A stretch of 39,530 nt of DNA from an uncultured Clostridia bacterium. GTDB taxonomy: Bacteria > Bacillota > Clostridia > Oscillospirales > Ruminococcaceae. Made by a program: the position numbers and the translations under genes. How positions within the stretch are numbered: the stretch's first letter is position 1; the number at the start of each line of letters is the position of its first letter. The stretch is taken from the NCBI GenBank assembly GCA_947624675.1, contig CANQLI010000013.1, positions 1 to 39,530 of the forward strand. Reading direction: 5' to 3'. Below, in pieces: positions 1 through 39,530 of this stretch. The notes beneath the pieces were generated by a model that saw only the letters and a list, made by a program, of their open reading frames with translations, did no database searches and had not been told where the DNA came from.

Positions 1-396
1 TCTAAGGGAGGTCCTCCTGGGTATATGTCTATACAGTTTCACACAAAGATGGCAAGATTAAATCATTTATACAAATTGTTAGTTGATGGGCTTATTATAG
101 GAGGCGCTATCCTTTTTATAGATGGAGAAAAGTTGAATATAGGAAGAATTTTTATTAGTCCAGAACATCACAGAAAAGGGTATGGCATTTATATTATGCA
201 AGAAATCGAAGGAATGTTTCCTACTGTAAAAGAATTTTATCTTGACACTCCTATTTGGAACATTCGCACAAATTCTTTTTATCAAAAGTTGGGTTATACC
301 GAATATAAGAGAGATGGTGAGTTTGTGTATTATACGAAAACGAAGCGTCTTGCAGAGTGCTTGAAAAAGCGGGATTCCAGTATGATGGTACATTGA
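1..396 (+). CDS. GNAT family N-acetyltransferase, 5' end outside the window, 3' end fused to foreign sequence
   Basis: The frame is open from base 1 through an in-frame ATG at 25, so the gene probably starts before the window. The acetyl-CoA pyrophosphate loop is visible as FISPEHHRKGYG, followed by the NSFYQKLGY motif typical of GNAT proteins. These enzymes transfer an acetyl group from acetyl-CoA to an amine; the substrate cannot be read from sequence. The normal GNAT fold appears to finish near YYTKTK, around base 340. The last roughly 17 residues come from a different gene read out of frame (see 336-467), so this protein has an abnormal C-terminal tail. It lies just outside the left island boundary. 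Confidence 0.75.
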   Translation, partial: SKGGPPGYMSIQFHTKMARLNHLYKLLVDGLIIGGAILFIDGEKLNIGRIFISPEHHRKGYGIYIMQEIEGMFPTVKEFYLDTPIWNIRTNSFYQKLGYTEYKRDGEFVYYTKTKRLAECLKKRDSSMMVH

Positions 397-467
397 GAAG
401 CAATGTCGTAAAAAATTCTAAGGTTATCGACATAAAAATGTATTCTCTGCTGAAAACAGAAATGTAA
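336..467 (+). pseudogene. C-terminal remnant of a second GNAT acetyltransferase (RimJ-like)
   Basis: Frame 3 reads NEASCRVLEKAGF followed by a further 27 residues to a TAA at 465. That is the canonical C-terminus of RimJ/RimL-type acetyltransferases, where N-x-A-S-x-x-(V/L)-L-E-K-x-G-F is the acetyl-CoA-binding helix. It overlaps the end of the first GNAT gene in another frame, with no start or N-terminal domain. The simplest reading is a deletion that joined the 3' parts of two adjacent acetyltransferase genes. Confidence 0.75.
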
Positions 468-690
468 CTATATGTTTGCTGTGTAGTGGTGGTAATGAAA
501 AATGTTTTTTCCCTGTTGGCAATATATAATGTATTAAGGGCAGATAAGGGGAAAAGCGGTGTTATGTTATGCATTAGACGTTTTGAAAGACTTATTTTGT
601 GAGAACTTTCAAATATAAAATGGACGTAGGAGATATTCTGTGCTTTTATCATCAAAAACGGCTTTTAATGCGTAACATTTCAAAAATGGA

Positions 691-718
691 TTGCTAAATT
701 ACCGGGATTTGCTATAAT
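691..718 (+). promoter_or_regulatory. Sigma-A-type promoter with no clear gene downstream
   Basis: TTGCTA at 691-696 and TATAAT at 713-718 are separated by 16 bp. Transcription would begin near the GGCAACA repeat block at 725. No plausible ORF follows, so the product might be a non-coding RNA or the promoter may be a relic. Confidence 0.45.
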
Positions 719-724
719 AAATGC

Positions 725-753
725 GTGGCAACATTTTGGCAACAGAAAATCAG
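725..753 (+). repeat. Left copy of island-end repeat A (paired TGGCAACA sites)
   Basis: Two TGGCAACA octamers start 11 bp apart (726 and 737) and run into AAAATCAG. The 29-bp block matches 11,025-11,053 at 26 of 29 positions. Short direct repeats with 11-bp periodicity are typical of arm-type binding sites for tyrosine recombinases; that role is inferred. Confidence 0.65.
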
Positions 754-845
754 CAAGCCATAATAAGTGATGTAATTGATGTAAAAATAGGCGTTTATTT
801 GCATAAAACTCAAACAAAAACAGTTAATATCTGTTTTGCACTTAG

Positions 846-880
846 GAGTGGGAGTGATTGCGAAAGCCCGAAAGAGCCAG
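846..880 (+). repeat. Left copy of island-end repeat B
   Basis: This 35-bp block matches 11,145-11,179 at 32 of 35 positions in the same orientation. It lies about 120 bp after repeat A in both places. It includes small GAAA-loop hairpins: GCGAAAGC, and a GCCC/GAGC pair that is perfect (GCTC-GAAA-GAGC) in the right copy. Confidence 0.65.
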
Positions 881-902
881 GTTCCATGCGGGTTTTCAGA
901 TT

Positions 903-1106
903 TCAAAAGTGCCTTTTGATAACAATTTGATAACAGCCTTTAAAGGCGGCATCATTCCTGCTGTCCGGTGGTTTACAGGTTATCAGAATATTTTCTGATG
1001 GCTTGCGGCTGAAAAATTCTTTTTGACAGTTGGGATTCATACATCTACCCATTGATTCAGCATATAACCGTCTTTTGATATTTTCATTTATTTGTTCCCT
1101 GTTCAT
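903..1106 (-). pseudogene. Truncated HNH-endonuclease-like protein (N-terminal part)
   Basis: The first 30 residues contain NENIKRRLYAESMGRCMNPN and a C-x4-C pair, matching the zinc-binding start of HNH nuclease-like proteins from mobile elements. The remaining family features (second cysteine pair, HNH motif) are missing. From about base 1,020 the frame runs into the repeat region of the island end. It follows the 1132-1569 gene by 25 bp with an AGAGGGA ribosome site, so it is the last member of a minus-strand operon, cut off by recombination. Confidence 0.55.
917..935 (+). repeat. Paired TGATAACA direct repeats with 11-bp periodicity
   Basis: TGATAACA occurs at 917-924 and 928-935, the same spacing as the TGGCAACA pairs. 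It may be a second class of recombinase arm site at the left island end. Confidence 0.4.
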
Positions 1107-1131
1107 ATTTTTACATCCCTCTTCTATACCA

Positions 1132-1569
1132 TTATTTACGAATTCGACTCATAAGTCTTATGTGATTTGCATTTATTTTTCCCTTCACCAAAACCTCAGG
1201 TGTGATATAGTTGCTTCGTTCACACTCTCCGATTTTAGCTGCAGTCACTTCGTACAGTTTTACAAAGAGATTAGATGCTTCAAGATTTATTGGCAAATTC
1301 TGTCCACCGTATTTTGCGCCGCCATACTTATACATCATGGCAAAACTAATATAATCCATTTCTGCAACGGTACACCTGTTTTCTTCAACTTCGATTTCAA
1401 GGCATACATCCTTTTCATCAAATATCTTTTGATCCTCCGGCGATAGCCAGCAAAACACAACATCCTTTCGCAATTCCGTGAACCGCTCATAGCGCGAGGT
1501 CGGGATCAGGCCTTCCTTGAGTATTTTTTCAAGGTTTTCTTTGGTGGTATAGTGATAAAGTTTAATCAT
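1132..1569 (-). CDS. Small protein resembling an ADP-ribosyltransferase-fold (toxin-like) domain
   Basis: The 145-aa product begins MIKLYHYTTKENLEKILKEG. An early H-Y-T with an I-L-x-x-G-L helix is seen in ADP-ribosyltransferase-like folds such as KptA, DarT and related DUF families. A FCWLSPEDQ segment follows near residue 40. I cannot assign a family with certainty. The start overlaps the stop of the upstream 62-aa gene by 4 bases (ATGA), an arrangement common in toxin-antitoxin pairs. No signal peptide or membrane segment is seen. A mobile-element accessory protein of unknown function is the alternative. Confidence 0.6.
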   Translation of the reverse strand: MIKLYHYTTKENLEKILKEGLIPTSRYERFTELRKDVVFCWLSPEDQKIFDEKDVCLEIEVEENRCTVAEMDYISFAMMYKYGGAKYGGQNLPINLEASNLFVKLYEVTAAKIGECERSNYITPEVLVKGKINANHIRLMSRIRK

Positions 1570-1754
1570 TTCTTTTTATCTTCCTCGTATTTTTTCTCAG
1601 CAATAATCTTCTCCCGTTCGGCTTTCCATTCTTCAAACTCGCGCTTGCCTTCTTCGGACTCAAAGAATGCACGAATGTCGGGCAGCATATCGAGATATTT
1701 TTGCGTCATACCCCGCATGGTGCGGAAAAAGTGGATTCTTTCACCGATTGCCAT
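1566..1754 (-). CDS. Short hybrid protein: N-terminus of an XRE-type regulator fused to a charged helical tail
   Basis: The first 20 residues, MAIGERIHFFRTMRGMTQKY, match the start of helix-turn-helix regulators common on Clostridial conjugative elements. The family body is absent. The protein continues as a charged helix beginning LPDIRAFFESEEGKREFEEW, which I would expect from a different part of such elements. At 62 aa it looks like the product of an internal deletion. It precedes and overlaps the 1132-1569 gene, so it could act as its antitoxin or merely carry its translation start. Confidence 0.5.
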   Translation of the reverse strand: MAIGERIHFFRTMRGMTQKYLDMLPDIRAFFESEEGKREFEEWKAEREKIIAEKKYEEDKKK

Positions 1755-1784
1755 AAAAAAGCTCTTCTCATATTTCTAAAGCCA

Positions 1785-1814
1785 AGTCTAGCATAAGAAG
1801 TTAAGACTTGTCAA
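1785..1814 (-). promoter_or_regulatory. Promoter of the small minus-strand operon
   Basis: On the minus strand TTGACA (1809-1814) and TAGACT (1785-1790) are separated by 18 bp, just upstream of the start at 1754. Confidence 0.5.
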
Positions 1815-1890
1815 GATAACTAAAGCAAAAAAAGTAAATAATTTTCTAAAACCACTTGGCTTTACGGAATTTGCTTAGTATATTAGAGGA

Positions 1891-1912
1891 AGCTAAGCAA
1901 TTACGCTTAGCT
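1891..1912. repeat. Perfect 8-bp inverted repeat in the mobile-element remnant
   Basis: AGCTAAGC and GCTTAGCT flank a 6-base loop. It lies upstream of the integrase remnant and could be an excisionase/operator site or part of a transfer origin. No T-run follows, so it is not an obvious terminator. Confidence 0.4.
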
Positions 1913-2019
1913 AAGATGCGTCGTGCGTCACGGTAATAGCACATCCGCTCGGGCAAATCGGGAGGCGGCAAGAAAGAATCCCGACACGAAAGAAATTTTT
2001 TAGTTATAGCCAAACAGTA

Positions 2020-2588
2020 AACAATGAGAAAAACGGAACTTGGTTTGTCCAATTCCGATATACAGACTGGAAAGGCGAGCGGCAGCAAAAATTTAAACGA
2101 GACTTTGCAAAAAAGCGTGAAGCGCAGGAGTGGGAGCACACCTTCCAACAGCAGACTGCTGCCGAATTTGACTTTGAAAAAGAAACGATACGCATCAATA
2201 AATCCTATCAGCGTTTACACGGCGAGGATGTCATTACAACGCCGAAAACCAAGAAAAGCAACCGTACCATCAAGATGCCGAAATTTCTGTGTGAGGAAAT
2301 GCAGGAATATCTAGGTATGCTTTACGGGCTGAAAAAGAAAGACCGTATCTTCACCATCATAAAACGCTATCTGCACCATGAAATGGATCGGGGTGCTAAA
2401 AGCGCATACGGATTCAAGATCTGCAGCACAGCCACGTTTCGCTGCTTATTGAAATGGGGTTTACAGCGCTGGCAATTGCTGATCGTGTAGGTCATGAAAG
2501 CATTGAAATCACTTATCGCTATGCACATCTTTTTCAGTCAAAGCAAACAGAAATGGCAGATAAGCTTGATATGGAAAGAGGTGAGTAA
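2020..2588 (+). pseudogene. Tyrosine recombinase (site-specific integrase), internally deleted and frameshifted
   Basis: Frame 1 gives an integrase-type N-terminal segment (NGTWFVQFRYTDWKGERQQ and on), then jumps directly to RINKSYQRLHGEDVITTPKT of the catalytic domain. The whole SAM-like core-binding region is missing. Near base 2400 the reading shifts to frame 3, which continues with HSHVSLLIEMGFTALAIADR, then VGHESIEITYRYAH, to TAA at 2586. The catalytic box normally H-x-L-R reads QDLQ here, so both His and Arg are lost, while the terminal GHxxxxxTxxxYAH is kept. It cannot be active. It marks the 3' end of an IME/ICE-type element, with MobC starting 2 bp later. Confidence 0.85.
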
Positions 2589-2589
2589 A

Positions 2590-2982
2590 ATGTCAGCGAA
2601 AAATTTAGATAACCGAAATCGTTGGAGAAGTAAAACGATTGGATTTAGAGTGTCGCCAGAAGAGAACGAGCAAATCAATATTTTAGTTCGTCTTTTAGGC
2701 TTAACCAAACAGGACTATATCACTCGCAGGCTGTTTGAGCGGGATGTGATCGTGCAGGGTAACCCGAGAGTATATGAGGCGCTGTGGAACGAACCCGCCG
2801 CCGTTCTCGAAGAACTGCGGCGCATTGAAGCCGGCAGCGGTGTAGATGAAAAACTCCTCAATACATTTGAACTGATTGCAGGTATTCTCGGGGGGATGAA
2901 AGGGATAGATTATGACGATAATGGTGATGAAAAGAACGGTATCTGTTCAGACTGTTCGTGTTTCTGCTCTGTCAGAAAGTAA
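2590..2982 (+). CDS. MobC-like plasmid mobilization accessory protein
   Basis: A 130-aa protein starting at ATG 2590 with the site AGAGGTG 6 bases upstream, inside the end of the integrase remnant. The segment KTIGFRVSPEENEQINILVR is a ribbon-helix-helix-type start, followed by LGLTKQDYITRRLF, typical of MobC-like proteins that bind the transfer origin beside the relaxase. The C-terminus, rich in Cys and acidic residues, looks ordinary. No relaxase gene follows, so the protein is probably an orphan left from a deleted mobilization module. Confidence 0.65.
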   Translation: MSAKNLDNRNRWRSKTIGFRVSPEENEQINILVRLLGLTKQDYITRRLFERDVIVQGNPRVYEALWNEPAAVLEELRRIEAGSGVDEKLLNTFELIAGILGGMKGIDYDDNGDEKNGICSDCSCFCSVRK

Positions 2983-3042
2983 TGACGAATGTTAATAGTT
3001 ATGTCTTTCCAAGTACTGAATTTGGCTATCCAAATTCGCTTG

Positions 3043-3060
3043 TTAGGGGATAGTCCCTAA
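3043..3060. repeat. Inverted repeat, candidate transfer origin remnant
   Basis: TTAGGG and CCCTAA form a 6-bp stem around GATAGT, directly downstream of the MobC-like gene. That is where oriT often lies in small mobilizable elements. The position is suggestive; the nick site cannot be recognised. Confidence 0.35.
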
Positions 3061-3106
3061 GACCTCATTAATAAAACAAGGTTGCAATATTGTCAATCAT
3101 CTTATC

Positions 3107-3135
3107 TTGACAAAAGGTCGGTACACCGATATAAT
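3107..3135 (+). promoter_or_regulatory. Perfect consensus promoter of the XRE/HipA-like pair
   Basis: TTGACA (3107-3112) and TATAAT (3130-3135) match both consensus hexamers exactly with a 17-bp spacer. The -10 box is the first part of the pentanucleotide tract at 3131-3165. Confidence 0.8.
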
Positions 3136-3165
3136 ATAATATAATATAATATAATATAATATAAT
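3131..3165 (+). repeat. Pentanucleotide tandem repeat (ATAAT) x 7
   Basis: Seven uninterrupted ATAAT units fill the space between the -10 box and the AAAGGAG ribosome site of the next gene. Every unit recreates a TATAAT hexamer. Such tracts change length by replication slippage, which would move the start site and leader length. Confidence 0.9.
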
Positions 3166-3180
3166 AAAGGAGTTAAGATT

Positions 3181-3636
3181 ATGACTTTACAGCTTTTACT
3201 GGATCAAAAGAATATAACCAAGTATCATCTGTCAAAAATAAGCGGTGTACCTAAAACAACAATCATAGATATTTGTTCAGGACAAAGCTCAATTGCCCGT
3301 TGCTCTGCAAAAACTGTTTTGAACATTGCAAAGGCGTTGGGTTGCTCAATGGAGGATATTATGATGCTTGAAGAACCAAAAAAGTACAATGCCGAGACTG
3401 GCTTACCTGAAGACAAAAGCTATTTGGAGTGCGGACTACCAGAATATTTGAAAACATCTTTAGCCAATATGAAAAAATCTTGGGCTATCGAAGATAGCGG
3501 TCAAAGAGACTATCATTGGGATTTATATTGGGGAGAGTTAAATGCGGATATAAATTCTGCAGAGATTGATAAGAGTATATCTTCAGAACAGGCTTGGTAT
3601 TTACGAGAAAAATATTTAAGAATGGAAATGAATTGA
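3181..3636 (+). CDS. XRE-family helix-turn-helix regulator, HipB-like partner
   Basis: The 151-aa protein has an N-terminal Cro/C1-type HTH in residues 1-65, including the recognition helix around SGVPKTTIIDICSG. A C-terminal extension rich in Trp and Tyr (residues 75-151) has no assigned fold. The strong site AAAGGAG precedes the ATG. It ends 7 bp before a HipA-like kinase remnant, the arrangement of HipBA-type toxin-antitoxin pairs in which the HTH protein represses the operon and neutralises the kinase. With the kinase broken it may persist as an orphan regulator. Confidence 0.75.
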   Translation: MTLQLLLDQKNITKYHLSKISGVPKTTIIDICSGQSSIARCSAKTVLNIAKALGCSMEDIMMLEEPKKYNAETGLPEDKSYLECGLPEYLKTSLANMKKSWAIEDSGQRDYHWDLYWGELNADINSAEIDKSISSEQAWYLREKYLRMEMN

Positions 3637-3643
3637 TGTTTTA

Positions 3644-4246
3644 GTGATAGATTTTACAAATCTTCTAATAAGAAATAAGACTTATACCGATGCTAACGGT
3701 AGTAAGATTTTAGTTATATATAATGGCAAACAGTATATGCTAAAGTTTCCTGTTTCTCCTTAAAGAAACAAGGAGATAAACTATACAAATGGATGTGTTT
3801 CTGAATATATTGGTTGTCATATTTTCGATAGTATTGGCATTCCCGTTCAGTAGACCCTGCTTGGAACTTATACTAAGAACGGAAGAGAAATGATTGTCGT
3901 TGCCTGCAAGGACTTTACTTCTTCAGGAATTGTTTTGCAAGATTTTGCATCATTGAAAAATACGATAATCGATTCTGAGCATAACGGGTATGGTACAGAG
4001 CTTTCAGATATCCTACGTGCTATGGAAGAACAAAGAGCAATTAATCCGACAAAACTTAAGGAATGGTTTTGGGATATGTTTATCGTTGATGCACTAATAG
4101 GTAATTGGGATAGACATAATGGGAACTGGGGCTTTTTGTATGAGGTAGATACGGATAGAATGAAAATAGCACCAGTATATGATTGCGAAAGTTTCTTATT
4201 CCCTCAAGCTGATGACTTCGGGCAAGCTTGTCACATACCTTGTTGA
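3644..4246 (+). pseudogene. HipA-like serine/threonine kinase, two internal stops and lost C-terminus
   Basis: One reading frame from a GTG at 3644 carries a recognisable HipA-type protein (VIDFTNLLIRNKTYTDANGS, YTNGCVSEYIGCHIFDSIGI, GNWDRHNGNWGFLY). It is broken by TAA at 3761 and TAG at 3851. The catalytic NWDRHNGN loop and the following acidic VYDCES segment are intact. After FLFPQAD near base 4211 the sequence switches to a TnpV remnant, so the C-terminal domain is deleted. A downstream segment, 3890-4246, could still be translated but lacks the N-terminal kinase lobe. Confidence 0.8.
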
Positions 4247-4421
4247 CATTGAGCAACAAACAACTGCTATGTTTCTCCGGCTGGTAAAAGAACTCGCCGA
4301 AAAATAAAATGTAACCGAAGAACTTAAAGCAACCGACCAAATGCTGTGGGTTCAGAAGATGAACAATATCCGAAACAGTGCAACGTAAATTGTAAATGCA
4401 GAATTGATTTTTACGGTATAA
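4212..4421 (+). pseudogene. TnpV (Tn4451-family transposon protein) C-terminal remnant
   Basis: Frame 3 reads MTSGKLVTYLVDIEQQ, then FLRLVKELAEK, stop (4305), NVTEELKATDQM, MNNIRNSAT, stop (4386), IVNAELIFTV. This is the typical C-terminal half of TnpV proteins carried by Clostridial mobile elements, interrupted by two nonsense codons. It is fused to the truncated HipA-like gene, marking a deletion junction. Confidence 0.7.
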
Positions 4422-4428
4422 GCACCAA

Positions 4429-4454
4429 GGTGGCAGGGGGGAATCTCTGCCGCC
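4429..4454 (+). terminator. Stem-loop after the TnpV remnant
   Basis: GGTGGCAG and CTGCCGCC form an 8-bp stem with one G-T pair. A T5 stretch follows 7 bases later rather than directly, so termination is possible but weak. Confidence 0.35.
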
Positions 4455-4503
4455 AAAATGTTTTTGATTGAGCGAAAAGTTTACAAATATTTTTAAAATG
4501 GTA

Positions 4504-4532
4504 TTGCTATTATTCGAGATTAAGAATATAAT
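4504..4532 (+). promoter_or_regulatory. Promoter of the restriction-modification operon
   Basis: TTGCTA (4504-4509) and TATAAT (4527-4532) with a 17-bp spacer, 29 bp before the methyltransferase start. The ribosome site GGAGGTG is at 4549-4555. Confidence 0.7.
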
Positions 4533-4560
4533 ATAACTATCGAATTTCGGAGGTGTAATT

Positions 4561-5631
4561 ATGGAATTTATGTCTGCAAGAGAAGCTGCTGATAAATGGG
4601 GCATTTCGCAAAGAAGAGTTGCTGTTCTTTGTTCTGAAAACAGAATTGACAATGCAACTATGGTCGGCAATATGTGGATTATTCCTACTACTGCCGAAAA
4701 GCCTATTGATGCAAGAAGCGTTAGATATAGCAAATGTGTTAGCAAAAAGGTCAAGCCGTTTTTGAAATGGGCAGGTGGCAAAGGACAGCTTTTGTCCGAA
4801 ATTGAAAAGTATTATCCTTTTGGGGATGGAAAAATTATTAAATATGCAGAGCCGTTCGTAGGCGGCGGCGCCGTACTTTTCGATATTCTGAGCAAATACG
4901 ATTTGGAAGAAGTGTATATCAGCGACATTAATGCCGAACTTATCAATACATATCGCATTATTCGTGATGATATTGATGATTTAATTAAAATACTTTACAC
5001 TATGCAGAACGATTTTATTCCGTTAGATACAGATAATCGTAAAGCATACTATATGGAAAAGCGTGAGCGCTTTAACGATTTGAAAGTTAACGGGAATGAG
5101 AATATCAATATTGAAAAAGCAGCTCTAATGATTTTTCTTAACAAGACCTGTTTTAACGGTTTGTTCCGAGTCAACAAAAAGGGACTGTTTAACGTGCCTG
5201 TTGGGGCTTATAAAAATCCAACGATTTGTGATGAGGAAAACCTTAGAGCTGTATCTGAAAAGCTACAAAATGTGAGAATAGTATGCGGTGATTATAGGGA
5301 GTCCGCAGACTTCATTGATGAAAACACCTTTGTTTACTTTGATCCTCCGTACCGCCCTATTACCAATACTGCAAGTTTTACGGCATATACGGAAAATCTG
5401 TTCAATGACGAAGAACAGATTGAACTTGCGAGATTTGTTGATGATATGCATAGAAAAGGTGCAAAGATTGTAATTAGCAATTCCGATCCCAAGAACTCTA
5501 ACACCGAAGATGACTTCTTCGATAACATTTATTCATCTCATAAAATCAAGCGTGTTGAAGCTACCCGTATGATTAACTGCAACAGCGAAGCAAGGGGTAA
5601 AATCAAGGAATTGCTTATATCGAACTTTTAA
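4561..5631 (+). CDS. DNA adenine methyltransferase (Dam/DpnM, D12 class) with N-terminal HTH domain
   Basis: This 356-aa enzyme should transfer a methyl group from S-adenosylmethionine to adenine N6, protecting host GATC sites (specificity inferred from the DpnII-like partner). Residues 1-57 form a small helix-turn-helix of the kind seen in excisionase/MerR-like domains (SAREAADKWGISQRRV). The D12 catalytic core then starts at KWAGGKGQ (69-76), the SAM-binding motif, with EPFVGGGAV (97-105), NKTCFNGLFRVN (194-205) and the catalytic DPPY at 261-264. Standard DpnM proteins lack this HTH, so the fusion is unusual and may let the enzyme regulate its own promoter. First gene of an R-M operon with short spacings. 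Confidence 0.9.
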   Translation: MEFMSAREAADKWGISQRRVAVLCSENRIDNATMVGNMWIIPTTAEKPIDARSVRYSKCVSKKVKPFLKWAGGKGQLLSEIEKYYPFGDGKIIKYAEPFVGGGAVLFDILSKYDLEEVYISDINAELINTYRIIRDDIDDLIKILYTMQNDFIPLDTDNRKAYYMEKRERFNDLKVNGNENINIEKAALMIFLNKTCFNGLFRVNKKGLFNVPVGAYKNPTICDEENLRAVSEKLQNVRIVCGDYRESADFIDENTFVYFDPPYRPITNTASFTAYTENLFNDEEQIELARFVDDMHRKGAKIVISNSDPKNSNTEDDFFDNIYSSHKIKRVEATRMINCNSEARGKIKELLISNF

Positions 5632-5642
5632 GGAGTCCATGT

Positions 5643-6179
5643 ATGGAAATTAGAAGAGGAACTCAGTTTATCGAGAATGGCACTAAACAAGCCATTGTTG
5701 AATTTGTTTTTACGGTTTACATTATCTATGTTTTTCAGGGGACTTTGTCGCAGTTTGATATTGTAATCAAGTATAAAAAAGATGGCACACGCATTCGCAC
5801 TCCGAAGCACATTCATTGGGTAGTGGATATTCTTATGAAAATGCAAGGAAATGAAATCCTTACCAAGAACTACCTACAAGCGATTCAAGAATGTTGGAAT
5901 TCTTGCGTACCGCTTACAAATAATGATTACGACACCCTAAAGGTACTAATCGAAAACGGAGAGAATGATATTGACATTGAACAGTATTTCCCGCTAAATG
6001 CTTTTGGCGAATATGATGTTGAATTTCTGTATGTTTTGATGGAATTGTTGGCTGTCCAAGAAAAAACAAACCGTGCAGATGCTTATATGTTCGGTAAGAT
6101 TATCGAAGAACTACTGGAGACTGAAAGGGATATTTTCAAAATTATATACACAGCAGGCTTCGGTGGAAGGAGAGGTTGA
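5643..6179 (+). CDS. Unknown 178-aa protein inside the restriction-modification operon
   Basis: I do not recognise a family. The start ATG follows an AAGGAG site 12 bp after the methyltransferase stop, and its TGA ends one base before the endonuclease ATG, so co-translation is likely. Visible features are a hydrophobic beta-rich segment at residues 17-32 (IVEFVFTVYIIYVFQG), a basic patch KYKKDGTRIRTPKHIHW, and an acidic helical C-terminal half. No Cys clusters, signal peptide or nuclease motif stand out. Its position between methyltransferase and nuclease suggests an R-M accessory role such as control or activity modulation; this is inference from context only. Confidence 0.7.
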   Translation: MEIRRGTQFIENGTKQAIVEFVFTVYIIYVFQGTLSQFDIVIKYKKDGTRIRTPKHIHWVVDILMKMQGNEILTKNYLQAIQECWNSCVPLTNNDYDTLKVLIENGENDIDIEQYFPLNAFGEYDVEFLYVLMELLAVQEKTNRADAYMFGKIIEELLETERDIFKIIYTAGFGGRRG

Positions 6180-6180
6180 T

Positions 6181-7059
6181 ATGGCGAGAAGTTTTAACAC
6201 ATGGTTAGCCGGTTTCCGTGCCAGCATTGCGGATTATGGCTATTATATTGATTTTGATAAGGTCCATCGCAATGTTGATGGCATCAAAGTTGAATTGAAT
6301 ATCCTCAATTCTCTTATTGGCTCCAAGAACATCAGGGAAGATTTCAAGGCTCTAATTAATAAATATCCTGAAGTTTTGAAGTGCATTCCCCTGCTCTTGG
6401 CGGTAAGAGCGAATGAAATATATTGCCAGGACGAAAACGGCGGTCATCTATATCAGTTCGACTTCGGTAAGTATCCTCCGAACAGCCACATATATTACGA
6501 GCGTTATGCCTATTTTATGGAGCATACGGGTTTGTTTGATTTACTGGAAAACCACATCATCAACAATCTTGTCGACTATGCTACCGGTGTAGAAACGGGT
6601 TTGGATTCCAATGGCCGTAAAAATCGTGGCGGTCATCTGATGGAAGATTTAGTGGAGAACTTTATTAAAAAAGCTGGATTTGTCAAAGGCAAAACCTATT
6701 TCAAGGAAATGTACATACACCAAATTACCGCAGAATGGGGTACTGACCTCTCCGCCATCTCCAATCAAGGCAAAATGGAAAAACGTTTTGATTTTGTAGT
6801 TAAAACTCCGACTATGATTTATGCCATCGAAACAAACTTCTATGGCAGTGGCGGCAGTAAGCTCAACGAAACCGCAAGAAGCTACAAAACGCTTGCTATG
6901 GAAACAGATACTATCAACGGGTTTACCTTTGTTTGGTTTACTGACGGCAAAGGTTGGAATAGTGCTAGAAACAACCTTGAAGAAACCTTTGATGTGATGG
7001 ATCATATCTACAACATCAAGGATTTGGAGGATGGCATTATCAGCGAGGTTTTCAAATAA
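6181..7059 (+). CDS. Type II restriction endonuclease, DpnII/MboI family (GATC)
   Basis: The 292-aa length matches DpnII-type enzymes (about 290 aa), which cut unmethylated GATC before the G. Diagnostic stretches are GRKNRGGHLMEDLVENFI at residues 145-162 and KRFDFVVK (201-208) with ETNFYGSGGSKLNE (217-230). In that family the catalytic acid pair is the Asp of FDFV (D204) and the Glu of the E-T-N variant of the PD-(D/E)xK site (E217). I chose ATG 6181 because it follows an AAGGAGAGG site and immediately succeeds the previous stop; an upstream in-frame ATG lies deep in the preceding gene. The stop overlaps the next start (TAATG). Confidence 0.9.
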   Translation: MARSFNTWLAGFRASIADYGYYIDFDKVHRNVDGIKVELNILNSLIGSKNIREDFKALINKYPEVLKCIPLLLAVRANEIYCQDENGGHLYQFDFGKYPPNSHIYYERYAYFMEHTGLFDLLENHIINNLVDYATGVETGLDSNGRKNRGGHLMEDLVENFIKKAGFVKGKTYFKEMYIHQITAEWGTDLSAISNQGKMEKRFDFVVKTPTMIYAIETNFYGSGGSKLNETARSYKTLAMETDTINGFTFVWFTDGKGWNSARNNLEETFDVMDHIYNIKDLEDGIISEVFK

Positions 7060-7805
7060 TGGCAAAGAAGATTACAAAATGGGAGCCGGAAGATTTCGAA
7101 CTTGAAATGACTACGCACTGGTCATTTCCCAAACGCGGCGATTGGGCTACCCATGACGCGCAATGGCGAGGGAATTGGTCGCCGTACATACCTAGAAATA
7201 TAATACTTCGCTATTCGCAGGAGGGTGACTTGGTACTTGACCAGTTTGTGGGCGGCGGAACAACGCTCGTTGAGGCGAAACTGCTGAACCGTGATATAAT
7301 CGGCGTTGATGTGAATGATACTGCGCTGAAAAGGTGCAGAGAGAAAATTGACTTTGAGCATTATGGTGCAAACGGCAAGGTCTATATCCACAAGGGTGAT
7401 GCTCGCAATTTGGATTTTATTCCCGACAGCAGCATAGATCTCATTTGCACACATCCTCCATATGCTGATATTATTAAGTACAGTGAAGATATTGAAGCCG
7501 ATTTGTCGCATTTGAAAGTTGCGGACTTCCTTGAAGAAATTAAAGCCGTTGCCGCTGAGAGCTACCGAGTGCTGAAAAAGGACAAGTTCTGTGCCGTCCT
7601 GATGGGAGATACCCGTCAAAAGGGACACATGATTCCAATGTCTTTTGAGGTTATGCATATTTTTGAGGATGCCGGCTTTAAGTTAAAAGAGTTGATTATC
7701 AAAGAGCAGCATAACTGCAAAGCAACGGGATATTGGAAAACAAACAGCGTGAAGTATAACTTCTTGCTGATTGCGCATGAGTATTTGTTTGTGTTTAGAA
7801 AATAA
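7059..7805 (+). CDS. Second DNA methyltransferase of the R-M operon (N4/N6 amino type)
   Basis: The 248-aa protein carries the SAM-binding motif VLDQFVGGGTT (59-69), the acidic motif II region IIGVDVND (80-87) and the catalytic THPPY (131-135), a variant of the (D/N/S)PP(Y/F) motif of amino-methyltransferases. Motif I precedes motif IV, unlike DpnA, where the catalytic motif comes first, so this is not a standard DpnA. The start overlaps the endonuclease stop by one base. A second methyltransferase in GATC systems can protect single-stranded or hemimethylated DNA; whether this one recognises GATC is unknown. Confidence 0.85.
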   Translation: MAKKITKWEPEDFELEMTTHWSFPKRGDWATHDAQWRGNWSPYIPRNIILRYSQEGDLVLDQFVGGGTTLVEAKLLNRDIIGVDVNDTALKRCREKIDFEHYGANGKVYIHKGDARNLDFIPDSSIDLICTHPPYADIIKYSEDIEADLSHLKVADFLEEIKAVAAESYRVLKKDKFCAVLMGDTRQKGHMIPMSFEVMHIFEDAGFKLKELIIKEQHNCKATGYWKTNSVKYNFLLIAHEYLFVFRK

Positions 7806-7831
7806 AACAGACAATTAAACATCAATATAAT

Positions 7832-7915
7832 ATGAATGAACACAAAAAGTACCGGCGTATTGAGATAAAACCCAATAGACCATATAAAATTGGAGAGCAA
7901 TATAGCAATGGATAA
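7832..7915 (+). CDS. Possible 27-aa upstream ORF coupled to the reverse transcriptase
   Basis: An ATG at 7832 opens a 27-codon basic frame whose TAA (7913-7915) overlaps the reverse transcriptase start at 7908. No Shine-Dalgarno site precedes it, so translation is uncertain. The 102-bp gap it occupies could instead hold leader RNA for the downstream RT. Confidence 0.25.
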   Translation: MNEHKKYRRIEIKPNRPYKIGEQYSNG

Positions 7916-9470
7916 AAAGTATACAGATTTTATGGATGAAATATCTTCCGATGAACTTTACGAAGGTCTCCTTGCGCATGGTTTCTTTGCCGAAAAACTT
8001 CCGCCTGTATTTACCGCCGTTCCTTTCTTCAAATACTGCAAGACGATATCTGAGCCGTTTGAAGCAGGCTGGAATGAGTACATAACCTTTCGAGTAATGC
8101 GAAATATCAGCATACCAAGGCTTATGGAAATTCCGAATCCTTTTAAGTACCAAAGAGTGTGTTCTGAACTTAGGGATAACTGGGATAAGTTGCGCAACCA
8201 CTTCCATGTGCAGACAGATGGACAGAGTTATCGTGTCAGCCGAATTCATGTTCGCAAAGAGTACGACAAAAAGCGTATCTTTGAGATGAATTATAAAAAC
8301 TGGCGAGTAGACGGTAACCCGGAGTCAGAGTTACTGATGCATGACAAAGGAACGAGCCGCTTCATTGTTCAGGCTGATATCTCCACATGTTTCCCCAGCA
8401 TTTACACGCATTCAATACCGTGGGCTTTGGTGGGAAAGGAAATGGCAAAGCAAACAGTTCACGGTGACACTTGGTATAACAAGATTGATCAAGCGTGTTC
8501 AGATATGCGCAATGGTGAAACGCACGGGCTTCTTATCGGGCCGCATGCTTCAAATCTGCTTTCAGAGATTATTCTGACTGTGGTAGATAAGAAACTCTAT
8601 GATAAGGGCTATCGTTATGCCAGGAACATAGATGACTACGATTGCTATGTTGATAGTCATGATGAGGCGCAACGGTTTTTACGAGATCTTGAAGAAGCCC
8701 TCTGTGAATTCGATTTGCCGTTGAATCACAAGAAGACAAAGGTTATTGAACTCCCTATTGGCATAGAGAAAAACTGGAAACATCTGCTGAGCGATTTACC
8801 CAAAGTGGATGAATTTGGAATGGTTGAGTATCCACAGGTTAACACGTTTATTGACACGGCTTTAATGCTGGCAACAGAAACGGGCGACTTCGCAATTATC
8901 AATTATGCTATCAAAAAGCTGAAAGGGTCAAAGCTCTCTGGCAACGGAAAGAAGCTGGCGGCAAAACGATTCATGCATATGGCAGCGCTCTATCCTTACC
9001 TCTTACATTTGATGGAAGAGTATGTGTTCACACCATATGGAGTTGATGCAAGTGATATCAAGGCACTTTCAGATACGATATATCGGGACGCAATCAATCT
9101 TAATGATTATGAGAGCCTGTTTTATTCGATTTATTTTGCGATTCGATTTGACTTTGTGCTTGATGCATTTGATCGCGATTATGTCAAAGCGCAAGACTAT
9201 GTAATCCGGAGCAAATATTGCCTGCTGCTTATTATGACATGGATTTACTATATGAAACAGAATCATTGGAACCGAGACGCGACACAGGTAACGCCTTTGA
9301 ATAAAGTAGCTAGAGAATTGAAAAACACAGATATGGATCGTTACTGGTTGTTTTGCTATGAGGCATTAACTTGGGGCAGTTTACCGGGTCAATGGAGATC
9401 AATGAAGCAAGCGGGAATAAGCTTTATCAGGAAGGAAATAGTAGATGGCACTACCTCGACTAACACCTAA
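7908..9470 (+). CDS. Reverse transcriptase, defence-associated (Abi/UG-like) type
   Basis: The 520-aa protein has the order of RT fingers and palm: QADISTCFPSIYTHSIPWAL with the first catalytic Asp at 157, GLLIGPHASNLLSE at about 207-219, and ARNIDDYDCYV with the Asp pair at 242-243, followed by NHKKTKVIELP near 273-283. The usual (Y/F)xDD box is N-I-D-D, so the first aromatic is replaced. There is no intron maturase, thumb X domain or CRISPR neighbour. The C-terminal half (about 290-520) is helical and unassigned, as in Abi/unknown-group RTs that act against phages. ATG 7908 is preferred over TTG 7890 because GGAGAG lies 10 bp upstream. Its end overlaps the HEPN gene by 26 bp. Confidence 0.85.
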   Translation: MDKKYTDFMDEISSDELYEGLLAHGFFAEKLPPVFTAVPFFKYCKTISEPFEAGWNEYITFRVMRNISIPRLMEIPNPFKYQRVCSELRDNWDKLRNHFHVQTDGQSYRVSRIHVRKEYDKKRIFEMNYKNWRVDGNPESELLMHDKGTSRFIVQADISTCFPSIYTHSIPWALVGKEMAKQTVHGDTWYNKIDQACSDMRNGETHGLLIGPHASNLLSEIILTVVDKKLYDKGYRYARNIDDYDCYVDSHDEAQRFLRDLEEALCEFDLPLNHKKTKVIELPIGIEKNWKHLLSDLPKVDEFGMVEYPQVNTFIDTALMLATETGDFAIINYAIKKLKGSKLSGNGKKLAAKRFMHMAALYPYLLHLMEEYVFTPYGVDASDIKALSDTIYRDAINLNDYESLFYSIYFAIRFDFVLDAFDRDYVKAQDYVIRSKYCLLLIMTWIYYMKQNHWNRDATQVTPLNKVARELKNTDMDRYWLFCYEALTWGSLPGQWRSMKQAGISFIRKEIVDGTTSTNT

Positions 9471-10257
9471 TCAAATTGAACAGATTGCGCGCATCATGGG
9501 TGATACTGTAAATGGATTTACAGGTGCTGAGATTAGTCATATTCTTGCTCAGTGCCGCATAGATGACCCGGATCCCGGACTGACAAAGTGGAAGCGTCTG
9601 TACAATGCCTTTTGCGTTGCAGTAAATGGAAGTAGTTCAACAAATGCTGTTTTTCAATTTATACAGCATTGTATGGAGCCAGCTCAAGGATTAAATAATA
9701 TCGAACGATATAACATGATGCGGCTTGAACTCAACAAGGTCTTGATGCTTGTAGGCATTGAAATAAAGGATGATGGACAGTTCTATTCGGTTTCAAAAGC
9801 TCAGAGTCTTAGTGAAATCCAGCGGCGAACAAAAGAACTGCGCGAGAAGTTGACTGGTTATGGAGCGCATCCAGAGGTGCTGAAATGCTGTCGAGATGAA
9901 TTATTGGCACAGGATTATTTTCACGCTGTTCAGGAAGCGGCGAAGAGCCTATGTGATCGTGTAAGAACGATGTCAGGGCTAACAATGGACGGAACAGCAT
10001 TATTCAATACTGCTTTTGCAGTTGGCAATCCGTACATCGCATATAATTCATTGCGAACCAGTAGTGAACAAAATCAGCAAAATGGGCTTAAGGAAATGCT
10101 CTGCGGCGTAATTCACATGGTCAGGAATGTAACTGCTCATGAGCTTAGGATTCACTGGGATGTGAACGAGAAAGATGCAGTGGATATCTTGACTCATATT
10201 TCATATCTTCATAAGTTGCTGGATATGTGTATAACTGTAACGAGGGTGACACCATGA
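9445..10257 (+). CDS. HEPN-motif protein of the TIGR02391 (Ymh-like) type, partner of the reverse transcriptase
   Basis: The 270-aa protein starts inside the RT gene with GGAAATAG upstream and a 26-bp overlap, implying coupled translation. The C-terminal 120 residues resemble the TIGR02391 family: AQDYFHAVQEAAKSLCDRVR, then GTALFNTAF, then MLCGVIHMVRNVTAHE. R227-NVTA-H232 is an R-x4-H motif typical of HEPN ribonucleases, which act as RNA-cutting effectors in many abortive-infection systems. The N-terminal half (1-110) is helical and unassigned. In AbiA-type systems an RT and a HEPN domain sit in one chain; here they are two adjacent genes. Effector function is inferred from family and context. 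Confidence 0.75.
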   Translation: MALPRLTPNQIEQIARIMGDTVNGFTGAEISHILAQCRIDDPDPGLTKWKRLYNAFCVAVNGSSSTNAVFQFIQHCMEPAQGLNNIERYNMMRLELNKVLMLVGIEIKDDGQFYSVSKAQSLSEIQRRTKELREKLTGYGAHPEVLKCCRDELLAQDYFHAVQEAAKSLCDRVRTMSGLTMDGTALFNTAFAVGNPYIAYNSLRTSSEQNQQNGLKEMLCGVIHMVRNVTAHELRIHWDVNEKDAVDILTHISYLHKLLDMCITVTRVTP

Positions 10258-10958
10258 AAATAGAAATGTAGCGCTTTGGAAGGCCTTTTGAACCAGGGAA
10301 AGAAAAGCGAAAAAAAGAAATGCTCTTTTTGTGGTGCTTGTTTTCCTCCTTATCGCTATTGTGGTTGTAGCCCTTGTATCGATCGGTATTGAAACTGCTA
10401 TCATACATTGTGTTGTTCTTGGACAGGAAGAGACTTGGGCAGCGTCAGTAGCTTCATACTGGGGCAGCATTATCGGCGGCGTGGTTTCCGGCATACTTGC
10501 TTTTCTTGGTGTCTTTTATACGATTCGATATTACAAAGAATCAGATGCACAGAAAGAAAGAGCAGCGGTACAGCCAGCCGTTCTTTTTGGTTGAACTAGG
10601 GCAAAATCCAAGACATGAGCTAAGCAGAGGTTTTAGTCTTGGTGATCGAACTGATGATAAAGAAAAACAGAAAACGCTCAATGTAACTATTAAGAATATT
10701 GGGCATGGGTTCGCAAAAACATTAGTCATCCACACAGGGTTTAATATAGGCGGGCTGGCATTTAACAAAGTTATTAATGTTGGGGATAACGCTTATATGT
10801 TCTTTGTTCTGAACAAGGATAATCTTAAAGATGGCATATCTTTTTCCCTGCAGTACATTGATTCGATGACAAATGAATATATACAGAAATACACCATAAA
10901 AACGGAACACAGCACTATTGATATCGAATGCGGTTATCCACAATTGCTAAAACAATAG
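10254..10958 (+). pseudogene. Membrane-anchored protein, third gene of the RT operon, broken by a stop and frameshifts
   Basis: An ATG overlapping the HEPN stop (ATGA) opens a frame that stops at TAG 10,269 after five codons, then continues in frame as RFGRPFEPGKEKRKK. At the A-run near 10,310 it shifts to the frame encoding a long hydrophobic helix (VVLVFLLIAIVVVALV) and a second (SIIGGVVSGILAFLGVF). Near 10,575-10,585 (a T-rich run) it shifts again to a soluble domain of about 120 residues (VELGQNPRHELSRGFSLGD onward) ending at 10,958. So a two-helix inner-membrane protein with a cytoplasmic domain was once encoded. A sequencing error could explain one shift, but not all three lesions. Confidence 0.65.
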
Positions 10959-11024
10959 CATCCTGCTCTGTGAGTTCTTAATAGTAGCTTTAACATTACG
11001 AATTGCAGTTGGTATTCCTAAACT

Positions 11025-11053
11025 GTGGCAACAATATGGCAACAAAAAATCAG
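11025..11053 (+). repeat. Right copy of island-end repeat A
   Basis: GTGGCAACA-ATA-TGGCAACA followed by AAAAATCAG. It differs from 725-753 at three positions, in the same orientation and exactly 10,300 bp away. Confidence 0.65.
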
Positions 11054-11144
11054 ATAGACAAAATTTAATGAATAATACAAATAATACAAACACTCCAAGA
11101 CAAATCGCCCATACAAAATTGTTTAAGTACGGCTTGTCAGGAAC

Positions 11145-11179
11145 GAGTGAGAGCGATTGCGAAAGCTCGAAAGAGCCAG
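11145..11179 (+). repeat. Right copy of island-end repeat B
   Basis: 32 of 35 bases match 846-880. It contains a perfect GCTC-GAAA-GAGC mini-hairpin. Confidence 0.65.
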
Positions 11180-11212
11180 TACAATAAGGCTTTTGCCGTT
11201 TGGATGCCCTTC

Positions 11213-11239
11213 GCGGCAACAAAATGGCAACATTATTTG
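11213..11239 (+). repeat. Third paired GGCAACA site
   Basis: GGCAACA-AAA-TGGCAACA with the same 11-bp periodicity as repeat A, 34 bp after repeat B. The left end has no counterpart with this sequence; the TGATAACA pair occupies the equivalent place. Confidence 0.5.
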
Positions 11240-11255
11240 AATAGTCGTAAAAGTA

Positions 11256-11293
11256 AATAGCTATCAGATTTTTGAAGTCTGATAGCTATTTTT
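11256..11293. terminator. Strong bidirectional hairpin terminator between island and surface operon
   Basis: A perfect 13-bp stem (AATAGCTATCAGA / TCTGATAGCTATT) with a 9-base loop and a TTTGTTTT tail. It separates the rightward RT operon from the leftward surface operon. Confidence 0.85.
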
Positions 11294-11334
11294 GTTTTAC
11301 CTATATTGTAGTATTCCTTTCAATATCATTTCCA

Positions 11335-13539
11335 TCAATTCTTAGGCTCAAACAGTCCGGCAAAATCATCGGGATTAATACATCCGTCAACGCGCTGATT
11401 AGACTCTCCTGATGTGGTCGTTTGAACAGTTTCTGGAGGTGCTTCTACGGTAGTTGTAGGCTGTGTCGGCGGCTCGGTCGAAGGAGGAATTGTGTTGCTG
11501 TAATCAGTCGGCTGTGAAGTCTCCTGCTGTGCTTGTTGCTGCTCCAAATCCTGCTGCTCAAGTAAAAGCCTTTCCGCCTCCTGTTGCTCTTTTTCCTCGC
11601 GAAGCCTTTGCTCTTCGGCTTCCCTCTCCGCATCAAGCCGTTCCTGCTCTTCTAATTGCTCCTTCTGCTGATTTACAGCATCCTGCCACTTTTTCTTCTG
11701 CTGTTGATCGGTGTTTAAATACTGTGCATTACTGATACTCAAATATTCTGAATACAAATAATCGTTTGCGTCAAACACACTTATACTTCCCATATCAAAT
11801 ATCTCAGTATCGTATAATACCTTTTGGCCAGAATCCGAAAAAACAAACTTTATGTCGTATGTGCTTTTGCTTTCACGACTAAACCCTGCATAAATCTCAG
11901 CCTTTTCATTTTTTTCTATATTTTCACCCTTGTTAAAAATATATTTTCCCCATTCGGTTTCTCCGGATTTTTTTATGCAGATATTTGTAATATCTTTACC
12001 GGTCCTATTATATATGAACAACTGCTCGCCTTTATCGACACTTCCAAGCTTTTTAAACTCATTTTCGCTGTTTAGCTTTATTGATATATTTCCAGAATAC
12101 GAATCGGTATCAGAATACTCAGTTATACCGTTATCATCTTTAAAGTTTTTGTTTACAGTCTTTATAGATTTAAGGTCTTTACCATTTTTAATTATAATCT
12201 CAGCCTTAAGCTCACCCTTTGGCATATTCTCCTGTCTTATGTATGCCTCAAATCCAAAATCAGTATCATCATATGAAATATTAAATGTATTATATGTTTT
12301 CACTTTACCGTTGACATCGGTAAGCCTTAGATATATCTCACAATCATCATCTACATATTTTTCGTCAGCTTTTCCGGATATAAGATACATTCCGTTCATT
12401 AGCTGACATTTGATCTCAGAACTGCTGTCTGCGCTTGATGTGACCTTAAAATTGTCAAGGATCGGCGATTCTAGAACAGGCGCCTGTTTGGCAAGATTTA
12501 TCAAGTTTCGCTCTACAAGCTCTATTACAACCGTTTCCGGGTCGTATAGCTCAAGATCCCGCTCAAGGAAATATGGAACATACTTTGTGAAGTGTGCGTA
12601 AGCAAATTCCCCCGCCATCAGAGGAATAAGCGTATTTGAAAACGAATCTCTGTACATAAGAAGCGAGCTGCTTCCGCTTACGCTTGCGGTTGTAACGGAA
12701 AAATCCTCTACGCTTTTTCCTTCACCTATGTACTCATAAGAAAAGATAGGTAGATAGCTTTGATTTTCTTCACCTTTAGCCAGCTCGGGATATATCATCT
12801 TTGAAAGATCTCCTATATAGCTTTTGTCAACAGATTTCTCTCCGGTAGCATATGTGTTGTGTGGATGATCAAGCTCATCCATAATACTGTTATAGGACAA
12901 AAGCGCACCTTCACCGTTCCAGTGGGAATCTCTTTTTAAGTACAGAGTCTCATCCTGTTGCTTGAACAGCTCTTTAAGGTCAACATAGTTTACATTTTTT
13001 TCGGTAAGCTTATTTTTAAGATTGTCTAAATTAGAGCTGTTACCGTATGGCTTATAATAATACGGCATATTATCGCCGTATAGTGTATTTTTGTTTACAG
13101 GAGATGTAAAAACAAACCTTCTGCCACCGGACTCAACTCTTTTTTGGATCAAATACAAATTATGAGCTATATTGTTAAGCTTTCTTTCGCTAAAAACATT
13201 TCTTCCAAGATAATCGTCAAGCGTGACGGTAGCGTAAAGCCAACCGTCTTTTCCGACGATTATCTTATCCTCAGGAGAAACGCCGAATATATCGGACATA
13301 AGCCTTCCGTTCAGGGAAACAAGCTCATTTCTGAAAGCAAAATTTTCTTCGAACCACGCTCCGAGTTCCGAAAGATATTTTGTGTTCAAGCCGTCTGAAT
13401 CAGCGATTTCGGGCACAGGCATTTTAGTTTTGTTCTCAGCACTGTCTTGCATACCGAAAAGCTTGATAAGAGCCAACGGCGCAATGCAAATAAGTATAAA
13501 CAAACAAATATAAAAGAGTTTTATTATTTTACTGTTCAT
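11335..13539 (-). CDS. AlgJ/AlgX-like (DHHW-type) cell-surface O-acetylation protein with coiled-coil tail
   Basis: The 734-aa protein has an N-terminal membrane anchor (residues 5-28) followed by an SGNH-type domain. This shows the family signature KDGWLYA near 97-103, RDSHWNGEGA at 203-212 (the DHHW-type catalytic Asp/His) and MYRDSFSNTLIPLM near 300 carrying the candidate Ser. In alginate-type systems such proteins accept acyl groups from the MBOAT partner and move them to polysaccharide outside the membrane. A large beta-rich region follows, then a Glu/Gln coiled coil (about 630-690) and a Pro/Thr-rich tail, neither of which is usual in AlgJ. The MBOAT gene lies 15 bp upstream in the same operon. 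The acceptor polymer is unknown. Confidence 0.8.
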   Translation of the reverse strand: MNSKIIKLFYICLFILICIAPLALIKLFGMQDSAENKTKMPVPEIADSDGLNTKYLSELGAWFEENFAFRNELVSLNGRLMSDIFGVSPEDKIIVGKDGWLYATVTLDDYLGRNVFSERKLNNIAHNLYLIQKRVESGGRRFVFTSPVNKNTLYGDNMPYYYKPYGNSSNLDNLKNKLTEKNVNYVDLKELFKQQDETLYLKRDSHWNGEGALLSYNSIMDELDHPHNTYATGEKSVDKSYIGDLSKMIYPELAKGEENQSYLPIFSYEYIGEGKSVEDFSVTTASVSGSSSLLMYRDSFSNTLIPLMAGEFAYAHFTKYVPYFLERDLELYDPETVVIELVERNLINLAKQAPVLESPILDNFKVTSSADSSSEIKCQLMNGMYLISGKADEKYVDDDCEIYLRLTDVNGKVKTYNTFNISYDDTDFGFEAYIRQENMPKGELKAEIIIKNGKDLKSIKTVNKNFKDDNGITEYSDTDSYSGNISIKLNSENEFKKLGSVDKGEQLFIYNRTGKDITNICIKKSGETEWGKYIFNKGENIEKNEKAEIYAGFSRESKSTYDIKFVFSDSGQKVLYDTEIFDMGSISVFDANDYLYSEYLSISNAQYLNTDQQQKKKWQDAVNQQKEQLEEQERLDAEREAEEQRLREEKEQQEAERLLLEQQDLEQQQAQQETSQPTDYSNTIPPSTEPPTQPTTTVEAPPETVQTTTSGESNQRVDGCINPDDFAGLFEPKN

Positions 13540-13554
13540 TGTCTATCCTCTGAT

Positions 13555-14958
13555 TTAAAATCTGAAATAAATAAACGGGTTATATGTTCCTGACGCAAGG
13601 CTTAAAATACATATTCCAAGCAACAAAATACTTATAATGTATATTGAAACATCACTGACTGCCGCACAGCTTGAGCTTCTCTGTAATTTAGCCTTCAAAG
13701 ACCTAGTGATCGGGAATGAGAATATCGCCCCAATAATTAGAGTTACTATGAACAGCGGCGTCAACTGTTCAAGGAATACGCTGAGAGTTTGCGAGTTTAC
13801 ATTAAATCCTGTAAACATATTTTTGATTATTTCAAAGCCCTGTGAAAGAGTATCCGCTCTAAAAATCACAAATCCCACGCACACGACTACTATCGTATAT
13901 AAATGCTTTAGCAATTTCGGAACCCTTAGCTTTGGCGCAAATTCCTCTATCATTAAAAACAATCCGTGATAAAGTCCCCATATAATAAATGTCCAATTAG
14001 CTCCGTGCCATAAGCCGGTACAGAAGAACACTACTATTTTGTTAAAGCTTGCTCTTAACCTGCCCTTTCGGTTTCCGCCGAGAGGAATGTACAAATACTC
14101 CTTGAACCAGGTTGACAGTGATATATGCCACCTTCTCCAAAAATCTCTTATGCTGACAGCGCTATAAGGATAATTGAAGTTTTCCTTGAATGTAAAACCG
14201 AACATCATTCCAAGACCTATTGCCATATCGCTGTACCCGCTAAAGTCATAATATATCTGGATAAGGTAAGCTAATGCTCCGAGCCATGCCGACAATATAT
14301 TTATCTCACCTGTATCAAGAGAAAAAATATAATCAGCCGCCACAGCTACCGTATTTGAAATCAAGACCTTTTTTGACAGTCCGAAAATAAATCTTCTTAT
14401 TCCAAGCGTCATATTTTCAAGACTGAGGCTTCTATTTTCGATCTGCTGTGAAATATCGTGATACTTTACAATAGGACCCGCAATAAGCTGTGGGAAAAGT
14501 GTTATGTATAAAGCGACTCTTGCGAGATTTTTCTGACAGTGAACATCGTTTCTGAACACATCTATGATATATGACATAGCCTGAAATGTAAAGAAAGAGA
14601 TCCCTATCGGAAGTCTAATATCCGGTGTATGGATATTAAGCCCAAATAAATCGTTTATGTTTGAAATTATAAAGCCTGAGTATTTAAAAACTCCGAGAAG
14701 TCCAAGATTTACGACGATCGCAAGAACTAAAAAGACTTTTTTAGCCCTGTTTTCCCGTCCGATAGCAAGACCCATAATATAGTTAAAGAGAATGCTTCCC
14801 ATCATAAGGAAAACATATACAGGCTCGCCGTATGCGTAAAACAACAGGCTTGCACAAATCAAGAAAATGTTTTTTGTGCGTATGCCCGGGACAAGCATAT
14901 AGCATATCAGAACTATCGGAAGAAATACGCACAAAAATACAAGAGAACTAAAAACCAT
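13555..14958 (-). CDS. MBOAT-family membrane O-acyltransferase (AlgI/DltB-like)
   Basis: The 467-aa polytopic protein has about ten hydrophobic segments. The family motifs are RDFWRRWHISLSTWFKEYLY (His 278) and GLWHGANWTFIIWGLYHG (catalytic His 318). Such enzymes pass acyl groups across the membrane to cell-surface polymers; AlgI needs an AlgJ-like partner, and one is encoded 15 bp downstream. The gene upstream ends 18 bp away, so the three genes form one transcript. Length matches AlgI-like proteins. The substrate is not evident. Confidence 0.9.
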   Translation of the reverse strand: MVFSSLVFLCVFLPIVLICYMLVPGIRTKNIFLICASLLFYAYGEPVYVFLMMGSILFNYIMGLAIGRENRAKKVFLVLAIVVNLGLLGVFKYSGFIISNINDLFGLNIHTPDIRLPIGISFFTFQAMSYIIDVFRNDVHCQKNLARVALYITLFPQLIAGPIVKYHDISQQIENRSLSLENMTLGIRRFIFGLSKKVLISNTVAVAADYIFSLDTGEINILSAWLGALAYLIQIYYDFSGYSDMAIGLGMMFGFTFKENFNYPYSAVSIRDFWRRWHISLSTWFKEYLYIPLGGNRKGRLRASFNKIVVFFCTGLWHGANWTFIIWGLYHGLFLMIEEFAPKLRVPKLLKHLYTIVVVCVGFVIFRADTLSQGFEIIKNMFTGFNVNSQTLSVFLEQLTPLFIVTLIIGAIFSFPITRSLKAKLQRSSSCAAVSDVSIYIISILLLGICILSLASGTYNPFIYFRF

Positions 14959-14976
14959 TTTTATACCTTTCGAAGC

Positions 14977-17649
14977 TTATTTTCTGTAAGTAACAGGACT
15001 TGACGCATAAGTTATTTTGAAGAAATTAACATTATAATATCTGCCAAGCTCCATTTGAAGATCGGGGTCGTAAACATATACATTTTTATTCACCTTAATT
15101 TCGACCCAACCGTGAGGGATAAATCCGCCGCTGACAGATGTCACCTGACCGACGATAACACTTGCGTCATATCCAAGCTCTCTTGCAATAAACGCAAAAG
15201 CCGATGCAAATTTATAACAGTTTCCCTTACCGGTTGAAAGGATAGTATAAGCGTAGTCTATCTGCCAACCGTCATAAAATGCCGAATCATCCCTTAAGTA
15301 GCTGAAGTTGTTTGAAAGATAATCAAAGCAAGCCTTAAGCTTCTTTTCATTATATGTTATCCCCTTTGTTTTTTCAGAGATAACAGCTCTTACCTTTTTG
15401 TATAATTTATAAGATTTATCGGTCATAGCCCCGTTTGAGGACAACTTATAACCGTCCACATATTGATTTTTTACAAGGTCGCCGTTTTTGTCATAATAGT
15501 ATCTTTTACCGTTGATAGTAAGCCAGCCCACAGCTTTTTTTGTTTTATATGTAAACTCAGTAGCTGCGGAATAATACCGCTTTCCGTTTTCTGTCTTGTA
15601 TGTTACAGCACGGATATAGTAAGTGTGGTTCGGGTTTGCAAGGTTGTCAAATCTGAGCGATGAGCCGCCCTCTACTACCCTAGACTTTGAGTCCGCAAAG
15701 CTTGAGTCATAGCAGATTTTCATTCTGTATTTTACTCCTGAAGCCTTTTCAAACTCTATCCTTATAGCTGTTGCGGAACTTGCCGACGACTTAAGATCAA
15801 CAATCGGCTTTGGAGGATTTCCGACCGTTTTGTAGGTGAACACTATGCAAGGAGAACAATATCTCTTTGAGTTTACAGTTTTATAAGCCTGTGCGCGAAT
15901 ATAGTAAGTGTGGTTAGGATGAGCTAAATCGTCAAACCGAAGCGATGAGCCGCCCTCTAGTATCCTCGACTTTGAGTCAGCAAAGCTTGAGTCATAGCAT
16001 ATCCTGACCCTGTAGTTTATTCCCTCGACCTTGTTAAATTCTAGCCTTACCGCACTTGTGCTGCTGCCCGACTTTGCGTAATTAACAACAGGCTTTGCCG
16101 GATTTCCGACTGTTTTGTAGGTAAATTCCGTTGCCGCGGAATAATACCGCTTGCCGTTTTCCGTCTTGTATGTAACCGCTCGAACATAATATGTGTGATT
16201 CGGTCTTGCTAATTTGTCAAACCGGAGCGACGAACCTCCTTCTACTACCTTCGACTTTGAATCTGCAAAGCTTGAGTCATAACATATCTTCATTCGGTAA
16301 TTCACACCGGAAATCTTGTTAAATTCTATTCTTACCGCACTTGTTGTGCTGTTTGACTTTGCAAAGTCTACCGTAGGCTTTGCCGGGTTTCCGACGGTTT
16401 TGTAGGTAAACACTATGCAAGGAGAACAATATCTCTTTGAGTTTACAGTTTTATAAGCCTGTGCTCGGATATAATATGTGTGGTTTGGTCTTGCCAAATC
16501 ATCAAACCTGAGCGATGAGCCTCCCTCTATCACTCTTGATTTTGAGTCCGCAAAGCTTGAGTCATAGCATATCCTGACCCTGTAGTTTATTCCCTCTACC
16601 TTGTTAAATTCTAGCCTTACCGCACTTGTGCTGCTGCCGGACTTAGCGTAATTAACAACAGGCTTTGCCGGATTTCCGACTGTTTTGTAGGTGAATTCCG
16701 TTGCCGCGGAATAATACCTCTTGCCGTTTTCCGTCTTATATGTTACCGCTCGGATATAGTATGTATAGTTAGGTCTTGCGAGGTTGTCAAACCTGAGCGA
16801 TGAGCCTCCCTCTACCACTCTTGATTTTGAGTCAGCAAAGCTTGCGTCACTGCATATCTTCATTCGGTAATTTACACCGGAAATTTTATTGAATTCAATC
16901 CTTACCGCACTTGTTGTGCTGTTTGACGTTGCGAAGTTTACAACAGGCTTAGGCAAATTTTTAGTATTATAGGTAAACTCAACCTTAGAAGAATAATAGG
17001 TTTTCGCTCCTATTGTCATATAGGAAACTGCACGGATGTAATATTTGTGATTTACCTGTTTAAGATCTTTTATGCTGATCAAAGAGTCACCGTCGATCAC
17101 CCTTGACTTAGCGTCAGCAAAGCTTTGGTCATTACATATCCTTATTCTGTACTTTAAGCCCTCTGTTTCCTTGAATCCGATAGTTATTGTATCAAATGTG
17201 CTGCTTGATTTTGAATAGTCAATGCTTGGCTGAGGGAGCGCGTCAGTCACAGCCTTAAAGGATGCCTTGTCCGAATAAATGAACTCACCGTCTTGACCAA
17301 GCTGATAAGACTTAGCGGTAAAATAATATGTAGTTTGCGGAGTCAGCTCATCAAAGCTCACATTACCGTCAGATGCGGTTTTTTCAGCGCTGAAGCCGTT
17401 GTTGTCAGTTATTGAAACAACATATCCATCAACCTCAATCGGTGAGCTGAGAACAAATTTAATTGAAGAAAAGCTTTTAGATATGTCCTCTGCGACAGGT
17501 GCAGCTACCTCTTGATTATATTCATCGGTTGTTTCTTGTGTCATTGACTGTTCATTATAAACGGCGCCGACAGACAGCGCAGATGCTGCACAGACTGTAC
17601 CCGCTACGGCGAAAACAACTGCAAATATTCCGGCAATAACCTTTTTCAT
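14977..17649 (-). CDS. Secreted repeat protein with C-terminal transglutaminase-like domain
   Basis: The 890-aa protein has a signal peptide (residues 1-25), then fibronectin-III-like beta repeats: a divergent opening and six copies of about 95 aa through residue 720. A short GWLTINGKRYYYDKNGDLVK segment resembles a cell-wall/glucan-binding repeat. The last 150 residues form a transglutaminase-like cysteine domain with C811 (GKGNCYKF), H846 (IPHGWVEI) and D861 (VYDPDL) as the triad. It heads an operon with MBOAT and AlgJ-like genes, pointing to a surface structure being modified or crosslinked. The start has GGAGGT 6 bp upstream. The middle repeats are almost identical in DNA, so copy number may vary. 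Confidence 0.85.
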   Translation of the reverse strand: MKKVIAGIFAVVFAVAGTVCAASALSVGAVYNEQSMTQETTDEYNQEVAAPVAEDISKSFSSIKFVLSSPIEVDGYVVSITDNNGFSAEKTASDGNVSFDELTPQTTYYFTAKSYQLGQDGEFIYSDKASFKAVTDALPQPSIDYSKSSSTFDTITIGFKETEGLKYRIRICNDQSFADAKSRVIDGDSLISIKDLKQVNHKYYIRAVSYMTIGAKTYYSSKVEFTYNTKNLPKPVVNFATSNSTTSAVRIEFNKISGVNYRMKICSDASFADSKSRVVEGGSSLRFDNLARPNYTYYIRAVTYKTENGKRYYSAATEFTYKTVGNPAKPVVNYAKSGSSTSAVRLEFNKVEGINYRVRICYDSSFADSKSRVIEGGSSLRFDDLARPNHTYYIRAQAYKTVNSKRYCSPCIVFTYKTVGNPAKPTVDFAKSNSTTSAVRIEFNKISGVNYRMKICYDSSFADSKSKVVEGGSSLRFDKLARPNHTYYVRAVTYKTENGKRYYSAATEFTYKTVGNPAKPVVNYAKSGSSTSAVRLEFNKVEGINYRVRICYDSSFADSKSRILEGGSSLRFDDLAHPNHTYYIRAQAYKTVNSKRYCSPCIVFTYKTVGNPPKPIVDLKSSASSATAIRIEFEKASGVKYRMKICYDSSFADSKSRVVEGGSSLRFDNLANPNHTYYIRAVTYKTENGKRYYSAATEFTYKTKKAVGWLTINGKRYYYDKNGDLVKNQYVDGYKLSSNGAMTDKSYKLYKKVRAVISEKTKGITYNEKKLKACFDYLSNNFSYLRDDSAFYDGWQIDYAYTILSTGKGNCYKFASAFAFIARELGYDASVIVGQVTSVSGGFIPHGWVEIKVNKNVYVYDPDLQMELGRYYNVNFFKITYASSPVTYRK
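15541..16965 (-). repeat. Five in-frame 285-bp tandem repeats in alternating A-B-A-B-A order
   Basis: Unit length is 285 bp (95 aa). The B-type segment beginning CACTATGCAAGGAG recurs at 15,841 and 16,411, exactly 570 bp apart. A units carry KISGVNYRMKIC and YYSAATEFTYKT; B units carry KVEGINYRVRIC and CSPCIVFTYKT. The A-B pair is therefore the duplicated unit. The final C-terminal A copy has diverged in its first third. Confidence 0.85.
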
Positions 17650-17680
17650 ATAAAAACCTCCACATTACACTCTGTTTAAA

Positions 17681-17709
17681 AGTATACCACAAAATAACAA
17701 AAAAATCAA
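17681..17709 (-). promoter_or_regulatory. Promoter of the surface operon
   Basis: On the minus strand TTGATT (17,704-17,709) and TATACT (17,681-17,686) with a 17-bp spacer, ending 32 bp before the start codon. Confidence 0.7.
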
Positions 17710-17869
17710 TTTAATTTTACTCTTTCTTTAAAATATTTACATTTTTCGATAAGCTTAAGCCTGATGAATATAGACATAAATCTTATACAAAAAGGTATTT
17801 CTCTTAAAATGTCATATCATAAATTTCTTTACCATAAAACAATGAATATCAGGAGCATTTTATGAATAA

Positions 17870-17978
17870 AATATGAATATTGTAAACATTTTGTTACAAA
17901 ACATAATTTATTTTATGAAGAATGTACGTTTGCGTACATTTTTTCCGAATTTTGCGCTATTAGTAGAGGGATAAAAAA
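17870..17978 (+). repeat. Conserved intergenic element, copy 1
   Basis: About 110 bp, clearly similar to the reverse complement of 26,514-26,620. Shared parts are ATGAATA(A)TTGTAAAC, the hairpin AATGTACG-TTTG-CGTACATT with a T6 tail, and GCTATTAGTAGAGGGATAAA. Function unknown. Confidence 0.7.
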
Positions 17979-17979
17979 A

Positions 17980-18015
17980 TAACCCGCCTAAGCGTTTTAC
18001 GCCGCCGGCGGATAA
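17980..18015 (-). terminator. mrp terminator
   Basis: On the minus strand CCGCC and GGCGG form a stem around GGCGGCGTAAAACGCTTA, followed by GTTATTTTTTTA. The T-run makes termination of leftward transcripts likely. Confidence 0.65.
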
Positions 18016-18067
18016 TTCGTAAAGTTGTGGTGACCAAATTTTAATAACTTATATGATTTAAGGAAGT

Positions 18068-18886
18068 CTATATCTTGTCAATAGCATCGCTTAATTTGTC
18101 AAGCCAATCGCCTTCAAAAAGCTCTGTCATTCCCCTGTCAACAGCAGCGGAAAGCTTCTTATCTATCGGTATCCTTGCAACATTTTTGATCCCGTATCTT
18201 TCGGCGATCTCTTCAATATGGCTGTCACCGAATATCCTGTGTTCCTTGTGACACTCATCGCATACAAAGTATGACATATTTTCAACTATTCCGACAACAG
18301 GAATATCCATAAGCTTTGCCATCTTTACAGCCTTTTCTACTATCATCGAAACAAGCTCCTGAGGACTAGTGACAACAATAATCCCGTCAACAGGCATAGA
18401 CTGGAAAACAGTCAGCGGAACATCTCCGGTTCCGGGTGGCATATCCACAAACATATAGTCCACCTCGTCCCAGATAACATCCGTCCAGAACTGTGTTACG
18501 GCTCCGGCTATTACCGGTCCACGCCATATAACCGGGTCGGTATCATTCTGAACGAGAAGATTAAGCGACATAAGCTTTATACCCGTTTTTGTTTCCGACG
18601 GGAACAACCCTATCTCAGACGCTTTAGCCTTTTCTGTTATACCAAATGATTTCGGGATAGACGGTCCTGTAATATCCGCATCCAGAATTGCCGTTTTATG
18701 ACCTTTGCGATTAGACAGTACAGACAAGAGTGAAGTTACTAAGCTTTTGCCGACACCGCCCTTTCCAGATACTACCGCAATTATTTTTTTGACCTTTGTC
18801 CCCTCGTGGGGCTCTTTGATAAGGCTCTCTTGATTAGTGCTTCCGCAGCCGCTGTTACAAGATGAGCAATCGTGTGTACAACCCAT
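18068..18886 (-). CDS. mrp: Mrp/NBP35-family P-loop ATPase, iron-sulfur cluster carrier
   Basis: The 272-aa protein should bind and transfer Fe-S clusters to apoproteins in an ATP-dependent way. It has a Cys-rich N-terminus (CTHDCSSCNSGCG), the deviant Walker A GKGGVGKS at 41-48, the FVDMPPGTGD motif near 146-155 and the family C-x2-C at 209/212 (FVCDEC). I chose ATG 18,886 rather than the in-frame ATG at 18,928 because TAAGGAGAG sits immediately upstream and the N-terminal Cys motif of NBP35-like members begins there. It follows nadA, whose product needs a [4Fe-4S] cluster, by 73 bp but has its own promoter. Confidence 0.9.
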   Translation of the reverse strand: MGCTHDCSSCNSGCGSTNQESLIKEPHEGTKVKKIIAVVSGKGGVGKSLVTSLLSVLSNRKGHKTAILDADITGPSIPKSFGITEKAKASEIGLFPSETKTGIKLMSLNLLVQNDTDPVIWRGPVIAGAVTQFWTDVIWDEVDYMFVDMPPGTGDVPLTVFQSMPVDGIIVVTSPQELVSMIVEKAVKMAKLMDIPVVGIVENMSYFVCDECHKEHRIFGDSHIEEIAERYGIKNVARIPIDKKLSAAVDRGMTELFEGDWLDKLSDAIDKI

Positions 18887-18918
18887 AAATAATCTCTCCT
18901 TAAGCTTTTCTAATATAT

Positions 18919-18946
18919 AGTATACCACATTTTTCTAAAAAAGCAA
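18919..18946 (-). promoter_or_regulatory. Promoter of mrp
   Basis: On the minus strand TTGCTT (18,941-18,946) and TATACT (18,919-18,924), 16-bp spacer. Confidence 0.55.
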
Positions 18947-18959
18947 ACGGATAGCTTAT

Positions 18960-19877
18960 TTATCCTCCGAGTTCTATCATTTTGTCAATACAGCGCCTTG
19001 CACTTTTTATCAACTCATCGCTCATAACTAGCTCCTCACCGCCCGAGCCATTAAGAGCGTTGTAAACATCGACCAGAGTAGTGGACTTCATATTAGGACA
19101 GATAATATCCTTTGAAAGCGGATAAAAGCGCTTGTGAGGACATTTGTACTGTAAATGCTGTGCTATGCTTATTTCCGTTCCGATAATAAACTCCGTTTTA
19201 TCTGATTTTTCCGCATATTCTATTATTGCTGAGGTAGAACCGATAAAGTCAGCCTCCCTTACAACTTTTGGTGAACATTCCGGATGAACCAGTAATATAG
19301 CTTCCGGGTGAGCGGATTTCGCTTTTTTCACATCTTCAACAGAAACTCTTGCGTGTATCGGACAGCCACCCTGTAAAAGCTTAAAAGTCTTGTCAGGAAG
19401 CATTTTTGAAACATAGTCTCCTAAATTACAGTCCGGTATAAATAAAATCTTGTCATTTGGAATTTTTGCGATGATCTTCACCGCCGACGACGATGTAACG
19501 CAAACATCGCACACGGTTTTGAGATTTGCAGTGGTGTTAATATACGCAACCACCGTATGATCAGGGTACTTTGATTTAACCGCCATAATAAGCTCCTTAT
19601 CCATCTGTTCCGCCATAGGACACCCGGCAATAGGATTTGCCAATATCACACGCTTATCCGGCGAAAGGATCTTTACAGTCTCCGCCATAAAGCGAACGCC
19701 GCACATCAAAATGTTTTTCTGCTTTGTCTTATGTGCCATTACGCTTAACTGATACGAATCCCCTGTAAAATCAGCTATCTCTGTTATTTCCTTAGCCTGA
19801 TAACTGTGCGCCAGTATACAGACATCATTCTTTTTCTTATACTCTATAATTTTATTCTGAAGCTCTCCGATTGTCAA
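18960..19877 (-). CDS. nadA: Quinolinate synthase
   Basis: NadA condenses iminoaspartate with dihydroxyacetone phosphate to quinolinate in de novo NAD synthesis, using a [4Fe-4S] cluster. The 305-aa length fits the short NadA form. Cluster ligands are visible as C86 (NPIAGCPMAEQ), C172 (LLQGGCPIHARV) and C260 (KDIICPNMKSTTL). The start codon is TTG, preceded by GAGGTGAT. nadB and nadC are not beside it, which is unusual for Firmicutes, where nadABC often form one operon. Confidence 0.93.
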   Translation of the reverse strand: MTIGELQNKIIEYKKKNDVCILAHSYQAKEITEIADFTGDSYQLSVMAHKTKQKNILMCGVRFMAETVKILSPDKRVILANPIAGCPMAEQMDKELIMAVKSKYPDHTVVAYINTTANLKTVCDVCVTSSSAVKIIAKIPNDKILFIPDCNLGDYVSKMLPDKTFKLLQGGCPIHARVSVEDVKKAKSAHPEAILLVHPECSPKVVREADFIGSTSAIIEYAEKSDKTEFIIGTEISIAQHLQYKCPHKRFYPLSKDIICPNMKSTTLVDVYNALNGSGGEELVMSDELIKSARRCIDKMIELGG

Positions 19878-19894
19878 AACATATCACCTCAATA

Positions 19895-19932
19895 ATTTAA
19901 GCCGCACAAAAAAATTTAACTTGCACGGCTTA
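19895..19932 (-). other. Stem-loop between metY and nadA
   Basis: AAGCCG and CGGCTT pair, extended by two wobble pairs and C-G, A-T, around an A/T-rich loop. No T-run follows, so it may be an RNA processing or stability element rather than a terminator. Confidence 0.4.
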
Positions 19933-19943
19933 ATACTATCAGT

Positions 19944-21233
19944 CTATCCTTCAAACGCCTGCTCAAGGTCAGCAATAATATCGTCTATATGCTCTATTCC
20001 TATTGACAAGCGGATAGTGTTAGGTCTTATTCCCTGTTTTAGAAGCTCCTCCTCGCTTAGCTGTGAGTGAGTGGTTGATGCGGGATGTATAACTAAGGAT
20101 TTTACATCCGCTACATTTGCAAGAAGTGAGAATATCTTAAGTCTGTCGATAAACTCCTGAGCCTCCTTTGCGCCGCCCTTAATGTCAAAAGTAAATATTG
20201 AAGCGCCGCCGTTCGGGAAATATTTCTTGTAAAGCTCATTATACGGGCTATCCGGAAGAGACGGGTGATTTACGCTTTCGACCTTCGGATGATTTTTTAG
20301 ATACTCAACAACCTTGATAGTATTTTCAATATGTCTTTCAACTCTCAGCGAAAGCGTTTCAAGCCCCTGTAAGAACAAAAATGCGTGAAGCGGCGCAAGT
20401 GTCGCACCAGTATCCCTCAGAAGGATCGCCCTTATTTTTGTTACAAACGCAGCCGGTCCTACTGCTTTTGTAAAGCTTATCCCGTGATAGCTTGGATTCG
20501 GCTCGGTAATGGACTTAAACTTTCCGCTTGCCTCCCAATCAAACTTACCGCTGTCAACAATAACACCGCCTATTGCCGTACCGTGTCCGCCGATAAACTT
20601 TGTTGCGGAATGTACAACAATATCAGCCCCGTACTCAAACGGACGAACAAGAAAAGGAGTTGCAAAAGTCGAATCAACAACAAGCGGAATCTTATGTCTG
20701 TGCGCAATCTCCGCTACCTTTTCAATATCTATAAGAGTAGCATTAGGATTTCCTATGGTTTCTATAAACAAAGCTTTTGTATTTTCATCGATCGCATTTT
20801 CAAATGCGTCCTCCTCATCAGCGTCAACAAAAGTGGTTTTGATTCCGTACTGCGGAAGAGTGTGTGCCAAAAGGTTATATGTTCCGCCGTAAATAGTCTG
20901 TGCTGAAACAATGTTATCTCCTGCGCCAGCTAAGTTCAAAAAGGTATAGGTTATTGCTGCCGCTCCGGATGCTACTCCAAGGGCTGCAACTCCTCCCTCT
21001 AACGCCGCTACCCTCTGTTCAAAAGCATCAACTGTGGAATTTGTAAGCCTTCCATAGATGTTTCCAGCGTCCGAGAGACCAAAGCGGGCTGCGGCGTGTG
21101 CCGAATTTTTAAAGACATATGATGTCGTCTGATATATCGGAACGGCTCTTGCGTCTGATGCAGGGTCCGGGTTTTCCTGTCCTGCGTGAAGCTGAATTGT
21201 CTCAAATTTATAATTTTCATATGTATAGCTCAT
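19944..21233 (-). CDS. metY: O-acetylhomoserine sulfhydrylase (PLP-dependent)
   Basis: This Cys/Met-metabolism PLP enzyme (429 aa, the length of OAH sulfhydrylases) makes homocysteine from O-acetylhomoserine and sulfide. The PLP lysine lies in [11 protein letters not shown] (K212). The N-terminus [20 protein letters not shown] and the block around [20 protein letters not shown] are characteristic of MetY rather than of cystathionine gamma-synthase. A consensus promoter and a Cys-Cys leader ORF precede it (21,307-21,369), suggesting regulation by cysteine supply. Confidence 0.92.
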
Positions 21234-21306
21234 AGTTAAATACCTCTTTCCATAAAAGTCATAATAAATTTTTGTCCATAAATTGTTTAAAATATATCGT
21301 TAATAT

Positions 21307-21369
21307 TCAGCAACACATTCGACCGTTTCTGAAATTGTGCCTTAAATATCTCAAAATAACATTTTGCAT
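21307..21369 (-). CDS. 20-codon leader peptide ending Cys-Cys, upstream of metY
   Basis: Thirteen bases after a CGGAGGTG ribosome site an ATG opens a 20-codon frame starting MQNVILRYLR and ending GRMCC-stop. It lies between a strong promoter and metY, 74 bp before the metY start. Tandem Cys codons directly before a stop are the hallmark of cysteine-responsive attenuation uORFs described upstream of sulfur genes, mainly in Actinobacteria. No clear hairpin pair for classical attenuation is seen, so control might act through translation coupling or Rho. Confidence 0.6.
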   Translation of the reverse strand: MQNVILRYLRHNFRNGRMCC

Positions 21370-21418
21370 TGTATCACCTCCGAAACATAATAAAACCTAT
21401 ATACTTACTATGCTTTAC

Positions 21419-21447
21419 ATGATACACCATCTTTTAACTTTTGTCAA
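21419..21447 (-). promoter_or_regulatory. Promoter of the leader peptide and metY
   Basis: On the minus strand TTGACA (21,442-21,447) and TATCAT (21,419-21,424), 17-bp spacer. Confidence 0.75.
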
Positions 21448-21485
21448 GTCCTTTTAGAAAATTTTTTATTTCTTACCACAAACGA

Positions 21486-21521
21486 CAAAAAAAGCGTCAG
21501 GATACTTTTGATCCTAACGCT
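21486..21521 (-). terminator. proA terminator
   Basis: AGCGTTAGGAT and ATCCTGACGCT form an 11-bp stem with one G-T pair and a T7 tail on the minus strand, 14 bp after the proA stop. Confidence 0.9.
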
Positions 21522-21534
21522 ATCAAACATATTT

Positions 21535-22803
21535 TTATTCTCTTATCTGTCCGTCACCCTCGATTATATACTTTACTGTTGTAAGCTCCTTCAGCCCCAT
21601 AGGTCCTCTTGCGTGAAGCTTCTGTGTCGATATTCCTATTTCCGCTCCAAGCCCGAACTCCTCTCCGTCTGTAAAGCGCGTTGAACAGTTTACATATACC
21701 GCAGCGGCATCTATTTCCCTTTTGAAAGTTTCCGCTGCGAAAAGCGACTGTGTGACTATACATTCACTGTGTCCGGTCGAATACTCGGTGATATGGTCTA
21801 TCGCCATAGCCAGATCATCGACTACACGAATCGCAAGTATATAATCCAGAAACTCTGTTTTCCAATCCTCTTCAGTGGCTGAAACTACATCGTCCCCCAA
21901 AATCATTTTTGTTATTTCACAGCCTCTTATTTCGACATTAGACTTATCTAATCGGGACTTAAGCTTTGGAAGAAAATCCTCAGCGACGCTTTTGTGAACA
22001 AGACAGGTCTCAATCGCGTTACAAACGCTCGGGCGTGAGGTCTTTGAATTGTCGACAATGTCCACCGCCATTCTAAGATCCGCCGTCGAATCGACATACA
22101 CATGGCAGTTTCCGACTCCGGTCTGTATAACAGGTACGGTCGCATTCTGTATGACCGCATTTATAAGACCTGCGCCTCCTCTCGGGATAAGCACATCAAC
22201 ATATTCGTTTGCTTTCATAAGGCGCATAACAGCGTCCCTCGAAGGGTCCTCTATATACTGTATTATGTCCTGTTCAAAGCCTACCCTGTCAAGGGCTGCC
22301 CTCATTATTTTAACAAGACATTTATTGGTTTCACTTGCTTCCTTTCCTCCGCGCAAAATCACTGCATTTCCGCTCTTTAAGCAAAGAGATGCGGCATCTA
22401 CCGTTACATTTGGACGGCTCTCATAAATTATTCCGATAACGCCCATAGGAACTCTTGTTTTAAGTATTCTCATTCCGTTAGGTCTTAAAGAGCCTTCCTC
22501 AATCATACCTACCGGGTCGGATAATTTTGTAAGATTTTCACAGGCATTTGCAATAGCTTCTATTCTGTTCTCATTAAGAGTAAGTCGGTCTATAAGCGAC
22601 TCACGCATATTATTCAGTCTCGCACGGTAAAGGTCCTTACTGTTTGCCTCTAAAACAGCGTCGGAGCATTTTCTAAGAGCATAAGCTATCTCTAAAAGCG
22701 CATCATTCTTCTGATCTCCTGCCGCAGATCGTATACTTCTCGATGCTGACTTAGCCTTTTTTCCAAGCTCCTCAATATAATCGCCGCTCATCATAAAGTC
22801 CAT
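21535..22803 (-). CDS. proA: Gamma-glutamyl phosphate reductase
   Basis: ProA reduces gamma-glutamyl phosphate with NADPH to glutamate semialdehyde, the second step of proline synthesis. The 422-aa length is standard. The catalytic Cys lies in KTSRPSVCNAIETCLVH (C261), and MGVIGIIYESRPNVTVDA is the signature near 120-136. The start at 22,803 has AAGGGGG 7 bp upstream. proB ends 23 bp before it, so the two are co-transcribed. Confidence 0.95.
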   Translation of the reverse strand: MDFMMSGDYIEELGKKAKSASRSIRSAAGDQKNDALLEIAYALRKCSDAVLEANSKDLYRARLNNMRESLIDRLTLNENRIEAIANACENLTKLSDPVGMIEEGSLRPNGMRILKTRVPMGVIGIIYESRPNVTVDAASLCLKSGNAVILRGGKEASETNKCLVKIMRAALDRVGFEQDIIQYIEDPSRDAVMRLMKANEYVDVLIPRGGAGLINAVIQNATVPVIQTGVGNCHVYVDSTADLRMAVDIVDNSKTSRPSVCNAIETCLVHKSVAEDFLPKLKSRLDKSNVEIRGCEITKMILGDDVVSATEEDWKTEFLDYILAIRVVDDLAMAIDHITEYSTGHSECIVTQSLFAAETFKREIDAAAVYVNCSTRFTDGEEFGLGAEIGISTQKLHARGPMGLKELTTVKYIIEGDGQIRE

Positions 22804-22826
22804 AAAATTTCCCCCTTAATTTATAC

Positions 22827-23609
22827 TCAAGCCTTAAACAGAGTGCCGGTTTCCTTACCCTCTAAAAGATCATACAGAACATCCGGCTCTCTTCCGTTTA
22901 ATATAACCATATCAATGCCTGCGTTCATCGCTATCTGAGCCGCATTTAACTTTGTCTTCATTCCTCCGCTACCAAGAGCGCCGGAGGATCCCTGAGCGCC
23001 GAGTCTTATCTCATCGGTTATCTCATTTACTACCGATATAAGCTTCGCATCAGGACAGGTCTTTGGATTTTTATCATACAGTCCGTCTATGTCACTCAAT
23101 ATTATCAGAAGGTCTGCCTTTGCTATTGAAGCGACCGTAGCTGCAAGCGAATCGTTTTCTCCCATTTCAAGCTCAAGCTCATCTATTGCAACCGTGTCGT
23201 TTTCGTTGACTACCGGTATCACTCCCCTTGAAAGAAGCTCCTCAATGGCGTTTTCAACATTCTGCCTTCTTTCCTCCAGCAGTACATACTTTGTAAGCAA
23301 AAGCTGTGCTACTACAAGATTATACTCTCCGAACAGCTTGTCATACATATACATCAGCTCACATTGACCAACCGCAGCGCAAGCCTGCTTTGAAGGTGTG
23401 TCGGTTGGGCGCTTGATAAGTCCGAGCTTTCCCATTCCGAGCCCTATCGCTCCGGACGATACAAGCAAAACATCTCTCCCGGAATTTTTTATGTCCGCAA
23501 TTACCTTTACAAGCTTTTCAACTCTTCTTATATTTAGTCTTCCCGTTTTGTGAGCAAGTGTAGAAGTTCCAAGCTTTATTACTATTCTCTTTTTTTCTTC
23601 AATATTCAT
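22827..23609 (-). CDS. proB: Glutamate 5-kinase
   Basis: ProB phosphorylates glutamate, the first and feedback-controlled step of proline synthesis. The 260-aa protein consists only of the amino-acid-kinase domain (RIVIKLGTSTLAHKTGRLNI at the start, VVNENDTVAIDELE, GSGGMKTKLNAAQIA). The C-terminal PUA domain of longer ProB proteins is absent, as in many short forms. The start overlaps the tsaB stop by 4 bases (ATGA), so translation is coupled to an unrelated tRNA-modification gene. Confidence 0.95.
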   Translation of the reverse strand: MNIEEKKRIVIKLGTSTLAHKTGRLNIRRVEKLVKVIADIKNSGRDVLLVSSGAIGLGMGKLGLIKRPTDTPSKQACAAVGQCELMYMYDKLFGEYNLVVAQLLLTKYVLLEERRQNVENAIEELLSRGVIPVVNENDTVAIDELELEMGENDSLAATVASIAKADLLIILSDIDGLYDKNPKTCPDAKLISVVNEITDEIRLGAQGSSGALGSGGMKTKLNAAQIAMNAGIDMVILNGREPDVLYDLLEGKETGTLFKA

Positions 23610-24298
23610 ATGCTTGATCTGTCCTTTTCGGCTTTTGTTATCTGAAGATACCTTGCGTTCAGTTTGTCTGCGCTTACAAATTCATCCTTCGCCAATGCCG
23701 CCAGCAAAACGCCCTTTGCGTCCTGAAGCCGTTTATCAACCGGCGCCGGAAATATGCTGTCGTCATCCGAAAAAAGCTTTTCCTTTATATATTCTGCCCA
23801 GTCGCCTACTATAACAGCTTTTTCTTTTAACGCGGTGGAAAATTCCTTGATTACAGAAATGTTAATAACGCTGTCCTCAAAAGCCGCTTTGATCCTTTTG
23901 CCGTCCGAATGATATGCGGCAAAATACGCAATATCATTTCTCGCTTTCATAACGCATAATATACAGCCTTCAAACGGCAACAGGTTATACGCCATAGCCT
24001 CAAGTGTCGAAACTCCGCATACCGGCAGATTGTTTTTTAAGCTCATTCCCTTTGCAGCCGCTATTCCGATCCTGAGTCCCGTATAGCTTCCCGGACCTGC
24101 GCTTACAGCTATCTTATTTACATCATCAAAGCTAAGCCCTGCGCTTAAAACAGCTTTTTCACACATCGGAACGAGCGTCTGTGAATGTGTAAGCTCTGTA
24201 AAGACAGTTTCGGACGACAAAAACACCCCGTCTTTATATACGGCAACACTCGCGGTTTTTCCCGAGCTTTCAATTCCTAGCACCGTCAAATCTTTCAT
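23606..24298 (-). CDS. tsaB: tRNA threonylcarbamoyladenosine biosynthesis protein TsaB
   Basis: TsaB is the non-catalytic ASKHA-fold partner of TsaD and TsaE in making t6A37 on ANN-decoding tRNAs. The 230-aa protein has the family start LGIESSGKTASVAVY, the ELTHSQTLVPM block and AVSAGPGSYTGLRIGIAAAK. The start is 29 bp inside the end of tsaE and the end overlaps proB, so it sits in a tightly coupled cluster. tsaD is not in the window. Confidence 0.93.
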   Translation of the reverse strand: MKDLTVLGIESSGKTASVAVYKDGVFLSSETVFTELTHSQTLVPMCEKAVLSAGLSFDDVNKIAVSAGPGSYTGLRIGIAAAKGMSLKNNLPVCGVSTLEAMAYNLLPFEGCILCVMKARNDIAYFAAYHSDGKRIKAAFEDSVINISVIKEFSTALKEKAVIVGDWAEYIKEKLFSDDDSIFPAPVDKRLQDAKGVLLAALAKDEFVSADKLNARYLQITKAEKDRSSI

Positions 24299-24710
24299 CT
24301 CCCGAAATATCTATTACCCTTTCATTATCTCCGGTGCGGCTTATTCGCACAATTATTGTGTTTTCCGGCAAAGCGTCCTTTATATTTTCGCTCCACTCAA
24401 CAGCCACAACACATCCACGGTCTATATAATCATAAAATCCCGTAAGATACAGATCCTCAGAGCTTTCTATCCTGTACATATCAAAATGCGCAAGGGTAAT
24501 GTGTTTTCCTATGTACTCATTTACAAGCGAAAAGGTAGGACTTGTCACATTGTCAGGCAACCCAAGCCCAAGGCATATTCCCCTTGTTATGGTGGTCTTT
24601 CCCGCACCCAGGTCGCCCTCAAATGCAATCACATCTCCGCCGATAAGCTTTTCCCCTATTTTTTTTCCAAGTCTGATAGTTTCCTCGGGCGAATGTGTAG
24701 TTATTTTCAA
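24270..24710 (-). CDS. tsaE: tRNA threonylcarbamoyladenosine biosynthesis ATPase TsaE
   Basis: TsaE is the small P-loop ATPase that drives the TsaBD complex. The 146-aa length is typical. Walker A GDLGAGKTT lies at 32-40, with the family motif SPTFSLVNEY near 57-66 and VAVEWSEN near 104. The start codon is TTG, just after GGAGGAGA, 21 bp downstream of fhs. Confidence 0.93.
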   Translation of the reverse strand: MKITTHSPEETIRLGKKIGEKLIGGDVIAFEGDLGAGKTTITRGICLGLGLPDNVTSPTFSLVNEYIGKHITLAHFDMYRIESSEDLYLTGFYDYIDRGCVVAVEWSENIKDALPENTIIVRISRTGDNERVIDISGDERFDGARN

Positions 24711-24731
24711 ACGATCTCCTCCGACTGATTA

Positions 24732-26411
24732 TCAGAAAAGTCCCGTGATATTTCCGTCGTTGTCACAGTCTATCTTTTCTGCGGCAGGGACCTTAGGAAG
24801 TCCCGGCATAGTCATAATATCTCCGGTCAGCGCTACAACAAAGCCTGCGCCGGCAGAAAGCTTTAAATCTCTTACGGTTATGTTGAAGTTTTCCGGCTTT
24901 CCGAGCTTTGTCGGATCATCAGAAAGCGAATACTGTGTTTTTGCAACACAAACCGGTATATCCGAAAATCCGAGCTTTTCAATCTCCTTCAAAGACTTCT
25001 CAGCCTGTGCAGTGTAAACCACTCCGTCAGCACGGTATATCTCCTTTGCGATTATATCGAGCTTTTCCTTTATCGGAAGCTTTTCATCGTACAGTGTATG
25101 GAAATTTGAAGCACAGCCATCAAATTTTTCAATGGTGTCACAAACCTTATGCGCAAGGTCTTTTCCGCCTTCGCCGCCCTTTGCAAATATTTCTGCTAAC
25201 GACACCTCAACTCCCATTTCAGCACAGAAGTCCTTTATACACTCTATTTCAGCATCGGTATCAGTATAAAATCTGTTTATAGCAACTACTACCGGAACAC
25301 CGTACTTATGCATATTTTCTATATGTGTTTTAAGGTTTACTATACCCTTTTTGAGCGCAGGCACATTTTCTTCTGTGAGCTCTTCCTTTTTAACCCCGCC
25401 GTTATACTTTAATGCCCTTATAGTTGCGACAAGAACTACACAGTCCGGTGAAAGTCCCGCAAAGCGACACTTGATATCAAGAAACTTTTCAGCGCCAAGA
25501 TCAGCTCCGAAGCCTGCCTCGGTAATACAGTAATCTCCAAGCTTAAGCGCAAGCTTTGTCGCACGAACCGAGTTACAGCCGTGAGCGATGTTCGCAAACG
25601 GTCCTCCGTGCATAATTGCCGGAGTGTTTTCAAGTGTCTGGACTAGGTTTGGTTTTAAGGCATCCTTTAAAAGTGCGGTCATTGCTCCGCAGCCCTTCAG
25701 ATCCTTAGCGAATACTGGATTTCCGTCAAGATCATATGCCACAAGTATTCTCTCAAGACGCTTTTTAAGATCCTCAAGGTCACTCGCAAGACACAAAATC
25801 GCCATAATCTCAGACGCAACTGTAATGTTAAAGCCGTCCTCACGGGGAACTCCGTTTACCTTTCCGCCAAGCCCGACATTTATGTACCTTAAGGCACGGT
25901 CATTCATATCCATACACCTTTTCAGAAGAATCCTTCTCTGATCAATTCTAAGAGGATTTCCCTGCTGAAGATGATTGTCAATAAGAGCGCACAAAAGGTT
26001 GTTCGCCGCAGTAATGGCGTGCATATCTCCTGTAAAGTGGAGGTTTATGTCCTCCATAGGAACTACCTGTGCATATCCTCCTCCTGCTGCTCCGCCCTTA
26101 ATACCGAAAACCGGTCCAAGCGAAGGCTCTCTTAATGCTAAAACTGCCTTTTTACCTATTTTTGCCATACTCTCAGCAAGACCGACTGAAATGGTCGTTT
26201 TACCCTCTCCCGCAGGAGTCGGATTTATCGCTGTAACTAAAATCAGCTTTCCGTCAGGGTTGTCGGTGGTCTTTTTAAAAAGCTTCTCAGACAGCTTTGC
26301 TTTATAGTGTCCGTATGGTTCTATGTCCTCCTCGCTAATACCAAGCTGTGCTGCGACCTCTGTTATTTTCAGCATTTTTGCCTTTCCTGCAATTTCAATG
26401 TCTGTAAGCAT
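24732..26411 (-). CDS. fhs: Formate--tetrahydrofolate ligase
   Basis: Fhs activates formate to 10-formyl-THF with ATP, supplying purine synthesis and, in acetogens, the methyl branch of the Wood-Ljungdahl route. The 559-aa length is standard. [16 protein letters not shown] is the nucleotide-binding loop, and [20 protein letters not shown] is the family signature. It has the site GGGAGG and its own promoter, and heads a run of five closely spaced genes with tsaE, tsaB, proB and proA. Confidence 0.96.
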
Positions 26412-26458
26412 TATTTATCCTCCCTTAATATTTTGAATTTACAAACCTGTTAAATTGT

Positions 26459-26487
26459 ATTATAACACTATTTGATATTTTTTGCAA
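26459..26487 (-). promoter_or_regulatory. Promoter of the fhs-tsaE-tsaB-proB-proA run
   Basis: On the minus strand TTGCAA (26,482-26,487) and TATAAT (26,459-26,464), 17-bp spacer. Confidence 0.75.
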
Positions 26488-26513
26488 TATTTTCAAGTCA
26501 AATAGCGAATGAT

Positions 26514-26620
26514 TATTTTATCCTCTACTAATAGCTCCTTTTAAGTAAAAAATGTACGCAAACATACATTTTTTATAAAATATCTTATGTTCATTCATAA
26601 AAAGTTTACATTATTCATAG
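26514..26620 (-). repeat. Conserved intergenic element, copy 2
   Basis: Read on the minus strand it matches 17,870-17,978 over about 105 bp. The hairpin becomes AATGTATG-TTTG-CGTACATT, where the single change keeps pairing as a U-G wobble in this orientation, followed again by T6. Confidence 0.7.
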
Positions 26621-26644
26621 TTTAGCTATAATTAAGCTTAATAA

Positions 26645-26675
26645 CAACAAAATGGCGGACAATTATGCCCGCCAT
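26645..26675 (-). terminator. Terminator of the permease/kinase operon
   Basis: On the minus strand ATGGCGGGC and GTCCGCCAT form a 9-bp stem (one wobble) around ATAATT, followed by TTTGTTGTT. It lies 8 bp after the kinase stop. Confidence 0.75.
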
Positions 26676-26682
26676 ATGTTGA

Positions 26683-27279
26683 TCACTTATTACCTGTTCT
26701 TTTGTTTATATAATCCTCGATCAGATCTACCGCATTATCAATTCCAAGCTTGCTGGAGTTAAGAGTGATGTCATAGTTCCTCGAATCTCCCCATTTCATC
26801 CGGCTGTGATCGTTATGATATGCCTTTCTTGTCCTATCGTGACGGCTTACAGCGGACCTTGCCTCGCTTTCGGTCATACCCCTTACCTTGATGATACGCT
26901 GTACCCTGCACTCAATATCACCGAGAACGAATATCGAAATAAGCCCTTCAAAATCCTTTAAAACAGACTCCGCACATCTTCCAACTACTACAAAGCTTTC
27001 GCCCTCACTCGCTTTTTTTCTGAGATAGTCAAACTGCATATTTGCAATATTGTGCTCGTGAGAGCTGCTAAGTCCTCTTACTGTTCTTGTTAAAATCTCT
27101 TTTTTCGGCGTCTCATCATACTTTGCAAGCTCACTGTAATCTACATTTTTATGCTTTGCGATCTCCTCAAGCAGATTCCTGTCATAGAGCTTAAGTCCGA
27201 GCCTCTCGGCAAGCTTAACGGCGATCTCGTGTCCTCCGCTTCCGTATTCACGCCCGATCGAAACTATCAACTGACTCAT
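26683..27279 (-). CDS. Cytidylate-kinase-like P-loop protein
   Basis: The 198-aa protein starts with the P-loop IVSIGREYGSGGHEIAVKLA and has KLYDRNLLEEIAK and a basic VSRHDRTRKAYHNDHS segment, as in the cytidylate kinase-like family that is distinct from Cmk itself. Those proteins probably phosphorylate a nucleotide or related small molecule; the substrate is unknown. GGGAGGAT precedes the ATG. It is the second gene after a permease, 21 bp away, and in many Clostridia relatives of this family are found beside transporters. Confidence 0.8.
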   Translation of the reverse strand: MSQLIVSIGREYGSGGHEIAVKLAERLGLKLYDRNLLEEIAKHKNVDYSELAKYDETPKKEILTRTVRGLSSSHEHNIANMQFDYLRKKASEGESFVVVGRCAESVLKDFEGLISIFVLGDIECRVQRIIKVRGMTESEARSAVSRHDRTRKAYHNDHSRMKWGDSRNYDITLNSSKLGIDNAVDLIEDYINKRTGNK

Positions 27280-27300
27280 ACTTTGATCCTCCCCCTGATA

Positions 27301-28653
27301 TTAAAGATATCTTAAATAGATGCACGCCATAGAGATCAACAACACGATAACCGTTGCCGGTGCAAGAGACAAGCAGTACTTTTTCCAGCTCACAGGATAA
27401 CCGTTTTTAGAAGCTATCGCAATTCCCACAACATTTGCTGAAGCTCCTATCGGAGTAGCGCTTCCGCCTATGTCTGTTCCTATTGCAAGCGTCCAAGCCA
27501 TAACATCAAGCGGTACTCCGGCAGTTGCAGACAAAGTGCGTATTACAGGTATCATAGTTGCCGCAAACGGAATATTGTCAATAAACGCACTTGCGATAGC
27601 TGAAAGCCAAAGAATTATCGCTATCATAACCACTGTGTTTCCGCCGCTGATATTTTCAATGAATTTAGCCAAAAGCTCAAGTATCTTAGTCTGTTCAAGT
27701 CCGCCTACAACAACGAAAAGACCTATGAAAAACAACAGAGTTTTATAGTCTACCTTCTTTAACACCTCTAAAATATGCTTTCCGGATACGATAAATGTCA
27801 ATACCGCGATGACAACTCCTATTATCGCAACGGTAAGACCTGTCTGAGCATGAGTTACAAGAAGTACTACCGCCAAAATGAATATCAAACTGCTTAAAAT
27901 AAAGCCTTTTTTATCTGTAATCACCGATGACGGGTCTATGTTGAGCGCGCTTACATCTACCTCTTCGCCTGTCTTGATAGACTTTCTCATTGTCAGGTAA
28001 AAGTATATTACAACCGCAACCAGAGAAATAGCCGCTATCACACCTGCGTTAGTTATAAAATCAGTAAAAGTATAGCCAAGTGATGTACCTATAATAATAT
28101 TCGGCGGATCTCCGCACATTGTCGCTGAGCCACCCAGATTGGCGCAGAAGATCTCCGTAAGTATCACAGGTACCGGATTGAATTTGAGCATCTGTGCAAG
28201 TTCAATGGTTACTGCCGCTAAGAATAGTATAACCGTTATGCTGTCTATAAACATAGAAAGCACCGACGACAGCACCATAAATGTAATAAAAATAGGTACG
28301 GGCTTATAGTGTACCCATTTAGCTATCTTCATACAAAGCCATCTGAAAAAGCCAACTCTTGCCATTCCCTCTACCATTATCATCATTCCTGCTATAAATA
28401 TAATGGTAGCCCAGTTTATTCCTCCTGCGGATTCCGATGCCTCTCCCGACTGATACCAAAAAGACGCGGTAAAAATGTTTTTTACATTGAGCGTTTCATT
28501 GATAGCCGTTAAGCTGTGCATTCCTATGCCAAAAACAAATATGATGGTAAGGACAGCGCAAGCAAGAGTGACTATGTGTCGTTCGATCTTATCCATAACT
28601 ATTAGAACAAACATTGCCAAAAAGATGATCACAGCCATTATTCCTGCAAACAT
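27301..28653 (-). CDS. SLC13/ArsB-NhaD-type ion transporter permease
   Basis: The 450-aa protein has about 11-12 hydrophobic segments. The repeated family motif is visible as GGSATMCGDPPNIIIGTSLG in the first half and GTDIGGSATPIGASANVVG in the second, the inverted-repeat signature of the ion transporter superfamily (SLC13, ArsB, NhaD). Substrates in this group include dicarboxylates, citrate, sulfate and Na+/H+; which applies here cannot be told. GAGGAGG precedes the start. Confidence 0.85.
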   Translation of the reverse strand: MFAGIMAVIIFLAMFVLIVMDKIERHIVTLACAVLTIIFVFGIGMHSLTAINETLNVKNIFTASFWYQSGEASESAGGINWATIIFIAGMMIMVEGMARVGFFRWLCMKIAKWVHYKPVPIFITFMVLSSVLSMFIDSITVILFLAAVTIELAQMLKFNPVPVILTEIFCANLGGSATMCGDPPNIIIGTSLGYTFTDFITNAGVIAAISLVAVVIYFYLTMRKSIKTGEEVDVSALNIDPSSVITDKKGFILSSLIFILAVVLLVTHAQTGLTVAIIGVVIAVLTFIVSGKHILEVLKKVDYKTLLFFIGLFVVVGGLEQTKILELLAKFIENISGGNTVVMIAIILWLSAIASAFIDNIPFAATMIPVIRTLSATAGVPLDVMAWTLAIGTDIGGSATPIGASANVVGIAIASKNGYPVSWKKYCLSLAPATVIVLLISMACIYLRYL

Positions 28654-28698
28654 TTTCTTTTCCTCCTCACAACCAAGATTAACAATTATTTCATTTAG

Positions 28699-28727
28699 AT
28701 TATAAATCTTTTATTTTTCAAAATCAA
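28699..28727 (-). promoter_or_regulatory. Promoter of the permease operon
   Basis: On the minus strand TTGATT (28,722-28,727) and TATAAT (28,699-28,704), 17-bp spacer. Confidence 0.7.
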
Positions 28728-28768
28728 CTTTTATAATGCGTTTTTAGCACTTTAAATAAAAAATTCGC

Positions 28769-28797
28769 TTTACTAACAAGCTTTTTTATGATAAAAT
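28769..28797 (+). promoter_or_regulatory. Candidate promoter of uvrC
   Basis: TTTACT (28,769-28,774) and TAAAAT (28,792-28,797) with a 17-bp spacer. The -35 box is weak. It is divergent from the permease promoter. Confidence 0.45.
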
Positions 28798-28887
28798 AAA
28801 CGCAGTTGTTTATTTACTTTATGTCCACGCACATACAACAACATTCGGTCGCTCTTTGCTATGCGGACGATTATACGGAGAATTGAT

Positions 28888-30726
28888 ATGATAGATGTAA
28901 GTTCAAACAAGCGTTTGCCTATGCTACGGGAAAAAACTTCACTGTTGACAGACCGTCCGGGCTGCTATATTATGAAAAATCAGGATGAAAAAATCATCTA
29001 TATAGGTAAAGCTAAAAATCTTAAAAAGCGTGTTACAAGTTATTTTAGGGAAAACGCAGACCACCTTCCAAAGGTAGCAAAGATGGTCTCTCAGGTTTAT
29101 GATTATGATTTCATTGTAACAGAAACAGAATTTGAAGCGCTGGTACTTGAGTGTTCACTCATAAAACAGTATAAGCCAAAGTATAACATTCTCTTAAAAG
29201 ATGACAAGGGTTACAGCTATATAAAAATAACAAATGAAGAATATCCTAAGCTCAGAGCGGTCCTTCAAAAAGATAATGACGACTGTGAGTATATCGGGCC
29301 TTATACAAGCTCCTTTGCGGTAAAGCAGGCTGTCGAGGAAGCAAACAAGGTGTTCGGTCTTTATACCTGTTCAAAAAAATTTCCGAGGGATTTTAAAAAA
29401 ACTCGCCCCTGTCTAAATCATCACATAAAACGATGTATGGGCGTATGTACCGGAGAATTTTCAAGTGACGAGTACAAAAGCTTTGTATCAGAAGCGGTAG
29501 ACTATATTAAAAACGGCTCTGTCAAGTCGGTCGAACGGCTTAAGAAGGCTATGGAGGACGCATCGGAAAACCTCGATTATGAACTCGCAGCTAAACTCAG
29601 AGACAGGATTTTTGCCATACAAAAAGCAGCGGAAAACCAAAGGGTCGTTGGTCTTTCAATAGATGACTGCGACTTTTTCGGGCTTGCTGTGGGCAGAGAA
29701 GAAAGCTGTATGAGCGTTATGATCTATCGCTCCGGTCGACTTTATGACAAGCAGAGCTTTTTCCTCGGAGAACCCGAAGATGAGAAAAAGCTAAGAAGTG
29801 ATTTTTTGCTGAGATTTTACTCTGAGCGCACTGTCCCTAAAAACATTTATCTTGACAGCTATTGTGACGACAAAGAGCTTATTGAGAAATATCTCTCCGA
29901 GCTTTGCGGAAAAAAGGTTCACATAATCGTTCCTCAACGCGGTGAAATGTTAAGGCTTTCTATACTCGCAAAAGCAAATTCCAGCGAGAAGCTTTCACAA
30001 AAAACCGGTATAAAGGGAAAAGATATAATAGCGCTAGAACAGCTCAGAGATATTCTTAGGCTTCCTAAAGCCCCTGAGTTTATCGAGTGCTACGACATAT
30101 CAAACCTTGCGAGCGATGATATGGTAGGCGGAATGGTCGTCTTTAAAAATGGCAGACCGTTTAAACAGAGATATAAAAAATTCACCATTAAAACAGTCTC
30201 GGAGCAAAACGACTATGCCTGTATGCAGGAGGTTCTGCGCCGCCGCCTTTCACACCTTGACGACCCTGACGACGAGGGATTCAGAACGATCCCCGACCTT
30301 ATTTTTCTCGACGGCGGAAAGGGTCATGTTTCATCAGTCGAGGAGATCTTAAAAGAGCTTAAGCTTGATATTCCCCTGTTCGGACTTGTAAAGGACTCGA
30401 AACACCGAACCCGCGCAATAGCAACAAGCGGCGGTGAAATAAGCGTTACAAGATTTAAAGAAGCCTTTAACCTAATTACACAGATACAGGACGAGGTGCA
30501 CAGATACTCTGTTGCGTTTCAGTCCTCAAAGCACAAGAAAAAAACCTTTGCAAGCGAGCTTACGACTGTTAAAGGCGTAGGTCCTGCAAAGGTAAAAAAG
30601 CTCATTCTATCATTTAAAACCAAAAGCGAACTAAAAGCGGCATCTGTTGACGATATAAAAACCGCTGCGGGAGTAAGCGAGGAAACGGCTACTTCCATAA
30701 AGGCTGTTATAGATCAGATGAATTAG
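28888..30726 (+). CDS. uvrC: Excinuclease ABC subunit C
   Basis: UvrC makes both incisions in nucleotide excision repair with UvrAB. From ATG 28,888 it is 612 aa, normal for the family. The GIY-YIG nuclease domain is at the start (GCYIMKNQDEKIIYIGKAKN), a UVR motif follows around 200-235 (DYELAAKLRDRI), the endonuclease V-like half has CYDISNLASDDMVGGMVVF, and a helix-hairpin-helix closes the protein (TTVKGVGPAKVKKL). I prefer 28,888 over 28,861 because CGGAGA precedes it and the upstream nine codons carry no family sequence. It stands alone. Confidence 0.95.
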   Translation: MIDVSSNKRLPMLREKTSLLTDRPGCYIMKNQDEKIIYIGKAKNLKKRVTSYFRENADHLPKVAKMVSQVYDYDFIVTETEFEALVLECSLIKQYKPKYNILLKDDKGYSYIKITNEEYPKLRAVLQKDNDDCEYIGPYTSSFAVKQAVEEANKVFGLYTCSKKFPRDFKKTRPCLNHHIKRCMGVCTGEFSSDEYKSFVSEAVDYIKNGSVKSVERLKKAMEDASENLDYELAAKLRDRIFAIQKAAENQRVVGLSIDDCDFFGLAVGREESCMSVMIYRSGRLYDKQSFFLGEPEDEKKLRSDFLLRFYSERTVPKNIYLDSYCDDKELIEKYLSELCGKKVHIIVPQRGEMLRLSILAKANSSEKLSQKTGIKGKDIIALEQLRDILRLPKAPEFIECYDISNLASDDMVGGMVVFKNGRPFKQRYKKFTIKTVSEQNDYACMQEVLRRRLSHLDDPDDEGFRTIPDLIFLDGGKGHVSSVEEILKELKLDIPLFGLVKDSKHRTRAIATSGGEISVTRFKEAFNLITQIQDEVHRYSVAFQSSKHKKKTFASELTTVKGVGPAKVKKLILSFKTKSELKAASVDDIKTAAGVSEETATSIKAVIDQMN

Positions 30727-30753
30727 TATGAGTGAGCTTTTCTAAAAAAGCAT

Positions 30754-30788
30754 AGTAAAACCCCGCAGAGATTTCTCTCTGCGGGGCG
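30754..30788. terminator. Terminator between uvrC and the leucine-rich repeat gene
   Basis: CCCCGCAGAGA and TCTCTGCGGGG form an 11-bp stem around TTTC. The tail is TTTTAC on the minus strand, so it suits leftward transcripts best; rightward it lacks a T-run but may still stop uvrC transcription. Confidence 0.75.
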
Positions 30789-30913
30789 GAGGTATAAATC
30801 AATCCAAATCAAAAGATTAGAATTGTTATACGCTTTTCGGCGACCTTTCAGCTTAGCTGCTTATAGCAATCATTTTTCTAACAGCCCATTTTTTAAAGGC
30901 GCAGAGGAGATTG

Positions 30914-32800
30914 CTATGCGCTTTTTGCAATTTTGTTTATAAGTCCTACATCTACCGTTGTTATTTTACCGTCTGCGTTTGCGTCCGCTAGCTTAAACTG
31001 CTCGTCGGTGTACTCTTTTGTACCCTTGGCAAACGAATTTATTATACCTACATCTACTGTTGTTATCTTACCGTCGCCTGAGAGGTCGCCGAGAGGATAA
31101 TCTCCGTCAAGGAGAATGTAATTAAATCCGTTATCTATGGCGTACTGCTCGCCTGCGGTGCCTGAGTAGCAGTAGATTTTGAAGTTGTCAAGTTTTAAGT
31201 CTTCACCTGTTTGAAAATCAAATGTATATCCAAAAGCTTTATATCCGATGCTTGTCACGCTATCGGGTATTTTTATGCTTTTAAGATTTTCACAATCATA
31301 AAAAGCACTACTTCCAATACTTGTTACGCTGTCGGGTATTATTATGCTTTCGATGTGGATACAGTACATAAAAGCACCATCTGCTATTCCCACTGTTCCT
31401 TGCTTTATTGTTGCTGTTGTTACTTCTTGATTACGATTACAGTCAATCGCCCAATTCCCTACATATTTTATATCTGTCGTCTGATTGTCAATTAAAGGCG
31501 TGCTATCAAAAGCCCCATCTCCAATACTTATAATACTATCAGGCATAGTTATGCTTGTAAGGTTACTACAGTCAGAAAAAGTAAAATCGCCTATGCTCGT
31601 AACGCCGTTAGGTATTATAATGTTTGTAAGACTTTCGCAGCCATAAAAAGCACTATCTCCAATACTGGTGACACCGTTTGGTATTGTTATACTTTTAAGA
31701 TTATAACAAACATAAAAAGCATTGTTTTCTATTCTTGTTACGCTATCGGGCATGATAACTTTTGTTTTTGTGACGGGACATTGAATAAGCACTGTTTGCT
31801 TTTTGTTATATAGGATGCCGTCTAATGACGAAAAGCATTCATTATTGTTAGATACATTTATTTCGTCAAGATTGTCGCAAGCACCAAAAGCATTGTCTCC
31901 AACATTTGTAACACTGTCGGGTATCGTTACAGTTGTCAGGCTATCGCAACTATTTAAAGCATAACTTCCAATACTAGTAACACCATTAGGTATAATAATA
32001 TTTGTAAGACTGTCACAAGCAAAAAAAGCACTATCTCCAATATTTGCAACGCTATTAGGAATAGTTATACTTTTAAGGCTTGAACAATTTGCAAAAGTGC
32101 TATCGCCTATACTCGTAACGCTATCAGAAATTGTTATGCTTGTAATGCTACTACAATTTTTAAAAGCTCCACTTCCAATGTTTATAACGCCAAGGGGTAT
32201 AATAACATTTCCTGTGCAGGTTTGACCGTCAATCAATATGTTATTAACTATAACTATTGGGTTTTCTTGCTGTTTATTTTTAAGCCAAGGTGTATTCCAA
32301 AAAGCTTCACTGCCGATGTTTGTAACACTTGTAGGAATAAATAATTTATCTATGCTTGTTCTAGAAAAAGCTGCATCTCCAATATTTGTTACTCCATAAG
32401 GAATAGTTATGCTTCGTAGTCCAATACAACCAGCGAAAGCTCCGTTTCCTATAATAGTTACATTTTTAGAAATCATAACACTTGTTAACTGGTAGCATTC
32501 TACAAATGCGTCATCGCCGATGTTTATAACACTATCAGGTATCGTTACGCTTATAAGATGTTCACGCCAAGCAAAAGCATAATTTCCGATACTTGTAACT
32601 TTATTTCCTGAAATTTCGCTAGGAATATTAAGCTCCGTCGCATCACCTGTGTAGTTTGTTATTTCAACAGTTCCGTCCTCAAGTACATCATACTCAAAAT
32701 CCCCAGAGGTTAAAGCCCCCGCGCTCACCGAAGGTATAACACCAACAATTCCGACAACCATAACTAAAGTCGTTAATAGACTTAAAATCCTATTTTTCAT
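30914..32800 (-). CDS. Secreted BspA-like leucine-rich repeat protein with C-terminal dockerin
   Basis: The 628-aa protein has a signal peptide (1-28). From about 40 to 560 it has some 18-20 LRR_5/BspA-type repeats of about 23 residues with consensus SVTSIGDSAFYGCxSLTxIxIP. The C-terminal 65 residues are a two-repeat dockerin: GDLSGDGKITTVDVGIINSF and DANADGKITTVDVGLINKIA, each with the Asp/Asn calcium-loop pattern. Dockerins dock into cohesins on scaffold or surface proteins. BspA-like repeats often bind host proteins or glycans; the ligand is unknown. The RBS is GGAGGT, and a consensus promoter lies 29 bp upstream. Confidence 0.88.
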   Translation of the reverse strand: MKNRILSLLTTLVMVVGIVGVIPSVSAGALTSGDFEYDVLEDGTVEITNYTGDATELNIPSEISGNKVTSIGNYAFAWREHLISVTIPDSVINIGDDAFVECYQLTSVMISKNVTIIGNGAFAGCIGLRSITIPYGVTNIGDAAFSRTSIDKLFIPTSVTNIGSEAFWNTPWLKNKQQENPIVIVNNILIDGQTCTGNVIIPLGVINIGSGAFKNCSSITSITISDSVTSIGDSTFANCSSLKSITIPNSVANIGDSAFFACDSLTNIIIPNGVTSIGSYALNSCDSLTTVTIPDSVTNVGDNAFGACDNLDEINVSNNNECFSSLDGILYNKKQTVLIQCPVTKTKVIMPDSVTRIENNAFYVCYNLKSITIPNGVTSIGDSAFYGCESLTNIIIPNGVTSIGDFTFSDCSNLTSITMPDSIISIGDGAFDSTPLIDNQTTDIKYVGNWAIDCNRNQEVTTATIKQGTVGIADGAFMYCIHIESIIIPDSVTSIGSSAFYDCENLKSIKIPDSVTSIGYKAFGYTFDFQTGEDLKLDNFKIYCYSGTAGEQYAIDNGFNYILLDGDYPLGDLSGDGKITTVDVGIINSFAKGTKEYTDEQFKLADANADGKITTVDVGLINKIAKSA

Positions 32801-32828
32801 AAAATACCTCCATTAAATATTTTCCTAC

Positions 32829-32857
32829 ATTATAGCATATAATATGTAATATTGCAA
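32829..32857 (-). promoter_or_regulatory. Promoter of the leucine-rich repeat dockerin gene
   Basis: On the minus strand TTGCAA (32,852-32,857) and TATAAT (32,829-32,834), 17-bp spacer. Confidence 0.7.
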
Positions 32858-33004
32858 GTAATTTTTAAATATTATTTTAAAGCTTTTTTAAAATAAAAAA
32901 TTCTGTATATAAATCACTCGAAATAAAAGTTATAATTAAAGTGTAACATTATATAATTATATATATTATGAAGGAGGGAAGCTCTTAAAAGAGCGTAAAA
33001 TCGT

Positions 33005-33181
33005 ATGTTTGAAATAAAAAAAGTGCAGTCCTTTAACAAGACAATCAGAATGCCGGAAGACCTCATAGCTAAACTCGATAAACTTGCAAATAAAAATGAC
33101 ATAAGCTTTAATCAACTTGTTGTTCAATGCTGTGAATACGCATTGGAAAATTTAGGAGATAACCGTAAAACAAAAAAATAA
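33005..33181 (+). CDS. Small ribbon-helix-helix (Arc/CopG-like) protein
   Basis: The 58-aa frame reads FNKTIRMPEDLIAKLDKLAN and then ISFNQLVVQCCEYALENL, the strand-helix-helix pattern of Arc/MetJ/CopG-type regulators. An in-frame stop (32,996) just upstream fixes ATG 33,005 as the earliest start. The nearest strong Shine-Dalgarno site, AAGGAGGG at 32,970, is 27 bases away, separated by a GCTCT-TAAA-AGAGC hairpin. A strong terminator follows. Its target is unknown; it may repress itself or the neighbouring genes. Confidence 0.7.
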   Translation: MFEIKKVQSFNKTIRMPEDLIAKLDKLANKNDISFNQLVVQCCEYALENLGDNRKTKK

Positions 33182-33190
33182 AAAGAGTAC

Positions 33191-33228
33191 AAAAAAACAG
33201 GCGTTTAAATGCGCCTGTTTTTTTATGT
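33191..33228. terminator. Bidirectional terminator between the RHH gene and the ECF S-component gene
   Basis: ACAGGCG and CGCCTGT stem around TTTAAATG, with A6-7 on one side and T7 on the other, so it can stop transcripts from both convergent genes. Confidence 0.85.
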
Positions 33229-33236
33229 ACATTTTA

Positions 33237-33776
33237 TCAGAAATCAAGTCTGCGCTTTAATTTGATTTTGTCAAAAGCAACTCCGCATATCAAAAACAAA
33301 ATCGAGCTTGCAAGCACCTGAATGCAATATGCCGGAGTCTGACCGAAAGCGGCGATAATAGTCGCCCACGACAGGTTATCTGTCATAACGATTCCCTCAT
33401 AAAGACTGTAACAGCAAACACACACTACAAGAGAAGGTATTATGCCTAGAACATTTCTGACTGTAATAATTTTCTCGCTTTTATTTGTGAAAAAAAGCGC
33501 AGTTACTGCTTTTATGACAATCGTTGCGGGCATCCATGTGACAAATCCCGTAAGACCGTCCGCGAGCGCTCCGCCAATTACCGATGCGCATACGGCATAT
33601 GGGGTCGGCAAAAGACAGGCAGCAAGATAAATTACGCCGTCCCCTGCGTGAGTGTAGCCTGCTCCGGTAGGTATATGTAGATATGCTGTAAGCACGAAAA
33701 TAATTGCGGCAAACAGCCCTGACACAGCAAGCATACGGATTCTGTTTTGAGGTAAAGATTTTGATGATTTAGTCAT
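33237..33776 (-). CDS. ECF-type transporter S component (TIGR04002-like)
   Basis: The 179-aa membrane protein has five to six hydrophobic helices, an RIRMLAVSGLFAAIIFVLTA first helix and HIPTGAGYTHAGDGVIYLAA, as in substrate-binding S components of energy-coupling factor vitamin transporters. The ligand is unknown. I chose ATG 33,776 instead of the longer frame from 33,860: GAAAGGGTGA precedes it, and the upstream 28 codons overlap the promoter start region and lack family sequence. The gene stands alone, so the energising EcfAAT module must be elsewhere. Confidence 0.78.
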   Translation of the reverse strand: MTKSSKSLPQNRIRMLAVSGLFAAIIFVLTAYLHIPTGAGYTHAGDGVIYLAACLLPTPYAVCASVIGGALADGLTGFVTWMPATIVIKAVTALFFTNKSEKIITVRNVLGIIPSLVVCVCCYSLYEGIVMTDNLSWATIIAAFGQTPAYCIQVLASSILFLICGVAFDKIKLKRRLDF

Positions 33777-33808
33777 TTTTATCACCCTTTCAAAAATACT
33801 GATAATTT

Positions 33809-33846
33809 CCACATCAAAACATATAATACCTATATAAATGATGTGG
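33809..33846 (-). promoter_or_regulatory. Inverted repeat at the 5' end of the S-component transcript
   Basis: CCACATCA and TGATGTGG are perfectly complementary 8-mers separated by 22 bases. The promoter -10 box ends 6 bp away, so transcription should start at or beside the first arm. It may be a repressor operator or a 5' RNA hairpin. Confidence 0.6.
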
Positions 33847-33851
33847 TTTAC

Positions 33852-33880
33852 ATTATACATCGTTTGTATAAATCTGTCAA
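33852..33880 (-). promoter_or_regulatory. Perfect consensus promoter of the S-component gene
   Basis: On the minus strand TTGACA (33,875-33,880) and TATAAT (33,852-33,857), 17-bp spacer; both hexamers match consensus exactly. Confidence 0.85.
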
Positions 33881-33980
33881 TACATTAAATAAATAATTTT
33901 TTCTAATAAATAATGAATAATTGTTTACAGCTGGGAATTGTAAAATTATTTTAAACTACGATCAAATTTTACCAAAGTAC

Positions 33981-34009
33981 TTGCAATTTTCAGGTAAATG
34001 GTGTAAAAT
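33981..34009 (+). promoter_or_regulatory. Promoter of gap
   Basis: TTGCAA (33,981-33,986) and TAAAAT (34,004-34,009), 17-bp spacer, 34 bp before the gap start. RBS TAGGAGGT. Confidence 0.7.
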
Positions 34010-34043
34010 ATCATTATGATAATTTTTAGGAGGTACATTAATT

Positions 34044-35078
34044 ATGGCAGTTAAAGTTGCAATTAATGGTTTTGGCCGTATAGGCCGTCTCGCATTCAGA
34101 CAGATGTTTGGTGCTGAGGGTTATGAGGTTGTTGCTATAAACGATCTTACAAAGCCTTCAATGCTCGCAAATCTTTTGAAGTACGACACCGCTCAGGGTG
34201 GATACTGCGGAACGATCGGCGAGGGACTCCACACAGTTGAGGCTGACGACGAGGCTAATACGATCACGGTTGACGGTAAAACACTTACCATTTATAAGGA
34301 AGCAAACGCTGCAGAGCTTCCGTGGGGTGAGATCGGTGTTGATGTTGTACTTGAGTGCACAGGTTTCTACTGTTCAAAGGAAAAGAGTATGGCTCACATC
34401 AATGCAGGTGCTAAGAAGGTTGTTATCTCAGCTCCGGCAGGAAACGATCTTAAGACCATTGTTTACTCTGTAAATGAGGATACACTTACTGCGGATGACC
34501 AGATTATTTCGGCTGCATCCTGCACAACAAACTGTCTTGCACCAATGGCAGACACTCTTAATAAATACGCTCCTATCCAGAGCGGTATTATGTCAACGAT
34601 CCACGCTTACACAGGCGACCAGATGATCCTTGACGGTCCTCACAGAAAGGGCGACCTTAGAAGAGCAAGAGCAGGTGCTGCTAACATCGTTCCTAACTCA
34701 ACCGGTGCTGCTAAGGCTATTGGTCTTGTTATCCCTGAGCTTAACGGTAAGCTCATCGGTTCTGCACAGAGAGTTCCTGTTCCAACAGGCTCAACAACTA
34801 TCCTCACTGCGGTTGTAAAGGGCGAGAATGTTACTAAGGAAGGCATCAACGCTGCTATGAAGGCTGCTGCTTCCGAATCATTCGGCTACAATGAAGATCC
34901 TATCGTTTCTTCAGATGTTATCGGAATGAAGTACGGCTCACTCTTTGACGCAACTCAGACAATGGTTGCTGAAATAGGCGACGGACTTTATGAGGTACAG
35001 GTTGTTTCTTGGTATGATAACGAGAACTCATACACAAGCCAGATGGTTAGAACAATCAAGTACTTTGCTGAAAAGTAA
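34044..35078 (+). CDS. gap: Glyceraldehyde-3-phosphate dehydrogenase, type I
   Basis: GapA oxidises glyceraldehyde 3-phosphate to 1,3-bisphosphoglycerate with NAD+ in glycolysis. The 344-aa length is normal. The Rossmann start [17 protein letters not shown], the active site [13 protein letters not shown] (near residue 155) and the C-terminal [14 protein letters not shown] are canonical. Codon use is visibly biased (few rare codons, CTT/GGT/GCT rich), fitting high expression. It is monocistronic, with its own promoter and a strong terminator, and not in a gap-pgk-tpi operon as in many Firmicutes. Confidence 0.97.
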
Positions 35079-35098
35079 TTTGATTAACAAAGTATTTC

Positions 35099-35131
35099 AG
35101 AGCTTATCCTTTTAGGGTAAGCTCTTTTTTT
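35099..35131 (+). terminator. gap terminator
   Basis: AGAGCTTATCC and GGGTAAGCTCT form an 11-bp stem (one wobble) followed by T7. Confidence 0.9.
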
Positions 35132-35178
35132 GTGCTTATTTTCAAATAGTTTTTATGCTCATCTCTATAATAAATTAC

Positions 35179-35214
35179 AAAACAGGACCGATGCCGAAGC
35201 ATCAGTCCTGTTTT
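35179..35214. terminator. Terminator of the transglutaminase/dockerin gene
   Basis: AAAACAGGAC and GTCCTGTTTT flank an inner GATGC-CGAA-GCATC stem; A and T runs on both sides make it bidirectional. Confidence 0.85.
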
Positions 35215-35235
35215 CAATAATCATCTACTTTGCTG

Positions 35236-38200
35236 TTACCAAAGCTTTTTAGTTCCCTTAGCGTGAGCATTTATGATCGCACAATCAAGGGTTGAAATCA
35301 AGTCGTCATAGTTCACATTTGCAACTAAATAATCATAGTCATCAAGCTTGCTCTTTTGCCTTACGTGAGAATTTACTATTCCGACATCGACGGTCGTAAT
35401 TTTACCGTCAGCATTTAAGTCTCCATATAGTTTAAGCGTTACATCAAGCTCCAACGCCTCAGTTCCCGTTTTTACTGTACAGCTTCTCGGAGCGCAGTTT
35501 TCCTTACGGAAGGTAATTGTATATTCCCCATTTTCAAACTCAGGTATCCTATATGTTCCGTCTTTAGATGTAGTTGAATATATCACATTGCCGTCAGATC
35601 CGGTTACTATTATTTCGACAGGTACGCCCTTGTCATCGCCATTTACTTCAACCTTGCCGGCAACCGACACATCTTCTATCGGCAAAACAGTTACTTTACA
35701 TTCTCCGCTGGTTACTGTACCGTTTGAAATTCCCGAGAAGGTAGTCACAGAAAGAGTATATGTTCCAGCATCATCAGAAGTTACCTTATCTATAACCAGA
35801 CTGCTGTTTGTCTGACCTACGATTGCCTCACCGTCCTTATACCATTGATAAGTGTGCTCTCCTTCTGAAACAACAGAATCAATAACAAGCTTATCGCCTT
35901 CAAGCACTACCTTTTCTTTATCAATAGATACCTCAACATCTGAAACTTCCGGAACGACTACCTTTTCACCTGAGTCCTTTTCTTCTTTTAAAGTATTTAC
36001 AGTTGCAAATTTAGCATCAATAATGTTGCTATCTTCAGAAAGCATATCATAGCTTATTTCAAAGTCCTCAGTAATTCCGTTACCAGTTACATTATAATTT
36101 GTTCCGGAAACTGTAATAGTATCAATGCCGTAACCGTCTTCAGCCTGAACACTGATCTTAACGGTGTCTCCCTTTTTAATAGTGAAAATACTATCTGTTT
36201 TTCCTTGTGCAGATATGCTTCCGCCGGTAGTGTTAGATAAAATTACAGTTTTTTCGGTACTTACAGATGCTTCACCGTTATCCTTAACAGCTACAATGGC
36301 AAACGGACTGAAAGCGTCACAGGTAATTATCAATCCATATCGTGTGATAACACAAGGTATCTCTTCAACGCTTATAACTTCACCGCTCTCATTTTTTGTA
36401 AAATGATACGCTTTAAAGGTAACTCCCTCATCATCAGGGCCATATCCCTCAGGGAATCCGAGCGAAACTCTTACGCCGTCTCCGGTTTTAATTATCTGTT
36501 TTTTACAGAGTGTAAGATTTATATTATATGTTTCACTCTTTAAAATATTTTCATCTGTGTTTTCATTCAACAGTTCATTCATCTTATCTGTCTGTGCATG
36601 AGTTGGAGAAGAAGCAACTAAAACCATTCTGTGTTTAAGCATTTCATCTACCGGTGTTCCGTCGTCAGTTACCCAACCTGTTGTAGAAAGGTCGGTGTTT
36701 TCTAACAGAGCAGGCTTTCCGAAAACATTCCAATCATAGCCCTGAGATTTATAAGCGCATACTGCACACGGATGAGCCGCACCGTAAGACAACTCCAAAG
36801 GTGCCTTTTGGCTTATTTCTCCGACTACACCTGTGATGTAGAAATTGTAGAAAACACTGTCATCAGACCACATTTCACTGGGCGTAAAGTCAAATGAAAC
36901 AGTTCTTTTATTGTCGGCAATTTCAAAGTTTTCAACCTTGCTGTTTACTAATGCGGATTTGTTCTCGCACCATTTACCGTTAAGATAGTGTGTGCACACC
37001 ATCTTAAGGCCAGGTTTTTCTCCGTTTATTGCAACAATATCGTCATCATAGGTAGCCTGAACATGATAGGTTCTTCCGTCTATGTTCAGTCGTCCCGACA
37101 TACTCGGTGTGACATTTTTAGGATACGGCGGCGCTTGATATGTGCCCGTAGGGTTATGAAGCATTCCGGAATCAGCTATCAAAAGACACGGGTCACCCTG
37201 ATAATATAAACGATCCAGGTTTTGTGTGTAATCTCCCGGCGCAATATCAGTAATTCCAAATTCAGCGTATTCAATATGCGGCATCGGAAGACAAAGCTCT
37301 TCTTTGGTATCGGTCAACGCAGGATAAAGCTCAGGAGTAATGTAGCCCCAGTTTGAGGTCACCCACTCGCCTTTGCTTTCTACATCCCTGCTGATATAAT
37401 GGAACTTTGCTATCATATAATAGCCTTTTTCTGCCGCAGCTTTGTATCCCATACCGTTAAAGCTTACACGATATTCTCCGGCAGGAATATCTTCAAATTC
37501 ACTGTCTTTTTTGTATTTAACCGTAAGACCATTTGTGTATTCGGTAGTCTCTACACCATAATCGTCAATGTTAAGCATAGGATAAGAAAACTCATAATTG
37601 GCTTCGGACATAATACCGCTTGATACATGATGCCGTCCCATAATCGATTCACCGGCAAGAAGATATTCGTGGTTTTCATATCCGTCAATACCATTTTTAA
37701 CCGATAGATCTCCAATAGGATCATCCATCGTAACATCTACACCGTACCATTTGTTATCCAACTGTACATAATTCCATATGTGAAGCTCCGGTGTGTCTTC
37801 AGTGTGCCTGTATACCCCCTGAACCATAACACAAGGAATACCTAACTCATCCATTACTGCCTTAAATGCTCTGGTGTACGCTTCGCACACACCCTGATGC
37901 TTTACAAGTGAACCGTACGCTGTTCGTACAAATCCTACATTACCAGGATCGCAAGTGTTCTCTAAACGGTAGGATGTGCTTTTTGTAAGATAGTCGTGAA
38001 CATACTCTACCTGTGCCGCAGCAAGACTTTTGTCTCCGTCCGGCTTAACAGCTTTAGCTCCGTCAACAGCTTTTTTTACTGCTGCGTCATATTCAGTTAT
38101 AGCCTTATTAACTTCATTAACATTGTCAAATCCTTGTGTATAATATGTGTCATATCTTCCTGTTCCAAGATATAAATGATATTCGCCTTTTTTATCCTGT

Positions 38201-38586
38201 GTCATTCTCACAGTCAGATTAGAAAAGTCTACATAAAATATACCCGGATAATCTGCATAAAATGCATCTCTTGCCGCTCCGTAAAGCGACAAAACATTTC
38301 CTCGCCCGTTCTTATACTCCGACAGCTTTTCCTGTGAGAGTTTGTTTTCAGACAAGTCATATGCCTCTTTACCGGTTTTAAATAGTCCCTTGTTATTCAT
38401 CTCTACCATTGCGTCATAAAACACCTTGGCTTCATCTGTCAGCTGATTATAAAAATAATCGTTTAAGCCAGACTTTTTTTGATTTTCAGTATCAGCTGCA
38501 AAAATCTGCGTCTGAAGAGATGCGGAAAAAGCAGATACCGTTACCACTAGCGCGAGAAAAAATCCTATAATTCTCTTAAATTTCAT
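35236..38586 (-). CDS. Large secreted protein: transglutaminase-like domain, Ig-like domain, carboxypeptidase-regulatory-like domain, dockerin
   Basis: From ATG 38,586 (AGGAGG 8 bp upstream; the frame from 38,607 only adds codons that encode this site) it has 1116 aa with a signal peptide. Residues about 190-330 form a transglutaminase-like fold with Cys in HQGVCEAYTRAF, His in ELHIWNYVQ and Asp in GVDVTMDDP. A repeat/beta-rich middle follows. An Ig-like domain (TYQWYKDGEAIVGQ ... DDAGTYTLSV) lies near 920-990, then a Cna/carboxypeptidase-regulatory-like domain, then a dockerin (GDLNADGKITTVDVGIVNSH). Its second calcium loop is weak (NVNYDDLISTLD). It is probably part of a cell-surface complex; substrate unknown. 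Confidence 0.88.
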   Translation of the reverse strand: MKFKRIIGFFLALVVTVSAFSASLQTQIFAADTENQKKSGLNDYFYNQLTDEAKVFYDAMVEMNNKGLFKTGKEAYDLSENKLSQEKLSEYKNGRGNVLSLYGAARDAFYADYPGIFYVDFSNLTVRMTQDKKGEYHLYLGTGRYDTYYTQGFDNVNEVNKAITEYDAAVKKAVDGAKAVKPDGDKSLAAAQVEYVHDYLTKSTSYRLENTCDPGNVGFVRTAYGSLVKHQGVCEAYTRAFKAVMDELGIPCVMVQGVYRHTEDTPELHIWNYVQLDNKWYGVDVTMDDPIGDLSVKNGIDGYENHEYLLAGESIMGRHHVSSGIMSEANYEFSYPMLNIDDYGVETTEYTNGLTVKYKKDSEFEDIPAGEYRVSFNGMGYKAAAEKGYYMIAKFHYISRDVESKGEWVTSNWGYITPELYPALTDTKEELCLPMPHIEYAEFGITDIAPGDYTQNLDRLYYQGDPCLLIADSGMLHNPTGTYQAPPYPKNVTPSMSGRLNIDGRTYHVQATYDDDIVAINGEKPGLKMVCTHYLNGKWCENKSALVNSKVENFEIADNKRTVSFDFTPSEMWSDDSVFYNFYITGVVGEISQKAPLELSYGAAHPCAVCAYKSQGYDWNVFGKPALLENTDLSTTGWVTDDGTPVDEMLKHRMVLVASSPTHAQTDKMNELLNENTDENILKSETYNINLTLCKKQIIKTGDGVRVSLGFPEGYGPDDEGVTFKAYHFTKNESGEVISVEEIPCVITRYGLIITCDAFSPFAIVAVKDNGEASVSTEKTVILSNTTGGSISAQGKTDSIFTIKKGDTVKISVQAEDGYGIDTITVSGTNYNVTGNGITEDFEISYDMLSEDSNIIDAKFATVNTLKEEKDSGEKVVVPEVSDVEVSIDKEKVVLEGDKLVIDSVVSEGEHTYQWYKDGEAIVGQTNSSLVIDKVTSDDAGTYTLSVTTFSGISNGTVTSGECKVTVLPIEDVSVAGKVEVNGDDKGVPVEIIVTGSDGNVIYSTTSKDGTYRIPEFENGEYTITFRKENCAPRSCTVKTGTEALELDVTLKLYGDLNADGKITTVDVGIVNSHVRQKSKLDDYDYLVANVNYDDLISTLDCAIINAHAKGTKKLW

Positions 38587-38626
38587 TTGGGGTTCCTCCT
38601 GTTGCATTAAAATTGTTGTCTCAAAA

Positions 38627-38652
38627 GTTTAGACGGTAGAAATTATCTAAAC
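38627..38652 (-). promoter_or_regulatory. Inverted repeat in the leader of the transglutaminase/dockerin gene
   Basis: GTTTAGA and TCTAAAC are separated by 12 bases, a few bases after the expected transcription start. Possible operator or RNA hairpin. Confidence 0.5.
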
Positions 38653-38660
38653 TTTGTTTA

Positions 38661-38689
38661 ATTATAAATGATGGAAAAGGAAAAATCAA
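38661..38689 (-). promoter_or_regulatory. Promoter of the transglutaminase/dockerin gene
   Basis: On the minus strand TTGATT (38,684-38,689) and TATAAT (38,661-38,666), 17-bp spacer. Confidence 0.7.
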
Positions 38690-38795
38690 GGCATTTTAGC
38701 AAAAAAGTTAGCCCGGATTAAAAAATTAACTTTTTGTTCATATTTGCTTGTTTTATTATACAACATATAACTTATATATTATATTACTTAATACG

Positions 38796-38826
38796 AAAAA
38801 GCGACAGCAAAAATGCTGCCGCCTTT
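38796..38826 (-). terminator. Terminator of the FIVAR/dockerin gene
   Basis: On the minus strand GGCGGCAGCA and TGCTGTCGC pair around TTTT, followed by TTTTTC. Confidence 0.75.
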
Positions 38827-38861
38827 CCGTATATGTGTAACATTATCTGGAAGATATCTTA

Positions 38862-39530
38862 TTAAACTCCCTTTGCTGTCGAGTTTATAATTCCGACATC
38901 AACTGTCGTTATCATATCGTCACCCGATACTTCTGCTACTTCAAAGTCGTATTCCTCAAGTGTCTGTGTTCCCTTTGCGTGTGCATTCGCAAGTCCTACA
39001 TCTACGGTCGTAATGGTTCCATCTCCGTTGATGTCGCCCACAATGTGAATCTCTGCTTCAAGTGTTATATTTCCGCCTTCTACTGTCGCTTTGTAGCTTC
39101 TTGTTACATATCCCTCTGCTGCAAAGGTTATTACATATTCTCCGTCCTCAAGGTCTGATACAGTATACTCTCCGTTAGCCGATGTTGCTTTTGCAACTTC
39201 TGTCCCGTCTGCTGTCGCTACCGTTACTGTTACTTCAGCATCTGTTCCAGGTGTTGCTACCGTTCCGCTAATATTACCCTTAGGCAACTCTACAAGTCCT
39301 TCTATAGCTTTAGCTATCTCTTCTTCAATCACACTCATCTTTGATGGTAACGGCTTTCCGTTGCTATCTGTCAAGAGTGCGTCTGCCTTAGCAACTGCTT
39401 CTTCAAGTGCCTTTATGCTGTCCTCAGTATACTTGTCGCTCGCGATAAGTGACTTTGCGTTTGCTACTGCCTCATTAAAGTCATCAAGCTTTTCAGTGTC
39501 GTTTGCTTTGCTTACTGTCTTTAATACATT
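38862..39530 (-). CDS. C-terminal part of a secreted protein with FIVAR-like, regulatory-like and dockerin domains (5' end outside the window)
   Basis: The frame is open from the window edge: the last 222 residues are visible. They begin with a FIVAR-type helical repeat (SDKYTEDSIKALEEAVAKAD), continue through a Cna/carboxypeptidase-regulatory-like beta domain (NISGTVATPGTDAEVTVTVA ... GYVTRSYKATVEGG), and end in a dockerin (GDINGDGTITTVDVGLANAH and VSGDDMITTVDVGIINST). A TTG at 39,374 is not needed as a start. The domain order copies the C-terminus of the neighbouring 1116-aa protein, so the two are tail paralogues. Confidence 0.85.
   Translation of the reverse strand, partial: NVLKTVSKANDTEKLDDFNEAVANAKSLIASDKYTEDSIKALEEAVAKADALLTDSNGKPLPSKMSVIEEEIAKAIEGLVELPKGNISGTVATPGTDAEVTVTVATADGTEVAKATSANGEYTVSDLEDGEYVITFAAEGYVTRSYKATVEGGNITLEAEIHIVGDINGDGTITTVDVGLANAHAKGTQTLEEYDFEVAEVSGDDMITTVDVGIINSTAKGV

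Follow-up and report, generated by a model that had tools for sequence, protein, structure and literature searches.

The window, the whole 39,530-nucleotide stretch of DNA analysed here, carries a two-gene cassette in which a reverse transcriptase (RT) of the known DRT4/UG15 group is followed by an overlapping gene for a HEPN protein of the Ymh/TIGR02391 family, likely a ribonuclease. The pair is a real cassette that travels together between bacteria, and within it the HEPN is an accessory to the RT rather than an obligate partner. We read it as a defence cassette in which a DRT4-family RT is joined by a translationally coupled HEPN ribonuclease that would likely be under the control of the RT, and we give this reading an even chance of being correct. 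What appears new is the coupled accessory RNase gene on a known DRT4; the proposed control of the HEPN by the RT goes a step further than the gene arrangement. The first-pass annotation had put the pair forward as a candidate new antiphage system, and in that form the claim is not supported: the RT falls within a described group, and the HEPN family is known and promiscuous.

The RT gene lies on the forward strand at 7908–9470 (ATG at 7908, stop at 9470) and encodes 520 residues. The mechanical open reading frame begins at TTG 7890; ATG 7908 is the preferred start, and the equivalent position is ATG, GTG or TTG in 12 of 13 RT relatives, the exception being locus L003. The catalytic motifs named in the first reading are present: D157 of the ADIS motif (residues 156–159; codon at 8376–8378, forward strand) and D242–D243 of the NIDD motif (residues 240–243; codons at 8631–8636, forward strand) are invariant in all 16 aligned RTs. 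The description of NIDD as unusual was overstated and has been dropped, since residue 240 is mostly N in this alignment, which includes the window RT (N in 12, S in two and Y in two). Among five solved RT chains that were aligned, three carry YIDD and the other two have both aspartates replaced.

Assignment of the RT to the defence (UG/Abi) lineage was borne out by model searches, and the group can be named. Against the PADLOC Drt4 models the protein scores 662.5 bits (PDLC02178, residues 1–511) and 528.2 bits (PDLC03752), the next groups being Drt6 (281.0 bits) and RT_UG30 (185.2 bits), and a Drt4 model also ranks first in each of the ten RT relatives scanned. A new RT group is thus ruled out, as full-length Drt4 models lead every other RT group in PADLOC, and the RT belongs within DRT4/UG15 in the PADLOC sense. 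By the NCBIfam Drt4 equivalog model it lies below the cut-off (361.5 against 450 bits), as do nine of ten relatives; only L018 passes (685.8 bits), and the window RT is 29% identical to it, which marks a divergent DRT4 branch. The predicted fold, an RT core with a C-terminal helical domain, matches that of DRT4. The template-free polymerase suggested in the first reading would be the natural expectation for an enzyme of this family. Two relatives have further genes close by. In L018 (Pseudoalteromonas) the Drt4 gene overlaps by 4 nt an upstream 704-residue reading frame (L018 2881–4995) with no Pfam match at an E value of 0.01. In L010 (3558–4358), the gene 6 nt downstream of a DRT4 relative (59%) may be a further accessory; its product matches DUF5677 below the threshold.

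The HEPN gene occupies 9445–10257 of the same strand, starts at ATG 9445 and encodes 270 residues. The first 135 or so of these are mostly helical, and the Ymh HEPN domain forms the C-terminal part. The protein matches PF09509 with 133.8 bits (cut-off 25), TIGR02391 with 116.1 bits (cut-off 39.45), PADLOC PD-Lambda-3_B with 214.9 bits (residues 4–264) and phrog_6297 with 207 bits. The R-x4-H motif that had been picked out at R227 and H232 is confirmed as R227-N-V-T-A-H232 (10123–10140, forward strand); neither residue varies in two alignments that partly share sequences, one of 13 and one of 22 homologues, and the R-x4-6-H motif of the Ymh family is intact.

The two genes overlap by 26 nt (9445–9470) in different frames, exactly as first proposed. 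A ribosome-binding-site-like AGGAAGGA lies within the RT gene at 9429–9436 of the forward strand, 8 nt before the HEPN start by direct reading. Across the four loci with an intact pair it is AGGAAGGA in three and AGAAAGGA in one, and the start of the HEPN reads M[AT]LP[RQ]LT.NQIEQIAR in all four. Translation of the RT and the HEPN is probably coupled, judging from this arrangement.

The cassette lies in a defence island, and the restriction system reported beside it is real. At 4561–7805 on the forward strand, as context outside the cassette, are genes for a Dam-like methylase (4561–5631), a 178-residue protein of unassigned family (5643–6179), DpnII (6184–7059; PF04556, 375 bits) and an N6/N4 methylase (7059–7805). 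Two imperfect direct repeats of 70 nt (811–880 and 11110–11179; 73% identical, spacing 10,299) bracket the island, with the cassette near its right end, and a NikA-like mobilisation gene lies inside; the right repeat adjoins right-end sequence common to L002, L003 and L009. The repeats resemble the termini of an integrative element whose cargo would include the restriction genes and the RT–HEPN cassette. Motifs of the TGGCAACA type occur close to them at 727–750 and 11027–11050. Downstream of the pair, at 10300–10958 on the forward strand, is a frameshifted remnant of a third gene that by eye looks membrane-anchored; its 10497–10958 part has no PADLOC match, and among the other intact pairs it occurs only in L003. 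It is possibly a former third member of the cassette. Elsewhere in the window, a fragment at 3890–4246 with a HipA C-terminal domain, adjoining an HTH gene (3181–3636), partially matches the PADLOC candidate models PDC-M03A and is likely a toxin–antitoxin remnant. A MAG contig (L014 1–5728) carries nearly the same island (4764 nt at 98.9% identity and 1011 nt at 89.7%), but the RT there is interrupted and shortened, and no HEPN follows within the available sequence, which stops before the RT–HEPN junction. The island may have been transferred recently and then inactivated, or the assembly may be at fault.

An island that also holds an unrelated restriction system could have brought the RT and the HEPN together by chance, without functional pairing. 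We regard this as very improbable, and it is already largely refuted by recurrence. An RT-first scan of genome_contigs gave 13 loci, three of which (L002, L003 and L007) carry a full-length HEPN (85–86% identity) downstream of the RT, so that the survey proposed in the first-pass annotation did find both homologues together and the overlapping two-gene unit recurs in three other genomes. With the window, four intact pairs have been found so far. In the other three the HEPN likewise starts inside the RT gene, with an overlap of 35 nt against 26 nt in the window, and in all four the genes are separate overlapping reading frames without fusion. The flanks differ: the window has the DpnII genes, L002 a C5-methylase, a DUF4928 protein and Vsr, and L007 a TIR-domain protein. 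DNA homology to the window opens between 9 nt before and 4 nt after the RT start position in the three loci. Its far end is at 10268 for L002 and at 10277 for L007, which gives tight cassette edges; in L003 it extends to 11135, through the remnant third gene. The restriction genes at 4561–7805 lie outside the homologous stretch of all three. In L003 (3289–6569) and L007 (63–4674), two different hosts, the cassette is downstream of a gene that we take by eye to be guaA, perhaps a shared insertion site.

Selection also speaks against chance neighbours, both genes being under purifying selection. In the six comparisons among the four intact pairs, over non-overlapping codons, dN/dS is 0.075–0.148 for the RT and 0.078–0.152 for the HEPN, with dS of 0.55–0.86 and 0.59–1.38, respectively, which indicates that constraint on both has lasted through a long divergence. 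Without L007 the RT and HEPN dS values are nearly equal (0.55/0.59, 0.69/0.69 and 0.86/0.89). In the three comparisons with L007 (0.62/0.95, 0.64/0.83 and 0.84/1.38) the HEPN dS is about 1.3 to 1.6 times that of the RT, at values near saturation. The excess may reflect saturation or a partly separate history of the two genes, so the RT and HEPN there perhaps do not share a wholly joint past, and it counts against the coupled-cassette reading, as does the number of intact pairs, which is four only.

The pairing is not obligate. The first-pass annotation described an RT and an effector divided between two co-translated genes; the overlapping, co-encoded unit stands, but four relatives (L004, L005, L006 and L008) have lost the HEPN, which is decayed or cut down to its first codons there while the RT is intact. 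In L006 the intact RT is followed by a decayed HEPN with in-frame stops, of which tblastn matches 73 residues only (47%); after the RT stop the best local HEPN score is 73, while the shuffle maximum is 28. In L008 the HEPN start and about 31 nt past the RT stop survive, with nothing after, and in L004 and L005 the first HEPN codons are recognisable within the RT coding tail. L011 is uncertain, its junction HEPN score equalling the shuffle maximum, and L009, L010, L012 and L013 show no HEPN trace after the RT. Further RTs without a HEPN occur in L029–L031. The simplest reading, on a poorly resolved tree, is that the HEPN was gained in the ancestor of the 82–89% clade and later lost in several lines; L005 and L008, firm sisters on that tree, may share one loss. 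It looks as if a DRT4 lineage captured the HEPN as an accessory effector and repeatedly lost it. That the HEPN is dispensable in four relatives weighs against the coupled-cassette reading.

The HEPN likewise occurs apart from the RT. HEPN-first searches returned 29 relatives outside the window (six in whole genomes, 20 on viral contigs and three on plasmids), and this RT was found near none of them in the available flanks (tblastn, E ≤ 1e-3); at least 1.6 kb of upstream sequence was present in 25 of the 29, with L040, L041, L046 and L050 ending at contig edges. At L038, one of these 25, whose HEPN is 72% identical, there is no such RT within 5 kb. Other partners are possible for this HEPN family, among them a HamA-domain protein, which a relative directly precedes in L033 (6047–7707), and a TIR-domain protein, which another directly precedes in L032 (5972–8415; match just above the cut-off). 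In L035 (4051–8318) and L036 (4604–8873), HEPN relatives (40–42%) sit with overlapping ends between two genes that by eye we presume to be type I restriction hsdM and hsdS. Among plasmid records, 108 have a HEPN match, and in the three inspected the annotated neighbours are other genes, although on one of them an RT of the group II intron type lies about 2.8 kb away; a close RT was not found among 213 plasmid matches, all below 60% identity and one covering at least 80%. A viral origin was considered and rejected, the P0001 and P0002 scans of viral_contigs having given no relative. Alignment-based scans of viral contigs returned 20 HEPN and five RT relatives, the RTs at 43% or lower over long segments and with a short 59% match in L062, and none was paired in the available flanks. 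Annotated phage records gave nine matches to the RT, each spanning less than 80% of the query, and seven to the HEPN at 31–36%.

These observations feed the main rival to coupling, namely that the DRT4 and the Ymh HEPN are each self-sufficient, the HEPN having a separate trigger, and are two independent effectors on one message, co-transcribed for convenience and carried together as both pay. We consider this a serious alternative, though less probable than coupling. It is favoured by the RTs that have no HEPN (L009, L010, L012, L013 and L029–L031), by the absence of this RT from the flanks of all 29 HEPN-first loci, by the other neighbours on the three plasmids and by the description of DRT4 as a single-gene system (PMC13213688). 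Wider sampling points the same way: among 394 genomes of the order the RT occurs in three and the HEPN in three, among 398 of the phylum in two and five, respectively, and in both samples the window's own genome is the sole one with both. In a DNA search of 196 genomes from the class, no further pair came up. Against independence stand the HEPN start within the RT gene, with its internal ribosome-site-like sequence, in four of four intact pairs, the tight edges in L002 and L007, and the joint purifying selection. The overlap could also be that of a toxin–antitoxin pair, the RT protein being the antitoxin of a HEPN toxin, and there are known HEPN toxins, SO_3166 among them, whose antitoxin gene lies next to theirs. 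This is improbable: an RT-dependent HEPN should not occur alone, yet the L038 HEPN has no such RT within 5 kb, and the first gene keeps intact polymerase residues. The L038 HEPN is a point against the coupled-cassette reading as well.

Several known systems resemble the cassette in part. DRT4 is described as carrying out Tyr-primed, template-independent synthesis of random ssDNA by one RT, activated with a phage DNA-binding protein (PMC13213688, PMC13314766). The window RT shares with DRT4 full-length model matches, the predicted fold and the catalytic aspartates, but differs as a divergent branch with an overlapping downstream HEPN; from DRT6 it is set apart by its far higher Drt4 scores. The first-pass annotation had also named the finding that would count against novelty, namely that the RT belongs to a known DRT group for which a HEPN partner has been described. 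The group is indeed known, but no description of such a partner was found in the literature searched; the UG/Abi survey (gkac467) and the primary DRT4 paper lay outside that search, so absence of the pairing from print is not established. The HEPN is a full-length homologue of component B of PD-lambda-3, which is called an abortive infection system (PMC13190303) and is listed with a PD-(D/E)XK nuclease (PMC10952713). That nuclease is presumably component A, whereas in the window the partner is an RT. In PADLOC, Drt4 and PD-Lambda-3_B are separate models, and among the matches listed for six window proteins in 4561–10257, which for two of them are the best 25, there is no other PD-Lambda-3 model. 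Ymh HEPN proteins also occur in restriction–modification operons (PMC3710099); these likewise place the family beside other defence genes, but in the window the partner is a DRT4 RT and the genes overlap.

AbiA joins an RT of the UG/Abi lineage to a HEPN domain too, but as a fusion at the RT C-terminus rather than as separate overlapping reading frames. The AbiA HEPN is reported to be enzymatically inactive and to be needed for dimerisation and polymerisation (PMC11077055). This precedent counts against the coupled-cassette reading and would favour a HEPN that is a structural or regulatory RT subunit and no nuclease. A purely structural HEPN is nevertheless unlikely: all 22 homologues keep R-x4-H, and other RTs in this clade remain intact where the HEPN is missing. 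In addition, the solved DRT4 and DRT6 sequences have six chains per entry and a PDB sequence search found no Ymh relative, so that such RTs appear to assemble without a HEPN partner.

Under the coupled-cassette reading, the RT would act like other DRT4 enzymes, as a protein-primed, template-independent polymerase making ssDNA that would turn harmful or useful once a phage protein intervenes. The HEPN would be a second, conditional effector: infection would be sensed, cellular RNA cut and the cell stopped. tRNA is a common HEPN target. Either the RT complex or the DNA it makes would hold the HEPN in check or set it off, which seems the most likely form of control because the HEPN starts inside the RT gene and moves with the RT.

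The functional parallel from which this control is proposed is the type IX retron retron-Kva2, in which an RT and a separate HEPN RNase share one operon and RT-made DNA controls the RNase. According to a preprint (PMC13405049), the RT–DNA complex holds a HEPN dimer and a phage protein frees it, leading to tRNA cleavage. There are distinguishable differences. Retron-Kva2 has an msr–msd ncRNA, a winged-helix protein and a HEPN without the canonical motif, according to the same preprint, whereas the window pair has a canonical R-x4-H and no third gene common to the four pairs, and a conserved flanking sequence was not found. The window RT is not of the retron type, its sole NCBIfam retron match reaching 21.9 bits against a cut-off of 235. 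A flanking ncRNA of the DRT2, DRT9 or retron type is improbable: an Rfam search of 7000–11500 gave no match, leaving room for an RNA within the coding region, and in L002–L008 the blastn homology reaches no further than 9 nt ahead of the RT. A bolder version of the coupled-cassette reading, which we hold to be doubtful, is that a separate HEPN RNase is switched by the protein-bound ssDNA that the RT makes without a template, either bare or with a phage DNA-binding protein coating it. Random-sequence DNA would then be a signal and not a poison, in an ncRNA-free setting outside the retrons.

DRT4 is presented as a minimal one-gene system whose own ssDNA is the toxic agent. A lineage with a coupled RNase, some of whose sister loci have lost that gene, offers a natural experiment: it can show whether protein effectors respond to DRT-made DNA as a signal, in the way that retrons use msDNA, or merely accumulate beside RTs. 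The catalogue label 'DRT4' can also conceal two-gene forms that single-gene searches miss.
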